Below are positions 1-64,000 of a stretch of DNA of 64,000 nt, piece by piece (position 1 is the first letter of the stretch; every line of letters starts with the position of its first letter). A program made the translations under genes and the position numbers. This DNA comes from Propionibacteriaceae bacterium (GTDB taxonomy: Bacteria; Actinomycetota; Actinomycetes; Propionibacteriales; Propionibacteriaceae): contig JAISJO010000102.1 of NCBI GenBank assembly GCA_031261485.1, forward strand, positions 1 through 64,000. The letters run 5' to 3'. The notes under the pieces were generated by a model. It saw only the letters and a program-made list of their open reading frames with translations, was not told the origin of the DNA and searched no databases.

Positions 1-10
1 TCTGGCGACA

Positions 11-508
11 TTACGTGTTGAAGGCTTGCATCGTGACGGCGATGGAGGAACTCTCGGGGATGCCGACGTAGGTGACAGTGATGTACTCGGCGTCGGGGTC
101 GGTGGGGATATCGACCGGCGCGCCGCCCAGGCATTCCCACAGTCCTTTGGCGCATCCCTGGTCGCTGAGGGGCGAGGAAGTGACGCTGGCCAGCCAATCT
201 TTGACTGAATCCTGGTACGCCCAGACTGAGAACTCGGCGGTCATGGAGGTGTCGATGCCGTGTACGTACGTGCATGTCGCGGAATGCATGTAGTCAGGCA
301 TGGTGGGCACACCGACGAACTCGGCGAACGCGGAGCAATCCACGACCTGAGGCTCGACATCCCGAGTCGCCACACCATGTACCGCCGTGCCGATGGCCAC
401 AAGAGCCCATACTAAACCAACAATGCCCATGCCGAGAAGCACCCAGGGCAGGCGACTCGGTTTGGAGGGGGCAGGTGTGTACATCGGTTGTGGGTATGGT
501 TGCGTCAT
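11..508 (-). CDS. Hypothetical single-pass membrane/exported protein
   Basis: A 165-residue protein of unknown function. A short proline- and tyrosine-rich cytoplasmic start (MTQPYPQPMY...) leads into one hydrophobic segment at about residues 20-45 (PWVLLGMGIVGLVWALVAIG). An extracytoplasmic domain of about 115 residues follows, with four cysteines (DCSAF, ATCTY, QGCAKG, WECLGG) that could form two disulfides. The topology resembles small actinobacterial sensor or chaperone-like membrane proteins, but I recognise no family. It starts at an ATG and ends in TAA near the window edge. The 167-bp gap to the next minus-strand gene shows no convincing hairpin. It may share a transcript with the DUF4173-like gene upstream of it. 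Confidence 0.65.
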   Translation of the reverse strand: MTQPYPQPMYTPAPSKPSRLPWVLLGMGIVGLVWALVAIGTAVHGVATRDVEPQVVDCSAFAEFVGVPTMPDYMHSATCTYVHGIDTSMTAEFSVWAYQDSVKDWLASVTSSPLSDQGCAKGLWECLGGAPVDIPTDPDAEYITVTYVGIPESSSIAVTMQAFNT

Positions 509-675
509 GGCGTCTCCTCGCGCATCGGTGGGCCTATTCTACTGGCAACCATGCAGTTCGATTCCCGTAGTCAGGCTCGCCATGTCACTCCGCGCATCGT
601 CGCGGAATCTGGCTGACAAGCGCAAATCCCGCGACTTCCGCCTTGCTTGCGGATGACGGGCATAGACGCGGACGC

Positions 676-2310
676 CTAGCTCGGCCCGAGGTCCTTGGCC
701 GCGTTGGATTGCACATTCCACGAAGTCCACGGAATGTCCTTGATATAGACAGATTCCACTCCATAGGCCAAACCGCGATGGCCCAGCGCAGTGTGTACCG
801 TGTCGGCCAAGGCGGGTGAATCATCGGCCAGCCTGTACAACGCCGGGAGCGCCGCATCGGAGAGGGACGCCAGGTAACCCACGTCGACCTTCTCCGTGCT
901 GCCGCTCAGGCAATGGTCCACGTCCCAATCCGCGACGACCTTGTCGATATTGGCCCACGACATGCCGAGGATCGCCGCGATGACGAGCACCACGATGGGG
1001 CGCGACACGTCGTACCTCACAAAGTGGCGGACCAGAATCAAGAGGAAGACCAGACCGAGCACTGCCTCGAACCCCAGGACGTACACGCGAAGCTGCGTCA
1101 GCCCGTACGCCGAAATGTACAGCACCATCTTGGAGATGGAAGTGGCAATGAGCAAGATGGTGAGCAGCGACAAGGCCGCACCCAGCACGCGCAGAACCGT
1201 AGGGTAACGCGCAAAGACCGAACTCTCAGAGGCAGGCCCGTTGCCAGTTTGCTCCACCATTTTGCGCCGCGCGAAGAGGTACGCGAACCCCATGACCGCG
1301 AAATTGATGCCTGCGACTGCGGCCAACTCGAAGAATCCGCGTCGAGCGTACTCGGCATAGGTGTAATCAGCGGGCAGGTCGGAGGTGAAAGCAGAGAAGA
1401 GGTAAGACCCCATGGCCGCAAAGAACAAGATGTACACCGCAACGAGAATAGTCAAGGGAGCGATGATGGCGCTCGGAGCCAACCTCCGCATCCTGGCCAG
1501 CGTGGACGCCGTTCCATCCCTTGTCAGGCCCGACTTCTCGCCAGTCACACCGGCCCACCAGATACCGAAAGCAAAGAAGGCGACGGGCAGGCCGAAGACG
1601 AGGCACCATACCCAGCGACCAAGGTCCACGCTCTCGAACAACTCGGCTGCGGCCCCCATCCATGCGTCGAAACCCTGGTCGGCGGCCATGAGCAGAACCA
1701 CGACCAATGCGATGAGCGGGAAAGCGACAACAAGTCCAAGCAGCGCGATAAGGACGTGACTGACTTTGGTACGTCCCTTGAGGAGCGCGCGGAAAGGAGC
1801 GAACCATGCGCCGAGATGGGTCAGCGGAACGACAAGACATTGGTTGAGTGCGTCGGTGATCATGTAACCATCGAGCCCGCCCACGCGCTTGCACGAGGCC
1901 CAAGCGTGCCAGACGAGGAATCCGACCATCTCAGCCGCGAAAAGAACCAAGAAGAAAGGAGTGGGCGCGAAAAGGGTAAAGGGCAGTGCCCCTGCTACCA
2001 GGAGAACGACTCCGACAATGGCTCCCACACTGAGGTGTACCTTCTTGAGATGGAAGTAAGTCAGGGACGCGGCCAAAGCAAGGATAAAGAATGCGGTCAC
2101 AGCCACGGAGGCGAGGTGGTCCATGTGGGTCAGACAATTGGCGCCCTCATACTGAGGGGAGCAAGTGACTTCATACTCGCCCCTGCGTGGCCACAGCCAG
2201 TTCCAGAAGCAAAACCCAATAACCAGTGCGACAAGGGCAAATATCGCGTCGACGCCGTCAGTCTCGTAGACCGGTTTGGGCTTGGCCTGGAAGATGTAGG
2301 GTTCACTCAT
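676..2310 (-). CDS. DUF4173/DUF4153-like polytopic membrane protein
   Basis: A 544-residue integral membrane protein with about 12 hydrophobic segments spread over residues 20-470 and a soluble C-terminal tail. The tail pattern (WANIDKVVADWDVDHCLSG... VDVGYLASLSDAALPAL) resembles the conserved end of DUF4173/DUF4153 proteins, where an N-x-D motif is followed by a leucine-rich repeat-like stretch. Function is unknown; the family is often found beside small XRE regulators and DUF2975 proteins, exactly as here. The ATG overlaps the end of the upstream regulator by 8 bp, so the two are probably translationally coupled. An AAGGA ribosome binding site lies about 8 bp upstream. Confidence 0.75.
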   Translation of the reverse strand: MSEPYIFQAKPKPVYETDGVDAIFALVALVIGFCFWNWLWPRRGEYEVTCSPQYEGANCLTHMDHLASVAVTAFFILALAASLTYFHLKKVHLSVGAIVGVVLLVAGALPFTLFAPTPFFLVLFAAEMVGFLVWHAWASCKRVGGLDGYMITDALNQCLVVPLTHLGAWFAPFRALLKGRTKVSHVLIALLGLVVAFPLIALVVVLLMAADQGFDAWMGAAAELFESVDLGRWVWCLVFGLPVAFFAFGIWWAGVTGEKSGLTRDGTASTLARMRRLAPSAIIAPLTILVAVYILFFAAMGSYLFSAFTSDLPADYTYAEYARRGFFELAAVAGINFAVMGFAYLFARRKMVEQTGNGPASESSVFARYPTVLRVLGAALSLLTILLIATSISKMVLYISAYGLTQLRVYVLGFEAVLGLVFLLILVRHFVRYDVSRPIVVLVIAAILGMSWANIDKVVADWDVDHCLSGSTEKVDVGYLASLSDAALPALYRLADDSPALADTVHTALGHRGLAYGVESVYIKDIPWTSWNVQSNAAKDLGPS

Positions 2311-2521
2311 TGTCTATTCCTTCTTCGTATTCCAAGATGTCGCCAGGCTGGCAGTCCAGTTCTCGGCACAGGGCCTCCAGCGTGGAGAACCTGATGGCTT
2401 TCGCCTTGTTGTTCTTCAAGACACTCAGATTGGCGGGAGTGATGCCCACACGGGCGGCCAACTCTCCGGCAGGCATGTGCCTCGTGGCCATGACCACGTC
2501 CAAGTTCACAGTGATTGCCAC
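2303..2521 (-). CDS. Small XRE/Cro-family HTH regulator (YozG-like)
   Basis: A 72-residue protein that is essentially one Cro/C1-type helix-turn-helix domain (residues 10-60, with AGELAARVGITPANLSVLKN as turn and recognition helix) followed by the typical ending ALCRELDCQPGDILEYE. Proteins of this kind (YozG-like) are usually encoded next to DUF2975 membrane proteins and are thought to regulate that small operon. The start is GTG with an AGGGG ribosome binding site; it lies 8 bp after the stop of the DUF2975-like gene and overlaps the DUF4173-like gene by 8 bp. The three genes therefore form a tight operon. Confidence 0.88.
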   Translation of the reverse strand: MAITVNLDVVMATRHMPAGELAARVGITPANLSVLKNNKAKAIRFSTLEALCRELDCQPGDILEYEEGIDNE

Positions 2522-2529
2522 GTCATCCC

Positions 2530-2994
2530 CTAAATCGTGTAGTCAGCGTCTTCTTTGAGAAGACGTGCCGCGTCGATGACGTTCTTGATGACACGCATGA
2601 GCAGACCGAGAAAACCGGCCGCCGCAGCAAGCAAGATGAAAGTCGGGCGTGCAGAGACAAGAATGGCCGCAGCCACGCACACCACCAGAATGGCGAACCC
2701 ACACCACGAAATCACCCGCAAACGAGTCACGTTGGACTGGGTGAAGACTTCGCCGCGCCCGATGTCCCGCAATAGGAACAACAGGATGACCAGCGCGACC
2801 ACGCCACAAGCAAGGCAGAGATACAGCGGAACGAACGCTTCGGTGAGGTAACGAGAGTCAAAGAGCAAGGTCCCGGGCAGATAGAGAATGCGCGGCAAGA
2901 AGGGCAACAGAGGGATAGAAACAATGGCACAAACCAGTGCCACCCATGTCACAGCCTCCGACAGTCGCACCGATTTCTCAGGACTCCATCTCAT
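2530..2994 (-). CDS. DUF2975-like membrane protein
   Basis: A 154-residue protein with four hydrophobic segments, the typical layout of DUF2975 proteins: MRWSPEKSVRLSEAV opening, TM1 at residues 15-35, TM2 near 55-80, and two near 95-145. I chose the ATG at 2994 because it has a good GAGGTGAGG ribosome binding site and because the family begins just before the 'SPEKSVRLS' motif. The frame stays open upstream and an ATG at 3132 would add 46 residues, but that extension crosses an AT-rich stretch (3050-3085) that looks like promoter. Function is unknown. It is first in an operon with the XRE regulator and the DUF4173-like gene. Confidence 0.72.
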   Translation of the reverse strand: MRWSPEKSVRLSEAVTWVALVCAIVSIPLLPFLPRILYLPGTLLFDSRYLTEAFVPLYLCLACGVVALVILLFLLRDIGRGEVFTQSNVTRLRVISWCGFAILVVCVAAAILVSARPTFILLAAAAGFLGLLMRVIKNVIDAARLLKEDADYTI

Positions 2995-3189
2995 CGCCTC
3001 ACCTCGTTCGTCTAGTTCCCACGTGCCAGGTTCCATCATGACATAGGACATATCGTTTATCAATATATTCTTTCTGCCATTCGGGATATTCTTATCGTTG
3101 CGCAGAGATGTCAACAAAGCCGAGAAGTCCATTGTTACCTTTTGGCTTTCCCGCAGGAGTAAGCCATGACAGGATGAAGGAGGCGCTGT

Positions 3190-3774
3190 ATGGCGATGTT
3201 GACCACCACGCACACCGCTAACGATGTTTCCTGGCTCAAGGAGGAGTACATGGGTGAGCAACCCATCACCACGACACCGCTCGAATCGCCTCCGCCCGCC
3301 ACCGACACCGACGAGGTCATTGCCCGTTATCAGAAGATGGTGTACGCCATCAGCCTCACTCACACGCCCTCCCGCCCCGATGCTGACGACGTATTCCAAG
3401 AAGTCTTCCTGACGTACCACCGCAAGAACCCTTCCTGCAACGATGAGGAACATCGAAAGGCGTGGCTCATCACGACCACCCTCACCATCGCCAAGCGCGT
3501 CTCCACGAGTTCGTGGCGGGTCCGGGTCGTGCCACTGACAAGCGACATTGAGGAATCCAGCTTCACTTTCCGCACAGACGAACAGAACGCACTCTTCGCG
3601 GCCTTGGCCAAGATCCCGGAAACCTATCGCACCCCTCTCCACCTGTTCTACTTCGACGACTTGAGCGTGGCGACCATCGCCCAAGTCCTGACCCTCGAAA
3701 CCGGGGCAGTCAAGATGCGGCTATCGCGCGGCCGCTCGCTGATGCGCGAGATTCTGGAGGAATCCCATGACTGA
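3190..3774 (+). CDS. ECF-type RNA polymerase sigma factor
   Basis: A 194-residue extracytoplasmic-function sigma factor. Region 2 lies at about residues 40-105 (ARYQKMVYAISLTHTPSRPDADDVFQEVFLTYHR, the conserved DA-D-VFQEVF core). Region 4 lies at about 125-185, with the HTH in LSVATIAQVLTLETGAVKMRLSRGR. It directs RNA polymerase to a small stress or envelope regulon. Two starts each have a strong AAGGAGG site: the ATG at 3190 (6-bp spacing) and an in-frame ATG at 3250 (5-bp spacing), which would give a 174-residue protein beginning MGEQPITTTP. The sigma domain begins only after residue 40, so both are possible. Its end overlaps the next gene by 8 bp, the usual arrangement for a sigma factor and its anti-sigma factor. 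Confidence 0.9.
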   Translation: MAMLTTTHTANDVSWLKEEYMGEQPITTTPLESPPPATDTDEVIARYQKMVYAISLTHTPSRPDADDVFQEVFLTYHRKNPSCNDEEHRKAWLITTTLTIAKRVSTSSWRVRVVPLTSDIEESSFTFRTDEQNALFAALAKIPETYRTPLHLFYFDDLSVATIAQVLTLETGAVKMRLSRGRSLMREILEESHD

Positions 3775-6301
3775 CAAGTATTCTGACACGTTCCACGAGA
3801 TGCGGGACCAAATGGCGCCGTCATCCGAACTGCTGTCCACTCTGAACGCCCGCTTGGCTGTGGACGGCGAAACGCCCCAACCAGATGCCGGCCACGCGGC
3901 AACGGCGCACAAGTCCCGCCCTGTCGCGGTCGCCATCGGTGTACGGACAGATGCCGGAAAACCTGGCATTGCCGGAAAAGGTACGGACAAATCCCATTCT
4001 TCCACTGGCTCATCCGCCACCCGTCGTCGCGGCCTGGGTGTCATCTCTGGCTCAGCCGTCAGCCTTGTGCTCGCGGGATTGATGCTTGTCAGTGGGGTGA
4101 CCGGGGCCGCCGCCCCCACCTTGACCCAAGGCGAACCACCTGTCGCCGCGCCATCGACCTCGGGCCGTGAAGATGCGTCCTTGCCGGGCGCGGATTCCTA
4201 TGCAGCCATCGCTGCCGCTATCAGTCGGATGTTGACGGCGAGTTCGGGTGGATTCTCCTACTCCGGTGATGGGAGCCCTGGGACGTTTTACTATTCTTCG
4301 GGCACGAGCGACGCGGTCTTCACGTCCGACACGTCTGGGGGCGTGAAGTACACCATTCCCCCGACCGACTCCTACTCACAAACCAACACGCAAGTGGCCG
4401 GAATCGACGAGGGTGACATCGTCAAGACCAACGGTGACTACCTCTACATCGCGACCGGGAGGACAATCAAAATTGTACGAGCCGATGGGGGTGACTCTGC
4501 GCTGGTTTCCACCATCAACACCTCTGAACTCGCCACCCCAGACGACACGCTCACCGGGCCGGTGATGGACATGATGATCACTGACGACACCCTGATTGTC
4601 GAAGTCCACGCCTTCAACGCCGACCTTGACAACTGGTCGGCCTCCTCTGGGTCTTACCTTGGCATGGAAGCCACAAGTCTGAAGACTGCCGTGTACTCAC
4701 TGGCCGACCCGAGCGCACCCACCTTGATGTCGGTCTCCTCCCAGTCCGGGTCCTACCAAACCTCCCGGCTCTTGGATGGTGTCGTCTATATTGTCACCAC
4801 CTACAGTGTGCCGACGAATACCGTGGACATCGACGATCCGACAACTTTTGTGCCTCTCGTGGGTGACGGCACAACCACGCGCCCGATTGAGCCAGCAGAT
4901 GTGTACGTCATGCCAGCAGGGGGCTACTGGCCCGTCTATTCCGTCATCACCGCTGTCAACGGGACCTCCGGAGTATTGATGTCCGAACTGTCAGTCTTCG
5001 GCGGTTCGGAGACAGTGTACATGTCAAGGAACAATATGTATCTTGCGACGACCAACTGGAATTACATCTATGCGGATACGTGGACTGGCGGTGTGGCCGA
5101 CGACGAGTACATGCCGGAAATGCCCACCCCCGCAGCGACCTCCGTGCCCGCTGTTGAATTCTCCGTCGAGCCCTCGCCTGCCGCTGAACCCGGCACAGAC
5201 ACGACTGTCACGGCGACTATTCCTTATGGCGTGCCCACGTCCGAGCCCACTGACGCCCCGACTCGTGACGAGACTGCGGTGCCACCCACACCGCCATCAG
5301 ACACTTCGGAACCCACAGGCTTTTCCACTTTCGTTATCGAGCCCACGGCACCGAGCGGTTGGTACACCATAACGACCACCGTCACAGACGAGCCCACGCC
5401 CTTCCCCATCACATACAGTGGGCCGACAACCACCCTCATACGTGTCGCTCTGAATGAGGGGCATCCGAGCGTCGTCGCCAACGGCGAGGTGCCAGGCAGC
5501 CTGCTCAACCAATTCGCGCTCGACGAATGGGAGGGCAACCTTCGGGTCGTGGCGACGTGGGAAGACCCCTCGGGGTATAGCTGGACGCAGGTTCCATCGC
5601 TGTGGGTCCTGGACCCCTCAATGAAGGCCGTCGGCTCGATTGAGCGTCTCACGACACGCGAACAGGTTCAGTCCGTGCGTTTCGTGGAGTCCCTCGGCTA
5701 CGTCGTGACCTACGAGTCGATTGACCCCCTCTTCGCCATCGACCTGTCCGACCCGACCAAGCCCGTCGTTCAGTCCGAATTGAAGGTTCCGGGCTTCTCG
5801 TCCTATCTCCATCCCTTCGGCGACGGGCTCCTGCTTGGCGTCGGCCAGGAGACTGATCCCACCAACGGGGCGACCACGGGCGTGAAGGTGTCCATGTTCG
5901 ACATCACCAATCCGCTCAGTGTCACTCAAATCGCTGTGAGTGTCTTGGAAGGCGTCGACGAGACGGGGGTTGCCTTCGACCATAAGTCCGCTTTCGTGGA
6001 TGCGGAGCGTGGACTCATCGGCTTCCCCACCATCGACTGGCGCCAATCTGTTGAAACCAACAATGGCATCACCACCACTTCTTTCTCCAGTAGTGTGAAC
6101 TACGTCATGTACTCCTGGAATGGTCAAACTTTCACTCGTTTGGCCACCGTTGAGCTGAACCTCCCAGAGTCGTTCGGCGAGCTCTCGGCTCTGGTTCGAG
6201 GTGTGAGAGTGGGAGACAACTTTTATGTGGCCACACCCGCCACCGTCGGGGTGTACCGGTTGATCGATTTCTCCCAACTCACCCAGGTTCGGCTTGGGTG
6301 A
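3767..6301 (+). CDS. Membrane-anchored secreted beta-propeller protein, probable anti-sigma/sensor
   Basis: An 844-residue protein. Residues 1-88 are cytoplasmic and begin with a short acidic helix (FHEMRDQMAPSSELLSTLNARL) like the start of anti-sigma factors. One membrane segment follows at about 88-112 (GLGVISGSAVSLVLAGLMLVSG). The exterior part carries the signature of the secreted beta-propeller family (PF09826): SQTNTQVAGIDEGDIVKTNGDYLYIATG near residue 205, then repeated blades to the C-terminus ending YVATPATVGVYRL. A Pro/Thr/Glu-rich linker at about 450-550 splits the propeller. The 8-bp overlap with the ECF sigma gene suggests coupled synthesis and a sigma/anti-sigma relationship. 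A canonical zinc-finger anti-sigma motif (H-x3-C-x2-C) is absent. Confidence 0.85.
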   Translation: MTDKYSDTFHEMRDQMAPSSELLSTLNARLAVDGETPQPDAGHAATAHKSRPVAVAIGVRTDAGKPGIAGKGTDKSHSSTGSSATRRRGLGVISGSAVSLVLAGLMLVSGVTGAAAPTLTQGEPPVAAPSTSGREDASLPGADSYAAIAAAISRMLTASSGGFSYSGDGSPGTFYYSSGTSDAVFTSDTSGGVKYTIPPTDSYSQTNTQVAGIDEGDIVKTNGDYLYIATGRTIKIVRADGGDSALVSTINTSELATPDDTLTGPVMDMMITDDTLIVEVHAFNADLDNWSASSGSYLGMEATSLKTAVYSLADPSAPTLMSVSSQSGSYQTSRLLDGVVYIVTTYSVPTNTVDIDDPTTFVPLVGDGTTTRPIEPADVYVMPAGGYWPVYSVITAVNGTSGVLMSELSVFGGSETVYMSRNNMYLATTNWNYIYADTWTGGVADDEYMPEMPTPAATSVPAVEFSVEPSPAAEPGTDTTVTATIPYGVPTSEPTDAPTRDETAVPPTPPSDTSEPTGFSTFVIEPTAPSGWYTITTTVTDEPTPFPITYSGPTTTLIRVALNEGHPSVVANGEVPGSLLNQFALDEWEGNLRVVATWEDPSGYSWTQVPSLWVLDPSMKAVGSIERLTTREQVQSVRFVESLGYVVTYESIDPLFAIDLSDPTKPVVQSELKVPGFSSYLHPFGDGLLLGVGQETDPTNGATTGVKVSMFDITNPLSVTQIAVSVLEGVDETGVAFDHKSAFVDAERGLIGFPTIDWRQSVETNNGITTTSFSSSVNYVMYSWNGQTFTRLATVELNLPESFGELSALVRGVRVGDNFYVATPATVGVYRLIDFSQLTQVRLG

Positions 6302-6363
6302 GTGAGTCGGCGCGGCGACCATGACCAGGAAACCGCGACCCAAATCATCGCCCCTTCCCATGT

Positions 6364-6403
6364 AGTGTGCGAGGCTCCCCTTTCCCCTTGAGCCTCGCAC
6401 ACT
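6364..6403. terminator. Hairpin terminator between convergent genes
   Basis: A perfect 14-bp inverted repeat (AGTGTGCGAGGCTC and its complement) with a 12-nt loop lies between the convergent beta-propeller gene and the last Tad-operon gene. The loop reads CCCTTTCCCC-rich on the plus strand. There is no long T-tract on either side, but placement and stem strength fit a bidirectional terminator. Confidence 0.8.
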
Positions 6404-6433
6404 CTGGCGTTCAGGCAGGGTCTCTTGCCTGAC

Positions 6434-6919
6434 TCACCGAGGGACGTACGCATCGATTTGCGAAGTGAACTCCTCTTGAACTTGTATCTGCCCTGGCAGG
6501 CCGATACCCGTGAATTGCGCCAGGGACACCACACAGGTCACCCTGGCCGTCACTGAACCGCTTTGGCCCGACGGTAAGTTCAGGGCGGTCGCCCACACTT
6601 CGACCGCCTTCTCCTGGCAGGGTGTCGCCTCATGAGCGAGGTACACGGTTGCTGCTTCACGACCTGCCGCCACCCCCGCTTGGGCAGATGACTCCAGAGA
6701 CGCCACTCGCGCGGCTTGCACGGCGGCCGAGTGTACGTCCTGGCGCACTCCCGACACAGTCGCCACGGCTGCAAGGGCCAGGAGGAAGAGTAGGAAGGCC
6801 GGGATGATCAGCACTGCCTCCATCGACATGGAACCCGCGTCACGCCTGCCCCGGCCCGACCCGCCGACCGACTCTGGGCCTCTTGGGAACCATTGATTAT
6901 CGACGATTCCAACTGTCAT
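6434..6919 (-). CDS. TadE/TadG-like pseudopilin, last gene of Tad operon
   Basis: A pseudopilin-like protein with the class III signal DAGSMSMEAVLIIPAFLLFLLALAAVATVSG, in which cleavage after Gly would leave Glu at +5, as in TadE/TadF. The extracytoplasmic part of about 100 residues holds two cysteines (TPCQEK, VTCVVS) that could form a disulfide. Counted from the ATG at 6919 it has 161 residues. The frame is open further upstream, and ATGs at 7075 (ATGA overlap with the preceding TadE stop) and 7081 would add about 50 arginine-rich residues. I prefer 6919 because TadE-type leaders are short. Expected role: minor pilin or assembly factor of the Flp pilus. Confidence 0.7.
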   Translation of the reverse strand: MTVGIVDNQWFPRGPESVGGSGRGRRDAGSMSMEAVLIIPAFLLFLLALAAVATVSGVRQDVHSAAVQAARVASLESSAQAGVAAGREAATVYLAHEATPCQEKAVEVWATALNLPSGQSGSVTARVTCVVSLAQFTGIGLPGQIQVQEEFTSQIDAYVPR

Positions 6920-7071
6920 CGTGCGCCTAGTCGCGGTATCTATGCTTGTCAGATGGATTCTGCGACTACGCGCAGAATGACGAGATGCGCTAACCAGTCG
7001 TTCCCCAGGACCCGACCGGTTCGAGTCCCTGGGGCACTCGGTCCGCTCACTCCCCTTACTTTGCCCCGTTC

Positions 7072-7452
7072 TCATGGCCATTGCCAGGGAAGGGTCGCGG
7101 ATTCCTTGACTTCGAATCGCACCCAGGGGATCACCGACGGTGACTCTCCGCGCACCTGCACGGTCAGGGATTCGGATGTGGTCGACACTGTCACTTCGTA
7201 GTTGTCCAGGGCACCCGAAGACTCCACAATGCCAGTCGCCACAATAACTCCTGTTTGCGCCGAAAGTGCGTCGTTGCCGACCCCGGCCCGCGCCCCATCT
7301 TCAGCCGCTGCCTGCGCCAAGGCTGAGGCGTACACCCACAGCGACGCCTCGACGATGGCCATCAGCACCGCGATGAACACTGGCAGGATGACGACGGCTT
7401 CTATCGACACCGACCCGCGTGTACGACTGACGCGCTGCGCGACAATCCCCAT
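7072..7452 (-). CDS. tadE: TadE-family pseudopilin
   Basis: A 126-residue TadE-like protein. The leader RVSRTRGSVSIEAVVILPVFIAVLMAIVEASLWVY has the class III prepilin pattern: cleavage after RG, Glu at +5, then a hydrophobic helix. A polar stretch and a beta-rich C-terminus follow. The ATG lies 3 bp after the stop of the Flp pilin gene. TadE-type pseudopilins are processed by the prepilin peptidase and help assemble the Flp fibre. No peptidase gene is present in this window, so it must be encoded elsewhere. Confidence 0.85.
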   Translation of the reverse strand: MGIVAQRVSRTRGSVSIEAVVILPVFIAVLMAIVEASLWVYASALAQAAAEDGARAGVGNDALSAQTGVIVATGIVESSGALDNYEVTVSTTSESLTVQVRGESPSVIPWVRFEVKESATLPWQWP

Positions 7453-7455
7453 GCC

Positions 7456-7626
7456 TTACGGTCCGAGCAACTCGGCGGAATGACTCGTCACATAGCCCGT
7501 GATGGCCGCAATCACAATGGCTGCGATGGCGATGACCGCGATTGCCCAGACGATGTTCTCGATGGTGACCGACCCCTTCTCCCTCTCGGGAACGAAGGTC
7601 AGCCACGTCTTCAGGTATGTCAGCAT
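7456..7626 (-). CDS. flp: Flp-family type IVb pilin (56 residues)
   Basis: A short gene between tadC and tadE. The 56-residue product starts MLTYLKTWLTFVPEREKG and continues SVTIENIVWAIAVIAIAAIV. The motif KG|SVTIE (cleavage after Gly18, Glu at +5) and the single hydrophobic helix identify a Flp pilin, the structural subunit of the Tad pilus. The ribosome binding site AAGGAAGAG is just upstream of the ATG. The 158-bp gap upstream is unusually AT-rich (7630-7680) and could hold a promoter of its own, which would suit a subunit needed in large amounts. Confidence 0.85.
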   Translation of the reverse strand: MLTYLKTWLTFVPEREKGSVTIENIVWAIAVIAIAAIVIAAITGYVTSHSAELLGP

Positions 7627-7629
7627 TTC

Positions 7630-7684
7630 TCTTCCTTGTCTCTATATTTCTTTATCTATTTATCGTTATCTAGTCTTTGTGATG
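7630..7684 (-). promoter_or_regulatory. AT-rich putative promoter/5' UTR of the Flp pilin gene
   Basis: Between the end of tadC and flp, 7630-7684 is strikingly AT-rich in a GC-rich neighbourhood. Read on the minus strand it contains TAGATAACGATAAATAGATA, with several TANNNT-type -10 candidates. No good -35 can be singled out. I infer a separate pilin promoter or a long AT-rich leader. Confidence 0.4.
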
Positions 7685-7784
7685 TGGATTCTGTGAGGCA
7701 GCCTGTGCTGCGCGAAGTCGCAGTGCGCGCAATGACGAGAGGCGTTGACCAGCGCTCCCGCGGTCTTTGCGTTTGGCGGTGTTT

Positions 7785-8669
7785 TCATCGGGTCATCATC
7801 CCCATCAATGCGGGACCGATGAGTATGGCGAGAAAGACGACACCCAGCACACTCACCGGTATCGACATCTTCTCGTTGACCTCGTTCGCCTTGGCTAACT
7901 CGTCGGACATCATCGCCGTCCTCATGGATTGCGCCCGGGCCCGCAGAATCGTGTACACCCCAGCGCCCTGTGTGCCCGTCAGGCGCATGATGTCCGCGAG
8001 GTCCCCCAGGTCAGGCAGTGCCAAGTCGTCAGCCATGTCCCGCAACCCGTCCCACGGAGGCCGCCCCACCCAGGTCGCCTGGTCGAGGCATTCCCGCAGT
8101 CGCCGAAACACCCATGAATCCCCCACATCCGCCGCCGTGTCCAGCGCCTGTTTCGTCCCGGCCCCGCACGACCTCTCCAGCGCCACGAGGTCGATGTACG
8201 CGGCCAGAGCCCGAGAGAACTCCCGGCGTGCCCGCGCCGCCTTGTCGCGGACCATCAAGTCCGGCATCACGAAAGCCCCAGCCCCAAGCCCAATCGAGAC
8301 CAACACGGGAATAGCCCAAGGCATCCGCACACGGACAAGTGCGGCGACGACCCACACCACACTCGGCAAACACAGGCCGACTAGGGCGTACACCAGCTTC
8401 TGCCCCAAGAATGCCCCATCGCTGATCCCGACCAATCGCAGATCCTTGGCCGACACGAGCCGAATCCCACCTGGCAATTTCGGGCCTGCCCATACCCCCA
8501 GTCTCTCCCGCCAATCCACTGGCACGACCGATTCTCGAATCGTCTGCGGGGTCAAGAGAGCGAGACTTTGGGCCAAAGCAGGGTGTGCGGGGGCGAACCC
8601 CATCGCGCACACAGCCAGCCCCAATCCCATGCACACACCAGCGACCAACGCCCATTGCAACCCAGTCAT
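7785..8669 (-). CDS. tadC: TadC-like type II secretion F-domain membrane protein
   Basis: A 294-residue inner-membrane platform protein of the Tad system. It has two N-terminal membrane segments, a central cytoplasmic T2SSF domain (about residues 130-250, KAARARREFSRALAAYIDLVALERSCG... LGDLADIMRLTGTQGAGVYTILRARA) and a C-terminal membrane helix (IPVSVLGVVFLAILIGPALMG). Together with TadB it is the platform on which the TadA ATPase drives pilin polymerisation. The ATG overlaps the tadB stop by 4 bp (ATGA), showing translational coupling. Confidence 0.88.
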   Translation of the reverse strand: MTGLQWALVAGVCMGLGLAVCAMGFAPAHPALAQSLALLTPQTIRESVVPVDWRERLGVWAGPKLPGGIRLVSAKDLRLVGISDGAFLGQKLVYALVGLCLPSVVWVVAALVRVRMPWAIPVLVSIGLGAGAFVMPDLMVRDKAARARREFSRALAAYIDLVALERSCGAGTKQALDTAADVGDSWVFRRLRECLDQATWVGRPPWDGLRDMADDLALPDLGDLADIMRLTGTQGAGVYTILRARAQSMRTAMMSDELAKANEVNEKMSIPVSVLGVVFLAILIGPALMGMMTR

Positions 8670-9487
8670 GGCTTACCCAAGAATCTGGGCAGAGGCTGGC
8701 CCGTCGCCATGCGTTTCATCCACACCAAGACGGCTGAATACGCCATCAACAATCCGAGGAGAACGACCTGTCCCATGGGTGTCTTGTACGCCTCGACATA
8801 CGTGCCTGAAAACCACAGCAAGACCAGAACAACGAGCGTAATGACCGTTACCCATCTGGCAGTCGCACGAGGTTTGGCCTGGTCAGCCTCCACAGCCCGA
8901 CGCGCCCGAATGTCCAGAGCCACCGACTCCGACAGCCCTTCCAGGATGCTCGCCAATCCTTGCCCACGCCTTGTCACACCGAGCAGAAGATTCGCCGCCA
9001 CAATGTCACCGGTGGGGTCGTTCAGATCATCAGCAAAGGCGCGCAGGGCATCGGTCGCAGGCCAGCGCGCCCGCAGTCGAGCCACGAGACGGGACACTTC
9101 GTCCGCGATTGGTTTGGGGGCGGACGGCAGAGTCGACACAATAGCTTGCTCCACTCCGGCTCCGGCGACAAGTATCCCTGCCAGCGAGCGGGTCCATTCC
9201 TCCATTGCTTCCAACTTGGCAATATCGGTCGACCCCTTGGTCTTGCCCACAAGGTACGGCAGGCCAACACCTAAGGCAGGCAAGAGCACAGCGACGACGG
9301 CCCACCCGGTGACAAGGGCAATCACGACTCCCACGACCGTGAGCCCCATCACAAGGAGGACGGGAGACTTCCAGGACACACGCACTTTCCCTGGCCGCGC
9401 CACTCGCTCAGTGCGCCTCACTCCCCAACTAAACAGCCACGCGCCTCCCAGGAGGCACGCCCCAGCCAGTGCCACAATCACGACCAT
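8666..9487 (-). CDS. tadB: TadB-like type II secretion F-domain membrane protein
   Basis: A 273-residue partner of TadC. Two hydrophobic segments near the N-terminus (VVIVALAGACLLGG; SPVLLVMGLTVVGVV) are followed by the T2SSF domain (residues 115-215, AKLEAMEEWTRSLAGILVAGAGVEQAI... LLLGVTRRGQGLASILEGLSESV) and two closing membrane helices (WVTVITLVVLVLLWFSG; VVLLGLLMAYSAVLVW). The ATG at 9487 overlaps the end of tadA by 10 bp. The role is platform protein of the Flp pilus machine. Confidence 0.88.
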   Translation of the reverse strand: MVVIVALAGACLLGGAWLFSWGVRRTERVARPGKVRVSWKSPVLLVMGLTVVGVVIALVTGWAVVAVLLPALGVGLPYLVGKTKGSTDIAKLEAMEEWTRSLAGILVAGAGVEQAIVSTLPSAPKPIADEVSRLVARLRARWPATDALRAFADDLNDPTGDIVAANLLLGVTRRGQGLASILEGLSESVALDIRARRAVEADQAKPRATARWVTVITLVVLVLLWFSGTYVEAYKTPMGQVVLLGLLMAYSAVLVWMKRMATGQPLPRFLGKP

Positions 9488-11163
9488 GGGCGCTCCGATA
9501 TGAACATGTCTTCCCAGCCTTCAGGCACGGTGTCGAGAACGGCCAGGCCTCCTTCGGGCGGAGTCGAGAAGACCCGAGTCGTGGCGTACCCGCGTGCAGA
9601 GTCAGAAGGGGCCACCGCCACAATTTCCGACACCCGCCGCCGACGAACGGTTTGGCCGTCTTCTCCGGTGTCCACATTCATCGTCAGGTGAACCAGCAAG
9701 TCGATGTCCTCTGCGATGGCCCTGGTCGCATACCCGGCTGTGACATGGGGACCGGCTTCCATCGCGCAGGTAATGAGCTTGCGTATTGCTCCTTCCGCAC
9801 TATTCGCGTGCGTCGTGGACAGTGAGCCCGAGCCGGACTGCATGGCTTTGAGCATGGCGAGGATCTCTCGACCTCTGACCTCCCCCACGATCTGGCGTGA
9901 CAGGTTGAACCGGAACGAGTCGTATAAGGCGTCGTCGATGAGGAACTCTCCGGCCCGATGCCCTTGCGCGTCCCTCTCCCCTGAGCCGGGTCTGCCTTCC
10001 CATGCGAAAACCACGCGATGGCGATCCGGCATCTCGTGGAGGTGGAGTTCGTATTCGGTCTCAAAGGTCCCGATGATTTCGTCAGGAGGTATTTCTGCGC
10101 ACAGCGCCCGCATGAGAGTGGTCTTGCCCGCTCCTTGTGCTCCGGACACCACGATGGAGGCTCTGCGCTGTACGGCTTTGGCCAAGAATCGGGCCGCTTC
10201 ATTGCTTAGTGTTTTCCTGGCAACCAGGCCGGATAAGGTGATTTCTGTCATACGGTGACGGCGAATAACGACCGACGGTCTGGGCGTGACCCACGCTGCG
10301 GCCGCGAGTCGCGCGCCCCCATCCAGCCTCAGGTGGAGGCGAGGTTCTGCTTCGGAGAACGCCCGCGCATTGACCTGGGAGCGCGAAGCGATGAAGGACA
10401 GGAAGCTCACCAGTTCCTCATCGCTGCCCGCCACGGGAGGACCAGCAACAATCGTTCCATCGGCTCGCTCCAGCCACACGCGGTCGGCTCCATCGATGAC
10501 AATGTTCTCAATCTGGTCGTCATCCACGAGGGGCTGGAGCCTGCCCAAGCGGAAGAGCGCGTCGAAGACGGCCTGGCTCATCTGTACCTGTGTGCGCTTG
10601 TCCCAGGGGGTCATCCCCGCCGAGATGGCACTGGCCGCTTCCTCGTCGATGAGGTCCGCGATGATGGCCCGCCCGATGGACTGCTGATGGGCCGAATCCA
10701 CACGCTCCGCCCCGAGACGAGTGGAAAGGCGGGTCGAGGCAGCCACTCGCATTGCCGCCACTTTGTCCCAATTCACACCGGAGGCCTGGCTGGGAGTCAG
10801 ACTCTTTTCTACCTCATCTGTCCATGCATGCTTCCCGATGTGCTCTCCTCGACTCAGCGGTAGTGACTCAAGCAAGGGCTCTTCGGGCTCGTCCTGGTGG
10901 CGGGGTTCCGAAGGCCACAAAGACTCCAGGGACGCTCTCGGCGGCGACCCGACGTCGGCCAGCCACAGACTCGACTGCTCCGCCGAACCCGGGTCCTCCC
11001 CGCCTTCGTGCTCCACCCAGGGCATTGTTTCGTCGCTCTGAAGTTGCCTAGCCTCCCCCACCGCCGCACGATGAGGGTCGAAACCATCCCAGCGTCCAAA
11101 CAGGGGCAGGGACTCCAAATCAATAGTGGTCTGGTCGGTTTCGACCAGGTCTGTCATGGTCAC
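9478..11163 (-). CDS. tadA: TadA/CpaF-family pilus assembly ATPase
   Basis: A 561-residue hexameric secretion ATPase. The catalytic domain holds a Walker A at about residues 340-350 (SGAQGAGKTTLMRAL), an Asp-box-like segment (IIGTFETEYELHLHEM) and the region EVRGREILAMLKAMQSGSGSLSTTHANSA with Walker B/His-box features of the CpaF family. The first 120 residues are a poorly conserved acidic extension not usual in short TadA proteins. The start is GTG at 11163 (GTGA overlap with the TadZ gene) or the ATG two codons later at 11157. It energises extension of the Flp pilus at the inner face of the membrane. Confidence 0.92.
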   Translation of the reverse strand: MTMTDLVETDQTTIDLESLPLFGRWDGFDPHRAAVGEARQLQSDETMPWVEHEGGEDPGSAEQSSLWLADVGSPPRASLESLWPSEPRHQDEPEEPLLESLPLSRGEHIGKHAWTDEVEKSLTPSQASGVNWDKVAAMRVAASTRLSTRLGAERVDSAHQQSIGRAIIADLIDEEAASAISAGMTPWDKRTQVQMSQAVFDALFRLGRLQPLVDDDQIENIVIDGADRVWLERADGTIVAGPPVAGSDEELVSFLSFIASRSQVNARAFSEAEPRLHLRLDGGARLAAAAWVTPRPSVVIRRHRMTEITLSGLVARKTLSNEAARFLAKAVQRRASIVVSGAQGAGKTTLMRALCAEIPPDEIIGTFETEYELHLHEMPDRHRVVFAWEGRPGSGERDAQGHRAGEFLIDDALYDSFRFNLSRQIVGEVRGREILAMLKAMQSGSGSLSTTHANSAEGAIRKLITCAMEAGPHVTAGYATRAIAEDIDLLVHLTMNVDTGEDGQTVRRRRVSEIVAVAPSDSARGYATTRVFSTPPEGGLAVLDTVPEGWEDMFISERPWS

Positions 11164-11912
11164 GAGGCGTGAATCACCCCCGGCCGGGTGTTCGCCGCTT
11201 CCCGCAACGCCGCCCCACAGGCCCGCAGATCCGTTTGGTAACGTCGAGAGGGCTTCACTTGGGCCCCTGCGCTGTACACCGCGGCACTACGAGAATCCCC
11301 TCTGACTTGGGCAAAGACTGGCACCTCCAAGGCCTTGGCGATCTCGGAAGCCGAGTAGGGGTGGCCTGGAGTCACCACGATGAGCCCACGCGGACCCAAC
11401 TCGGGATGAAGGTGCATTTCTTCACTGAAGTCACCGGCCCATTGCCGTGCAGCGGCCACAGAAGGCAGGTCGGACTTCGTGACAAGGGCGACGACATCGG
11501 CGGCGTTGAGCCACGACTGCGCGAATGAGGTCATACCCAGACGGCCAAGGTCCACGACGACATCTGTGTCCTCCCGAGAACCCAATTCCATGGCGAGAGG
11601 TCCCCACAAGTCCTGCACACTCCCCGCTTGCTTGTGCGAGCGTGGGCCAGACAGTATCCATGCACCCTCCCCCAGAGACAGACAGCACCGATCTACGTCA
11701 AGGGCCAATGTGCCTGCTCTATGAGACAGCAAGAGGTCGACCACACTCGCGGAGGGGGTGGTGAACCCGCGAAAGTACCCGGCCAAGATGGCTGACCCTC
11801 CCACAGCGTCCGCGTCCACGCACACGACAGGGTTGGGCCAGGTGCGCGCCAAGCCGAGGGCAATTGTGGTCACACCCGGAGACCCGGAGGCGGACATCAG
11901 CGCGATGATCAC
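11160..11912 (-). CDS. TadZ/CpaE-like ParA-family ATPase
   Basis: A 250-residue P-loop protein of the MinD/ParA type, with the start IIALMSASGSPGVTTIALGLARTW as an atypical Walker A (GSPGVTT in place of GKGGVGKT). An Asp-rich switch (VCVDADAVGGSAILAGYF) follows, and VVDLGRLGMT near residue 140. Such proteins (TadZ/CpaE) localise the pilus machine at a cell pole. The deviant lysine (no K before G-V-T-T) is common in this subfamily. It starts with GTG, overlaps the upstream SAF-domain gene by 4 bp and overlaps tadA by 4 bp. Confidence 0.82.
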   Translation of the reverse strand: MIIALMSASGSPGVTTIALGLARTWPNPVVCVDADAVGGSAILAGYFRGFTTPSASVVDLLLSHRAGTLALDVDRCCLSLGEGAWILSGPRSHKQAGSVQDLWGPLAMELGSREDTDVVVDLGRLGMTSFAQSWLNAADVVALVTKSDLPSVAAARQWAGDFSEEMHLHPELGPRGLIVVTPGHPYSASEIAKALEVPVFAQVRGDSRSAAVYSAGAQVKPSRRYQTDLRACGAALREAANTRPGVIHAS

Positions 11913-12535
11913 GAGCCCTCCCGCGATGTGAGGACAAGGGTGAGTCGGTCGGTGGCGGACAGAGCGGCCATCTCCACGGCCTCGGAGGCGGCCACATCGA
12001 CGGTGACCCGGATGGTCATGTTCGGGTCGGACGCGCTGACAGTGACCAGGAAGCCAGGGAAAGTGGCGAGCGAGCCCACTTGGGTCGGCAGAGGCACCTC
12101 CACGAGAAGAACCGCATCGCCAGGACGCAAATTGTGGTCCGGGTATTCTCCTGCCCGCAACTCCACACCCACTTCGGCTCGGCCCTGGCCAGGCGAGATA
12201 GTCAGGCCCACAGAATCGCTAGTAAGGAATGTGCCGGGGACAAGGTCAAATAGTGCGTACATTCCCACGACGGCCTCGATCTGCGAGGCAGGGATGGGAG
12301 CCAAGAGGGGGTCCACTCCGACGCGCGCCACCCCCAAGTCCTCCCGGCTGACCTGCTCTCCCCGCGCCACTGGAGCGACAATCGCCAGAACCTCTTGTGC
12401 GTTGGCGAGCCGCATGTACACCCCAGCGGACACCAAAGCACCCACAATGACGAGGACCACTCCCAGGGTCATCAGCAAAGGGTTCCTCCGCGCCCGAGGT
12501 TGTGCGTTCGATTCCCTAGTCTTCCTCAGACCCAT
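11909..12535 (-). CDS. SAF-domain (CpaB/RcpC-like) pilus protein
   Basis: A 208-residue protein. A basic N-terminus and one membrane helix (PLLMTLGVVLVIVGALVSAGVYM, residues 20-42) precede a SAF domain at about 48-112 (VLAIVAPVARGEQVSREDLGVARVG... GMYALFDLVPGTFLTSDSV). SAF domains occur in CpaB/RcpC proteins and may bind cell-wall glycan through the clamp-like fold. I chose the ATG at 12535, which overlaps the preceding stop by one base (TGATG) and has a GGAAGGG site. A longer open frame to 12775 has no supporting signal. Confidence 0.8.
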   Translation of the reverse strand: MGLRKTRESNAQPRARRNPLLMTLGVVLVIVGALVSAGVYMRLANAQEVLAIVAPVARGEQVSREDLGVARVGVDPLLAPIPASQIEAVVGMYALFDLVPGTFLTSDSVGLTISPGQGRAEVGVELRAGEYPDHNLRPGDAVLLVEVPLPTQVGSLATFPGFLVTVSASDPNMTIRVTVDVAASEAVEMAALSATDRLTLVLTSREGS

Positions 12536-12921
12536 CACTGCCCTTCCCTGATGGTCGCCGCAGCCTCCGCTTTCAAGGGCAAGTCCGCAATACCGATGAT
12601 GCCGAGAATGGCAGTCGAGTACTGCCCCCGAAGACTGACGCCAAGCGAACTTCCGGTCACGGACACTGTTCCCTCGACTCCGAGAGCCACGAGACATGAC
12701 TGTGCGGCACTCAAAGCCGACCCCGGTCCCGGGGCACCTCCCACACTGACTTGCCCCGCACCCACTCTCGCGCACTGGGACGCCACATCGCGCAATTCCT
12801 GTTCAGCACGCACCTGCCCCGAGAAATCCACCCCTATCCCCATGGCGATGAGGGCAGCCAAGCTGGCGAGCGGGACCATTGCCACCACCCGTCCTTCATC
12901 ACCTCGTCCGCCGAAACGCAT
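12535..12921 (-). CDS. TadE/TadG-like pilus-associated protein, first gene of Tad operon
   Basis: A 128-residue protein with a short charged start (MRFGGRGDEGRVVAMVPLASLAALIAMGIGVDFSGQVRAEQELRD) that matches the TadG/TadE-like 'helicase/secretion neighbourhood' proteins of actinobacteria. It has one hydrophobic helix, then an Ala/Gln-rich region and a beta-rich end. The +5 Glu of true pseudopilins is replaced here (GRVVAMV), so it may not be processed in the same way. Two cysteines (SQCARV, QSCLVA) could pair. It opens the operon; the promoter should lie in 12922-13040. No strong ribosome binding site is visible. Confidence 0.65.
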   Translation of the reverse strand: MRFGGRGDEGRVVAMVPLASLAALIAMGIGVDFSGQVRAEQELRDVASQCARVGAGQVSVGGAPGPGSALSAAQSCLVALGVEGTVSVTGSSLGVSLRGQYSTAILGIIGIADLPLKAEAAATIREGQ

Positions 12922-13138
12922 ACAGTCCAGACTGGCGTTCCCACAAGGCCTGTCCGAAGTTTTCCACAGGTCGTTTTGTACGTTCTTTGTACGGCGACTC
13001 GCTATCCCACCTTGAGCCGCCCGTCATTACTGAATTGACCCCCAAGCCGAGCGCGAAAGGCAGTAAGATTGTCCTATGAAATGAGCTGACAAGCACACAC
13101 GACCACTCGCCCACAGAACCCGACGCGAAAGTAGCCCC

Positions 13139-13360
13139 ATGTCCGAGTCAACACCCGTGGATCTCATCCCTGAACTCGTGCCCGAGTTCGTCATCGATGG
13201 TGTCGTGGCCAAGCACGTCAATCCTGACCCGATTGAGGGTGCGCCGCAAGTGCCCGCTGATTCCATTGCGGAGTTGGTCGAGCCCATTCTCGTTGGCGAC
13301 GAGGTCATCGCCAAGCACGGTATCGCCCCTGAATCCGACGAGGCCGAGGCTAGCGAGTAA
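13139..13360 (+). CDS. Small acidic protein of unknown function with an internal repeat
   Basis: A 73-residue, strongly acidic protein (MSESTPVDLIPELVPEFV...). Two similar segments follow each other: PELVPEFVIDGVVAKHVN (residues 11-28) and AELVEPILVGDEVIAKHGI (about 45-63). No membrane segment, cysteine or known motif is present. The ribosome binding site is weak, but the frame is complete and composition is unlike random sequence. It stands alone between the divergent Tad operon and gyrB. I do not recognise a family and infer no function. Confidence 0.5.
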   Translation: MSESTPVDLIPELVPEFVIDGVVAKHVNPDPIEGAPQVPADSIAELVEPILVGDEVIAKHGIAPESDEAEASE

Positions 13361-15646
<2,286 letters not shown>

Positions 15647-15728
15647 ATGACGAAGCAAGAACAGATGTCCTTCCCTTTACCCGCTCGTGGCCTCAATCCC
15701 GCTGAGCTGAACCAGAAAGAACGCACAC

Positions 15729-18455
15729 ATGGCTGACGATTTCGACGCCCTTGATGATTCCCGCCATGGGGTTGGCAAGGCCGAACAGGAAAACGCAGAC
15801 GCGGGCAGCCAGGAGTTGGCTGCTGGAACGCTGACCGGCAAGACCGAGCCGATTGACCTCAACACCGAGATTCAGCGGTCCTACCTCGACTACGCGATGT
15901 CCGTCATCGTGGGGCGTGCATTGCCCGATGTCAGGGATGGTTTGAAGCCCGTGCATCGCAGGGTCATCTATGCCATGTACGACGGTGGCTACCGCCCGGA
16001 TCGCGGCTGGAACAAGTGCTCCCGCGTCGTTGGCGAGGTCATGGGTCTCTATCACCCCCACGGCGACACGGCCATTTACGACACCTTGGTGCGTCTGGCT
16101 CAGCCTTGGGCCATGCGCCATCCTTTGGTTTCCGGACAGGGTAACTTCGGGTCGGCGGGCAATGACAAAGCCGCCGCCATGAGGTACACCGAATGCAAGA
16201 TGGCCCCGCTCGCCATGGAGATGGTCCGCGACATTACCGAAGACACGGTCGATTTCCAGCCCAACTACGACAACCGTGAGACAGAGCCAATGGTTCTTCC
16301 CTCGCGTTTCCCGAATCTGCTTGTCAACGGGTCCACCGGCATCGCTGTCGGCATGGCAACGAACATTCCGACTCACAACCTGCGCGAGGTCAATGACGCG
16401 GTCCAGTGGTACCTCGCCAACCCCGACGCCACGGTCGAGGAGTTGCTCGCCGCTTCGATGGCGCGTATCAAGGGCCCCGACTTCCCTGGTGGCGCCCTCA
16501 TCGTTGGCCGTAAAGGCATTGAGGACGCCTACCGGACGGGCCGAGGCCTGGTGTCCATGCGCGCAGTCATGGACATCGAAGAGGAGCGCGGCCACACCAA
16601 CCTGGTCATCACGGAGTTGCCGTACATGTGCAACCCGGACAACTTGGCGGTGAAGATCGCCGACCTGGTCAACTCCGGGAAACTCACGGGCATTGCTGAT
16701 ATCCGCGACGACACCTCCGCTCGCACAGGCCAGCGCCTCGTCATCCAACTCAAGCGTGACGCGCAACCGCGCGTGGTGATGAACAACCTGTACAAGCACA
16801 CGCCCCTCCAAGACACCTTCGGCTGCAACATGTTGGCCCTGGTCGATGGGGTGCCGAGGACCTTGCGCCTCGACCAATTCATCAGGTACTGGGTGCGCCA
16901 CCAGATCGACGTCATCCAGCGCCGGACCAGGTACCGCATCGCACAGGCCGAGAAGAACGCGCACATCTGGCGCGGGTACGTCGCGGCTCTCGACCAGTTG
17001 GACGCTGTCATCGCCCTCATTCGGGCGTCGCGCGACGGTGAGACTGCGAAGGCCGGACTCATCGACTTGTTGACCTATATCGATCACAAGTCGGGTCAAG
17101 AAGTGCACATCGACGAGGAGCAGGCCACCGCCATCCTCGACCTCCAGTGGCGTCGTCTGGCCGCGATGGAACGCCAGCGCATCATCGACCGTCTCGCAGA
17201 GCTGGAACGTGTCATTGCCGATTTGCAAGACATCCTCGACTCTCCCGCCCGCCAGCGCACCATCGTCTCCACTGAATTGCAGGAGATTGTGGACAAGTAC
17301 GGCGACGAGCGACGCACCAAGATCATCTCCGCCGATGGCGACCTCTCCGATGAGGACCTCATCCCGCAGGAAGACGTGGTGGTCACCATCACCCACGGTG
17401 GCTACGCCAAACGCACACGCGCCGACCAATACAGGTTGCAGAAGCGCGGTGGCAAGGGCGTCAAGGGTGCGACATTGCGTGCCGATGACGAGGTGGCTCA
17501 CCTCTTTACCACAAACTCACACGAGTGGTTGTTGTTCTTCACGACCAAGGGTCGGGTGTACAGGACGAAGGTCTACCAACTGCCCGAGGGCGGACGCGAA
17601 GCCAAGGGCGGCCATGTCGCCGGATTGCTGAGTTTCGCGCCGGACGAGAAGATCGCCCAGGTGTTGACGCTTCGGACGTACGAGGACGCCCAATATCTGG
17701 TGTTGGCAACGCGCAATGGTTTGACCAAGAAGACGGACCTGGGGTTGTACGATTCGTCTCGCCAGGCCGGTGTCATCGCCGTCAATTTCCGCGAGGATGA
17801 CGACGAGTTGATCGGCGCCGAGTTGGCCAATGCGGACGACGACATCTTGCTCATTTCGCGCGGTGGCCAGGCCATCCGGTTCTCCGCTGGCGACGACCAA
17901 TTGCGGCCCATGGGGCGTGCGACGTCGGGCGTGACCGGTATGAGGTTCCGCAACGGCGATGCACTGTTGTCCATGGCGGTCATCACTGCTGGATCTTCCG
18001 AGGAGGATCAGTTTGTCTTTACTGTCACTGATGGTGGGTACGCCAAACGTACGGCGGTGTCTGAATATCGCCAGCAGGGTCGTGGTGGACTCGGCGTGAA
18101 AGCTATGAAACTCACCGACGACAGAGGCGTCCTGGTCGGCGGGCTGGTCGTTGGCGAAGGCGACGAAGTCATCGCCATCAAGACGTCCGGGCAGATCATT
18201 CGGGCGTGCGTGGCGGATGTGGCGGTCAAGGGCCGCGACACCATGGGCGTGAAGTTCGTCGGCTTGCGCGGAGACGATTCCGTGGCTGCGATTGCTCGTT
18301 ACCCCGAGCATGAAGAAGAGGAAACTGCCGAGCAAGCTCCCGAGGGCGGCGAAGACTCGCCTGCCTCTGAGCCTTCGGCCGATACCGATGAAAGTGTGAC
18401 CGTGGTCGGTGTCGATGAGGGTGTGGCCGCCAGCGGTGCGGACACGAGCGAGTGA
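15729..18455 (+). CDS. gyrA: DNA gyrase subunit A
   Basis: A 908-residue breakage-reunion subunit of gyrase. The winged-helix region holds the quinolone-determining stretch [19 protein letters not shown]; Thr114 and Asp118 sit where E. coli has Ser83 and Asp87, and Ala115 replaces the Ser usual in mycobacteria. The catalytic tyrosine is Tyr153 (AAMRYTECK). The C-terminal beta-pinwheel begins near residue 540 and carries the GyrA box-like [10 protein letters not shown]. The tail after residue 855 is acidic and low-complexity ([20 protein letters not shown]), as in many actinobacteria. It lies 82 bp after gyrB. Confidence 0.98.
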
Positions 18456-18510
18456 CGTACATACCACACATCGGGTAGAGTCAAGTCGGACAATTAACAG
18501 GAGAAGGGCC

Positions 18511-19173
18511 ATGAGCGAACAAGAGCAAAAAGGTGCTGAAACCGCCGCTGCTGACCCAGCGGACGTGGGAAAGTCCATCACCGACAGCTTCACGCGCAGA
18601 TCCAAGCGCCTCGATGTGAGCCACACCTTGGATGGGCTGGACTCGGGACACAGGACTCAGGCGTCGAGTGTGCCTGACTTTGCCCCCGCCCTCGATGACA
18701 CCACACATGCGGAAAAGTCTTCTGGGCATCTGGGGTCGGTCACTGCTGTCACCGTGACACCCAAGAAACCCGCCGCCAAACGTTCTCCGCGGCTGCCCCA
18801 CCAGACCCGCAAGGCCCGCCTGCGCATCTCGCGCGTGGATCCATGGTCCGTCATGAAGACCGCCCTCCTGTTCGGCGTTGCTGGATGGATCATCATCGTC
18901 GTCGCCACCTTCGTCATCATGACAGTACTCGACGAGACAGGGTTGTACGCGGCGATCAATTCCACAGTCGCCCAGGTCTTCGCGCAGCCCGGCGCCGTCG
19001 ACCAGTTCGACATCAAGGATTACGTCAACACCACGCGCGTCACGGCGTTGGCCGCTGCGGTCGGCGGAGTCAGCGTCATCCTGCTGACTGCCCTGGCCAC
19101 GGTCTTCGCGTTCTTGTACAACCTGTCCGCCAATGTCATGGGCGGCATCGAAGTCACCCTCGCCGAAGACTAA
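18511..19173 (+). CDS. DUF3566 membrane protein
   Basis: A 220-residue protein typical of the gene after gyrA in actinobacteria. The N-terminal 105 residues are polar and disordered-looking. The DUF3566 domain follows (RKARLRISRVDPWSVMKTALLFGVAGWIIIVVATFVIMTVL... and ALAAAVGGVSVILLTALATVFAFLYNLSANVMGGIEVTLAED), with two membrane helices and the conserved ending GGIEVTL-ED. Function is unknown. The start at 18511 has AGGAGAAGG upstream; an open frame before it overlaps gyrA and lacks support. Confidence 0.92.
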   Translation: MSEQEQKGAETAAADPADVGKSITDSFTRRSKRLDVSHTLDGLDSGHRTQASSVPDFAPALDDTTHAEKSSGHLGSVTAVTVTPKKPAAKRSPRLPHQTRKARLRISRVDPWSVMKTALLFGVAGWIIIVVATFVIMTVLDETGLYAAINSTVAQVFAQPGAVDQFDIKDYVNTTRVTALAAAVGGVSVILLTALATVFAFLYNLSANVMGGIEVTLAED

Positions 19174-19233
19174 GGCCAGTCAGTCGTGGTGTCGGGGTTC
19201 TCGCAGGTGATGCGTTTGCGTCCCAGCAGAGGT

Positions 19234-19262
19234 TTGGGAATCCCTACCGCTTTTGGTAAAGT
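19234..19262 (+). promoter_or_regulatory. Promoter of tRNA-Ile
   Basis: TTGGGA (19234-19239) and TAAAGT (19257-19262) are separated by 17 bp and end 10 bp before the tRNA 5' end. This is a standard sigma-70-type arrangement for a stable RNA promoter. The same transcript could run on into the structured region after the tRNA, since no terminator separates them. Confidence 0.7.
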
Positions 19263-19272
19263 AGTCCGTCGC

Positions 19273-19346
19273 GGGCCCATAGCTCAGTCGGTTAGAGCGC
19301 TGCCCTGATAAGGCAGAGGTCGCTGGTTCAAGTCCAGCTGGGCCCA
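19273..19346 (+). tRNA. tRNA-Ile (anticodon GAT)
   Basis: A 74-nt cloverleaf. The acceptor stem GGGCCCA pairs with TGGGCCC and leaves A as discriminator. The D-arm contains AGCTCAGTCGGTTAGAGC. The anticodon arm is CTGCC-CTGATAA-GGCAG with anticodon GAT. The T-arm is GCTGG-TTCAAGT-CCAGC. No CCA is encoded. A GAT isoleucine tRNA downstream of gyrA and DUF3566 is a common actinobacterial arrangement. Confidence 0.97.
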
Positions 19347-19350
19347 CTCG

Positions 19351-19607
19351 CGATTGAGCCGAGCGACGATGAGCTTGCTCAATCGTCCGAGGCGATTGAA
19401 GCTGGTCGTAGGAACAGAGTTCCGAACACACGGTAGAAGTGAGATAGCGAGAAGAGAATCCGGCGATGCAAGTTTACTTGCATGAGTCGGATTTTCTTGT
19501 CGCTGGGCGAGCGCCTCAGTGTTGACGAGCGGTCGAAGACCGCGAGGAGCACAATGGGGCACGCGCGGCGCGAAGCGCCATCTCACTTCAGATAGCGACC
19601 GAACGCC
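19351..19607 (+). ncRNA. Candidate structured non-coding RNA downstream of tRNA-Ile
   Basis: The region has no protein-coding signal but a dense set of nested complementary segments. They are: GGAAC-AGA-GTTCC (19411-19423); a 10-bp long-range stem GAAGTGAGAT (19436-19445) with ATCTCACTTC (19580-19589); inside it a long hairpin 19447-19503 with an inner perfect ATGCAAG-TTTA-CTTGCAT; a hairpin GCGGTC-GAA-GACCGC (19529-19543); and a hairpin GGCGC-GAA-GCGCC (19567-19579). Outside lie GGTCG/CGACC (19404-19408, 19596-19600) and GGCG/CGCC (19391-19394, 19604-19607). A 9-bp pair CGATTGAGC/GCTCAATCG spans 19351-19385. It does not show the conserved cores of RNase P RNA, tmRNA or SRP RNA. The strand is inferred from the tRNA promoter, so the opposite strand is possible. 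Confidence 0.6.
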
Positions 19608-19709
19608 ATACCGAGCTTGTGGGAACCACTGACCCCTGCATGTCATCGGGATTCGGTGGGCCTTGTCCCAGATTCCAAGTCTGCGGACGCGCCCGGAGGA
19701 CTCACAGTG

Positions 19710-21962
19710 TTAGAAGCCGAAAATCGGGGCTAGCTGGCTCCAACTCTGAGCGCGGACGAAGACTGGGACGCGGTTGCGAGGTGTTGTTGTTTCTACAGTC
19801 AGACCACCAAGCTGGGATTCGCCCGTCCATGCGTTGATCCATTCCCCAGTAGGGAGATAGACCGGCCAGGTATCGGCTCCTGCTTCCAGGATGGGTGCGA
19901 CAAGGATGTGATCGCCGAGCTTCCACTGAATCGGGTGCTCCCATACTTGCGGGTCATCGGGATGATCGAAATACAGGGGTCTCATGAGCGGACGGCTGCT
20001 ATCGATGGCAAGGTGTGCCTGCTCAGCCAGATACGGCACTAGGCGTTCGCGCAACTCTACGATTTCGCGGACTTCGTCGATGACTGCTTGGTCGCCGGTG
20101 CGCTGTGCAATATTCCACGGTGTACGGTCTTGGGACGGTAGTCGGTGATGGTTGAACTCGGAGTGGTACTGCATGATTGGGACGAACGCGCTGGCGGCCA
20201 TCGCCCGAACGTACAACTCAGCGTCTGGAATCGGGCCGGAGAACCCGGCGATATCCCAACCCCAGTAGACGATGCCACAGGCGGCGGCGTTCAGCCCAGC
20301 CAGCATTGACCAGCGGAAGGCGTCCCACGTCGAGTTTTCGTCCCCAGCCCAGAAGGCTCCATGCGCTTGCGAACCGGTGTAGCCAGAGCGGCTGAAGGTA
20401 ACGGGAGCTTTACCACACGATTCCAACAGCTTGCCGTAGGCGGCGGCATAGGCGCACGGGTAGGCGTTGTTCTTGGCGTCACCCTTCGTGGAGTCGAGAT
20501 AGACCAGATCACTTCCCCAGGCGTGCTCACCACCGTCCGTCTTGAAGCCATCGATACCCACTTCTTCAACCAGGTAGCGGCGTTGGGACGTCCACCAATC
20601 GGCGGCTCGCTCATCGGTTAGGTCGGGCATAAGCCCCAGTGGGAACCACCAACCGCGATTGCGATACGGACGTAGGCGGCCATCGGGAGCCTTTTCTCGA
20701 ATCAGGACGTTCTCGCGAATCGCCGACTGGGCATCGGCCTTGGCCTGACCCTGCGGATGCGGACGAGTCTTAATGAGTGGGATCTGCCACAGATGGACGC
20801 GGACATTTTGATCGTGGAGTCGGTCAACCATGGCCTTCGGGTCTGGCCAAGCCCCTTCTGCAGGAAAAGTGAAGTCGCTGAGGTGATGCGGCGAAGCATC
20901 TTCATGGAAGGTATACGCCGCATCCCGGAAAATGGTGAAAGTTTGCTCGTCGCTCCAGGCCTCAATGACGACATTGCCAACTGGAATGCCGTGCTGCCGG
21001 TGCAGGGCGACCTGCCGTTCGACTTCGGTCTGGGTATTCCATTCATTGCCGGATGCCCAGAGCTTGAACACCCAGTCGGGAAGCTCTTTCGCGCGTCCGG
21101 CCTCATTCAAGAACTGGTCCAGCACTTGCGCGGGCGTCCCGGAATAGAAAGCCACGGTGAGCGCATCTTTGGTACCAGAAGGGACATCAACCTCGGCCTC
21201 GATCCGTAGTTGGTCAGGCTGAGTTTCGCCGATATCAAACCAAACCCGACGATTGGTACGGACATGGAAGCCCCAACCCTGCCCACCGACAACATGAGCG
21301 AACGGCATGGGCAGGTAGGTGCGACGGTGTGCGCCTTGGCTCTTGTATTGCTCAAAGACTTGATTGTCCAGGCTCAGTCCGCGCTGGTCGACGGTGTCGT
21401 AGCGCTCCCCAAATCCGGTCACATGCTCGCCGTCGTGTAGTGGCAATGAAAAACGAACCCGATGGACGCGCTCACCGTCATCAAGAACAGACACCGACCC
21501 GACAGGAACCACATCAGTCTTGCTGGGAAATACCAGTTTGTTGTCCTCAAAAGCAACGGCATTGGGCGCACTCTTCCAAGACGCTGCCCGCACCGTAAAC
21601 CAGCGAGTCGTCTCGGTCGTGCCATCGCCGTGACGGGCAACGAAACGGTAACCTATCTCTCCCGCTGGCGCCAGCGGGACTTCGGCTTGCCAGCCGCCTG
21701 CTTGCCGTGCCTTTCGAGCTTGGGCGGACGCCAGGTGGCCGCCATCTTGGGTTTGGCCGCGCGAAGAACGTGGAACCTCAGCCAGTTCGAGTGGCGCAAT
21801 AGGTTGGCCATCAACATTGATTTCGGCTGTCACTGAGAGGACTTCTCCAGAAGTGCGAGCCCCCAATCGCAGCGGTTCACCAGCAATCGGGGTAACCGGC
21901 CAGCGCTGTTCAGTGTCTGGCGAGTAAGGGTGGCCGGAGCCAAGGGGACGATGCCGGATCAT
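19710..21962 (-). CDS. GH31 family alpha-glycosidase
   Basis: A 750-residue glycoside hydrolase family 31 enzyme (alpha-glucosidase or alpha-xylosidase type). The N-terminal beta-sandwich is followed by the catalytic barrel. The nucleophile motif is GIDGFKTDGGEHAW (Asp in KTDGGE) and the acid/base motif is WAGDENSTWDAFRWSM. The GH31 signature RSGYTGSQ lies between them, and a C-terminal beta-domain closes the protein (PVYLPTGEWINAWTG). KTD-GGE rather than WNDMNE is closer to the xylosidase/YicI-like branch, so specificity is open. There is no signal peptide, so it is cytoplasmic. The ATG at 21962 overlaps the GH15 stop (ATGA). Last gene of cluster A. Confidence 0.9.
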   Translation of the reverse strand: MIRHRPLGSGHPYSPDTEQRWPVTPIAGEPLRLGARTSGEVLSVTAEINVDGQPIAPLELAEVPRSSRGQTQDGGHLASAQARKARQAGGWQAEVPLAPAGEIGYRFVARHGDGTTETTRWFTVRAASWKSAPNAVAFEDNKLVFPSKTDVVPVGSVSVLDDGERVHRVRFSLPLHDGEHVTGFGERYDTVDQRGLSLDNQVFEQYKSQGAHRRTYLPMPFAHVVGGQGWGFHVRTNRRVWFDIGETQPDQLRIEAEVDVPSGTKDALTVAFYSGTPAQVLDQFLNEAGRAKELPDWVFKLWASGNEWNTQTEVERQVALHRQHGIPVGNVVIEAWSDEQTFTIFRDAAYTFHEDASPHHLSDFTFPAEGAWPDPKAMVDRLHDQNVRVHLWQIPLIKTRPHPQGQAKADAQSAIRENVLIREKAPDGRLRPYRNRGWWFPLGLMPDLTDERAADWWTSQRRYLVEEVGIDGFKTDGGEHAWGSDLVYLDSTKGDAKNNAYPCAYAAAYGKLLESCGKAPVTFSRSGYTGSQAHGAFWAGDENSTWDAFRWSMLAGLNAAACGIVYWGWDIAGFSGPIPDAELYVRAMAASAFVPIMQYHSEFNHHRLPSQDRTPWNIAQRTGDQAVIDEVREIVELRERLVPYLAEQAHLAIDSSRPLMRPLYFDHPDDPQVWEHPIQWKLGDHILVAPILEAGADTWPVYLPTGEWINAWTGESQLGGLTVETTTPRNRVPVFVRAQSWSQLAPIFGF

Positions 21963-23134
21963 GAGGCTGCCTCCTGAGTTGGGGCGGGTGTTGAAGCTTG
22001 AGAACAAGTATGAGCTGTTGGACAAATGCCAAGGTCTGCAGCGAGTCGCAGCAGCATTCCGTGGCTCCATAAGAGCGGGGTGGCAACGTCTCCCCACTTG
22101 TCGATCCACTCTTGTTTGAATTCGGGGGCTAGCAATTCACCGCCGTCCACTTGTTCAGGCAGGTCTCCAGATTCAGTTGCGGTGGACGCCGCCCATTCCA
22201 GACAGGCGAGCGCCTCGGCGCGGTTGCCGGCAGCAAGCTTGGCCAGGCCAAGGAAGCAGGTGAGCAACGGCCACCGGCCACCGCCAAAGAAGGTGTCGGC
22301 GCGAAAACGATACACACCGCCACCAACTACTAGATCGGCACTAATCGCCGCGATAGTGCCCTGACCGAGCGGGGAGTCAGCAGCAATAACTCCCAAAGGA
22401 GCCAGCAGTGACGACAGCGAGCCATCGAGAGCCGGGTTGCCAATCCACTTGATCAAGTGCGCGCCATCGGTTCCTTGCGTGGCGATCAGGTCGGCGATCT
22501 GAGCCACAGCCAGCGAAACAGCCTCGGCTCGCGCTCCGCCAATAACACCGCAACGCTCGGCGGCCTGCAACCCAGCCTGAATGCAACCAAGAGTAGAGAT
22601 GTGGACGGCCTCGCAGTGCTCTTCCCACCAGTCAAAGCAGGGACGGCGCCAAGAAGAAACCAGGTAGTCAACGGTGAGGACTATGGCATCTGCCCAGCGA
22701 CCAAGATCAAGGCCGTGCCGATCAGCGTGGGCAACGACTGCCCAAAGCCACGTGCCATAGCCGTCTAGCTGAAAGTCCCACCACTCATCATCACCGGGCA
22801 GGCCGTCGAAAGTGAACCGAGTGGGAAGCATCTGCGAATCCGGTACCGGTTCGCCAGCCGCTGCTGCGGCGACGATCCGTTCTATCTGGCCTTTGTTATT
22901 GTCGATGACCCGGGCACACCAATCATAGAACCGGCTGGCGGAGTCGATCTCTCCCACGGTCGAAACACCGTCTGCAATAAACGAGCCATCTCGAAACCAG
23001 CAGAATCCCTGATAGGCGGAGAAGTCAGGGCTGGCTGGGTAAGCGCCACTCGGTGTCTGCAAGCTGGTTATCAATTCTCGGGAGTGCCTAAGCAGGACCG
23101 CGAGGTTTGAATGGCTTGTCATGAAGCTGGTCAT
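21959..23134 (-). CDS. Compact GH15 family glucohydrolase
   Basis: About 391 residues of a helical (alpha/alpha)6-barrel GH15 protein without the N-terminal beta-domain found in larger glucoamylases. Landmarks are YQGFCWFRDGSFIAD near residue 40, DGYGTWLWAVVAHADRHG, RPCFDWWEEHCEAVHIST (the likely acid Glu), GGRWPLLTCFLGLAK, and LPEQVDGG (the likely base Glu) with TPLLWSHGMLL at the end. Compact GH15 enzymes of this size include isomaltose-type glucohydrolases, so substrates such as isomaltose are plausible. No signal peptide. The start is uncertain: ATGs at 23134, 23122 and 23179 all lack a strong ribosome binding site; similarity starts after 23122. Confidence 0.82.
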   Translation of the reverse strand: MTSFMTSHSNLAVLLRHSRELITSLQTPSGAYPASPDFSAYQGFCWFRDGSFIADGVSTVGEIDSASRFYDWCARVIDNNKGQIERIVAAAAAGEPVPDSQMLPTRFTFDGLPGDDEWWDFQLDGYGTWLWAVVAHADRHGLDLGRWADAIVLTVDYLVSSWRRPCFDWWEEHCEAVHISTLGCIQAGLQAAERCGVIGGARAEAVSLAVAQIADLIATQGTDGAHLIKWIGNPALDGSLSSLLAPLGVIAADSPLGQGTIAAISADLVVGGGVYRFRADTFFGGGRWPLLTCFLGLAKLAAGNRAEALACLEWAASTATESGDLPEQVDGGELLAPEFKQEWIDKWGDVATPLLWSHGMLLRLAADLGICPTAHTCSQASTPAPTQEAAS

Positions 23135-23198
23135 CTTTCTGTACGTGGCAAGCACGTAGCTTGCCTGATATTGGGGCATGTTCTTGGAGACGGTGGGG

Positions 23199-23229
23199 CG
23201 TGGGGCGAGGCTATACCCCTCGCCCCACG
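23199..23229 (-). promoter_or_regulatory. Stable hairpin between binding-protein and GH15 genes
   Basis: A perfect 12-bp inverted repeat (CGTGGGGCGAGG / CCTCGCCCCACG) with a 7-nt loop lies 24 bp after the stop of the sugar-binding protein gene. No T-tract follows on the minus strand. Such hairpins after the first gene of a sugar operon commonly stabilise or partially terminate the message, giving more binding protein than downstream enzymes. Confidence 0.75.
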
Positions 23230-23252
23230 TCGTCTCTAGGAAGAACTAGACA

Positions 23253-24518
23253 CTACTTGAGCAGAGCGTCGACTTTTTCGGCAGCGGTCGTCAGTGCGTC
23301 TTCGACACTCTTACGTCCGGCAGCAGCTTCGGTCAGTTGTTCGGTCACGATGTCTTGAATTTGAGCCTGATTTTCGCCGATTGATGGAGCCAAGGCAACG
23401 GCATCGAGCGAATCAAAGACTGCCTGACGATTCTCGGGCTTGCCAGCGGTCAAATAGGCAGACAGCGCGGTCTCGTCGGCAATCGGAGGGAGTTCCCAAC
23501 CAGTAGCCAGGCGCGTTTCAACCATCTTTGCAGAAGACGACATGTAAGCTGCCCACTTCTGCGCGGCTTCAATATTCTTCGAACCGGCAGAGACGGCCAC
23601 GGCGTTGGAGAACATCGCGGAAGCGTGGGTGACATCGCCGGGCTCGACGGCAATATCCCAGTCGAACGAAGCATCAGCATAAGAACCAAACATCCAGATG
23701 CCGGTGTGCCACATGGCGAGGTTGCCGTCGTTGAACAAATTGGAGTCGAAATCGGCAGTGCCAGCGCCCTGCGCGGCGGTGGGCATAGCCTTACCAGACT
23801 TTTCTATCAACCACTCGGCAGCCTTGATTCCCTCGGGGGTGTTGAAGGCAGATGCGCTGCCATCATCGGCGAGGAATTTGCCGCCAGCCTGCGCAAGCAC
23901 CTTGTAGTACTCGTAGTAGCTGATCGGCTGGTAGTCGCCCCAAACGCCCTTGCCAGCGTCAGTGAGTTTTGCGGCCGCGGCCTGCTCGTCGGCCCAAGTC
24001 CAGTCGGCGGTCGGGTAGTCCACTCCAGCGGCGTCGAACAGAGTCTTGTTGTAGAAGAGCACCACATTGGAGAAGGACGACGGCAGCGCATACTGGGTGC
24101 CGTCTGTCGCGTAAGCGTCTGCCAGATTCTTCTGATAGACCGACGTATCCGCACCCTTAAGGGCAGCCAGGACGCCATTTGCCTGATAGGCCGCATAGTT
24201 GGCGAACTCAATATCGAAAACGTCGGCAGTTGTGCCGCCAGCAATATCGGTCTGCAGCGCGGTGAAATAGTCACTATAGGGCAGGGTCTTGACCTCTACC
24301 TTGATGTCAGGGTTCTCACTCTCAAAGGCCGCAACGATGGCTCCGAGGTCTTCCTCATGGCCGCCGTTCGAGATGAAGTTTGAGTAAGTGATGGTGACCG
24401 GTTCACCGGCTGCACCCGTGTTGTCAGTAGTGGCAGACCCGCCGCCGGAACAGGCAGCGAGACTAAAGCCCAAGGCGGCGACGAGTCCGACGCGGGCCAG
24501 TTGTCCGATGCGATTCAT
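23253..24518 (-). CDS. Sugar ABC transporter substrate-binding lipoprotein (cluster A)
   Basis: A 421-residue family 1 extracellular solute-binding protein. The signal peptide ends in the lipobox GFSLAACSGGGS, so the protein is anchored to the outer face of the membrane by Cys23. The fold markers include PVTITYSNF, FDIEFANYAAYQANGVLAALKG, YALPSSFSNVVLFYNKTLFDAAG and WADEQAAAAKLTDAGKGVWG, typical of oligosaccharide-binding proteins. The AGGAA ribosome binding site precedes the ATG. It follows two permease genes and delivers an alpha-glucoside, judging by the linked GH31 and GH15 genes. Confidence 0.92.
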   Translation of the reverse strand: MNRIGQLARVGLVAALGFSLAACSGGGSATTDNTGAAGEPVTITYSNFISNGGHEEDLGAIVAAFESENPDIKVEVKTLPYSDYFTALQTDIAGGTTADVFDIEFANYAAYQANGVLAALKGADTSVYQKNLADAYATDGTQYALPSSFSNVVLFYNKTLFDAAGVDYPTADWTWADEQAAAAKLTDAGKGVWGDYQPISYYEYYKVLAQAGGKFLADDGSASAFNTPEGIKAAEWLIEKSGKAMPTAAQGAGTADFDSNLFNDGNLAMWHTGIWMFGSYADASFDWDIAVEPGDVTHASAMFSNAVAVSAGSKNIEAAQKWAAYMSSSAKMVETRLATGWELPPIADETALSAYLTAGKPENRQAVFDSLDAVALAPSIGENQAQIQDIVTEQLTEAAAGRKSVEDALTTAAEKVDALLK

Positions 24519-24542
24519 GGATATTTCCTTTCTCAGTTCGGG

Positions 24543-25439
24543 TTACTTGATACCCGTATTGGCTACGCCTTGAATGACGTACTTTTGCGCGAACAAATAG
24601 ATCGCGAGCATAGGGAGGATGGAGATGACAGAACCAGCCATCATCACATCCCATTGGGTGGTGTATTGACCTTGCATTCCCGCCAGGGCGAGGGGCAGGG
24701 TCTTGAGTTCTTCGGAGCGAAGAATGACCAGTGGCCACAAGAACGAGTTCCAACTCGACATGAACGAGAACACCGTCAGGGTTGCCAGTGAAGGACCAAC
24801 CAGCGGCAGCACGATCTGCCCGAAGATGCGCAGGTGACCGGCACCATCAAGGCGGGCGGCTTCGTCCAACTCTCGGGGTACCGAATCCATAGCCTGACGA
24901 AGCAGGAAGACGCCGAAGGCGGAAGACAGACCCGGCAGTAGCACGCCGAGGTAGGAATCAACCAGCCCGAGATCGCGCATCTGCACGAACAACGGCACCA
25001 GCAACACCTGCATGGGGATCATCATGGTGGCTAGATACAAGGCGAAGACGGCATTGCGTCCCGGGAAAGGCATCCGCGAAAAGACGTAGGCTGCCAGCGA
25101 ACTGGTGAGGAGTTGGAGCAAAGTAGTCGCGATTGCCAAGCCGAGGGAGTTAGCCACCGCGCGGGGGAACTTAGTCTGCGAAAACAGCAACTCGTAGGCA
25201 CCCCAGGAGGGATTGTCCGGGAACAGCTTCGGGGTGGCAGATAGGCCAGCGCCGGGTGAGATGGAGGTGATCAGCGTCCACAAGAAGGGAAAGAACATCA
25301 CGCAAGCGCCCAAGATCACAAGGATGAGGAGGATAATCTGCCACGGCCTTACCTTGTGGCGAGCCTTCGCTGAGTTCGTTCTTGGCCGGGCAGGAAGGGA
25401 GGGAAGAGCCATCGCGGGGTTTACAACATTATTAGGCAT
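24543..25439 (-). CDS. Sugar ABC transporter permease, MalG type (cluster A)
   Basis: A 298-residue permease with six predicted membrane helices. The ABC-importer EAA loop is DSVPRELDEAARLDGAGHLRIFGQIVLPLVGPSLATL. A basic cytoplasmic N-terminus (RPRTNSAKARHKVRPWQ) precedes TM1. It pairs with the MalF-type permease whose stop overlaps its start by 8 bp. No ATPase gene is linked, so the pair probably uses a shared MsiK-like ATPase encoded elsewhere. Confidence 0.93.
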   Translation of the reverse strand: MPNNVVNPAMALPSLPARPRTNSAKARHKVRPWQIILLILVILGACVMFFPFLWTLITSISPGAGLSATPKLFPDNPSWGAYELLFSQTKFPRAVANSLGLAIATTLLQLLTSSLAAYVFSRMPFPGRNAVFALYLATMMIPMQVLLVPLFVQMRDLGLVDSYLGVLLPGLSSAFGVFLLRQAMDSVPRELDEAARLDGAGHLRIFGQIVLPLVGPSLATLTVFSFMSSWNSFLWPLVILRSEELKTLPLALAGMQGQYTTQWDVMMAGSVISILPMLAIYLFAQKYVIQGVANTGIK

Positions 25440-26349
25440 AATTCACCCACTTGCGTTGGCCGATCATCTGGACGATAGTGACGGCAAGGATGACTAGGAA
25501 CAACATCCATGAGAGCGCCGAAGCCATTCCGGCTTGGGAGTAACGGAAGGTCAGGTCGTACACCTGCTGCACCACCACCGATGACGCGCCCGCTGGCCCA
25601 CCTCCGGTCATGGCATACACCTGATCGAAGACTTGGAAGCCGTTGATGAGCGAGATGACAACCACAAAGAACGTCGTGGGTGAGAGCATCGGCAAGGTGA
25701 CGTGACGCAATCTGGACCACCATCCAGCGCCATCCATCCGGGCTGCTTCGTACAACTCTTGCGGAATGGTTTGCAGACCGGCGAGCAAGATGATCATCAC
25801 AAAACCGAGGTCTTTCCAGGCGGACGCCAAGATGATCGACGGCATTGCCCAGGTGGGGTCAGTCCACCAGCCGGGGCCGTCCAAGCCAAATAGGCCAATG
25901 ACCTGGTTGACAATGCCAACCGACGGGTTGAGCAGCCAACGCCAGACCAGCGCCACCACGATCCAACTCGTCACCACAGGAAGGAAGTACATGCCGCGAA
26001 GGAAGCCACGCAACGGAATCGCGGCGTTGAGCCCGAGCGCTAGGCCGAGCCCTCCCACATAGACCAATGGGAGATAGCCGACGATGTAATACAGGGTGTT
26101 TCCGAACGCGCGCAGAGTGGCTGGATCTTGCAGCAGGTGGGCGTAATTACCCAACCCAACCCATTGCATGTCGGAAAGCAGATTCCACTTGTGCAGGCTC
26201 GTCCATAATGCCCCAGCCATGGGATAGAAAGTAAAACAAACCAAAGGGACGGCCGATGGCAACAGGAAGGCCAGCACCGTCAGCGCATACTTCACTTTGG
26301 TGCTGGTGATGCGTTTGCGCGGCGACTTACTTACGACTGCGGTAGTCAT
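25432..26349 (-). CDS. Sugar ABC transporter permease, MalF type (cluster A)
   Basis: A 305-residue permease, six membrane helices, with the EAA loop IPQELYEAARMDGAGWWSRLRHVTLPMLSPTTF. I chose the ATG at 26349 (MTTAVVSKSPRKRITS...), whose first base is also the last base of the ROK gene's stop codon (TGATG). A longer frame reaching 26478 runs inside the ROK gene and is unlikely. It forms the transmembrane channel with the MalG-type protein for sugar uptake in cluster A. Confidence 0.92.
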   Translation of the reverse strand: MTTAVVSKSPRKRITSTKVKYALTVLAFLLPSAVPLVCFTFYPMAGALWTSLHKWNLLSDMQWVGLGNYAHLLQDPATLRAFGNTLYYIVGYLPLVYVGGLGLALGLNAAIPLRGFLRGMYFLPVVTSWIVVALVWRWLLNPSVGIVNQVIGLFGLDGPGWWTDPTWAMPSIILASAWKDLGFVMIILLAGLQTIPQELYEAARMDGAGWWSRLRHVTLPMLSPTTFFVVVISLINGFQVFDQVYAMTGGGPAGASSVVVQQVYDLTFRYSQAGMASALSWMLFLVILAVTIVQMIGQRKWVNYA

Positions 26350-27638
26350 CACTTCACCGCCTGCGCGTTGTCGGGCTGTGCCTGAGCGGACACCTGTGAT
26401 CGAGGCGTCTGAGCTATTGCCGTGTGGGCCTCGGGAGTCTGGGGTTTGGTGGTATCGGAGAGACGCTGACGCACCCACTCACCCTGGGCACCCGACCTAC
26501 CCTGTTCATCGAATGGGGTGCCCAGCACCAAGCAGGCAGCACCTTGCGCCCAGCGGTCGTCTGCCCATGCTTCGACGGCGACCGGGACGCCACGCTTGGC
26601 GGGAATCAGGCAGGCGCGGAAAGCCGGCTCGAATCTGTACATCCAGTGTTTCCAGGACGCCACTCCCTCACCAGAGATAATCAGCACCTCGGGGTCAAGC
26701 AGATTCACCACCCCGGCCAGCGCTCGTCCCAAAATATGTCCGGCCCCTGCGAAAACTCCTTGAGCACCGGCATCACCACTATCAGCCCGATCTCGCAGAG
26801 CGTCGATGCCTTCGCGGGCGGTCAGGACGCCTTGTTTGCGCGCTTGATCGACCAGAGCCTGCTCGCCGATGAGCGCTTCTAGGCAGCCTCGGGCTCCACA
26901 TTGGCATAGCGGGCCGTCTTCAAGTGTTGGTAGATGCCCGATCTCGCCTGCGATTCCATTGCGTCCGCGCAGCACCATTGAGTCGGCAATGATTCCTGCA
27001 CCGATGCCGGTGCCGATCGTCACCACCAAAGCGTCATCGTGGCCTTTTGCCTGACCAAAGAGGATTTCGGCAGTGGCAAGGGCGTTCACGTTGTTGTCCA
27101 CCAGCACCGGAAGATCGAATTCCTGACGCAGCCGGGTGCCCAACTGTACCTGCGACCAGCCCATTTGCGTTGATTCGACGGTACCGACCGACTGCTCCTT
27201 GACATTGCCCGGGGTGGCAACGCCAATCCCCAGCAACGAAGTGCGCGCCGAATCAGCAATGAAGACTCGGATGAGTGCTACGAGGTCTTCTAAGGCATCC
27301 GAGGATGTGGCATCGAAGGGTTCCGTCGCTGAACGCAACACCGTCCCATCGATCTGGCATTCCACCAGGGTGATGTGGTCCGTCGCAACTTTCACACCGA
27401 GAGCTCCCCCAGCGTCAACCGCCAGTCCCAGCAACCTGGCCGGCCTGCCGCCCCTGGATGGGGAGAGTTCCAGCTCAGTGAGCAGGCCCTGTGCCAACAA
27501 GTCTTTGGTGATCTGCGTGATCAACGCTGGTGAGACCCCTAAGGTGCGAGCCAGATCTGCACGTGACGTCGGGCCATGGCCGCCTATAAACGAGAGCACC
27601 GCCGAGCGGGTCATATTCGTTCGATCCGAAGACTGCAT
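26349..27638 (-). CDS. ROK family transcriptional regulator (cluster A)
   Basis: A 429-residue ROK repressor-type protein. A winged HTH at residues 12-65 (LSFIGGHGPTSRADLARTLGVSPALITQITKDLLAQGLL) is followed by the ROK sugar-binding domain, with zinc ligands in GPLCQCGARGCLEALIGE and the signature VVTIGTGIGAGIIAD. The ATP-binding DIGGT motif of sugar kinases is replaced (LGVKVATDHIT), so it should bind but not phosphorylate sugar. The C-terminal 40 residues are low-complexity and Gln/Thr-rich. It is the first gene of operon A and lies directly behind a consensus promoter with an operator-like repeat. Confidence 0.9.
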   Translation of the reverse strand: MQSSDRTNMTRSAVLSFIGGHGPTSRADLARTLGVSPALITQITKDLLAQGLLTELELSPSRGGRPARLLGLAVDAGGALGVKVATDHITLVECQIDGTVLRSATEPFDATSSDALEDLVALIRVFIADSARTSLLGIGVATPGNVKEQSVGTVESTQMGWSQVQLGTRLRQEFDLPVLVDNNVNALATAEILFGQAKGHDDALVVTIGTGIGAGIIADSMVLRGRNGIAGEIGHLPTLEDGPLCQCGARGCLEALIGEQALVDQARKQGVLTAREGIDALRDRADSGDAGAQGVFAGAGHILGRALAGVVNLLDPEVLIISGEGVASWKHWMYRFEPAFRACLIPAKRGVPVAVEAWADDRWAQGAACLVLGTPFDEQGRSGAQGEWVRQRLSDTTKPQTPEAHTAIAQTPRSQVSAQAQPDNAQAVK

Positions 27639-27652
27639 TGCCCTCCCCTTTA

Positions 27653-27706
27653 TTCACTGGTGAACTAAGTGGCTTCATACTATGAGTGGCTTCTGCATCA
27701 TGTCAA
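27653..27706 (-). promoter_or_regulatory. Promoter and candidate ROK operator of cluster A
   Basis: On the minus strand TTGACA (27701-27706) and TAGTAT (27677-27682) are 18 bp apart, a near-consensus promoter. An inverted repeat TTCAC-TG-GTGAA lies at 27653-27664, just downstream of the expected start of transcription and 15 bp before the ROK ATG. Its position suits autorepression by the ROK protein. Confidence 0.65.
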
Positions 27707-28052
27707 ATCGCTTCGTGATCGGCCCGGAACGCCCAAGTCACGCTCGATTTGTGATTGCATGACCTACGAGGACGCAGCCACTGAGGTCGTCTATCTTCCG
27801 ACCACTTTATATTTGGGTGAAATAACTAGACAGAGAAACGAGGGGCTAGTTGTGGCTCATGCGTGTGGCGCTCCATGGTGTCGAGAGGAAGCAACGGCCA
27901 GCTCTCGAAATGAAAGCGCTGAGCTTCCGGCCTCGGAGCCCGATATCGGCTCTCAGGTCTGCCCTCCACTGTTTCTGTAGACTTGCCTAACAGCCGTGTG
28001 ACAAGCCATTACTGCTCCCGGCTGCACGTCCCATCCCTACCCGCACCAGCAC
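27707..28052. other. Intergenic region between the cluster B LacI gene and the cluster A promoter
   Basis: About 345 bp without a supported gene. A plus-strand frame (27669-27980) starts at a GTG inside the promoter and lacks a ribosome binding site, so I do not accept it. A weak inverted repeat (CAGCCG ... CGGCTG, 27991-28022) after the lacI-type stop may serve as terminator. Otherwise I see nothing definite. Confidence 0.5.
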
Positions 28053-29162
28053 CTAGTCCATGGGCGGCGCGGTCGACTCGCGGACAACGAGATGGGTGGA
28101 GAGTTCGATGCGCTTGGTCTCCATCGCCTCGCCTCGGGCAATGCGGACGACCGTCGAGACGGCTGTGCGGCCGATGTCAGCGATGGGCTGGTGGACAGTG
28201 GTGAGCGGCGGCGTGCTCATCTGGGCGAGCAGGGTATTGTCGAAACCGACGACGCTGAGGCCGGTGGGCACCGTGAGCCCCACCTGCCGCGCCGCCTCGA
28301 GCACCCCGGCGGCGATGGTGTCGCTTCCGGCGAAGACAGCGGTCGGCCGATTCGCGCCGCTGAGCATTTCTTTGCCAACGGCCAGCCCGTGGTCGAAGGT
28401 GTAGGAGTGCCTGGGGATGGCAGCCAGGTCGGCCTCGAGCCCGGCTTCCGTCATGGCGGCGGCCCAGCCGTGGGCACGTACCACGTCGCAGTGGGCCCCG
28501 GGCGGGCCGCCGATATAGCGTATTCGGGTGTGGCCTAGCCCTATCAGGTGCTGGGTGGCCTCGTACGCGCCCGCCCAATTCGTGGCCCCAATGGACGGCG
28601 TGGTGAGGCGGGGCAAGTCGATGGGGTCGACCAGCACCATTGCCAGACCGCTGCGCTTGACCGCCTTCTCGCGGGTCCTCGAGAAGGCACTGGTCACCTC
28701 GATGACTCCGGCACGCCCTGCGCTGGCGGCATGTTGTGCCCAAGCTGCTGGGTCTTGGGCTGGCCCGGAGTGCAGGTCGCGCAGCACGAGTGCCACACCC
28801 AGGTCGGTGGCCGCCTCCATAGCGCCGCCGAGGAAGGTGGAAAGATAGGGGTTCCCGACATCTTGCGGATCGACGACGAGTTCGATGCTCATCTCTTGCG
28901 AGGCGTGGAGGGAACTCTGCCGCTCGCCGATGCTGACGTAGCCGAGTTCGGCGATGGCCGCCTCCACAAGCGCCCTTGTCTCCGCACTGATTCCGGTACG
29001 CCCGTTGACGACCTTGGACACCGTGGCTATCGAGGTCCCGGTAGCTTCTGCGACGTCTGAAAGGGTGGTTCGCTGGCCCCCGGAGGCCCCTGCGGGCCGC
29101 AGTCTTGCGGGCAGGGCTGGAACAGGCCGATCAGTCTCGGTGGCGTCAATGGACAGGGACAT
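28053..29162 (-). CDS. LacI family regulator of cluster B
   Basis: A 369-residue LacI/GalR repressor. The HTH is at about residues 33-55 (TTLSDVAEATGTSIATVSKVVNGRTGIS), followed by the hinge helix (TRALVEAAIAELGYV) and the periplasmic-binding-protein-like sugar domain (FAGSDTIAAGVLEAARQVGLTVPTGLSVVGFDNTLLAQMSTPPLTTVHQPI). The N-terminus is about 30 residues longer than usual and the ATG has only a weak ribosome binding site, so a later start is possible. It is divergent from the cluster B importer and GH3 genes and probably represses them. Confidence 0.92.
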   Translation of the reverse strand: MSLSIDATETDRPVPALPARLRPAGASGGQRTTLSDVAEATGTSIATVSKVVNGRTGISAETRALVEAAIAELGYVSIGERQSSLHASQEMSIELVVDPQDVGNPYLSTFLGGAMEAATDLGVALVLRDLHSGPAQDPAAWAQHAASAGRAGVIEVTSAFSRTREKAVKRSGLAMVLVDPIDLPRLTTPSIGATNWAGAYEATQHLIGLGHTRIRYIGGPPGAHCDVVRAHGWAAAMTEAGLEADLAAIPRHSYTFDHGLAVGKEMLSGANRPTAVFAGSDTIAAGVLEAARQVGLTVPTGLSVVGFDNTLLAQMSTPPLTTVHQPIADIGRTAVSTVVRIARGEAMETKRIELSTHLVVRESTAPPMD

Positions 29163-29273
29163 ACTCTAAGCGTAGCCGAGTCGGCGTAAAACTGCGAGAA
29201 GATACGAAATGTTTTCCACTTCTATCCTTGAGCTTGACGTTGATCAGTCGTTCAATCCATCATTTAGTTACTG

Positions 29274-29333
29274 GAAAAGAACGTAAACTTTTCGCTTCCA
29301 GGCGATCTGAGGCTAAGCACAGGTGCCTTAGCC
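29274..29333 (+). promoter_or_regulatory. Operator-like inverted repeat and leader hairpin upstream of cluster B
   Basis: In the divergent 192-bp region, GAAAAG-N8-CTTTTC (29274-29293) is a 20-bp inverted repeat of operator size that may bind the cluster B LacI protein. Just downstream, GGCTAAG/CTTAGCC with inner CAC/GTG forms a hairpin (29311-29333) ending 22 bp before the ATG of the binding protein. It could be a second operator or an mRNA leader structure. Confidence 0.5.
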
Positions 29334-29354
29334 CTTTATGAGGAGGTACAGATC

Positions 29355-30680
29355 ATGAAGTCACTTACGAACAGGGCATTGGCTGTGGTGAGCGCGCTCG
29401 CACTCGCGCTGTCCTCGGCCGCGTGCTCCGCCGGGACAGGCCCGGACCCCACCGGCACAGGCCCCGCCAACGCGACAGCGGAAAACGCCACCGCCTGGGC
29501 GCTGACAGGCGGCTCCGAAGAGGCCTTCCGCGCGTCGTTCGACCGTTGGAACTCGAGTCACCCGGACGCGACTATCGAGGCCGAGTGGTTCGCCAACGAC
29601 GCCTATAAGGAGAAGATCCGCACGTCAGTTGGCTCGGGCAACGCTCCGACCCTGATCTACTCCTGGGCAGGCGGCACGTTGGCTGACTACGTCAAGAACG
29701 GCTCCGTCGCCGACATCTCGAGCGCGGTTGCAGGCCTGTCGAGCAAAGTACTTCCGTCGGTGTTGGCGAACGGTCAGATCGACGGCAAGACCTACGCGAT
29801 TCCGAACAACCAGAGCCAGCCAGCCATTCTGTTCTACAACAAGAAGCTGCTCGCGCAGGCGGGCGTCTCCGGGGTGCCCACCACCTACTCCGAACTCCTT
29901 GACGCAGTGGCCAAGCTAAAGGCTGCGGGCATCACCCCGATCTCCCTTGCCGGGCAGTCGAAGTGGCCCGAGCTGATGTACATCCAGTACCTGACCGACC
30001 GGATTGGCGGGCCTGAGGTGTTCCAGGCCATCCTCGACGGCAAGAAAGGCGCCTGGTCCGACCCGGCCATCACAGAGGCACTCACCAAGATCCAAGAACT
30101 CGTGAACGCTGGGGCGTTCGGCGACGCTTTTGGCTCGGTGACCGCAGACAGCGGCGCGGACACGGCGCTGGTCCATACCGGCAAGGCGGCTATGGTCTTG
30201 CAGGGCGCGTGGGTGTACCCGGACTTCCTGAACAACGCTGCCGACTTCGTGGCCGCCGGGGACCTCGGCTTCGCCAACTTCCCCGCCGTTGGAAGCGGCA
30301 AGGGCGACCCGGCGAACATCGTTGGGAACCCGGCAAACTTCTGGTCGGTGTCAGCCGCTGCCTCGGCGGGCGCACAGAAGACCGCGACGGACTATCTGGA
30401 CGCCGAGATTTACTCTCCCCAGATGATCGCCGACTTGCTGGCCGTCGGCGCTGTGCCTCCCGTCATCGGCCTTGAGGACGAGATCGCGAAGGCTGACAAC
30501 CCCGAATTCCTCGGGTTCGTCTACAGCATGGTCAAGGATGCGCCGCACTTCCAACTTTCCTGGGACCAAGCGCTGCCGGCACGGCAGGGACAAGCACTCC
30601 TCGACAATCTCGCTGCCATCTTCCTCGGCCAGCAGACACCGGAGCAATTCGTCACAGCCATGAACGCGACCCTGGTCTGA
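29355..30680 (+). CDS. Sugar ABC transporter substrate-binding lipoprotein (cluster B)
   Basis: A 441-residue family 1 solute-binding protein with lipobox LSSAACSAGTG (Cys near residue 24). Features of the family: YSWAGGTLADYVKNGSVADIS, YAIPNNQSQPAILFYNKKLLAQAGV and KAAMVLQGAWVYPDFLNN. The AGGAGG ribosome binding site is well placed. It starts the operon binding protein - permease - permease - GH3, so the ligand is probably a beta-linked gluco- or xylo-oligosaccharide. Confidence 0.93.
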   Translation: MKSLTNRALAVVSALALALSSAACSAGTGPDPTGTGPANATAENATAWALTGGSEEAFRASFDRWNSSHPDATIEAEWFANDAYKEKIRTSVGSGNAPTLIYSWAGGTLADYVKNGSVADISSAVAGLSSKVLPSVLANGQIDGKTYAIPNNQSQPAILFYNKKLLAQAGVSGVPTTYSELLDAVAKLKAAGITPISLAGQSKWPELMYIQYLTDRIGGPEVFQAILDGKKGAWSDPAITEALTKIQELVNAGAFGDAFGSVTADSGADTALVHTGKAAMVLQGAWVYPDFLNNAADFVAAGDLGFANFPAVGSGKGDPANIVGNPANFWSVSAAASAGAQKTATDYLDAEIYSPQMIADLLAVGAVPPVIGLEDEIAKADNPEFLGFVYSMVKDAPHFQLSWDQALPARQGQALLDNLAAIFLGQQTPEQFVTAMNATLV

Positions 30681-30687
30681 GCGACTA

Positions 30688-31632
30688 ATGCCCACGAAAC
30701 TATCAACCGGACGGCGGGGCGTCGAAAGACTCCCCGCCGCCATGGGAGCCGACAGACGACCGGCCAGGCGCGGGCCGTCCCTGTGGCTGGCGGCTCCGGC
30801 ACTCGCCCTCTTCGGGGTCTTTGCCATCGTTCCGCTCTTGGGTGTGCTCGCGTTGTCGTTCACCGACTGGGACGGCCTCGGCTCCCCCGCCTGGGCAGGG
30901 CTGTCCAACTGGGCACGCATCCTCGCCGACCCGCTCACCCACGAGGCCTTCGTGCTCACGGTGAAGGTGACAGTGTTCTCCTGGCTGACCCAGGCCCCAC
31001 TCTCTCTGCTGCTCGGCGTATTCATGGCCGGGCGCCAACGCTACCGGGCGGTGCTCTCAGTGCTGTTCTTCCTGCCTCTGCTGTTCTCGGCTGCCGCCGT
31101 CGGCATCGCTTTCAAATCCCTGCTCGATCCGAACTTCGGAATTGGGGCGGCTTTCGGGGTGGGCTGGCTGTCGCAGGACTGGCTTGGCAACCCGAGACTC
31201 GCGCTCTGGGTGGTCCTGTTCGTGATCGCCTGGTGCTTCGTCCCGTTCCACTCGCTGCTCTACCAGGCGGGCGTCCGCCAGATCCCAGCATCGCTGTACG
31301 AGGCGGCGCGGCTGGACAGGGCGAACGGGGTCCAGCAGTTCTTCCTCATCACCCTGCCGCAGCTGAAGTACACGATCATCACCTCGTCCACCTTGATGGT
31401 CGTCGGCTCACTCACCTACTTCGACCTCATCTTCGTCCTGACCGGCGGCGGCCCAGGGAACGGGACACGCATCCTGCCGCTCCACATGTACCTACTCGGC
31501 TTCCGCTCCTACGACATGGGAGGTGCCAGCGTCGTCGGCGTGTTCCTCGTCGTGGTGGGCCTGACTGTCTCCCTGGCGCTCAACCGGCTCTCCGGCGCGC
31601 ACAAGATGGAGAGCCAAATGGAGGGGCTATGA
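30688..31632 (+). CDS. Sugar ABC transporter permease, MalF type (cluster B)
   Basis: A 314-residue permease with six predicted membrane helices and the EAA loop IPASLYEAARLDRANGVQQFFLITLPQLKYTII (Arg where Gly is usual after LD). It starts 7 bp after the binding-protein stop. An arginine-rich N-terminus (DRRPARRGPSLW) precedes TM1. Its end overlaps the next permease (ATGA). Confidence 0.93.
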   Translation: MPTKLSTGRRGVERLPAAMGADRRPARRGPSLWLAAPALALFGVFAIVPLLGVLALSFTDWDGLGSPAWAGLSNWARILADPLTHEAFVLTVKVTVFSWLTQAPLSLLLGVFMAGRQRYRAVLSVLFFLPLLFSAAAVGIAFKSLLDPNFGIGAAFGVGWLSQDWLGNPRLALWVVLFVIAWCFVPFHSLLYQAGVRQIPASLYEAARLDRANGVQQFFLITLPQLKYTIITSSTLMVVGSLTYFDLIFVLTGGGPGNGTRILPLHMYLLGFRSYDMGGASVVGVFLVVVGLTVSLALNRLSGAHKMESQMEGL

Positions 31633-32462
31633 ACATACGCACTGGCATCAAGAGGCCCAACGTGCTCGCCGGCCTAGGCGGCTTCGCTTGGCTCGGGGTG
31701 ATCGTCCTGCCCATCTACTTCATCTTGCTCACATCGCTGCGGCCCAGAACCGACTACTTCACTGAAAACCCGCTGTCGATCCCCAGCCGGCCCACCTTGG
31801 ACGCATACCAACAGGTTCTCGAGAACAACTTCCTGCTCTACTTCGGGAACTCAGTCATCGTGACGGTCGCCTCCGTATTCGTCATCCTCTTGGTGTCGCT
31901 GATGGCCGCATATGTGGTGGTGCGGAACCGGTCCAAGCCTGCCCGCCGCATCTTCCAGTTCTTCCTGCTCGGCATCGCCATCCCGATCCAAGCGACGATC
32001 ATCCCCGTTTACTACCTGATCGTGCAGCTAGGTCTCTACGATACCCTCTGGGCGCTCATCCTGCCGTCTATCGCATTCTCCATCCCCTTGTCGGTGATGA
32101 TCTTGTCGAATTTCCTCCGGGACGTCCCGGGCGAGCTCTTCGAGTCGATGACGATAGACGGCGCGGGGCAAGCGAAGATGCTGTGGTCGCTCGTGCTGCC
32201 GATGTCGAGGCCTGCCATAGTGACCGTCGGGATCTACGACGCGCTCCAAGTGTGGAACGGTTTCCTGTTTCCGCTGGTCCTCACCCAGTCCGCGCATGCA
32301 AGAGTCATACCATTGTCGCTTTGGTCATACCAGGGAGAGTTCACGATGAACATCCCCGCCGTACTGGCGGCAGTCGTCATATCCGTGATCCCCCTGCTGA
32401 CCGCGTACATCATCGGCCGACGCCAATTGGTGTCCGGGCTCACCGCCGGCTTCGGCAAGTGA
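31629..32462 (+). CDS. Sugar ABC transporter permease, MalG type (cluster B)
   Basis: A 277-residue permease. The start is the ATG at 31629 within ATGA at the end of the MalF-type gene; the open frame continues upstream but only as a shadow of that gene. Six membrane helices and the EAA loop VPGELFESMTIDGAGQAKMLWSLVLPMSRPAIVTV (ESM instead of EAA). It completes the importer of cluster B, again without a linked ATPase. Confidence 0.93.
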   Translation: MNIRTGIKRPNVLAGLGGFAWLGVIVLPIYFILLTSLRPRTDYFTENPLSIPSRPTLDAYQQVLENNFLLYFGNSVIVTVASVFVILLVSLMAAYVVVRNRSKPARRIFQFFLLGIAIPIQATIIPVYYLIVQLGLYDTLWALILPSIAFSIPLSVMILSNFLRDVPGELFESMTIDGAGQAKMLWSLVLPMSRPAIVTVGIYDALQVWNGFLFPLVLTQSAHARVIPLSLWSYQGEFTMNIPAVLAAVVISVIPLLTAYIIGRRQLVSGLTAGFGK

Positions 32463-32498
32463 CCGCCACCCAAACCACAAAGACGAAGGAGTCAAGAC

Positions 32499-34871
32499 GT
32501 GACAAACGTTGTTGAGACGTGGCAAGACGTGACTGCCACGCCCAAGGCACGAGCCGAAGCCCTACTTGGCCGGTTGACGCTACGGGAGAAAACCGCCCAG
32601 CTCGGCTCATTCTGGGACAGGCCTGCCGAAGAGGGGGACGGGGGTGACGTGGCTCCGCTGCAACACGCCTTCGACCAGGCACGCAGGCCTTTCGACGAGG
32701 CGATCCGATATGGCCTCGGCCAGCTCACCAGGGTGTACGGGACCGCCCCGGTCGAGCCTTTGGAAGGGATCGCGAGGCTCGCCGAACTGCAGCGCCAGGT
32801 GGCGGCGGCGTCGCGGTTTGGCATCCCGGCGGTCGCCCATGAGGAGTGCCTCACCGGGGTGACGGCCTACCGGGCGACTGTGTACCCGGCCCCCATCGCC
32901 TGGGGCGCCTCCTTCGACCCAGACGCCGTGCGGGAGATGGCCGCCGCTATCGGCTCCGACCTGCGGGCACTCGGCGTCCACCAAGGGCTGGCACCCCTAC
33001 TCGACGTGGTGCGCGACTACCGCTGGGGGCGTGTAGAGGAGGCTGTCGGCGAGGACCCCTACCTCGTCGGCACCATCGGGACGGCATACGTGCAAGGCTT
33101 GCAGTCGGCGGGAGTCGTGGCCACCCTCAAGCATTTCGCTGGATACCCAGCCTCGAAGGCGGGTCGCAACCACGCCCCCGTCTCCATCGGGCCAAGGGAA
33201 TTCGCCGACGTCATCCTCGCGCCTTTCGAGATGGCGGTCCGCGTGGGCGGCGCCCGTTCGGTGATGAACTCCTACTCCGATATCGATGGTCTTCCCGCCG
33301 CCGCGTCGGCAGCGCTTCTCACCACAACCTTGCGCGAACAGTGGGGGTTCGAGGGAACGGTCGTCTCAGACTACTGGGCGGTGGCGTTCCTTGACTTGAT
33401 GCACCGGGTCACCCCGGATCGGGCGGCCTCCGGCGCGGCTGCCCTCAGAGCCGGGCTGGACGTGGAACTCCCCGACGCCGATGCCTTCGACGCTGTCGCC
33501 GCTCTTGTCGAGTCGGGCGCGTTGGATGAGTCGTTCGTGGATCGCGCGGCGCTGCGGGTTCTCACCCAGAAAGCGGAGCTGGGCCTGCTCGACCCCAACT
33601 GGGAGCCAGGCCGGATTGATGCCGACATCGAAGGTCGCGTCGACCTCGACTCGCCCCACAACCGCGCCCTCGCCCGTAGGCTGGCCGAGGAGTCAGTAAT
33701 ACTCCTGGCCAACGACGGAACACTGCCACTGGCCGCTGGGCCGCGTCGGATCGCGGTCGTCGGGCCGACCGCCGACGAGCCCCGGTCGCTGCTCGGCTGC
33801 TACTCCTTCCCCAACCACGTCCTCGCCAAATCAGGTGTGTCCGACTTGGGCGTGGACGTGCCCACCCTCCTGGACGCACTGCGCCACTGCTTCCCAGAGG
33901 CCGAGATCGTGTACGAACCAGGCACGGGGTTCACAGAGGGCACGGACGAGGGGATCGCCCGTGCTGCCGAAGCGGCACGCGGGGCCGACCTCGTCATCCT
34001 GACCCTTGGCGACATCGCCGCCCTCTTCGGGCGCGGCACCTCGGGCGAGGGATGTGACTCGGCCGACCTCTCGCTGCCGGGACGACAAGGGGAGTTGGCC
34101 GAAGCAGTCCTAGCCACCGGGACGCCCACCGTCCTCGTCATGGTGACCGGCCGTCCGTACGCCCTCGGACATCTAGACAGCCGGTGCGCCGCCATAGTCC
34201 AAGCCTTCCTGCCTGGAGAAGAGGGCGCTGGGGCGGTGGCCCGAGTGCTCAGCGGAGAGGTGAACCCGTCGGGGAAGCTGCCCGTCGGCATCCCGCGTGT
34301 CTCAGGCGGCCAGCCGCACACCTACCTTGCGCCACCCCTCGGGCAAGACTCCCAAGGCATCTCCAATCTCGACCCGAGCCCGCTCTTCCCGTTTGGACAC
34401 GGCCTCAGCTATTCCCGCTTCGAGTACCGGTCGCTCCACGTCGACGCCGCACGGGTTCCGACTCATGGCGTGGTCACAGCCACCGTCGTGGTGGAGAACA
34501 CCGGGAGCCGGGACGGGGACGATGTCGTCCAGCTCTACCTCGGTGACGACGTCGCCCAGGTGACCAGACCTGTGCGCACCCTCATCGGGTACGCGCGTGT
34601 CCCACTAGCGGCGGGAGCCAGCGCCGAAGTCGACTTCGAGGTCCACGCCGACCGAACCGCGTTCACAGGGGTCGACCTCAAGCGGGTCGTCGAGCCCGGT
34701 TGGGTCACGCTCTTCGCCGGCCCGTCCAGCGGCGAGACACCCTTGGCCGCCCGAGTCGAGCTGGTCGGCAACCTTCGTGTAGTGGAATCGCCCGTCCTAA
34801 CCACCCCAACGCGCGTGCGGCAGGCGGGCGGTTTCCGCCAGCAAAGTGTCAGCGGGGCCGAACCCAACTGA
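32499..34871 (+). CDS. GH3 family beta-glycosidase
   Basis: A 790-residue GH3 enzyme (beta-glucosidase/beta-xylosidase type). The catalytic (beta/alpha)8 domain contains RWGRVEEAVGEDPYLVG, KHFAGYPASKAGRNHAP and the nucleophile motif EGTVVSDYWAVAF (Asp of SDY). The GH3-C domain (about residues 405-640) includes GTSGEGCDSADLSLPGRQ, and a fibronectin III-like C-terminal domain begins near 660 (VTATVVVENTGSRDGDDVVQLYLGD). No signal peptide, so it hydrolyses imported oligosaccharides inside the cell. Start GTG with AAGGAG. Last gene of the cluster B operon. SDY and RNHAP are typical of the beta-xylosidase-like branch. Confidence 0.92.
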   Translation: MTNVVETWQDVTATPKARAEALLGRLTLREKTAQLGSFWDRPAEEGDGGDVAPLQHAFDQARRPFDEAIRYGLGQLTRVYGTAPVEPLEGIARLAELQRQVAAASRFGIPAVAHEECLTGVTAYRATVYPAPIAWGASFDPDAVREMAAAIGSDLRALGVHQGLAPLLDVVRDYRWGRVEEAVGEDPYLVGTIGTAYVQGLQSAGVVATLKHFAGYPASKAGRNHAPVSIGPREFADVILAPFEMAVRVGGARSVMNSYSDIDGLPAAASAALLTTTLREQWGFEGTVVSDYWAVAFLDLMHRVTPDRAASGAAALRAGLDVELPDADAFDAVAALVESGALDESFVDRAALRVLTQKAELGLLDPNWEPGRIDADIEGRVDLDSPHNRALARRLAEESVILLANDGTLPLAAGPRRIAVVGPTADEPRSLLGCYSFPNHVLAKSGVSDLGVDVPTLLDALRHCFPEAEIVYEPGTGFTEGTDEGIARAAEAARGADLVILTLGDIAALFGRGTSGEGCDSADLSLPGRQGELAEAVLATGTPTVLVMVTGRPYALGHLDSRCAAIVQAFLPGEEGAGAVARVLSGEVNPSGKLPVGIPRVSGGQPHTYLAPPLGQDSQGISNLDPSPLFPFGHGLSYSRFEYRSLHVDAARVPTHGVVTATVVVENTGSRDGDDVVQLYLGDDVAQVTRPVRTLIGYARVPLAAGASAEVDFEVHADRTAFTGVDLKRVVEPGWVTLFAGPSSGETPLAARVELVGNLRVVESPVLTTPTRVRQAGGFRQQSVSGAEPN

Positions 34872-34895
34872 GAAGGGAACACCCATGCAGTGGTC

Positions 34896-35866
34896 TCAGT
34901 CAGTCGAGGTGCCTTGCGTCACTGGCTGTTCGTTGTCGTCGCCGAGTTTCCATACCGCCATCGGGTGGTGACGGACCCGCTCCAACTGCTCCCCGGCGAA
35001 CAGCAACTCGGGTTTCCATACGTGTGACCGGAACTCTGCAAGGAACTCGTCCTCGCTGGGCGTGAGAGTGAGCAGCCGGTCCAAGTATTCGCCAACCCGC
35101 TGCTGGGCGGCGAGCAGATCGAACCAGTCGCGTTTGCGCAGCACCGGCTGCAAATCTGTGCGAATCTTCCTCGGCGTCAAAGCGCTGATCGCCGCGCGGT
35201 CGGATGGATCGGGGACAGTGTCGGTGCCGACAGCCAGATAGAACACCACGCTGCGGCGCAACAAATCAGCCTCTGCGTCCTGGGAGAATAGGTTGTTCGC
35301 TACGAGGTTGTTGATGTCGTACAGGTCACGGGCCGCACCTCTGGTCAGCAAAGCGACAATCTTCGAGGCGAAGACTTCGACAGGGGCAAGAGTGATGACG
35401 TTCACCGCTCCGAGAACGCGAACTGGCCGGTGTTCGACTGGCAGAATGTGGGCACGCATCGAGTAGTTGATCTCGACCTTGATGTTGTCATTCACCCCAG
35501 CAGAGTTCATGTACGCCATACGGTCGCGTCCAGTGAATGGTGGTTGCGGGAGGATGTCAGGCGGTATCCGGATGCGGCCATGTGGCGGGCGATCACGGCG
35601 TCGATTTGTGTTCTTTCAGCCATCATTTCCTCACGTGACCTGTTCCGCGTGTAGTCCAGGTCGATATCGACCGATAGACGCGGCAGATCGAACACAGTCA
35701 AGTTGATCGCAGTGCCTCCCTTCAACGCGAGAGTGTCACTAAGCAACGGATCGGAGTTGAAGAATGCGAGGACGTCCGCCAGTCGGAGCACTTTCTCGTA
35801 CGTGTCGCGGATGAAGCCAAGTTCGGTAGCCTGCCGTCCTAGCAATGCCTTGTCGTACATGGGCAT
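34896..35866 (-). pseudogene. abiEii: AbiEii/AbiGii nucleotidyltransferase toxin, frameshifted
   Basis: Two overlapping frames together make one AbiEii-type toxin. The 5' part (35507-35866) starts at an ATG with an AGGAGG site and carries both nucleotidyltransferase motifs: LALKGGTAINL and LSVDIDLDY. It ends at a stop soon after ASGYRLTSSRNHHSLDATVW. The 3' part (34896-35519, MAYMNSAGVNDNIKVEINYS...) continues in the other frame and holds the conserved EVFASKIVALLTRGAARDLYDI block. A one-base shift near 35519-35530 separates them. It may be a real inactivation of the toxin, a programmed shift or a sequence error. The start overlaps the antitoxin stop by one base. Confidence 0.8.
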
Positions 35867-36618
35867 CAGTTGCCTCCTTGGTTCAGGTCTTGTGGCACGA
35901 CGAGTTGCCACTGGCGGTTGTAAACCCCATTGCTGCTGTTTCCGACGTAGCTCACGCCTTTGCCAATGTGGGCTTCGCAGGCGGTGAAGAACGTTTCAGG
36001 AAGTCGCAGTTGGTTGGCGTACAGGCCGAGCAGGAAACCAGTCTTCTGATACAGCGCCTGCTTGCTATAGTCCGCCAGGTAGTCCAGCAGCATGTCCGGG
36101 TCGAGAACAGGGACAAGCGACAGGCAGGCGAGCACCTCTTCCAGTCCGGCAATCTTGTCAACATCGTTAATGCTGTCCAGTACAGTGCGCTCCACATCGG
36201 TGACCCTCACCCCGTCAGGCTGGACAGAGAACCCCCTCCTGAGACGGGTAGCGACATGCCGATAGGAGACACCGTCATAGTCGAACGGAGCGAACCGGCG
36301 ATTGGTGGACACATAGGTTTCGTAGAGCACCTGGTTCGCCAGTCCGTGGTACTCGAACGCCGAATGATGCGACACGCAGGCATCCTCAGCGACCGCAGAA
36401 GCGATCCGGTAGCGTGAAGCGACCGGTTGTCCGTCGTCTAGGCCGAGCACCACCCACAGGCCCCGCCGCACCAGATCGATCAGCCCGCGCTTGCGATACG
36501 AGGTCAACAGTGAGTCGGCTGCCTTCTCACTGCCCGTCAGCGCGACCACATCCGTGCGCGTGAAGCAGCGCAGTCGCAGCAACTCCGCATAGTGCTTCAC
36601 CGCCCACACCTCCATCAT
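35866..36618 (-). CDS. abiEi: AbiEi-type antitoxin / transcriptional regulator
   Basis: A 250-residue type IV antitoxin of the AbiEi family. The N-terminal winged HTH (residues 5-60, LLRLRCFTRTDVVALTGSEKAADSLLTSYRKRGLIDLVRRGLWVV) is followed by the AbiEi C-terminal domain (VSHHSAFEYHGLANQVLYETYV... VRVTDVERTVLDSINDVDKIAGLEEVL). It represses the abiE promoter and counteracts the nucleotidyltransferase toxin. Two adjacent ATGs (36618, 36615) are possible starts. The antitoxin frame is intact although the toxin frame is broken. Two 19-bp direct repeats upstream are probable binding sites. Confidence 0.88.
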   Translation of the reverse strand: MMEVWAVKHYAELLRLRCFTRTDVVALTGSEKAADSLLTSYRKRGLIDLVRRGLWVVLGLDDGQPVASRYRIASAVAEDACVSHHSAFEYHGLANQVLYETYVSTNRRFAPFDYDGVSYRHVATRLRRGFSVQPDGVRVTDVERTVLDSINDVDKIAGLEEVLACLSLVPVLDPDMLLDYLADYSKQALYQKTGFLLGLYANQLRLPETFFTACEAHIGKGVSYVGNSSNGVYNRQWQLVVPQDLNQGGN

Positions 36619-36678
36619 TCTTCAAAACTTGCGAGCTAACCCCATCAATTACCCGGATATCTTACCAGAATCCAAGGA

Positions 36679-36720
36679 TGGAGTGCCAAGTCGAAGACTG
36701 GTGGAGTAGCAAGTCGAAGA
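36679..36720 (-). repeat. Two direct repeats, 23-bp period, upstream of abiEi
   Basis: TGGAGTGCCAAGTCGAAGA (36679-36697) and TGGAGTAGCAAGTCGAAGA (36702-36720) match at 17 of 19 positions, with starts 23 bp apart. They lie 60-100 bp upstream of the antitoxin start. AbiEi is known to bind paired 23-bp elements at its promoter, so these are likely operators, here in direct orientation. Confidence 0.75.
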
Positions 36721-36764
36721 TTATGCATGAATGCGTGGCATGGCCGACACCGCCAGCGACGAAA

Positions 36765-38627
36765 TCACCCGAGCGGATTCACGCCCATTTGGGCGAACGC
36801 TAGCCATGCGGTGGCTCCGACATGTACACGGTGGCCGTATGTCCACGGCAAGTCGGTGCCGCTGACTACAAATCCCGTGGTCACGCCGTCACGGTCGGCG
36901 GCGGTGATGGAGCCGTCTGATTCCGCTTTGCTGTTCAGGTAGTCGAGGATTTGACGGTACTTGTCCTCGTTCCCGACTGCCTTGTACGCCAGCGCGGTTT
37001 GTGCGGTTCCCTCCATCCAGACGCCATCGGAGTCTGAGTTGAAGTCGTAGCCGCCGTCGACCGCCATGCGCTGCTCTATGAACGCCAGGGTTTTCGCGGA
37101 ATCCTTGAAATCATCGCCGAGGGCCAGAATCGCCCATGTGTTGGTGTCCAGCGGAAGCACGTCCTTGTTGGCAGTCACGCCATCGTCGCCGGTTCCAGTG
37201 TAGAAGTTACCTTGTCCCGCATCGTACATAGACAGCACGAAGGCCTTCGCGTGGGCGGATGCGTCGGTGTACTTCTGGTCGCCGGTCAGCGCGGCCAGCT
37301 GGGCGAACGCGGGTATCAGGTCGATGTTGTGTTCGGTGGATTTGTAGGTCGCCTTCGTCTGGTCAGGTTCCCAGCCCTCATAGCCGCCCGTGAAGCCACC
37401 TGTCTCGGATCGCAGGGTAAGGATGAAATCGCCAATGTCCTTTGCGGCAGCGAGGTATTGTGTCTGCTCAGGTGCGTTCTTGTACACATCGCACAGCGCC
37501 AGCACCGCCCATGCCGCGTTGCCTGTGGATGTCGAAACGGCGTAGTAATCCTCATACCACTGCTTGTCCGTGGCATCCCAGAATCCAGGGACACGGGCAA
37601 AGTCTTCGCCTTTCGCCGATGCCCAACCAGGGAAACTGACGGGGTCGCCACTGGAATAGGCATTGCGCAACCGGTCATCCGAGTAATAGCGGTCATGCTG
37701 ATAGGCGTACACAATCGCGTCGGCAATCTGGCGGGCCCGGTCATGCTTTCCGGCGTAAGTCAGGGCAAGGGCAGCGATGGCATTGTCGTAGACGTAAGCA
37801 AAATTGTTGATGATCGCGTCGTCGCTGCCGGGCATGGCGGAGGCGTAACTCTGCAGGAACAGTGGGCTTTTCGCGGCGTTTGCGAACTCATACCGAATAT
37901 CGTCGATAGAGAACCGAACTGTTGTCAGCGATGGGTTGGAGGCGTCGTTGGCCACCCAGCCGAATCCGCAAGCAACCCTGCTCAAGTCCGCACCTTTCAG
38001 CGAAAGCTCATACCTCTTCCATTCCTTGGCGAGGTTGACCGTGCCGAGTGAGATTTTCGGGGTGGTATCGGCAAACTCCGCTGTTTCCCCAGTCTCCTTC
38101 CAGCCAAATCCGCCCATGAAGAACTCCACGCTCTCCGCGCCGGTCTCGCCTTTGGCGTAGAAAACAAGTCTTTCCGCACCGGTCAGGTCTATCCCGGCGG
38201 CGACTTGTCCGTCGTTGACGGCAGGGGCACTTGATCCGGCCTCCAGAGTTCCGTTCAGGAACATGTACCCGCCCCAAGAGTGTTGGGTCATGTCAAGCTC
38301 CGCCGCGATTCCGCTGATTCCAGACTGCCCCTCGGACGCTTCGTTCATTTCCGGGACATTGCGGTAGTTATCGCCCATGAAGGACTTCTGCGTGAAGTGG
38401 TTGAGCCCGTCCGCGTCGTCGCGGTACACCCAGAGGATATTGTCCTGCGCGGCCAACTGCGCCTCCAGCCAGTCTGCAGCAGCGGACTCCGGGTCAGGGA
38501 TATCGAAAGGCGTCGACTCGGTCGGCTGAGTCTGTGACCCGGCGTCGGTCGTGTCGGTGGGATCGGTACACCCCAAGAGGGACAGGGCGAGCGTTGCTGC
38601 CACCAGAGATGATACGTATTTCTTCAT
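36765..38627 (-). CDS. Secreted lipoprotein with carbohydrate-binding-like and helical-barrel domains
   Basis: A 620-residue lipoprotein: signal peptide with lipobox ALSLLGCTDPTD (Cys20), then a Thr/Asp-rich linker. Residues about 45-250 look like a galactose-binding-type beta-sandwich (GGYMFLNGTLE, DLTGAERLVFYAKGETGAESVEFFMGG, WKRYELSLKGADLSRV). Residues 265-620 have the repeating pattern of an (alpha/alpha)6 barrel, as in epimerase- or GH-like proteins: NAAWAVLALCDVYKNAP, STEHNIDLIPAFAQLAALTGD, LDTNTWAILALGD, WMEGTAQTALAYKAVG. I do not recognise a named family. It is probably a surface glycan-binding or glycan-degrading protein. The ribosome binding site is weak. Confidence 0.75.
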   Translation of the reverse strand: MKKYVSSLVAATLALSLLGCTDPTDTTDAGSQTQPTESTPFDIPDPESAAADWLEAQLAAQDNILWVYRDDADGLNHFTQKSFMGDNYRNVPEMNEASEGQSGISGIAAELDMTQHSWGGYMFLNGTLEAGSSAPAVNDGQVAAGIDLTGAERLVFYAKGETGAESVEFFMGGFGWKETGETAEFADTTPKISLGTVNLAKEWKRYELSLKGADLSRVACGFGWVANDASNPSLTTVRFSIDDIRYEFANAAKSPLFLQSYASAMPGSDDAIINNFAYVYDNAIAALALTYAGKHDRARQIADAIVYAYQHDRYYSDDRLRNAYSSGDPVSFPGWASAKGEDFARVPGFWDATDKQWYEDYYAVSTSTGNAAWAVLALCDVYKNAPEQTQYLAAAKDIGDFILTLRSETGGFTGGYEGWEPDQTKATYKSTEHNIDLIPAFAQLAALTGDQKYTDASAHAKAFVLSMYDAGQGNFYTGTGDDGVTANKDVLPLDTNTWAILALGDDFKDSAKTLAFIEQRMAVDGGYDFNSDSDGVWMEGTAQTALAYKAVGNEDKYRQILDYLNSKAESDGSITAADRDGVTTGFVVSGTDLPWTYGHRVHVGATAWLAFAQMGVNPLG

Positions 38628-38758
38628 CAGCGCACCCAGCGTTTCACTAAAGAATGAATCATACCGCTGCCAAGGCGGTGCAGAAGTGAAGCAAGGTTCG
38701 GGATTCGATACTGCGCATGTCCAGCCTGGCGCGCGGGATTCCTACCAAGTCATCAGGC

Positions 38759-38821
38759 TTTCCTAATTCGCGGTAGTCAGATTTCCTAATTTGCGGTAAT
38801 TCATCTTCTTAGTTTGCGGAA
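38759..38821. repeat. Three direct repeats with 23-bp period, orphan array
   Basis: TTTCCTAATTCGCGGTA (38759-38775), TTTCCTAATTTGCGGTA (38782-38798) and a weaker CTTCTTAGTTTGCGGAA (38805-38821) recur every 23 bp. They sit in a 252-bp gap between two minus-strand genes and are not adjacent to any regulator. The layout matches the operator arrays of the abiE and AAA/DUF4143 loci, though the sequence differs. Confidence 0.75.
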
Positions 38822-38879
38822 GTGATTCCTGCCAGCATCGCAGAAGGGGCAGTTCCTGGATAGGAACAGTGGCGCACCC

Positions 38880-40103
38880 TCAGGGAATGCTCGGGGGGTC
38901 GAAGCAGTCGCCTATCAGTTCCCGCTGTTCGGCAAAGCTGAAGCCGTGGTGGCGCAGGGCGGTGATTTGGGCCTGGAGAAGGGCCCAGTCGGCGTCGGAC
39001 CAGTCGGTACCGGTGCGGTCTCGTGTGGCGCGGAGGTACAGTTCCGTGTCGCGGTGTTGCCACCCTTCTGTTACCTCCAAATTGACTGCTCCTGCTGCGA
39101 CCGCGAGCGACAAATGGCGGCGAGGCGAGCCAGCTTCAATCGCAGCAGAGAAAGCACCGAAGACCCGGTCATCCGGCGCGAGTTTTCGGAGCGGGTCTCT
39201 CACGACTCTGGCCACAGTGTCGCCCAGGGCCTTGTTGTCGAAGCGGTGCAGGAGGTCGTCAACGTGTTCGATGAGCGCGTCTGCAGGACGGTTGTACACC
39301 TTCGCCAGGGCGAGCGCGGACTCGACCATGGCGGCACGGGTGAAGTAGCGGATACCAGGGTCGACCGCGCCTTGCCATAGCAGTTCGTACCCGGCTTGTT
39401 GGGCGAGCAGGCCACACAAGTAATGCCCCATGTTATGGATGTACAACTTGCGGCACGTGAAGAACTCGAAATCGACGGTCTCATCGCAAACAAGACCGGG
39501 AACCCGAAGCGAGGGGCCTTTCATCGCGGCCACGTCGATGGGCAAAAAGCGGTAGGGCTCAGCGGCGATAGTCGTAGGCGAATGGATCTGGTCAGGAACG
39601 GGAATCATCCGCCCGACAGATGTCTCCACCAGCCCGACACTTGAGTTGAGAAGGCTCTTCTCCGCAGCATTCAGTCCCGTGTTCAGCAGGTTGCGCATGA
39701 CGAAGGCAGCCCTGGGAAGGTTTTCGCACAAGAGGATATCGATGGGATCGCCTCCTGCAGCTAGGCGATCAAGCAGGGCCTTCTGGAGGACAGGAGCGAT
39801 TTCGGGTAGCACCGCAGCACCGACCGACGTGGCGATCACAGAGGCGGTGGCGATTTCAGCTGACACATAGTCAGTGTCTGTTGAGTACCCAGCGGTCACT
39901 GGGCCGACCTGCTTGACTGTCACTTCGGGGCCGACGGTTCGGTGTTCGTAGCACCCTTCAGTTCGCAACGTATCCACTACTCGTTCGTTGACATCGAGGA
40001 ACGAAACCAACCAGCCCGCGTCGGAGAACAACTCGCCAATGAATCCGCGCCCCACTGCCCCGGCTCCAAAGATGACGATCTTGTCAGAGGTGTCGCCGCT
40101 CAT
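38880..40103 (-). CDS. Mannitol-1-phosphate 5-dehydrogenase-like polyol-phosphate dehydrogenase
   Basis: A 407-residue NAD-dependent dehydrogenase. The Rossmann start KIVIFGAGAVGRGFIGELFSDAGW (residues 8-31) is diagnostic of the MtlD branch, followed by VSFLDVNERVV. The conserved LCENLPRAA segment lies near 140, and the catalytic Lys/His region is KLYIHNMGHYLCGLLA near 240. MtlD converts mannitol 1-phosphate to fructose 6-phosphate; the actual substrate here is unknown, given the pfkB and rhamnosidase neighbours. The ATG at 40103 overlaps the pfkB stop (ATGA). Third gene of the operon GH78 - kinase - dehydrogenase. Confidence 0.87.
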   Translation of the reverse strand: MSGDTSDKIVIFGAGAVGRGFIGELFSDAGWLVSFLDVNERVVDTLRTEGCYEHRTVGPEVTVKQVGPVTAGYSTDTDYVSAEIATASVIATSVGAAVLPEIAPVLQKALLDRLAAGGDPIDILLCENLPRAAFVMRNLLNTGLNAAEKSLLNSSVGLVETSVGRMIPVPDQIHSPTTIAAEPYRFLPIDVAAMKGPSLRVPGLVCDETVDFEFFTCRKLYIHNMGHYLCGLLAQQAGYELLWQGAVDPGIRYFTRAAMVESALALAKVYNRPADALIEHVDDLLHRFDNKALGDTVARVVRDPLRKLAPDDRVFGAFSAAIEAGSPRRHLSLAVAAGAVNLEVTEGWQHRDTELYLRATRDRTGTDWSDADWALLQAQITALRHHGFSFAEQRELIGDCFDPPSIP

Positions 40104-41134
40104 TTTGTACCGAACAATCTGGCGAGTCCAGGGTCGAACTTGGCCACCGCCGAGGGTGTGGGGCGATCTCCGCTCATGACAACGACCGAGGCCGCTGCGG
40201 TCAGCGCCACGGAGTCCGCAGGCGTGAGTCCAGCGGCAAGGCCGTACAGCAGACCTGCGCTGGCCGCGTCCCCAGCGCCGGTTGAGGTGGCGATGCCATC
40301 TAGCTGGAGGGGAGGAGCCACGACGCGAGCCCCCGCCCATGTGCCAGCGAGCGCCGCCAAGACACGACCCCCACGACGAAGGCGCTCCGCACCACCAGCG
40401 CGCAACACGAGGCCGTGCTCGCCTGCTGTCACCAATGCCACTGCCGCACCACGGCGCAAGAGCTCTTCGCTCAGTTCTTGTGCCAGTTCGAGCGATGGCG
40501 GGGCATCGATAGGCAGCATGGAACGCAGGTCGTCCACACTCGGGCTGACAACGTCAGCTACCGCGAGAATTGCGTCGAGCAAGGCGCCCCAGTCCAACTT
40601 ACCCACAGGCCCATCGGGGTCGACCACAGCCAAATCGAGCGATGTTGTCGCCCCAACAAGATGGGCGCGCTCGAACAGCGACACTAGTGGACCAGGGCCG
40701 CCAAGCACCACGGAAGGAAGCAATGGTGGGTAACCAAAATGCAGCAGGTCGGTGTCGGTTCGTACACGCGCTGCGTCGAAGATGGCGTTGACACCGGTGT
40801 GATGCCAGAAGGTGCGGTCGGCTCCCCCAGGTTCCACCACGATGCTGTAGGAGGTGCCCGCGCCAGCCACTATGTCGGGCGCCCAGCGGCCTTCGGATGC
40901 GGCCGCCAGCAGTTGGGTCCCCAATGTGCCCAACCAGTCGTCGCCGACTGTGCCCTGTAGTTCGACGTCCGCCCCAAGGTCGAGAAGTGACAGGCCCGTG
41001 TTCGCCACGCAACCACCCAGCTTCACGCCGAGCGGGCCGATGTCGAACAGTTGCCCAGGCGTCAACCCCGCCCAGGCGGGCAACTGCGGAGTCAAGTCGA
41101 CGCAGAAATGGCCAGCGACACTGATCTGGTACAT
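40100..41134 (-). CDS. PfkB family carbohydrate kinase
   Basis: A 344-residue ribokinase-type kinase. The first signature region is PLGVKLGGCVANTGLSLLDLGADVELQGTVGDD and the second signature, with the catalytic Asp, is STGAGDAASAGLLYGLAAG. It phosphorylates a sugar using ATP; the substrate cannot be read from sequence. I chose the ATG at 41134 because of the AAAGGAG site and the conserved beta-strand start YQISVAGHFCVDL; an ATG at 41158 lacks a site. Encoded 182 bp after the GH78 gene and translationally coupled to the dehydrogenase. Together they may convert a released sugar or polyol to a glycolytic intermediate. Confidence 0.9.
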   Translation of the reverse strand: MYQISVAGHFCVDLTPQLPAWAGLTPGQLFDIGPLGVKLGGCVANTGLSLLDLGADVELQGTVGDDWLGTLGTQLLAAASEGRWAPDIVAGAGTSYSIVVEPGGADRTFWHHTGVNAIFDAARVRTDTDLLHFGYPPLLPSVVLGGPGPLVSLFERAHLVGATTSLDLAVVDPDGPVGKLDWGALLDAILAVADVVSPSVDDLRSMLPIDAPPSLELAQELSEELLRRGAAVALVTAGEHGLVLRAGGAERLRRGGRVLAALAGTWAGARVVAPPLQLDGIATSTGAGDAASAGLLYGLAAGLTPADSVALTAAASVVVMSGDRPTPSAVAKFDPGLARLFGTK

Positions 41135-41316
41135 GGGGCTCCTTTCCGTGCCAAACATCCGTCGGGCTCAGCGAACATCTCCGAGCGGCTATCGAAGGCC
41201 CACCTCTCGACGCCCTCCCGTTTGATGCCCTCACCCTCCACAACACCAAGCGTACGCGGCCAAGCGCCTCCCCATGAGCCGGGACGACCACCACGAGAGA
41301 GGCTAAGTCTCCATCC

Positions 41317-43959
41317 TCATGACGCCGAAATAGGGGAGACAGCAATTCGGTACGTTGTCCCCCCTCGTAGCAACCACGCGCGATCATGACTGGATGCCGA
41401 GTTGTTTTCGACACACGGCACAACTGGATCTGCTGGATCTGTGGCTACATCGAACTCAAGGGGCAGGCAAAGTTCCGCCTCAATTCCCACTGGTACCTGA
41501 ATCGTCAAAGACACCTTGTCATCGACCCGGTTCCATGCAGACCTGAGGGTGCCTCGCACCGTGGACAGTTCTGCACAAGCGTGGCTGAGGCTTAGTTCCA
41601 GAGCGGGGCGGATGATGACTCGTGACATGCCGATGGCGTCGTCGGGGACCTGGATTCCAGCCAGACGTCGGTAGAACCAGGCGCCAACTGAGGCGTACAT
41701 CGGATGATTGTGAGAGTTCATGCCGCCACCAGTGGCATGCTCCCATCGTTCCCAAATTGTCGTCGCCCCGTTGCTCAACATGTATCCCCAACTGGGATAG
41801 GTGGTCTGCGTGACGAGTTCGAGTGCGAGGTCGGCATGCCCGTGATCGACCAGGGTTTCGAGAATGTACTTCGTGCAGAGATTACCCGTAGTCAGGTGGG
41901 TATCGTGTGCTCGGATGTCTGCCACAAGCGCTGCCACAGTGTCCGCCACATTGTTCGTTGGCACCAGATTGAGGTACAAAGCGATGGCATTGCAGGCCTG
42001 GTTACCTGAGCCGTAGCCGATCCCAGGGCCACGATAGAACTCGGCGTGAAAGGCGGCCTTGATCGCGGCGGCATCGGCCGCCAACTGTTTGGCGTCCTCA
42101 TCTCGGCCCAAGGCCTGGGCCATGCGCTGCAGCAGGAGTGCAGTCAGGTAATAGTGTGCGGTCGAAATCAGCGCTCCAGGGGTGTTCGCAGCGATCGCTG
42201 ACACCCCGTCGTCGCACTCGAGTGACTCGCCCTCAGGTGGCGCCCAGTCTCCGTAATAGCTGTACGAGACGATCCGACCAGTCGCCCGACTCGTCAAGTA
42301 GTCATACCAGCGTCGAATGCCATCGAAGTGTGTGGCCGCAGTTCGCAGGTCCCCATGATGTGTGATCATTAGCCAGGGTATGAGCGCGTAACAGACGGAC
42401 ACTGGGTCTGCCGGGCGTGCCCCAAAGTGATAGGGCGCAGTGTCGGTGATCGCGCCGACACTGTCCTGGATGTCGGCGATGTCCTGGACCCATTTGGGCA
42501 GGAAACGCGAGGTGTCGAAGGTGTGAACGAGTTCTTCACTGCGGGCAGCCAAATCGTTGAGCCACCCCATTCGCTCGTTTCGTTGTGGGCAATCGGTCGG
42601 AACGCCATGAACGTTGGACGCCTCCGTCCACCTGACGGCCTCGCTGATCGCATTGACCAGGTCGTTGTCACAGGTGAAGTGTCCGCGGAACGACATTGCC
42701 GACCGGACGACTTGAACGTCAACGTCCGAGGCCCGAAGCTCGCCCGGATAGCCTTCGATTTCGACGTAACGGAATCCGTGATAGGTAAACGTCGGTTCCC
42801 AAACCTGTCGGCCACGCCCAGCCAGGATGAAGGTGTCCTGCGCCTGGGCGGAACGCAGATTCTCCTGATCGACTGTCCCGTCTGCGTGAAGTGACTCGGC
42901 GTAGCGAAGAGTAACCTGAGTGCCACGTGGCCCGTCGGCTGCGAGCCTTACCCAACCGGCCAGGTTTTGGCCCGTATCCACCACGAACAACCCAGGCCGG
43001 GGCGCTGTGATTGCAACAGGTGCGCGGGTTTCGACGACCTCGATTGGTTCCTGGGGCTGCGCTTCCACAGAACCACCAGGGGCATCGACAACCATGGCGT
43101 GGAACAGTTCGCGCATCGGTGCGGCAACAAAGTCCAAGCCACCGTCGGCCCAACCAGGGTTTTCGAGTCGGGAGTCGTAGGTCTGACCGTCGTAGATACT
43201 GTCGTCCACAATCGGCCCCAGATACGCCATCCATCCGGGAGTATTCAGGTGGTTTCCGGTAGCAACGACGACATCCGAGCCGTCAGCGAGCGAAATCTCA
43301 AGTTGCGCGAGTAACTTGTGGCTCCCAGCCCAGCCGTGTCCCAAGATGGCACCCAAGACGTTGTCTCCCTCGTGCAGCAGGTCGGTCACGTCGAAAGTGC
43401 TGTAAGGAACTCGCACGCTCGTATCGGTCGGTGCCGGATCGAGAACTCTGCTCCCGACTTTCGCCCCGTTGAGGTGGGCCTCGTACCAGCCCAGGCCTGT
43501 GACATACAGCCTGGCGCGAATAGGCTTGTCAGCCAGCACAAAGGGGCGTCGCAAGTAGAGTGCGCCTCGACTCGAACTGCCTGCGTGCCCCAGCCAATCG
43601 GCTCGCCAGTCTGCCGAATCGAGCAGTGCGATTTCGAACCAGTCCGGCTCGGAGTAAGGCCCCGGACGGCCACGATCATCCCAAAGTCGCACCTTCCACC
43701 ACGGCCTTTGCCGACTGTGCAAGGCTGCCCCTGCGTACTCAATCAGCGGGGCGAGCGGCATGTCTTGCTGTCCGGAATCCCAGAGGTCTCCGATATCGTT
43801 GGCCAGCTTGTCCACGCTCGTTGCCACCAAGATCTGGTAGCCCGCCACGGTGCGTTCTGGCTCGCTAGTGAGGGCTTCCCACGAAAATCGAGGACGCGCC
43901 GTTCCCAGCCCCAGGGGACGTTCGGCGAACTCACATCGAAGGTTGGTCACTGTGAACAT
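41317..43959 (-). CDS. GH78 alpha-L-rhamnosidase (divergent from the cluster C importer)
   Basis: An 880-residue alpha-L-rhamnosidase. The N-terminal Ig-like domain (RPRFSWEALTSEPERTVAGYQILVA) and the rhamnosidase N domain (GWYEAHLNGAKVGSRVLDPAPTDTSVRVPYSTFDVTDLL) precede the (alpha/alpha)6 catalytic domain. Its hallmark is VPTDCPQRNERMGWLNDL (general acid Glu), then LVTQTTYPSWGYMLSNGATTIWERWEHATG. A C-terminal beta-domain follows. No signal peptide, so it acts on imported rhamnosides. The ATG at 43959 has AAAGGAGGG upstream. First gene of the minus-strand operon with pfkB and the MtlD-like gene. Confidence 0.93.
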   Translation of the reverse strand: MFTVTNLRCEFAERPLGLGTARPRFSWEALTSEPERTVAGYQILVATSVDKLANDIGDLWDSGQQDMPLAPLIEYAGAALHSRQRPWWKVRLWDDRGRPGPYSEPDWFEIALLDSADWRADWLGHAGSSSRGALYLRRPFVLADKPIRARLYVTGLGWYEAHLNGAKVGSRVLDPAPTDTSVRVPYSTFDVTDLLHEGDNVLGAILGHGWAGSHKLLAQLEISLADGSDVVVATGNHLNTPGWMAYLGPIVDDSIYDGQTYDSRLENPGWADGGLDFVAAPMRELFHAMVVDAPGGSVEAQPQEPIEVVETRAPVAITAPRPGLFVVDTGQNLAGWVRLAADGPRGTQVTLRYAESLHADGTVDQENLRSAQAQDTFILAGRGRQVWEPTFTYHGFRYVEIEGYPGELRASDVDVQVVRSAMSFRGHFTCDNDLVNAISEAVRWTEASNVHGVPTDCPQRNERMGWLNDLAARSEELVHTFDTSRFLPKWVQDIADIQDSVGAITDTAPYHFGARPADPVSVCYALIPWLMITHHGDLRTAATHFDGIRRWYDYLTSRATGRIVSYSYYGDWAPPEGESLECDDGVSAIAANTPGALISTAHYYLTALLLQRMAQALGRDEDAKQLAADAAAIKAAFHAEFYRGPGIGYGSGNQACNAIALYLNLVPTNNVADTVAALVADIRAHDTHLTTGNLCTKYILETLVDHGHADLALELVTQTTYPSWGYMLSNGATTIWERWEHATGGGMNSHNHPMYASVGAWFYRRLAGIQVPDDAIGMSRVIIRPALELSLSHACAELSTVRGTLRSAWNRVDDKVSLTIQVPVGIEAELCLPLEFDVATDPADPVVPCVENNSASSHDRAWLLRGGTTYRIAVSPISAS

Positions 43960-44079
43960 GTGCGATTCCCTCCTTTGTCTGCTCAGCAGTATGGACACAC
44001 GTTGGAGTCGTCTGCTGATGAAGATGCGCCATCCAACACTGGGACTCTAGCTTTTGCCCCACAGTAGTATCGCTAGTGC

Positions 44080-44116
44080 TGACCGATTGCGGCCAGGTGC
44101 TGGCCGATATCGGCCA
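44080..44116. promoter_or_regulatory. Tandem palindromic regulator sites upstream of the cluster C importer
   Basis: TGGCCGATATCGGCCA (44101-44116) is a perfect 16-bp palindrome. TGACCGATTGCGGCCA (44080-44095) is a 13/16 match, 21 bp upstream on the same face of the helix. The -10-like TAGTGT lies at 44145-44150. The second sequence recurs exactly at 49081-49096, before the SGNH gene. The region separates the divergent GH78 and importer operons, so both could be controlled. Probable regulator: the stand-alone LuxR-type HTH protein at 48797-49066. Confidence 0.75.
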
Positions 44117-44231
44117 TTCACTGGAGAACGCATGGCTGCCCACCTAGTGTGAAACACAAGCCGTGGCGGCCTACGTGCTCAGGGGTGAGCCGTTGACCGT
44201 CGCACCGCAATCCGAGATCAAAGGATGATAA

Positions 44232-45590
44232 ATGCACTCTCTTCACCCGTGGCGGCGACGAGTCGCCCTAGGGCTGTCCGTCGGGATAGCCTCTGTACTG
44301 CTTGCCGCTTGCAGTGGCACACCAGCCCCATCGCCATCGACCGATGCCAACACGTCGGGGGATCCTCTCTCTGGCTCCTCCATCGTCATCGGTACGTACT
44401 CCCCGCTCGAAGCCCAGTACAAGGTATGGGCACAGGCCTACATGACTGAGTTCCCGGATCGCAAGGTCGAGATTGTGGCAGTGAGCGAGGACATCACCAA
44501 GTACCAGCAGATCCTGGCCACACAGCGTATCTCCAATACGATGCCTGACCTGATCTTCAATGTTGACTTCCTCGCCAATGTCTTCGCAGAGGCTGATCTC
44601 GTGCTCGACCTGGCACCGATGCTCGCCAAGGGTGACGGTGGCCTCACGGCAGACGGTTTTGTCCCGGCGTTCCTGGGCCAGTATCGCCCGATTGACTCCC
44701 CCGACAAGATCACCGGGCTTCCGGTCAGCGCCGACTCGACCGTTCTTTACTGGAACAAGTCGATCTTCGACAAGTATGGAGTGACGGACTACCCCACCGA
44801 TGACTGGACCTGGGACGACTACCTGCGCGTTGCTAAGGAAATCCAGAAGGCCTCCGGCGGAGAGGTCTTCGGAGCGACTCCTCCTGCCGAAGACGGTGGC
44901 TCGATCTCCTATTGGGGTCCTGTCCTGATGGCCGAGGGCGCCAAGGTTTACGACCCCGAGACCAACACAGTCGACATCAACTCTCCTGCCGCTATCGAGG
45001 GCTGGAAGAAGATGCTCGAGTTCTATCCTGATGGCGTGCCGCCGTACAGCACTGGCACTGGTGGTGCCTGGGATATTGGCTCTGGCAAGATGGCCATGGG
45101 CATCGGCTCGACGGCCCTAGTCGCGGGTACTCGTGAATCCCTCAAGGATTACGAATGGGATGTCGCCCGAGTGCCACAACTCAATGGCAAGCACCCGTCC
45201 GGTGGCGGTTCATACGGATTCTCGATCTCCGCGACCACACCCAACGTCGACGCTGCTTGGGCCTTCCTCGCTTGGTTCTATGATCCGGCCAAGGGTTCGC
45301 TCGTTGCACAGAGCCCCGAGGGTGGTTCCATCATTCCGCCCACGCTGAGCGGTCTCCAAGGCGGTGCCTGGTCCGACGCGACAATCCCCGCCAATATCAA
45401 GGTGTTCGCAACAGCAGCTCAGGACGCCGCGCTCATGGTAGCCATGCCCGGTAGCTCTCAGTCCGTGATGACTGACGCCACGAAGCAGGCCTTCCAGGAA
45501 GTGCTCCTGTCCGGAGTGGACATCCAGACTGCCTTCGACAAGGCAGCAGCCACAACCAACGCGGCGCTTGTTCAAGAAGCAAACAAGTAG
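44232..45590 (+). CDS. Sugar ABC transporter substrate-binding lipoprotein (cluster C)
   Basis: A 452-residue family 1 binding protein. The lipobox is VLLAACSGTPAP (Cys near residue 27). Characteristic segments are IVIGTYSPLEAQYKVWAQAYMTEFPDRKVEIV, LPVSADSTVLYWNKSIFDKYGV and SYWGPVLMAEGAKVYDPETNTVDINSPAAIEGWKKM. The ribosome binding site AAGGATGATAA leads into the ATG. It is divergent from a GH78 gene, so the ligand is probably a rhamnose-containing oligosaccharide or glycoside. Confidence 0.93.
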   Translation: MHSLHPWRRRVALGLSVGIASVLLAACSGTPAPSPSTDANTSGDPLSGSSIVIGTYSPLEAQYKVWAQAYMTEFPDRKVEIVAVSEDITKYQQILATQRISNTMPDLIFNVDFLANVFAEADLVLDLAPMLAKGDGGLTADGFVPAFLGQYRPIDSPDKITGLPVSADSTVLYWNKSIFDKYGVTDYPTDDWTWDDYLRVAKEIQKASGGEVFGATPPAEDGGSISYWGPVLMAEGAKVYDPETNTVDINSPAAIEGWKKMLEFYPDGVPPYSTGTGGAWDIGSGKMAMGIGSTALVAGTRESLKDYEWDVARVPQLNGKHPSGGGSYGFSISATTPNVDAAWAFLAWFYDPAKGSLVAQSPEGGSIIPPTLSGLQGGAWSDATIPANIKVFATAAQDAALMVAMPGSSQSVMTDATKQAFQEVLLSGVDIQTAFDKAAATTNAALVQEANK

Positions 45591-45606
45591 TCGCATAAGA
45601 CAATGA

Positions 45607-45646
45607 GGCATTCGGGTGGGAGACTAGGCTCTCTCACCCGAATGCC
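45607..45646 (+). promoter_or_regulatory. Hairpin between binding-protein and permease genes
   Basis: GGCATTCGGGTG pairs perfectly with CACCCGAATGCC, extended by GAGA/TCTC, with a short loop, followed by TTTG. It lies 17 bp after the binding-protein stop and 16 bp before the permease start. Likely an mRNA-stabilising or attenuating structure, matching the one in cluster A. Confidence 0.8.
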
Positions 45647-45661
45647 TTTGAGGGGGTAACC

Positions 45662-46612
45662 GTGAGGGTCACGACCAACCAGAATCCACAGGCGCAAGCC
45701 GAATCCGACACGGATGTGCAGATCAAGTCGAGGCGCAAGCGACGTCGAAAAGACGAGCTCATCGCCTGGACCCTTCTCGCGCCTGGGTTGATCGCCTTCG
45801 CCATCTTTGTCATCCTTCCCGGGCTCGGGGCGCTGGCACTGTCGTTCATGGACTGGCGGCTGTTCGACAACCCGAGTTTCGTCGGCCTGAAGCACATCGT
45901 GCGGCTGTTCAAGGACCAGAACATGTGGAAATCCCTGGGTGTCACAGTCTGGTTCCTCATCCTCGGCGTTATTCCAACAACTGTGATTGGCTTCCTGCTG
46001 GCAGTGATTGCGAGTTCGCCCTTGCGGGGCGCAGGTGGGTTGCGTGTGCTGTACTTCACCCCCATGATCGCGTCCAGCGCCATCACAGCCGTTCTGTGGT
46101 CGAACCTCTACAAACCCAAGTTCGGGATCTTCGCCCAGATCCTCTCAGCGTTCGGAGCCCAAGCCCCCAACTGGATGGCAGCTCCCGGTATCACTCGGCC
46201 CGCGCTGGCCATCGTCCTGATCTGGAGCGCCCTGCCCGTGGTCATCATCTTGTACATCGCCGGTATCCAGAAAGTGCCAACCGATGTCTACGCAGCAGCG
46301 GCCCTGGATGGGGCAAACAAGTGGCAACAGCTCTGGAGTATCACGTGGCCAATGGTGTTCCCCACCACCAGTGTCATCGCTGTGCTGATGTTCATCACCT
46401 TCCTCGGCTCCCCACTTGAGTACGCCCTGCTCATGACCGACGGTGGGCCCCTGGGAGAGACCCAAACCCTCGGGCTTTACGCTTTCAAAATGGCGTTCGA
46501 ACGCCGAGACATGGGCTATGCAAGCGCGCTCGCCCTGTGGCAACTAGCACTCATCGGAATTGCCTTCCTTGTGGGGCGCAGTTCCGCCAAACTATTGCGG
46601 AGTATTCGATGA
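45662..46612 (+). CDS. Sugar ABC transporter permease, MalF type (cluster C)
   Basis: A 316-residue permease with a basic N-terminus (SRRKRRRKDELIAWT) and six membrane helices. The EAA loop is VPTDVYAAAALDGANKWQQLWSITWPMVFPTT. GTG start with a GAGGGGGT site. The end overlaps the next permease by ATGA. Works with the binding protein and MalG-type partner; the ATPase is not encoded here. Confidence 0.93.
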   Translation: MRVTTNQNPQAQAESDTDVQIKSRRKRRRKDELIAWTLLAPGLIAFAIFVILPGLGALALSFMDWRLFDNPSFVGLKHIVRLFKDQNMWKSLGVTVWFLILGVIPTTVIGFLLAVIASSPLRGAGGLRVLYFTPMIASSAITAVLWSNLYKPKFGIFAQILSAFGAQAPNWMAAPGITRPALAIVLIWSALPVVIILYIAGIQKVPTDVYAAAALDGANKWQQLWSITWPMVFPTTSVIAVLMFITFLGSPLEYALLMTDGGPLGETQTLGLYAFKMAFERRDMGYASALALWQLALIGIAFLVGRSSAKLLRSIR

Positions 46613-47445
46613 TTAGAACCAGCAAACCGTACATGGTCTTCCGTTACACGCTCATCGCAGTGTGTGGGCTCATCATGGCCTTCCCCTTGTTCTACATGGT
46701 CTCCCGCTCTTTCATGACCCCCGCTGAAGTCGAGGCAATGCCGCCCCGGCTTCTCCCTGGCGGACTGGTGTGGGAAAACTATGTCGAAGCAGCCAAGTTC
46801 GTCACTCCCCATGTGATCGCAAATTCGCTGTTCGTCGCCATCTCCATCGTTGTCATGCAACTCGCGCTTGCCCTGCCAGCCGCCTTCGCCCTCTCGAAGG
46901 TTCCCTTCCGCTGGACGGGAATAGTCATGGGCTTTCTCCTGTTGCCGATGTTCATCCCGTCGAGCTTTACCCTCATTCCCACCTTCATCGTTGCCTTCAA
47001 ACTCGGAATGCTGAACACCTTTGCCGGTCTCATCATCCCCATCGGTTCGACCATTTCGGTCGGCATACTCCTCTTTAGGCAGTTCTTCGCTTCGTTGCCA
47101 GATGGTCTTGTGGAAGCGGCACGCATCGATGGTGCAGGTTGGTTCCGAGTGTTTTGGTCAGTAACATTGCCGCTGGCTGCGCCAATCATCACGACGTTCT
47201 CGGTGGTGACGTTCATCACAGCCTGGAATCTCTATCTGTGGCCACAAGTGATCGCCACCGATCCGAATCTCGCGGTGATCAATGTCGCCCTCGCTCCCAT
47301 CGCGGGCGGTTCCACCTTCCGGTACGTCTCCCCTGCCATCGGGTTGGCCGGTGCCACCATCGGTGTACTTCCTTCGCTCCTGATCTTCATCGTCGGCCAG
47401 AAGTGGCTGGTGCGCGGAATGGCCGCTGGTACCGGACTGGAGTGA
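46609..47445 (+). CDS. Sugar ABC transporter permease, MalG type (cluster C)
   Basis: A 278-residue permease, six helices, EAA loop LPDGLVEAARIDGAGWFRVFWSVTLPLAAPIITT. I chose the ATG at 46609 in the ATGA overlap; the longer frame to 46537 is a shadow of the upstream gene. It ends 39 bp before the convergent LacI-type gene, with no clear terminator between them. Confidence 0.93.
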   Translation: MIRTSKPYMVFRYTLIAVCGLIMAFPLFYMVSRSFMTPAEVEAMPPRLLPGGLVWENYVEAAKFVTPHVIANSLFVAISIVVMQLALALPAAFALSKVPFRWTGIVMGFLLLPMFIPSSFTLIPTFIVAFKLGMLNTFAGLIIPIGSTISVGILLFRQFFASLPDGLVEAARIDGAGWFRVFWSVTLPLAAPIITTFSVVTFITAWNLYLWPQVIATDPNLAVINVALAPIAGGSTFRYVSPAIGLAGATIGVLPSLLIFIVGQKWLVRGMAAGTGLE

Positions 47446-47484
47446 ACGGCCGATAACCAGTGGTTGCCTTACGTTGTTGTCGAA

Positions 47485-48561
47485 TCACGAACGACGCGGC
47501 CCGCTAGAGTCGCGGACGATGAGTTCAGGTTGTAAGACAAGTTGCTGATGTACGTGTGCCTCGGCACCTGCTGAATGCTCGAACAGCAATTGAGCCGCAC
47601 GATACCCGAGTTCGTCGGTGGGCTGGCGCACGGAGGTAAGGGGGACGACCCAGTCGGCCGCGAAGTCGATGTCATCGTAGCCAATCAAGGAGACATCGTC
47701 TGGGATCCGCAACCCGGCCTGGGCCAGTCCACGATAGACACCGAAGGCCATCATGTCGTTTCCGCAAAGAATGCCCGTCGGAACCTGGGACTCAAGCAGT
47801 TGTCGTGCCCCCAAAAGTCCGTCGTTGGTGCCGATTCCGGGCGTGCTCACCTCAATGAGAGCGGTGGACGGATCGAGGCCTGCTTCGACAATCGCTGCGC
47901 GTACACCTTCGACGCGCTGAGCCATCTGTCGCAATCCGGCGGGCCCGCCAACAAAGGCGATACGTTCATGGCCCTCGCTGATGAGGTGCTGAGCAGCCAT
48001 GTGGGCCCCTTGTACATCATCGACAGCAACTGAACAATCCTCATCCGATGCGGCATAGTCCAGCAAGACGATGGGTACTCGGCGCGAACTGAGCCACTTG
48101 AGGTGCTCTTCGAAATCTGGACTGGCCGAGGTCAAGAGCACACCGCGGACTCGCTGTGCGGCGAGCATCTGGAGCAGCCGTCCCTCCTTCTCAGGCGAGT
48201 TCTCCGAGTTACAGAGGATGACCATGTGGTTTGCCTCGCTCGCCGCCCGCTCGACAGCACGTGCCACCTCCATGAAGAAGGGGCTCACCACGTCAAGAAC
48301 GACTAATCCGATGACTTGGCTGGAGACCCCCGTCAGGACTCGGGCTTGTTGGTTGGGGACAAATCCGAGTTCCTCGATGGCACGCTCGACGGCCTCGCGG
48401 GTGTGGCGACGCACGACTCTGGGATGGTTGATGGTGTTGGACACAGTGCCGATGGAGACTCCTGCCAGCGTCGCAACGTCCTCCATCCTGACCACGACAC
48501 CTTCGCCATGACCGTTGGAGCCGCGCGGAGTTCCAGCACTGAGGACGCTCTCATTGGCCAT
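47485..48561 (-). CDS. LacI family regulator of cluster C
   Basis: A 358-residue LacI/GalR protein. The HTH (residues 26-48, VRMEDVATLAGVSIGTVSNTINHPRVV) and hinge helix (AVERAIEELGFVPNQQARVL) precede the sugar-binding domain (GLVVLDVVSPFFMEVARAVERAASEANHMVILCNSENSPEKEGRLLQML). The hinge residues suit a CG-centred palindrome. The twin TTGAAGCGCTTCAA sites at 48736-48766 lie 175 bp beyond its ATG and are the obvious targets. It is transcribed toward the permease and away from the HTH/SGNH operon. Confidence 0.93.
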   Translation of the reverse strand: MANESVLSAGTPRGSNGHGEGVVVRMEDVATLAGVSIGTVSNTINHPRVVRRHTREAVERAIEELGFVPNQQARVLTGVSSQVIGLVVLDVVSPFFMEVARAVERAASEANHMVILCNSENSPEKEGRLLQMLAAQRVRGVLLTSASPDFEEHLKWLSSRRVPIVLLDYAASDEDCSVAVDDVQGAHMAAQHLISEGHERIAFVGGPAGLRQMAQRVEGVRAAIVEAGLDPSTALIEVSTPGIGTNDGLLGARQLLESQVPTGILCGNDMMAFGVYRGLAQAGLRIPDDVSLIGYDDIDFAADWVVPLTSVRQPTDELGYRAAQLLFEHSAGAEAHVHQQLVLQPELIVRDSSGPRRS

Positions 48562-48735
48562 GCGTTGCTCTCTTCCCTAACAGATTCAGCGTATCCGATT
48601 CCACTGTGCCCGATTCTGCGGCCCATGGATAGTCGATGTCCACAACCGGCCACGACGACCCAATGGTCACATTCCGATAACGATGGTCACATTCTCATAA
48701 CATTCCTTGCGCTTCGTTTCGCGGGGGGCTAGTGT

Positions 48736-48767
48736 TTGAAGCGCTTCAACCTTTGAAGCGCTTCAAA
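48736..48767. promoter_or_regulatory. Twin LacI-type operators
   Basis: Two copies of the perfect palindrome TTGAAGCGCTTCAA at 48736-48749 and 48753-48766 (the second extends to 16 bp, TTTGAAGCGCTTCAAA), with centres 17 bp apart. This is a classical LacI/GalR operator with a central CG. They lie 30-60 bp upstream of the small LuxR-type HTH gene and upstream of the divergent LacI gene. Confidence 0.92.
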
Positions 48768-48796
48768 CGTCACCGGAGATGTGTGAGGAGTCCAGG

Positions 48797-49066
48797 ATGT
48801 CGATTGCAACGGTTCCCATCAATTCAAGTCGAGTGCCCTATCGTTTTCACGTGGCGCGCAACAGTGTCGATACCCGCGAGATCAGCCGCGACGATCTTCG
48901 GTTGCTCGCAGTCATCGCCACGGGCATCCCTCTTACCTCGGTTGCTCATCGTCTCGACATCAGTGACCGGACGGTACGACGCCGGGTGCGCCATATCTGC
49001 GAGTCGCTCGGGCTGAAGTCCATCATTGAGGCAGTGGCCTGGGCCGCTCGGCGCGGCCTCATCTAG
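48797..49066 (+). CDS. Stand-alone LuxR-type HTH regulator (89 residues)
   Basis: An 89-residue protein that is little more than a GerE/LuxR-type DNA-binding domain: REISRDDLRLLAVIATGIPLTSVAHRLDISDRTVRRRVRHICESLGLKSIIEAVAWAARRGLI, preceded by about 27 residues with no receiver or ligand domain. Start ATG 48797 with GAGGAG 7 bp upstream; an ATG at 48779 lacks spacing for its site. The gene sits between twin LacI operators and a TGACCGATTGCGGCCA site. It is therefore a candidate activator of the cluster C promoters, itself under LacI control. Confidence 0.85.
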   Translation: MSIATVPINSSRVPYRFHVARNSVDTREISRDDLRLLAVIATGIPLTSVAHRLDISDRTVRRRVRHICESLGLKSIIEAVAWAARRGLI

Positions 49067-49080
49067 GCCAGAAAACCTCT

Positions 49081-49131
49081 TGACCGATTGCGGCCATACG
49101 TGGGGCAGTTTTCGCCCTGTTGCCCTAGCGT
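49081..49131 (+). promoter_or_regulatory. Regulator site and promoter of the SGNH operon
   Basis: TGACCGATTGCGGCCA (49081-49096) is identical to the upstream copy at the importer promoter. The -10-like TAGCGT follows at 49126-49131, 29 bp after the site (28 bp at the importer). Downstream context is also alike (TAGCGTGAA versus TAGTGTGAA). A shared activator acting near -48 is inferred. Confidence 0.7.
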
Positions 49132-49183
49132 GAATGTAGCCGCAATGTGGCCCTTTGTACGAATTGGGAGAGAAAGTCGAGCC

Positions 49184-50329
49184 GTGACCACGCTAGACAC
49201 TAAACGATGGATGGTGTCGTGGGCCGCTTCCAGTAGCGGCTTCCAAGGTACCTTCAGTTGGATTGAGGCGACGATACGCCAGACGATGAGGCTGTCCGTG
49301 GGTGGGCAGGCCGTCAGGCTCAGGTTCGCTAACCCTTATACCTATGCGCCCCTCGTCTTGGATGCCGTGACTCTCGGGCTCTCAACTGGCGACAGGGCCG
49401 ACCTCGACTCTGCCCCATTGCCTGTATTCGTCGATGGGCAAACCCGCTTCTGCGTCCAACCTGGTTCTGTGGTGACCACCGATCCGATTCCGCTCGTGGT
49501 TGACGACCTCGCCACCGTCGCCGTCAGCGTGTACACCTCCGGTCCCGTTGACCTGTCGAAACATGACTGGGCCAACCACATCTTGTGGAGCACACTCATG
49601 GCCACTGGCGACCATACCAAGGACGAATCCGGTGACGCCTTCCGCCCCTTCGGCTTCAGCTGGCTCTGGGTGGATGCCATCGACGTCCTGAGCCCGGACG
49701 CCTCCGGGGCTGTTGTGGTGCTCGGCGACTCGCTCGCGGACGGAGCTGGGTCCACCTTCGGCACCGACACCAAGTGGCCAGACTTCCTCGCCGAGAGGCT
49801 CTGTCGGCTTCCTTCCGGCGATCCCCGCAGACGAGCGGTAGCGAATGCCGCTATCGGGGGAAACACCGTTGCTGGCCTCGGTACCGATCTGGTGGGAGTA
49901 AACGCGCTTGCCCGTCTGGACCGTGATGTCCTCTCATTGTCGGGAGTCAGCGAGGTTGTCGTGTGCGAGGGGTCCAATGACATTTACCTTGGGGCAACAC
50001 CCGAGGCACTCGAGGCGGACCTGTGTACATTGGCAGCCCGGATTCACGCCACTGGTGCTCGTGCGATAGTGACGACAATCGCCCCTCGTATGGGTGGCTA
50101 TTTGTGGGATTCTGACCATGAAGAGCGCCGACTGCGCGCAAACTCCTGGATCCGTTCACAATCAGTATTCGACGCCGTCGTCGACATCACACAGGCTCTA
50201 GAAGACCCGGTTCGTCCAGGGCGGTTGCGTCCTGACCTAGACGCCGACGGAACCCACCCCAACTCTGCCGGTGCCCGCGCCATCGCGGATGCCTTCGATC
50301 TCGGTCTATTCGCTGGGCCCGTTCGCTAG
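49184..50329 (+). CDS. SGNH/GDSL-family esterase, rhamnogalacturonan acetylesterase-like
   Basis: About 381 residues. The N-terminal 160 residues form a beta-rich domain (MRLSVGGQAVRLRFANPY). The SGNH hydrolase domain follows: block I VVVLGDSLADGAGS, block II NAAIGGNTVAG, block III VVCEGSNDIYLG, and block V DADGTHPNSAGA with the catalytic Asp/His. Such enzymes remove acetyl or other esters from sugars, which fits deacetylation of rhamnosyl substrates before GH78 action. No signal peptide. The GTG at 49184 (AGAAAG upstream) is chosen; an ATG at 49208 is an alternative. Confidence 0.85.
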   Translation: MTTLDTKRWMVSWAASSSGFQGTFSWIEATIRQTMRLSVGGQAVRLRFANPYTYAPLVLDAVTLGLSTGDRADLDSAPLPVFVDGQTRFCVQPGSVVTTDPIPLVVDDLATVAVSVYTSGPVDLSKHDWANHILWSTLMATGDHTKDESGDAFRPFGFSWLWVDAIDVLSPDASGAVVVLGDSLADGAGSTFGTDTKWPDFLAERLCRLPSGDPRRRAVANAAIGGNTVAGLGTDLVGVNALARLDRDVLSLSGVSEVVVCEGSNDIYLGATPEALEADLCTLAARIHATGARAIVTTIAPRMGGYLWDSDHEERRLRANSWIRSQSVFDAVVDITQALEDPVRPGRLRPDLDADGTHPNSAGARAIADAFDLGLFAGPVR

Positions 50330-50350
50330 GACGCTGACATCACAACTGCT

Positions 50351-51619
50351 ATGGAGGACTTGCGCGAGACTAAGAAGTGGCGCCGCCCTGCCTTTATTCT
50401 GCTCTCCAGCCAAACAATTGCCGCTTTCGGAACGGCGCTCACTCAGTTCGCAATCACCTGGTACCTCACCCTTGAGACTGAATCTGGTGTGATCATGGCG
50501 CTGTCGATTGTCTTCGGAATGCTGCCCCAAGCCGTCCTCTCAGTCGTGGGCGGGGTGCTCGCGGATCGAATCTCCAAACGTCTTCTGATCGTCGCCTCCC
50601 AGGGGATCATTGTCCTGGCTACTGTCGGACTCGCCCTGGCGATGTCCACCGGCTACGGCGCACACTGGCTCATCTTCCTCGCGCTTGCCATCCGCTCGAT
50701 CGGGGCTGGTCTTCGGACACCGCCGGTATCGGCCGTGGTGCCGCAACTTGTCCCACTTGGCCAACTCGTGCGTATCAACGGCACTTACCAGACCGCACAA
50801 TCGGTAGTGTCCATCCTCAGTCCAGTTGCTGCGGCTGCAGCTCTTGCGGGAACGTCGATTACGACAGTCCTCTTCATCGACGTCGCTGTATCAGTTATCG
50901 CCATCACCCTTGTTCTGATCACTCCCCTGCCGGATCGACCAGTCGAAGAACATAAGACGAAATGGCAAACCTCGCTCGCTGAAGGCGTCAGGTACACGAG
51001 AGGAAACCGGTTCGTTCGCTGGATATTCACGATGGGCGTCATCGTGATCCTGCTCGGCGCAGCCCCGGCCTACTTGGTTCCCCTTCGCATAGCGCGAGCA
51101 TTCAGTGGAGAGGTATGGATGCTGGGTGGCAGTCAGATCGCGGTAAGTCTGGGCACGATCGCCGTAGGTTCCCTGGCTGCAATCATGGGGAGACGCCTGA
51201 AGCTGACGGTCTTGGTGGTCGCTGCTCCTGCCATGTTCGGTGTCGCCTCCATCATCCTCGGGATCACCCAGAACATCTGGGTGCTCTTCTGTGCCATGTT
51301 CCTGGCTGGGGCAGCGCTCACAATAGCCACCGGAATGTCCGGAACCCTGCTGCAGGAGCGCGTAGAGATCAGCTATCTCGGACGAGTGTTTGGGCTCTTT
51401 GGTCTAGTCCTCTTCGCCATGCCACTCGGTTTGGTGATCTTCGGCCCACTCGCCGATCTCATGCAGGTGGAGATTCTGTTCGTCTGTTCGGGAATCGCAA
51501 CCTTCATTGTGTCAACTATCGTCATGCTCAGCCCATTCGGGCGTGCAGCCATCCGGGAGGGTATGTCTCCCTGGAAACCACCAATGTCACTGCGTGACAC
51601 GAGAGAGGAATATCGATGA
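50351..51619 (+). CDS. MFS transporter, DHA3-like
   Basis: A 422-residue major facilitator with 12 predicted membrane helices. The loop 2-3 motif is GGVLADRISKRLLIV and a related one follows helix 8 (GSLAAIMGRRLKLTV). The overall pattern resembles DHA3 efflux carriers (MefA-like), not sugar uptake permeases. Encoded in the SGNH - MFS - isomerase - GH78 operon; it may export an unused product or an inhibitory glycoside part such as an aglycone. The start ATG lacks a strong ribosome binding site. The stop overlaps the isomerase start (ATGA). Confidence 0.85.
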   Translation: MEDLRETKKWRRPAFILLSSQTIAAFGTALTQFAITWYLTLETESGVIMALSIVFGMLPQAVLSVVGGVLADRISKRLLIVASQGIIVLATVGLALAMSTGYGAHWLIFLALAIRSIGAGLRTPPVSAVVPQLVPLGQLVRINGTYQTAQSVVSILSPVAAAAALAGTSITTVLFIDVAVSVIAITLVLITPLPDRPVEEHKTKWQTSLAEGVRYTRGNRFVRWIFTMGVIVILLGAAPAYLVPLRIARAFSGEVWMLGGSQIAVSLGTIAVGSLAAIMGRRLKLTVLVVAAPAMFGVASIILGITQNIWVLFCAMFLAGAALTIATGMSGTLLQERVEISYLGRVFGLFGLVLFAMPLGLVIFGPLADLMQVEILFVCSGIATFIVSTIVMLSPFGRAAIREGMSPWKPPMSLRDTREEYR

Positions 51620-52179
51620 AAACTACACAGGACAAATACGTCGTGGTAGGCGCCGACTTCGCCGGCTTCCCATTGAAGGAGGCAGTGAAGGCCCACCTCA
51701 TTGAGCGCGGCTGGAGCGTCGAGGATGTTACCCCAGACCTCGACACTGTTCCCATGTACCACCGGGCCGGATTCTTAGTCGGGGCGAAGATTGCCGAAGG
51801 CGAGTACGAAAAGGCTCTGGCCTTCTGCGGAACCGGCATGGGCATCCACATCGCGGCAAGTAAACTGCCGCATGTCCACGCTGCTGTGGCGGAAACACTG
51901 CCCGCAGCCAAGCGGGCAGCGACTGCAAACAATGCTAACTTGCTTGCGATGGGTGCCTATTGGACGGGTGTACGGCTCGCCAATGGGATGGCGGATGCCT
52001 TCCTTGAATCATCGCTGGGAGAAGGGTATGAGGATTGGGCGGGCTTCTATGAGTACCACCGGCTTGGTTACGACGAGTGCGAGAACTTCGATTACGAGGC
52101 GTACAAGGCAGCCGGATTCCAAGTGGCGGACCCATCAGTGCCGGTCCTTGGCCCCGAACCCGTCGGGCTGGCCTACTAG
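51616..52179 (+). CDS. RpiB/LacA/LacB-family sugar-phosphate isomerase, divergent
   Basis: A 187-residue homologue of ribose-5-phosphate isomerase B. The opening VVVGADFAGFPLKEAVKAHL matches the RpiB GSDHAGF-LK motif but has Phe in place of the conserved His. The catalytic Cys region is kept (ALAFCGTGMGIHIAASK). The usual R-x-H-N-D-AN segment is AATANNANLLAMGAYWTG, so the second active-site His is also missing. A C-terminal extension of about 30 residues (YKAAGFQVADPSVPVLGPEPVGLAY) is unusual. It probably isomerises a different sugar or sugar acid. Confidence 0.87.
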   Translation: MKTTQDKYVVVGADFAGFPLKEAVKAHLIERGWSVEDVTPDLDTVPMYHRAGFLVGAKIAEGEYEKALAFCGTGMGIHIAASKLPHVHAAVAETLPAAKRAATANNANLLAMGAYWTGVRLANGMADAFLESSLGEGYEDWAGFYEYHRLGYDECENFDYEAYKAAGFQVADPSVPVLGPEPVGLAY

Positions 52180-52193
52180 GAAACCAGTGACCC

Positions 52194-54458
52194 ATGATTC
52201 AGAACCCCAGCCCGGCCAGCATTGGCCGTCCTCCCGCACCCACGGCCCTCGCACATGCCAACCTGATAACGGCGGATGCCCCAAGAGGAGAGGTGGTGGA
52301 ACTGTGCACCACAGTTGCGCTCGACCGCTCCCCCGAGACGGTACGCACCGCACGCCTGTTCGCCACTGCTCACGGGGTGTACGAGGCGAGGGTCAACGAC
52401 CAAGACGTGGCGGATTGGGTTCTCTCGCCTGGTTGGACGGCCTATCAATGGCGCCTGAACTACCAGGAGTATGACGTCACCAATGTGGTTCGCGGTGGGC
52501 CGACCGACATCACAGTCAGCGCCCGCGTTGGCAATGGTTGGTATCGGGGCGATTTCGGGCCATGGCTGACGCACAACTACGGAGACGATATCGGGTTCAT
52601 CGGTGCTCTGGAGATCGAGTATGACGACGGTCACCGTCAGATCGTCGCCACCTCGGCCGCCTGGAACGGGCACAGCACCGACGTGACGCAGAACTCGCTG
52701 TACGACGGTCAGCGAATCGATGCGCGACTGCGAGGCCTGAGTCGGCCGCTACCAGTGCGGGTTGTTGAGTTTGACCCTGACACGCTCTATCCCCAGGTCA
52801 GCCCACCGATCAGGAGGCAGGAGACGTTGCGTCCTGTGCGCAACTGGGTATCGCCTTCAGGGGCGAACCTCATCGATTTCGGCCAGAACTTGGTCGGCTG
52901 GCTCCGGTTCACCGTCACTGGACCTGCGGGTACTGAGATCACAATCCGCCACGCTGAAGCATTGGAGGACGGAGAACTAGCCATGGCCCCGCTGAGGAAG
53001 GCCAAGGTTACTGACACCTTCGTCCTGTCTGGCGGAGAGGATTTCTTCGAGCCCACTTTCACCTTCCACGGATCCCGGTATGTCGAGGTGAGTGGCTGGC
53101 CGGGAGAACTGAGCGAGGCGAATCTGGAAGCGGTTGTTGTCGGCTCGGATATCCGGAGGACTGGGTGGTTCAAGTGCTCAGACCCCAGGGTCAACCAACT
53201 CGTCCAAAACTCGGTGTGGGGCCAGAAGGGCAACTTCCTGTCGATACCCACCGACTGCCCACAACGAGACGAGCGTCTTGGATGGACAGGTGACATTGCC
53301 GTATACTCCCCAACGGCGGCGTACCAATTTGATGTGGCGGATTTCCTCCACGATTGGCTGCTCAACCTCGCGGTGGAGCAAAGCCATCACAGCGGCATTG
53401 TGCCGTGGGTTGTTCCAAGAGTGCTCAACGTCCCGGATGGGCAGTGGGATGTGCCAGCAGCAATCTGGGGGGATGCGGCGGCCTGGGTTCCTGAAGCGCT
53501 CTGGAACTTCTACGGTGATGAGTCTCGCCTGGCTGCGCACTATCCGGCAATGGCTGCACACCTGCGCTGTGTCGAAGGGCTGATATCGCCGACTGGCTTG
53601 TGGGACACCGGCTTCCAGTTTGGTGACTGGCTCGATCCGGATTCTCCTCCGCAAGATGCTCAGGCGGCCAAGGCGGACCCAGGTGTCGTCGCCACGGCGT
53701 GCCTCTACCGCAGTGCGCGGTTCGCGGCCAGGGCTGCCACAGTTCTCGGGTGCGCGGAAGCTGACCACTGGGCGGGCCTTGCCGCGCGAACCAAAGAGGG
53801 GTTCAACGAGCACTATGTCCACGACGGGATTGTTCGTTCTGACTGCGCCACTGTGTATGCACTGGCGCTTCATTTCGGCCTGCTCGGCGAGGAGGATCGG
53901 GCTTCGGCTGCCGCTCGATTGGCTGAACTCGTTCGGGCAGCCGACTACAAGGCAACGACCGGTTTCGCAGGCACACCCTACGTGACTTGGGCCCTGTCTG
54001 AGAATGGGTACGTCACCGATGCCTATCGCCTTCTGCTCCAGAATGAATGCCCGTCTTGGCTCTACCAGGTGGCGATGGGCGCCACCACAATGTGGGAGCG
54101 ATGGGACTCCGTCCTGCCCGATGGCAGGCTGAACGACCCCATCATGACAAGCCTCAACCACTACGCTTTCGGCTCAGTGTGCGATTGGCTCTACCAGGGT
54201 GTCGCGGGTATCCGACCCGCAGAACCTGGTTTCCGTCGCATACAAATCAAACCAACCCCCGGCGAGGGGATCGACTGGGTTGATGCATGCTTCGACTCTC
54301 CTGTGGGCCAGATTCGAGTAAAGTGGCTGCACATCAATGGTCAGTTCAAATTGCGCGTTGCACTTCCCCAAGAAACTCCGGCAGAGGTTGTCATGCCCGA
54401 CGGAAGCCGTTTCGAGGTACGTGGTGGAAACCACGAATGGTCGGTGCCGCTGGGTTGA
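52194..54458 (+). CDS. Second GH78 alpha-L-rhamnosidase
   Basis: A 754-residue GH78 enzyme. The N-terminal carbohydrate-binding-like domain (GVYEARVNDQDVADWVLSPGWTAYQWRLNYQEYDVTNVV) and beta-sandwich precede the helical barrel. The general-acid motif is IPTDCPQRDERLGWTGDIAVYSPTAAYQFD, then GTPYVTWALSENGYVTDAYRLLLQNECPSWLYQVAMGATTMWERWDS with the second Glu. It is shorter than the other GH78 enzyme here and lacks the N-terminal Ig domain. No signal peptide. It is the last gene of the SGNH operon, 14 bp after the isomerase. Confidence 0.92.
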   Translation: MIQNPSPASIGRPPAPTALAHANLITADAPRGEVVELCTTVALDRSPETVRTARLFATAHGVYEARVNDQDVADWVLSPGWTAYQWRLNYQEYDVTNVVRGGPTDITVSARVGNGWYRGDFGPWLTHNYGDDIGFIGALEIEYDDGHRQIVATSAAWNGHSTDVTQNSLYDGQRIDARLRGLSRPLPVRVVEFDPDTLYPQVSPPIRRQETLRPVRNWVSPSGANLIDFGQNLVGWLRFTVTGPAGTEITIRHAEALEDGELAMAPLRKAKVTDTFVLSGGEDFFEPTFTFHGSRYVEVSGWPGELSEANLEAVVVGSDIRRTGWFKCSDPRVNQLVQNSVWGQKGNFLSIPTDCPQRDERLGWTGDIAVYSPTAAYQFDVADFLHDWLLNLAVEQSHHSGIVPWVVPRVLNVPDGQWDVPAAIWGDAAAWVPEALWNFYGDESRLAAHYPAMAAHLRCVEGLISPTGLWDTGFQFGDWLDPDSPPQDAQAAKADPGVVATACLYRSARFAARAATVLGCAEADHWAGLAARTKEGFNEHYVHDGIVRSDCATVYALALHFGLLGEEDRASAAARLAELVRAADYKATTGFAGTPYVTWALSENGYVTDAYRLLLQNECPSWLYQVAMGATTMWERWDSVLPDGRLNDPIMTSLNHYAFGSVCDWLYQGVAGIRPAEPGFRRIQIKPTPGEGIDWVDACFDSPVGQIRVKWLHINGQFKLRVALPQETPAEVVMPDGSRFEVRGGNHEWSVPLG

Positions 54459-54530
54459 CTCGGCGAGTACGGCGTGCAAACATGTGTGATGCGCTGCCCG
54501 CCCAAACCTCTTTGCGCTCTCGCTAGGACC

Positions 54531-54583
54531 TGTCGGATTTCCCCCATTTGGAGGTACCAGCATGTCGCTGCCGTGTCTAGCGT
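54531..54583 (+). promoter_or_regulatory. Possible third promoter of the cluster C regulon
   Basis: TAGCGTGAA (from 54578) matches the -10 region of the SGNH promoter exactly. A degenerate site TGTCGGATTTCCCCCA lies 42 bp upstream (centre to centre), agreeing at 11 of 16 positions with the cluster motif. It precedes the interrupted DUF2867 gene by 34 bp. The -10 similarity is good; the site similarity is weak. Confidence 0.4.
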
Positions 54584-54616
54584 GAAAGATGGCAACGTCG
54601 AGGCCGAGGAGCTCAA

Positions 54617-55105
54617 GTGAAGAACAAGAAACTACGTCGCAAGGTGCTGGCCGGATCGATCCCTGCCGGTCTGCCAGAACGCACCAAACTAGACCGCGTC
54701 GATGTCAGTGACTGTTAGACGACGCGCTTGCTACCAGGTGATTCGCACTCTCCGAGTGCCTGGGCCGAGGCGCTCTTTGCTGATGAGATTCCGGTCGTGG
54801 ATGTACTCATGAAAATCCGTGACGCCGTTGTACGACCCTTCGGGCTGGCGGTGTCCTCGTCCCGTCCCAAAGAGATGAAACTGATGTTTCCCATACTCTC
54901 GGAAGATACCGACGAGGTGATCTTGGGCGCGGAGGACAAACACCTGACCTTCGCCGTGGGTGTCACTATCGCAAACAACACTGTCTCAATTTCAACACTG
55001 GTTACGATCCACAACACCTTGGGCAAGCTCTACTGGGCGGTAGTTCGTCTCTTCCATCCGGTATTGGTTCGTGCCACCTTGCGTGCAACCCCGCTGGTTA
55101 CCTGA
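54617..55105 (+). pseudogene. DUF2867 family gene with in-frame amber codon
   Basis: A GTG start with GAGGAG 6 bp upstream opens a frame MKNKKLRRKVLAGSIPAGLP... that ends at TAG (54716-54718) after 33 codons. The same frame continues at once with TTRLLPGDSHSPSAWAEALFADEIPVVDVL and MKIRDAVVRPFGLAVSS... FPILSEDTDEVILGAEDKHLTFAVGV... VTIHNTLGKLYWAVVRLFHPVLVRATL, which is the DUF2867 domain. The domain normally begins in the part before the stop, so the gene looks interrupted by a single nonsense codon. Internal starts (TTG 54728, ATG 54809) would give truncated proteins. Function of the family is unknown. Confidence 0.75.
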
Positions 55106-55259
55106 AGGGCACATCCTCCGATGGTGTCCACAGTTGCTCCATTGGTGGCTTCTGTGGCCTGGTCCTGCCCTCACGAATGCCGAACGTAAGGAAAACCTCA
55201 GGGTAGATTGGGGAGATACCACCAATGACTTTGGGGGCTGGGCTGGCGAAGATTGAACC

Positions 55260-56549
55260 ATGAACACTGAGACAGATTCTCCTGAGAACACTTCGCCGCC
55301 CTTGGACATCCGCGACCTGGCCAACAATGCGGTACGGGACACTCGTTACCTCTTGCCGGGGCTCTTCGTCGACACCGCCAAGTTTTCATTTCTCGTGACG
55401 TTGGTATGCGTGGGAGTTGGGACTTCGGTCATCTGGGTGGGGCTGCCGATTCTCGTGTTCACTTTGTCTTGCGCCCATCGATGGGCGAATTGGGAGTTGT
55501 CGAGGCTACGTCCACTCGGCCTTGAAACTCCCAAGCTCGGCCCGCAGGAGTCGGATTCATTTGCTGGTATGAAGTGGATGACTGTCTTGCGCACCCAAAG
55601 GTATTGGCGCGAGTTTCTTCATGGAATCGTGGTCTTCCCTCTGACTATCGCCACGTGGTCGAGTGTGGTGACCTGGTGGGCGGGAGTGCTTGGCGGACTG
55701 ACAAGTTTCATTTGGTATTCCATTCTGGATCGAGTGCTGACCGACAATACGGATGTGGTGGATTTGCTCCATCTGCCCATCCCGCACACACTCTTCTATA
55801 CCCTCTTCGGCCTTCTGTTCGCTGTCACCTTGCCTTGGGTGGTGCGCCGCTGCTGCCTCGCACATATCTGGCTGGCGAAGAGATTCTTGCTGGCGACAGA
55901 CCAGGAGTTGAAGGCCGAAATTGCCAGGCTTTCGCGTTCGCGGGAGCAGTTGGACGCAGCGGAAGTCCTGTCTCGGCAGCGGTTGGAACACGACATACAC
56001 GATGGACCGCAACAGAAGTTGATTCGTCTCGGTATGGATTTGGCGACCGCGCAGCGTCGGCTCAGTGAAGGCGATGTCGAGACTGCCGGTGCCACTCTGG
56101 CTGAAGCGCGCACCCTCACCGATGCGACCATCTCTGAGTTGCGGGCACTCTCCCGCGGCTTCGCGCCACCGATTCTGAAAGACCGTGGATTGGACGCGGC
56201 CCTGTCGTCCATCTGCGCAGGATCCGTCGTCCCGGCAAGGTTGATTGCGAGCCTTGAAGGTGCCGAAACTCTCCCCGAGCCCATAGCGAGTGCTGCCTAC
56301 TTTGCCGTCGCTGAAGGACTGACCAATGCGGCCAAGCACTCGGGAGCCTCCGAAGTCCTTGTCAATGCCCAGTTGGACACTAGTGAACTTACCATCACTG
56401 TTGTCGATGATGGCAAGGGTGGGGCGCAGGTCGTGCCGGGGCATGGCTTGGCGGGGTTGCTGGATCGTGTCGAAGGTCATGGCGGGTCAATGGTTGTCGA
56501 AACCGTGGCGGCAGGTGGCACTAAGATGACCATCAAGTTGCCCCGCTGA
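55260..56549 (+). CDS. NarL-type sensor histidine kinase
   Basis: A 429-residue two-component kinase. Four hydrophobic segments form two pairs (about residues 35-75 and 120-215). Then comes the HisKA_3 dimerisation domain with the phospho-His in RQRLEHDIHDGPQQKLIRLGMDL (His of DIHDGPQQ) and a C-terminal HATPase domain: N-box VAEGLTNAAKHSGASEV, G1 VVDDGKGGA, G2 GHGLAGLLDRVEGHGG. The large membrane part lacks an obvious external sensor domain, so the signal may be perceived within the membrane. Partner of the response regulator encoded 13 bp downstream. The ribosome binding site is weak. Confidence 0.93.
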   Translation: MNTETDSPENTSPPLDIRDLANNAVRDTRYLLPGLFVDTAKFSFLVTLVCVGVGTSVIWVGLPILVFTLSCAHRWANWELSRLRPLGLETPKLGPQESDSFAGMKWMTVLRTQRYWREFLHGIVVFPLTIATWSSVVTWWAGVLGGLTSFIWYSILDRVLTDNTDVVDLLHLPIPHTLFYTLFGLLFAVTLPWVVRRCCLAHIWLAKRFLLATDQELKAEIARLSRSREQLDAAEVLSRQRLEHDIHDGPQQKLIRLGMDLATAQRRLSEGDVETAGATLAEARTLTDATISELRALSRGFAPPILKDRGLDAALSSICAGSVVPARLIASLEGAETLPEPIASAAYFAVAEGLTNAAKHSGASEVLVNAQLDTSELTITVVDDGKGGAQVVPGHGLAGLLDRVEGHGGSMVVETVAAGGTKMTIKLPR

Positions 56550-56562
56550 ACTGTGGAGGATC

Positions 56563-57207
56563 ATGCGTCTCGTCTTGGCCGAAGATTCGGTACTGCTGCG
56601 CGAAGGCCTCATCCGCCTGCTTGAGGAAGCGGGTCACGATGTCGTGGCGGCAGTGGGGGATGCGCCGAGCCTGATCACAGCCGTCGAGGAGTTCCAGCCC
56701 GATGTGGCGATCACCGATGTGCGCATGCCTCCAGATTTCACCGATGACGGACTGCGTGCGGTGGTCGCGCTGCGCCGACGTTACCCTGGGTTGGGTGTGC
56801 TGGTGCTGTCGCAATACGTCGAAGAGGTGTACGCCCGAGAGTTGCTGGCGGACGGCGCCGCCGGCGTCGGCTACCTGTTGAAAGACCGCATCCAGGACCT
56901 CGACAGCCTCGACGATGCACTGACGCAAATCAACCAGGGCTCGTCGGTCATCGACCCAGAAGTTGTCTCACAAATCATGTCGCGTCGGCGTCCCAACGAC
57001 CAACTGGCACGCCTGAGCAACCGCGAACAAGAGGTACTGGCGCTCATGGCCCAAGGCTGCACCAACCACGCCATCGCCACAAAGTTGGTAGTCAGCGAAG
57101 GCGCCGTCGAAAAACACGTCGCGTCGGTATTCACCAAACTAGACCTGGCCGCTTCCCCAGACGAGAACCGTCGGGTACTCGCCGTCTTGGCGTACTTTCA
57201 GCGGTAG
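56563..57207 (+). CDS. NarL/FixJ-type response regulator
   Basis: A 214-residue response regulator. The receiver domain has the acidic pocket (LAEDSVLLREGL), the phospho-acceptor Asp52 (VAITDVRMPP), the switch Ser (VLVLSQYVEE) and Lys (GYLLKDRIQD). A LuxR-type HTH follows at about 150-200 (LARLSNREQEVLALMAQGCTNHAIATKLVVSEGAVEKHVASVFTKLDL). Good GGAGG site before the ATG. It forms a pair with the upstream kinase; targets are unknown. Confidence 0.95.
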   Translation: MRLVLAEDSVLLREGLIRLLEEAGHDVVAAVGDAPSLITAVEEFQPDVAITDVRMPPDFTDDGLRAVVALRRRYPGLGVLVLSQYVEEVYARELLADGAAGVGYLLKDRIQDLDSLDDALTQINQGSSVIDPEVVSQIMSRRRPNDQLARLSNREQEVLALMAQGCTNHAIATKLVVSEGAVEKHVASVFTKLDLAASPDENRRVLAVLAYFQR

Positions 57208-57234
57208 GGCAACGGCAATACTAATTGGCTTGAT

Positions 57235-57263
57235 GGGTGTCCGACGTGCGCCGATGGACGCCC
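57235..57263. terminator. Possible bidirectional terminator
   Basis: GGGTGTCC and GGACGCCC (8 bp with one G-U pair, 13-nt loop) lie at the end of the convergent response-regulator and PPOX-like genes. The stem reaches the PPOX stop codon. No T-tract; placement is the main support. Confidence 0.45.
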
Positions 57264-57664
57264 TAGAACTCCACGGTCCGGTCGCCGCCGCCGAAGGTTG
57301 AGAACACCGCTGTACCGCTGGTGAATGCGTAAACCTCGGTCTTGCCGTCGTCAGCGGAGTACATGGACTTCAGACTCGGATAGATGTCGAGCATCAACTG
57401 GTTGGCTTCGACACTGTGCTGCGCGAACACCTGCCCGGTGACACGTACCCATGTTTCGCCGTCATAAGCGCAGATGGCGACGTTCGGGTTTACCTCAAGC
57501 TGGCGTGACACCGCCTTGGTATTCGCCGTCTGGAAAGACAACTTGCCGTTGATGACAGCGAGTGTTCCTAGTGGCCGCAACCGTGGTGCGTCGCCGTCGA
57601 CTGTGGCAAGGAAGTAATGCCCGCACTTCGCAACGAACTCAACAATTTCCTGCATATTTACCAC
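57263..57664 (-). CDS. Pyridoxamine 5'-phosphate oxidase-like flavin-binding protein
   Basis: A 133-residue split-barrel protein of the PPOX family (YFLATVDGDAPRLRPLGTLAVINGKLSFQTANTKAVSRQLEVNPNVAICAYDGETWVRVTGQV). Members bind FMN or F420 and act as small oxidoreductases; many resemble heme- or general stress-type proteins. The substrate is unknown. The GTG at 57664 is preferred because AAGGA lies 6 bp upstream; the ATG at 57655 is 15 bp from it. It is divergent from the ATC-hydrolase-like gene. Confidence 0.85.
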   Translation of the reverse strand: MVNMQEIVEFVAKCGHYFLATVDGDAPRLRPLGTLAVINGKLSFQTANTKAVSRQLEVNPNVAICAYDGETWVRVTGQVFAQHSVEANQLMLDIYPSLKSMYSADDGKTEVYAFTSGTAVFSTFGGGDRTVEF

Positions 57665-57791
57665 TTTCTTCCTTGGATGCCGACGCCCAGCCAGGCGATG
57701 GTTCCCCTGTTTCGTTCCCTACCCTAGAGGCAAATGTCACGCTTTGAGACTGCGGCCATGAGGCGGAACGCGAATCTCGTATGCTCTCGGT

Positions 57792-58310
57792 ATGCCAGCT
57801 TCTTCTGAAACCACTATCGCCAACACACCGCACATCAAGAATGGTCTGATTCGAGCGGTACGAGAATTGCTGGAGCATCGCGCTCTGTGGCTGTACCTAC
57901 TGGTGGACCAGGCCCGAAAAGAGGGTCTCGAACCCGACCGCTACGCCAGCCAAGCAGTCAACCGCTGCGGCCACTTCCAAGGCGCCGAGCTTGTCGAGAA
58001 GGGCGGCACCAAGTCCCTGAAAGGGCTGCGCAAGACCCTGTTCAGCAAGCCCGCCCAGTGGGTGTTCGAGATGAAGGTACGCGAATCCACAGACGACAAA
58101 CTGTCCATCGACTTCCACTATTGCCCCTTGGTCGCATCCTGGCAAAAGCAAGGCTGTACCCCCGAAGAAATCGCGGAACTCTGCGACATCGCCATGAGCG
58201 GAGACCGTGGCATCGCAGAATCCTTCGGCTGCACCCTGGCCCTCCCCACCGCCATCGCGCACGGCGACGCCTACTGCCAGATTCGATTCAGCCGACCCAC
58301 TACCGCCTAG
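57792..58310 (+). CDS. L-2-amino-thiazoline-4-carboxylic acid hydrolase-like protein
   Basis: A 172-residue protein of the ATC hydrolase family. Conserved blocks: FHYCPLVASWQKQGCTPEEIAELCDIAMSGDRGIAESFG and LPTAIAHGDAYCQIRFSR. The cysteines in GCTPEE and LCDIAMSGD are family-typical. The named reaction is hydrolysis of a cyclic thiazoline to N-carbamoyl-cysteine, but most family members have no proven substrate. It stands alone, with no strong ribosome binding site seen. Confidence 0.8.
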   Translation: MPASSETTIANTPHIKNGLIRAVRELLEHRALWLYLLVDQARKEGLEPDRYASQAVNRCGHFQGAELVEKGGTKSLKGLRKTLFSKPAQWVFEMKVRESTDDKLSIDFHYCPLVASWQKQGCTPEEIAELCDIAMSGDRGIAESFGCTLALPTAIAHGDAYCQIRFSRPTTA

Positions 58311-58685
58311 GAGTAAGGAACAGTCGCACCACCGCGACCGGTGATGTCGAAGAAGCCGCCAGCACGTTCAAGCACCCAGTCGGAGAACAAGAACAGGCCT
58401 GGGGGAAGCATCCAGGATTCGCCGGTCATCCTCTGCCCCCCTGTCGCGGCCAGGTGGCGTTCGAAAGCAGGTGCAGGATGCGGACTTTGGCCATCACCGG
58501 CGGATTTCTGGGTTGCCAGACGGGGTTGGCTCAAAGTTCGCCCATTTCTGCCCCAATCTTGGGCCAACTCTGATCCAACTTCGGGCCGTGACCCCCAGAA
58601 TCGCCGGAGATGGCAAAAGTCCGCCAACCAAGAGGTCGCAACGATTCTGCACTACCATCTGAGGACTGTCCACGCGCGGTCACGA
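58311..58685. other. Intergenic region with a degraded coding remnant
   Basis: About 375 bp with no intact gene. Part of it (58378-58433) is about 80% identical to 60897-60953, the 3' end of the hypothetical gene at 60897-61343. In translation, EDDRRILDASP here corresponds to EDDRRILEAAP there, and the frame shifts afterwards. This suggests a decayed partial copy. A minus-strand frame (58307-58627) crosses it but is not supported as a gene. Confidence 0.5.
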
Positions 58686-58744
58686 TTTGCACAGCACGCA
58701 GTGCATTGAGTGCTGTGCAAATGATAGAGTGAGTGCTGTGCAAA
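58686..58744. repeat. Three-copy operator array at the AAA/DUF4143 promoter
   Basis: TTTGCACAGCAC (58686-58697) is inverted relative to GTGCTGTGCAAA (58710-58721) and GTGCTGTGCAAA (58733-58744), all exact 12-mers. The two direct copies are 23 bp apart and the last overlaps the start codon at 58738. TAGAGT at 58725-58730 is a -10 candidate, so transcription would begin at or near the GTG (leaderless). The array probably mediates autoregulation. Confidence 0.8.
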
Positions 58745-60036
58745 CAGCGACACCGCCAACCCTGAGACCAGCCGCCTACCGGCCACGCATAGCCGACACG
58801 GCCCTGGCACGTCTTCTGAGCCAGACAGGGGCGGTCGTCATCGACGGGCCGAAGTGGTGCGGCAAGACGTGGTTGGCACGCAATCAGGCCCGCAGCGAGA
58901 TTCTGATGCAAGACCCAGCAGGCAACTATCGCAACCGGCGACTGGCTGTCGATGACCCGTCAGCCCTTCTTTCTGGTGCCCAACCAGTCCTCATTGATGA
59001 ATGGCAGGACGCCCCGCCAATCTGGGACGCTGTGCGAATGGAGGTCGACCGATCAGGCGAGGCAGGCCAGTTCATCCTCACCGCCTCGACCACACCGAGA
59101 GATTCCGTGACCGCACACACCGGCACGGGCCGGATGTCGCGCCTGCATCTGTGGCCGATGAGTTCAGCCGAAACAGGCTTCTCCACAGGGGTGGTGTCCC
59201 TCGGTTCGCTGCTCGACGGGTCCCCGCCTCTCGCAGCCATCGGGGCTGCTTCGGAAGCCTCCCTCCTTGCCGCCATCACAGGGGGAGGCTGGCCCGCATC
59301 TGTCGACCGCTCCTACGAGTCGGCGTTCGCCCTGCCGCAGCATTACTTGGACGCCCTGGTGCACTCCGATGCGTCACGCCTCGACGGTGTGCGCCGGGAC
59401 CCAGACAAACTATCAGCCCTCATCGCTTCACTGGCACGCAACACATCCACCGTCGTCACCAACGCCACCCTCGCCCAAGACATGGCCCAATTCGAAGGAA
59501 TGACTCCAGCCCCCAACACCATCGCAGAGTACCTGGACGTCCTGCGACGCCTCCACGTCCTGATCCACATCCCGGCGTGGTCCCCAGCGTTGCGTTCACC
59601 TGTCAGACTGCGTGAAGCCCCCAAGAGAATACTTGTTGACCCATCATTGGCAGTTGCCGCACTTCATGCCGACGTCGACTCACTTACCAGCGAACCCAAG
59701 ACAACCGGGTTGCTATTCGAGAACCTGTGTCTGCGCGACCTGGCCGTCTACAGCGCCGCCAATGACGCACAACTGTCTCACTACCGAGACAATTCCGGCT
59801 TGGAAGTCGACGCCATCATCGCCAAGCCCGGCCGATTCTGGGCCGGGGTCGAGATCAAATGGAGCATAACCCAAGTCGACAAAGCAGCCGCATCACTCAT
59901 CCGACTCCGCGACAAGATGACGAACAATAGCGAACAAGCACCCCGCTTCCTCGCCGTTCTCGTCGGCACAGGAGACTACGCGCATACCCGCCCCGACGGC
60001 GTGCTCGTCCTTCCCATCGACACCCTGGGACCGTAA
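58738..60036 (+). CDS. AAA-family ATPase with DUF4143 domain
   Basis: A 432-residue protein (counted from GTG 58738). The AAA_14 domain has Walker A GPKWCGKTWLARN and Walker B PVLIDEWQDAP. The C-terminal DUF4143 domain (PRILVDPSLAVAALHAD... GLLFENLCLRDLAVYSAANDAQLSHYRDNSGLEVDAIIAKPGRFWAGVEIKWS) has the nuclease-like E-x-D-x-I...V-E-I-K core. Function is unproven; the family is spread by transfer and often lies among toxin-antitoxin genes, as here. The start is inferred from the -10 box about 8 bp upstream, without a ribosome binding site. Confidence 0.88.
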   Translation: MQTATPPTLRPAAYRPRIADTALARLLSQTGAVVIDGPKWCGKTWLARNQARSEILMQDPAGNYRNRRLAVDDPSALLSGAQPVLIDEWQDAPPIWDAVRMEVDRSGEAGQFILTASTTPRDSVTAHTGTGRMSRLHLWPMSSAETGFSTGVVSLGSLLDGSPPLAAIGAASEASLLAAITGGGWPASVDRSYESAFALPQHYLDALVHSDASRLDGVRRDPDKLSALIASLARNTSTVVTNATLAQDMAQFEGMTPAPNTIAEYLDVLRRLHVLIHIPAWSPALRSPVRLREAPKRILVDPSLAVAALHADVDSLTSEPKTTGLLFENLCLRDLAVYSAANDAQLSHYRDNSGLEVDAIIAKPGRFWAGVEIKWSITQVDKAAASLIRLRDKMTNNSEQAPRFLAVLVGTGDYAHTRPDGVLVLPIDTLGP

Positions 60037-60162
60037 TAAGTCGAAATGCGCTGTGGCACGTCGCCCGACGCTGCGACTGACAGGTGTATCAATCGTCGCC
60101 CCCATTCGCCCCGATGTGCTGATGCCCCCGTCCGTCCCAGTGTCCTTCTGTGCTATCAATGT

Positions 60163-60175
60163 GCTACGCTGTAGC
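60163..60175 (+). promoter_or_regulatory. Palindrome and -10 region at the phd/vapC promoter
   Basis: GCTAC-GCT-GTAGC lies directly before the antitoxin ATG at 60177. It overlaps a -10-like TACGCT, so transcription could start within a few bases of the ATG. A Phd-type antitoxin could bind this inverted repeat to repress the operon. Confidence 0.5.
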
Positions 60176-60176
60176 C

Positions 60177-60455
60177 ATGAGTGTGACAATGCTTTCCCAA
60201 CGGGAACTACGCAATGGTTCCGCGCAAGTAATGGATCGCCTAGAGCAAGGCGAAGAGTTCACTGTGACAAGGAATAACCGGGTGGTCGGGAGACTGATTC
60301 CTCTGACTGGAGCACCGCAGAGTCCGCAACCTCTACGCTTTGTCCGCAGTGAGGACATTCGGGCATTGAATATCAGTTTGCCGCGCATCGATTTCGGGCA
60401 GATGAGGCGCGACGGCGACGAATTGTGGGGCGATGATGGCGACCGCATCGGCTGA
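60177..60455 (+). CDS. Phd/YefM-type antitoxin
   Basis: A 92-residue antitoxin. The N-terminal Phd fold (MSVTMLSQRELRNGSAQVMDRLEQGEEFTVTRNNRVVGRLIPL) binds DNA as a dimer. The C-terminal tail (LRFVRSEDIRALNISLPRIDFGQMRRDGDELWGDDGDRIG) would neutralise the toxin. The gene overlaps the toxin gene by 23 bp. The open frame begins at 60150 but the ATG at 60177 fits the fold start. No ribosome binding site. Confidence 0.88.
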   Translation: MSVTMLSQRELRNGSAQVMDRLEQGEEFTVTRNNRVVGRLIPLTGAPQSPQPLRFVRSEDIRALNISLPRIDFGQMRRDGDELWGDDGDRIG

Positions 60456-60900
60456 TCCCGGCCTGACGTACGGCATGCTGGACACTTCCGTCTTGATTGA
60501 CCTTGGATTGTACGCGCAGGCGCATCAGACACCTGACATTTGCGCAGTAAGCACTATTGCTCTTGCTGAACTGGCCTTCGGTGTGGCAGTAGCCAAGACT
60601 CACGCTGAAACCGTCGCCCGGTCTCAGGCGTACGCCACTGTGAAACAACTCTTTGATCCCATACCCTTTAGCCTGACATGTGCCGATGTCTATGGTCAGC
60701 TTGCTGCCCTGATCCTCGACACAGGCCGAAGTCCCCGTCCGCGACGGTTCGATCTGATGATGGCGGCAGCAGCCGTGGATGCTGGTCTGCCTCTCTACAC
60801 TGCGAATCCCGATGATTTTCGCGGGCTGGAGTCCCGAGTCGTCATAGTCCCGCTGTCCTTGCGAACCAGTGAAGACCAGATGTCCCCTTCGATCTCCTAG
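60433..60900 (+). CDS. vapC: PIN-domain toxin (VapC type)
   Basis: A 155-residue PIN-domain RNase. Acidic residues of the active site are in GMLDTSVLIDLG (Asp), TIALAELAFGV (Glu), RRFDLMMAAAAVDAGLPLYT (Asp) and NPDDFRGL (Asp). It should cleave RNA until bound by the antitoxin. Adjacent ATGs at 60433, 60436 and an internal ATG at 60475 are possible starts. Its stop overlaps the stop of a convergent hypothetical gene. Confidence 0.9.
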   Translation: MMATASADPGLTYGMLDTSVLIDLGLYAQAHQTPDICAVSTIALAELAFGVAVAKTHAETVARSQAYATVKQLFDPIPFSLTCADVYGQLAALILDTGRSPRPRRFDLMMAAAAVDAGLPLYTANPDDFRGLESRVVIVPLSLRTSEDQMSPSIS

Positions 60901-61343
60901 TCGGGCAACAAGAACAGGTCCGGGGCAGCCTCCAGTATGCGCCGGTCATCCTCATACACCAGTCTCCGAATCTCTCGAGACGCCTTGCCGTTGTCCAAAC
61001 ACCGCAGGAGTCTCTCGATCCCACCGCGCAATCTGTGCGGCTCCGACCATCGGCAGCACTCCATTAGTCCGCAGATCCAGCCTCCCTCATCAAGAGAACG
61101 AACCATTGGCGCAGGATGACAGGCAAGGCCGTGCCAGATTGCCAGGTAGCGGACGAGCTCCCCAGTCCTGATCCCTAGGCGAGCTTCTATCCGGTCCACC
61201 ATCACCCAGGAGCAATTCGATAACCAGTTGTACCTCACGCGGAGTGTCGCTAATTGTGGATTGGACGGGTACAAGGTCCGCGTCCATTCGGGTCGTCGCA
61301 GCGGAATCCGCTGCCGGAGTTCGGATGGCCTTCTACGAGGCAT
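60897..61343 (-). CDS. Hypothetical protein
   Basis: A 148-residue frame with a basic, arginine-rich composition (MPRRRPSELRQRIPLRRPEW...), no recognised domain and no membrane segment. A Trp/Cys-containing central region (LVRYLAIWHGLACHPAPMVRSLDEGGWICGLMECCRWSEPHRLRGGIERLLRCL) looks protein-like. The end EDDRRILEAAPDLFLLPD has a decayed copy at 58378-58433. It is convergent with vapC and the stop codons overlap (CTAG). The start is uncertain; ATG 61343 has only an adjacent GGGG. Confidence 0.4.
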   Translation of the reverse strand: MPRRRPSELRQRIPLRRPEWTRTLYPSNPQLATLRVRYNWLSNCSWVMVDRIEARLGIRTGELVRYLAIWHGLACHPAPMVRSLDEGGWICGLMECCRWSEPHRLRGGIERLLRCLDNGKASREIRRLVYEDDRRILEAAPDLFLLPD

Positions 61344-61576
61344 CCCCTTTCACCGAATTAGTCATGCCGAAATGATATCAGTGGCCGGTTGGGAGTGTCC
61401 CAGCGACTCCCTTACCAGCAGGTATTTGGGATCGCGGGAGGGAGTGTGCCCGGTGTCATTCGCTGTAGTGGTACCGGCACGAGATAATCTCTAGGCCCCG
61501 CTCGGCGGCCCGGTACACCAGGCTGCGCTCGACCGTCCTGCGTCTTGGACCCACCAGACTCGATAGGCTCGAAGTC
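61344..61576. other. Intergenic region
   Basis: 233 bp between divergent genes. I see no promoter that stands out. A short minus-strand frame ending in EIISCRYHYSE could be a coding remnant, but it cannot be assigned. Confidence 0.35.
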
Positions 61577-62188
61577 ATGAACGCGAATACTTACCTCTCG
61601 GCTCAGTTCGGGCGGCCGACAGGTGTGGGAGGCAGGCTTGTGTCGCTGGTGATGAATCGGCAGAACCTACCGCTGTACGAAGCTGCGGCTGACCTCTTGC
61701 CCTTGTCAGACGCGGACAAGGTGCTCGACATCGGATGCGGCAATGGATTCGTGTTGTCTATGCTGGCCGAGCGGTCCCAAGCGTCATTTGTCGGCGTCGA
61801 CATCTCAGAGACGATGGTGAAGGCAGCCAGTCGACGCAATAGCAGGTGGATTGCTGAGGGCCGGATGGCGATTCAGGTGGGCAATGCCGCATCCTTACCT
61901 TTCCCAGACGCCGCCTTCACACGGGCCTTCACAATCAACACTGCATATTTTTGGGAAGACCCGGACCAGACCATGGTCGAGATTCGGCGGGTCCTCGCAA
62001 ACGGTGGCGTGTTCGTCAACGCGCTCTACACAAACGAAACGCTGGCCAAGTTCTCGCACACCCAAACTGGCTACAAGCACCATTCGGTCAGGGAACTCTT
62101 CAATTCGTGCTTCCGGGCCGGTTTCGAGGTGAAAATCGTTTCACTGCTGGACAGCACTGCCTACGGGCTGGTTTGCCAGGTCGCCTAG
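61577..62188 (+). CDS. Class I SAM-dependent methyltransferase
   Basis: A 203-residue methyltransferase. SAM-binding motif I is KVLDIGCGNGFVLSMLAE near residue 55, then FVGVDISETMVKAASRRN, MAIQVGNAASLPFPDAAFTRAFTINTAYFWEDP and the VEIRRVLANGGVFVNALYT strand. The Methyltransf_11 type (UbiE-like) acts on small molecules or lipids; substrate unknown. The ribosome binding site is weak. Confidence 0.88.
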   Translation: MNANTYLSAQFGRPTGVGGRLVSLVMNRQNLPLYEAAADLLPLSDADKVLDIGCGNGFVLSMLAERSQASFVGVDISETMVKAASRRNSRWIAEGRMAIQVGNAASLPFPDAAFTRAFTINTAYFWEDPDQTMVEIRRVLANGGVFVNALYTNETLAKFSHTQTGYKHHSVRELFNSCFRAGFEVKIVSLLDSTAYGLVCQVA

Positions 62189-62292
62189 TGCCTGGCCAAG
62201 ATTCCTTCGCTGGGGCAGCCGTTATCGACCCGAGAGTCTCCCTTGCCCTGTCATACCTCACAACCGAATGACGAGACTGCGGAACGGACGGT

Positions 62293-63051
62293 TCACGCCG
62301 CTGCGGCCAAGTTTTCGGCTGTCCGTCTGAGCAGGTTCAGGGATTCGGTAATCGAAGGGAACTGGCGGGCTTCGCCGACGAGGGAAAGCGCTCCAACACA
62401 GGTGTTGCCTTTGAGGACCGGGATGCCGATGGCGTGCATATTGGGGCTGACCGTTCCGTCCGAGGTGGCGTAGCCCACTCGACGGATTTCGACCAATTCG
62501 GCCGCCACTCTTGATGACGACTGAGTCGCTGCGGTGAACTTCTTGAATGGGCCGCGAAGGACCTCGTCGATGATTCGTTGGGGAGCGTGGGCCAGGAGCG
62601 GCAGTGCGCTCGCACCAGCGTACAGGGCATGGTCCTGGCCAGGCCGGTAGGCGAGGCGATGCGAGGCGTGCGCACGGCAGATGTCCAAGCACCGCGCAGT
62701 CGTGTGCACGCGCACGGTCAATACCGTCGTCAGGTTACTCCCATGACTGAGGCGGGCAAGCCACGGGCGAGCGACCAACTGGAAATGTCCCAAGTCTGTG
62801 TTCGCCTCGCTCAGTTTCTGACTTGGGGTAATGATTTCGTCCACCACCCTCAGGTACCCCGCGCCTGCGAGTTGGTGGACAAGTCGGTATGTCGTGGAAC
62901 TGGGCAAGCCAGTGGCTTGCATGAGTTGTGCCACAGTCGTGCCGCCGGCCGCCCGGGTGACATCAAGGATGCGCAGGCCGCGAAGCAAGGAAGACGTCTC
63001 TATCGGCGTGGTGTTGGTCAGGGTGTAGGAGTCTATGGTTTGAGTAGTCAT
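62293..63051 (-). CDS. IclR family transcriptional regulator
   Basis: A 252-residue regulator: winged HTH at about residues 19-72 (SSLLRGLRILDVTRAAGGTTVAQLMQATGLPSSTTYRLVHQLAGAGYLRV) and a GAF-like effector domain (LTTVLTVRVHTTARCLDICRAHASHRLAYRPGQDHALYAGASALPLLAHAP... VGYATSDGTVSPNMHAIGIPVLKGNTCVGALSLVG). The ATG at 63051 has AAGGA. A longer frame to 63153 is not supported. The target gene is not evident here. Confidence 0.92.
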   Translation of the reverse strand: MTTQTIDSYTLTNTTPIETSSLLRGLRILDVTRAAGGTTVAQLMQATGLPSSTTYRLVHQLAGAGYLRVVDEIITPSQKLSEANTDLGHFQLVARPWLARLSHGSNLTTVLTVRVHTTARCLDICRAHASHRLAYRPGQDHALYAGASALPLLAHAPQRIIDEVLRGPFKKFTAATQSSSRVAAELVEIRRVGYATSDGTVSPNMHAIGIPVLKGNTCVGALSLVGEARQFPSITESLNLLRRTAENLAAAA

Positions 63052-63088
63052 TGTTTGTCCTTGTGATGAAGATTGTTCGTTGTAGTAA

Positions 63089-63101
63089 TGTGCGTCGCAC
63101 A
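63089..63101. promoter_or_regulatory. Palindromic operator upstream of the IclR gene
   Basis: TGTGCG-T-CGCACA, a perfect 13-bp palindrome, lies 38-50 bp before the IclR start codon. Size and position suit autoregulation by an IclR-type dimer. Unproven. Confidence 0.55.
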
Positions 63102-63427
63102 CTGTGGATGCAGCGCGGGCGACCCCAAGTACAGGGCAGAAAGCAATCAACAACAGCAGCAGGTAACCATGTGCGCACGAGCAGTGGCTTGGCGCGAATG
63201 TGTTCCCGTAATCAACATGGCCATCAGCTTATAGCACACGAAAATTGGTCAAATTGCGCATGTCAACTATGTGGACCGCTTTTCTGGATATTGGCCGTGG
63301 TGGCCTGGTGGCGCTCGAAAACCAGACCAATCCAGTGCGTCGCGGGCACTGAACTCACTCAAGACCGTGATTCCCACTGAATGGGAACGAATAGCCGCGC
63401 ACAATGGTGTGGTTCTAGCCTCGGTTC
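63102..63427. other. Intergenic region before the DUF427 gene
   Basis: About 325 bp with mixed composition and no convincing gene. It contains an AT-rich part (63218-63275). I see no terminator or RNA gene. Confidence 0.4.
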
Positions 63428-64000
63428 ATGACAACCGACGCAACGACCACGCAGAAGCCTCCTCGGATCACCAGGACCGACTTCGTGCCGCACCTGCGCG
63501 GCTACGTTGGCGACCATCTTGTCGTGGACACGTCGGCCGCAGTGGTGGTCTCCGAACCACGCAAGGCTGTCGGCTTTTTCGCTGTGCCTAAGGGTGACGT
63601 ACACCAAGAGTTCCTGTCTCAAGCCAGCGAAACCCCGAGACTACACCCCGGCGCCAACCAGTATTTCGACCTCCAAACAGACAATGACGTACGCCCACTC
63701 GCCGCCTGGTCATACGAAATCGACGGACTGGCCGGATACCTGGGGCTGCGCTTTGACGCCTTCGACAAGTTCCTGGAAGAAGACGAAGAAGTTCATGTAC
63801 ATCCGCGAGACTCGCGGCACCGCGTCGATGCGATCCGTAGTTCCCGACGTGTCGTCGTCCGTTATCAAGGCGAGATTCTGGCGGATTCACACTCCCCCGT
63901 GGCCCTCTTTGAAGGCGGCCTGCCCATCCGCTGGTATCTGCCCGAGGCCGACATTCGCCTCGACAAACTCGTCAAGGTAAGTTTGCACACCGGCTGCCCG
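63428..64000 (+). CDS. DUF427 family protein, cut by the window end
   Basis: The frame starts at ATG 63428 and stays open to the end (191 codons). The opening is MTTDATTTQKPPRITRTDFV. Two related halves are visible: VVVSEPRKAVGFFAVPKGDV... and VVVRYQGEILADSHSPVALFEGGLPIRWYLPEADIRLDKLVKVSLHTGCP. The second is the DUF427 core, which normally continues C-P-Y-K-G. Function of the family is unknown. No ribosome binding site; TAGCCT 7-12 bp upstream might be a -10, suggesting a leaderless start. Confidence 0.85.
   Translation, partial: MTTDATTTQKPPRITRTDFVPHLRGYVGDHLVVDTSAAVVVSEPRKAVGFFAVPKGDVHQEFLSQASETPRLHPGANQYFDLQTDNDVRPLAAWSYEIDGLAGYLGLRFDAFDKFLEEDEEVHVHPRDSRHRVDAIRSSRRVVVRYQGEILADSHSPVALFEGGLPIRWYLPEADIRLDKLVKVSLHTGCP

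Follow-up and report, generated by a model that had tools for sequence, protein, structure and literature searches.

A probable lineage-specific insertion of two gene-less structured repeat elements at the 3' end of a tRNA-Ile gene in a Propionibacteriaceae genome

The 3' ends of tRNA genes are familiar landing sites of phages and islands, and the repeats of the E. coli tyrT locus, which lie downstream of a tRNA gene and include copies of the tRNA 3' end, are processed from the tRNA transcript (rtT RNA). Bacterial MITEs are short, non-coding and dispersed, with inverted-repeat ends, direct repeats in some cases and would-be transcripts that fold strongly; the word tRNA is absent from the main text of a review devoted to them (PMC10969869). 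The REP and BIME palindromes associated with RAYT genes (GTAG and CGTC families) are small and structured, have alternative complementary stems and occur singly or in groups (PMC3733652). Among eukaryotes, tRNA-targeting retrotransposons such as the Dictyostelium TRE, which encodes its own proteins, use the flanks of tRNA genes as safe insertion sites (PMC5006619). We report here on positions 19348 to ~19611 of the window (the whole 64,000-nucleotide stretch of DNA that was analysed), which we consider to be probably a lineage-specific insertion of two non-autonomous, MITE/REP-like structured elements, A and S, that target tRNA 3' ends and are probable tRNA trailers. Under the same reading, A and S would be part of an actinobacterial set of gene-less repeats that are often found at the 3' ends of tRNA and tmRNA genes in the orientation of those genes.

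The source genome is a draft of 112 contigs. Upstream of the tRNA-Ile gene in the window lie a gene that we take, from its sequence, to be gyrA and a DUF3566 gene, and a GH31 glycosidase gene (19710-22109, minus strand) converges on the locus from downstream. An earlier note on this DNA had proposed that 19351-19607 is a large structured RNA following tRNA-Ile, and much of its description held. Pairing is far beyond chance, with a minimum free energy of -127 kcal/mol against -86.8 +/- 4.3 in shuffled sequences (z = -9.45; 0 of 200 shuffles equal), and folding of both strands, which the note had proposed, gave the weaker fold for the antisense strand (-106.7 versus -127). The 10-bp stem is exact, 19436-19445 (GAAGTGAGAT) being perfectly complementary to 19580-19589 (ATCTCACTTC), and the three hairpins enclosed by it lie where they had been placed, two of them (H2 and H3 below) with GAA triloops. 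Nothing in the stretch other than the tRNA attains an Rfam gathering score (the best sub-threshold matches are mir-1252, 20.3 of 70 bits, and RAGATH-25, 14.6 of 49); the note had named RNase P RNA, tmRNA, SRP RNA and 6S RNA as families whose hallmarks it did not see. A coding origin was likewise rejected, since the sole overlapping ORF of at least 100 aa (19284-19646, minus strand, 120 aa), which extends antisense into tRNA-Ile, has no Pfam match. A simple scan agreed with the lack of a terminator between tRNA and stretch (0 sites), and a simple sigma-70 scan gave no support to the tRNA promoter that had been placed upstream (0 sites); excision of the stretch from a tRNA-Ile transcript, as the note envisaged, is possible.

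What did not stand is the idea of a single RNA gene. A search of the bacterium's own genome splits the 260-base stretch into a mosaic of two modules with copies elsewhere: 19351-19430 matches ~18 dispersed places, and 19427-19590 matches one other place (C72:65-229, 84%). The features of the locus, all on the plus strand, are as follows.

19273-19347, +: tRNA-Ile (GAT), the presumptive insertion target, whose 3' end CCCAC abuts element A (ARAGORN; Rfam RF00005, 78.1 bits)
19345-19408, +: hairpin of element A, a weak X/X' stem (CACTCGC / GCTGGTCG) plus an inner hairpin (model R2, 69.5 bits, E 7e-17)
19409-19430, +: tail of element A, with GTAGG, a small hairpin GGAAC-AGA-GTTCC (19411-19423) and the end GAACACA (compare own-genome copies ending CGAACA(C))
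19435-19591, +: element S, the outer 10-bp stem (19436-19445 / 19580-19589) enclosing three hairpins (copies in C72 and genome G279; covariation)
19446-19504, +: hairpin H1 of S, a long, near-unbroken stem with a TTTA tetraloop (double changes in 11 of 25 pairs)
19507-19566, +: hairpin H2 of S, with a purine-rich internal loop (TTGACGAG / CGAGGAGCAC) and a GAA triloop
19567-19579, +: hairpin H3 of S, GGCGC-GAA-GCGCC
19592-19611, +: residual sequence separating S from the old flank (weak gapped alignment with sister species G013), weakly alignable to the tRNA-Ile 3' end and possibly a decayed copy of it
19612-19650, +: old downstream flank, common to the empty site of G013 and near-identical from 19623 (GAACCACTGACCCCTGCATGTC)

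Element S is 157 bp long and forms a four-way structure in which one stem closes three hairpins. Besides the copy in the window there are two full copies: C72:73-230 in the same genome (84% identity), immediately downstream of a tmRNA 3'-end copy (CTCCACAC), and G279 C23:7210-7373 in another genus (g9), which a family search located 5 nt past tRNA-Val(GAC). In an alignment of the three that was fitted to the model structure, and is flattering to that extent, 96% of cells are paired and 21 of 59 pairs carry compensatory double changes (0 of 500 shuffles; slid versions at most 5); the G279 copy, folded independently and alone, adopts the same four-way shape (z -8.84). The earlier note's interpretation is partly supported, in that the structure covaries, with the fold of S kept in another genus and again after a tRNA. 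The two copies of the source genome by themselves give 6 double changes (6 of 500 shuffles). Among 199 genomes searched in the family, S turned up in two genera only, along with an A-like match after tmRNA; it was not found in 18 sister species, and scanning named genomes and viral contigs for exact patterns of its core gave no match. Its site is empty in G013, and a target duplication is not clear in the window. Since there are only three full copies, we infer the mobility of S from the empty site and the scattered placement. A weak relative of S (36 bits) follows tRNA-Tyr (L073 130-330), where a stem closes three near-perfect hairpins, one of more than 20 bp (z = -13), and tandem ~60-bp repeats come next.

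Element A as a whole (19345-19430) is a non-coding, dispersed hairpin repeat of ~80 bp. Its internal loop is symmetric, GATTGAG opposite CGATTGA, and is followed by a C-G run with tandem G-A (CCGAG/CCGAGG) and a variable hairpin; copies generally continue with the tail hairpin and GA(A/G)CA(C), which in the window closes by directly repeating the CAC of the tRNA end. With a model derived from 33 diverse copies, 27 are found in the source genome, that of the window included, and a phylum-wide search with 35 candidates scored per genome places A in at least 3 of 150 genomes. Outside of the source genome it occurs in Nesterenkonia, Leucobacter, Actinomyces, Demequina and termite-gut Propionibacteriaceae. 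Size and spread (non-coding, under ~500 bp, many dispersed copies) make A MITE-like, as they do S with its two copies here and one in another genus. Several copies are nested in larger repeats (L012, L013, L016-L018, L021, L025, L026), a number of these with the ends GTCATTCTGCGCGAAGTCGCA...TGCGACTTCGCGCAGAATGAC; a second group (L015, L019, L020, L022-L024) has the ends GGGGGACCCCCAAACACCGG...GGATTTTGGGGGTG. A related dispersed hairpin element in G014 (L130, L132, L134-L140), with the form CAGCCGAGAGCAG...CTGCCGAGGC...TTGACGAGCGMAGCGAGGAGCAC, has no adjoining tRNA in the loci read.

The stems of A covary, with double changes in 14 of 19 pairs and a score of 0.46 against 0.166 when shuffled (0 of 500). 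Its loops are invariant while the stems vary, a constancy that is built in by the pattern for copies found by pattern and that is also true of copies found by similarity. The outer X/X' stem varies in sequence from copy to copy with its complementarity retained: the flanks form 4.05 paired bases on average against 2.02 when shuffled among copies (maximum of 2000 shuffles 2.40), in a test that counted each of 73 distinct copies twice, a duplication that does not alter the observed mean but somewhat narrows the spread of the shuffles; the gap far exceeds the effect of double counting. In the window copy the X/X' stem contains mismatches, and X' is a better match to the sequence flanking the tRNA-Val copy (CCACCAGC, C62) than to the tRNA-Ile flank, pointing to a source copy that resembled the one in C62. 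G-T pairs outnumber A-C pairs in the inner hairpin of A (62 versus 35) and slightly in S (6 versus 3), and the X/X' stem is without such bias (17 versus 20); the excess points weakly to folding of one strand, as RNA or single-stranded DNA, rather than as a cruciform.

The placement of A was read from a pattern scan of named genomes that was blind to tRNAs and returned 45 loci, in Propionibacteriaceae MAGs (of termite-gut origin, to judge by their names), Nesterenkonia, Leucobacter, Actinomyces, Demequina, Microbacterium, Nocardioides and others. Thirteen of the 45 begin within -1 to 3 nt of where a tRNA gene ends (Leu 8, His 2, Arg, Ala, Val), where by our estimate, given ~50 tRNAs in 3 Mb, well under one would be expected at random. 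All 13 are on the 3' side and in tRNA orientation; none of the scan loci has A on the opposite side or strand of an adjoining tRNA. Within the source genome A follows tRNA-Ile, tRNA-Val(GAC) and tRNA-Leu(TAG), and an A-like element follows tmRNA in another genus. Many copies have no adjoining tRNA, some being in tandem or within other repeats.

Comparison of orthologous sites bears on how the stretch arose. In G013 the tRNA-Ile site is empty, CCACCA-AACCTCGCTTATCC-GAACCACTGACCCCTGCATGTC, the right part being the window sequence from 19623, and it follows that the A+S stretch is a lineage-specific insertion. G007 has a single A at this tRNA, with the direct repeat CACCA, and in most other relatives the site shows nothing comparable; the claim of an RNA peculiar to tRNA-Ile had to be given up, both on these grounds and for the copies of A away from tRNAs. 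A filled and an empty site can also be compared inside another repeat, B, whose junction GAGTCGAACCC^GTGAGGG is intact in the C62 tail; in C72 and C53 an A-type element occupies it, and ACCC is repeated. For A, therefore, filled and empty sites with a target duplication (ACCC or CACCA), as used to define MITEs, are at hand.

The tRNA-Ile stretch is one instance of a genome-wide pattern with several element types. Seventeen of 41 tRNA/tmRNA 3' flanks (200 nt) have z <= -3.5, where 60 random windows have a 5% quantile of -1.8 and one at -5.3, and for 9 of 42 tRNA/tmRNA genes the gene's own 3' end recurs over at least 14 nt no more than 400 bp downstream, a structured body filling the interval (element B). 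The layout of B is a tRNA, often a terminator hairpin, the structured body and a direct copy (16-24 nt) of the tRNA's own 3' end; it occurs after tRNAs for Ala, Cys, Glu, Leu and Ser as well as at the tmRNA 3'-end copies of C62 and C72 (loci L043 4470-4900, L065, L066, L067, L069 and L071, i.e. G000 C53, C41, C111, C55, C2 and C24). Antisense pairing with the T-arm was rejected for B, inverted matches to the own tRNA being mostly no longer than those to others; specificity for the tRNA is confined to the direct 3'-end copies. A further multi-hairpin element, TCGGAGGATTGG...CCAATCCTCC, directly follows Leu-CAA, Lys-TTT and Lys-CTT (L142, L153, L174), and its closing stem varies by compensation. 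The tmRNA gene is followed by an ORF that, from its sequence, we presume to be a phage-type, tyrosine-integrase-like gene (L063 445-2093, G000 C62), and the copy of the tmRNA 3' end close to the end of C62 may represent the right attachment site.

How the elements would move and persist can be sketched if A and S are indeed insertions at tRNA ends. They would be maintained for their folded form and not for their sequence. With no genes inside them, the enzyme that moves them would be supplied in trans, and since loops are fixed while stems are free, a folded single strand, together with the tRNA end, might be what it recognises. The insert might then be co-transcribed as a trailer of the tRNA and trimmed off, so that the host would tolerate it. 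Template-switch correction in DNA could produce double changes without selection and could account for part of the likeness within long stems. A more specific proposal, which we hold to be unlikely, is that X' is complementary to the insertion flank X and differs in each copy to match the target, in a layout X-hairpin-X'-hairpin-X, insertion at tRNA 3' ends being guided by base pairing or copied by snap-back.

The fixed side and orientation of A beside tRNAs, the finding of S in its two genera only after tRNA or tmRNA ends, the G-T excess that one-strand folding predicts and the wealth of structured tRNA flanks would all suit functional trailers of tRNA operons, kept by the host because their fold ends transcription, keeps exonucleases out or directs 3' maturation. 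We regard this as possible, if doubtful, in view of the empty site of the sister species, the lack of such an element at most orthologous tRNA-Ile genes, the copies of A that are off tRNAs, in tandem or inside other repeats, and the terminator-like site that is absent. The -1 to 3 nt spacing and the single orientation are in turn hard to explain by passive tolerance, and they make it very improbable that A and S are REP-like or cruciform DNA repeats that play no part as RNA, that slippage or gene conversion has spread them and that their preference for tRNAs is passive, the 3' flanks of these genes being free intergenic space, even though the copies are dispersed, palindromic and tandem as such repeats would be; moreover, no RAYT gene was found.

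The integrase-like ORF beside tmRNA, the repeated tmRNA 3' end at the C62 terminus and the nine genes with nearby copies of their own 3' ends recall phages or integrative elements that attach at tRNA 3' ends, of which A and S might be leftovers, the structured pieces being arms of attachment sites and the repeated 3' ends old att sites. This seems improbable to us: A and S hold at most 3-5 bp of a tRNA 3' end and no att core, A occurs off tRNAs too, and a phage or plasmid origin was rejected for lack of similarity in 50,697 phage and 72,556 plasmid records, with no match to A or S in scans of viral contigs. An insertion of two mobile structured elements at the tRNA-Ile end remains our preferred reading. 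If it is true, actinobacteria carry numerous parasites or trailers whose fold is under selection, which could be of use for studying the movement of folded nucleic acids, tRNA 3' processing with long structured trailers and an enzyme that targets tRNA ends.

No published description of elements of this type was found in the open literature (subscription papers lay outside its scope), and the set is, provisionally, seemingly undescribed; tiny gene-less structured elements that land at tRNA 3' ends were, as far as we found, not previously known. A REP/RAYT system was rejected on two counts. The search for a Y1 transposase (PF01797) gave 0 matches in the source genome, and thus no transposase or other mover for A or S, where the same search was positive in 5 of 14 control genomes; and A, at ~80 bp with its GATTGAG double-loop core, is not a 20-40 bp palindrome with a GTAG/CGTC tag, GTAG being present only in some tails. 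The likeness to REP and BIME sequences (PMC3733652) lies in the structured palindromes, the alternative complementary stems and the single or grouped occurrence, whereas A and S are larger and composite, without tagged 20-40 bp hairpins and in a genome without the transposase. With bacterial MITEs (PMC10969869) they share all of the general properties given at the outset, but differ from them in lying directly at tRNA 3' ends in fixed orientation, in their compensating stems and fixed internal loops and in their multi-hairpin form, and the PF01797 search brought up no parent transposon for them. Dictyostelium TRE (PMC5006619) is alike in its use of tRNA flanks and differs as a protein-encoding eukaryotic element from the gene-less A and S. 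The tyrT/rtT repeats resemble element B, yet tyrT is one E. coli locus, whereas A and S, without a tRNA copy, are found at several tRNAs and in several genera.
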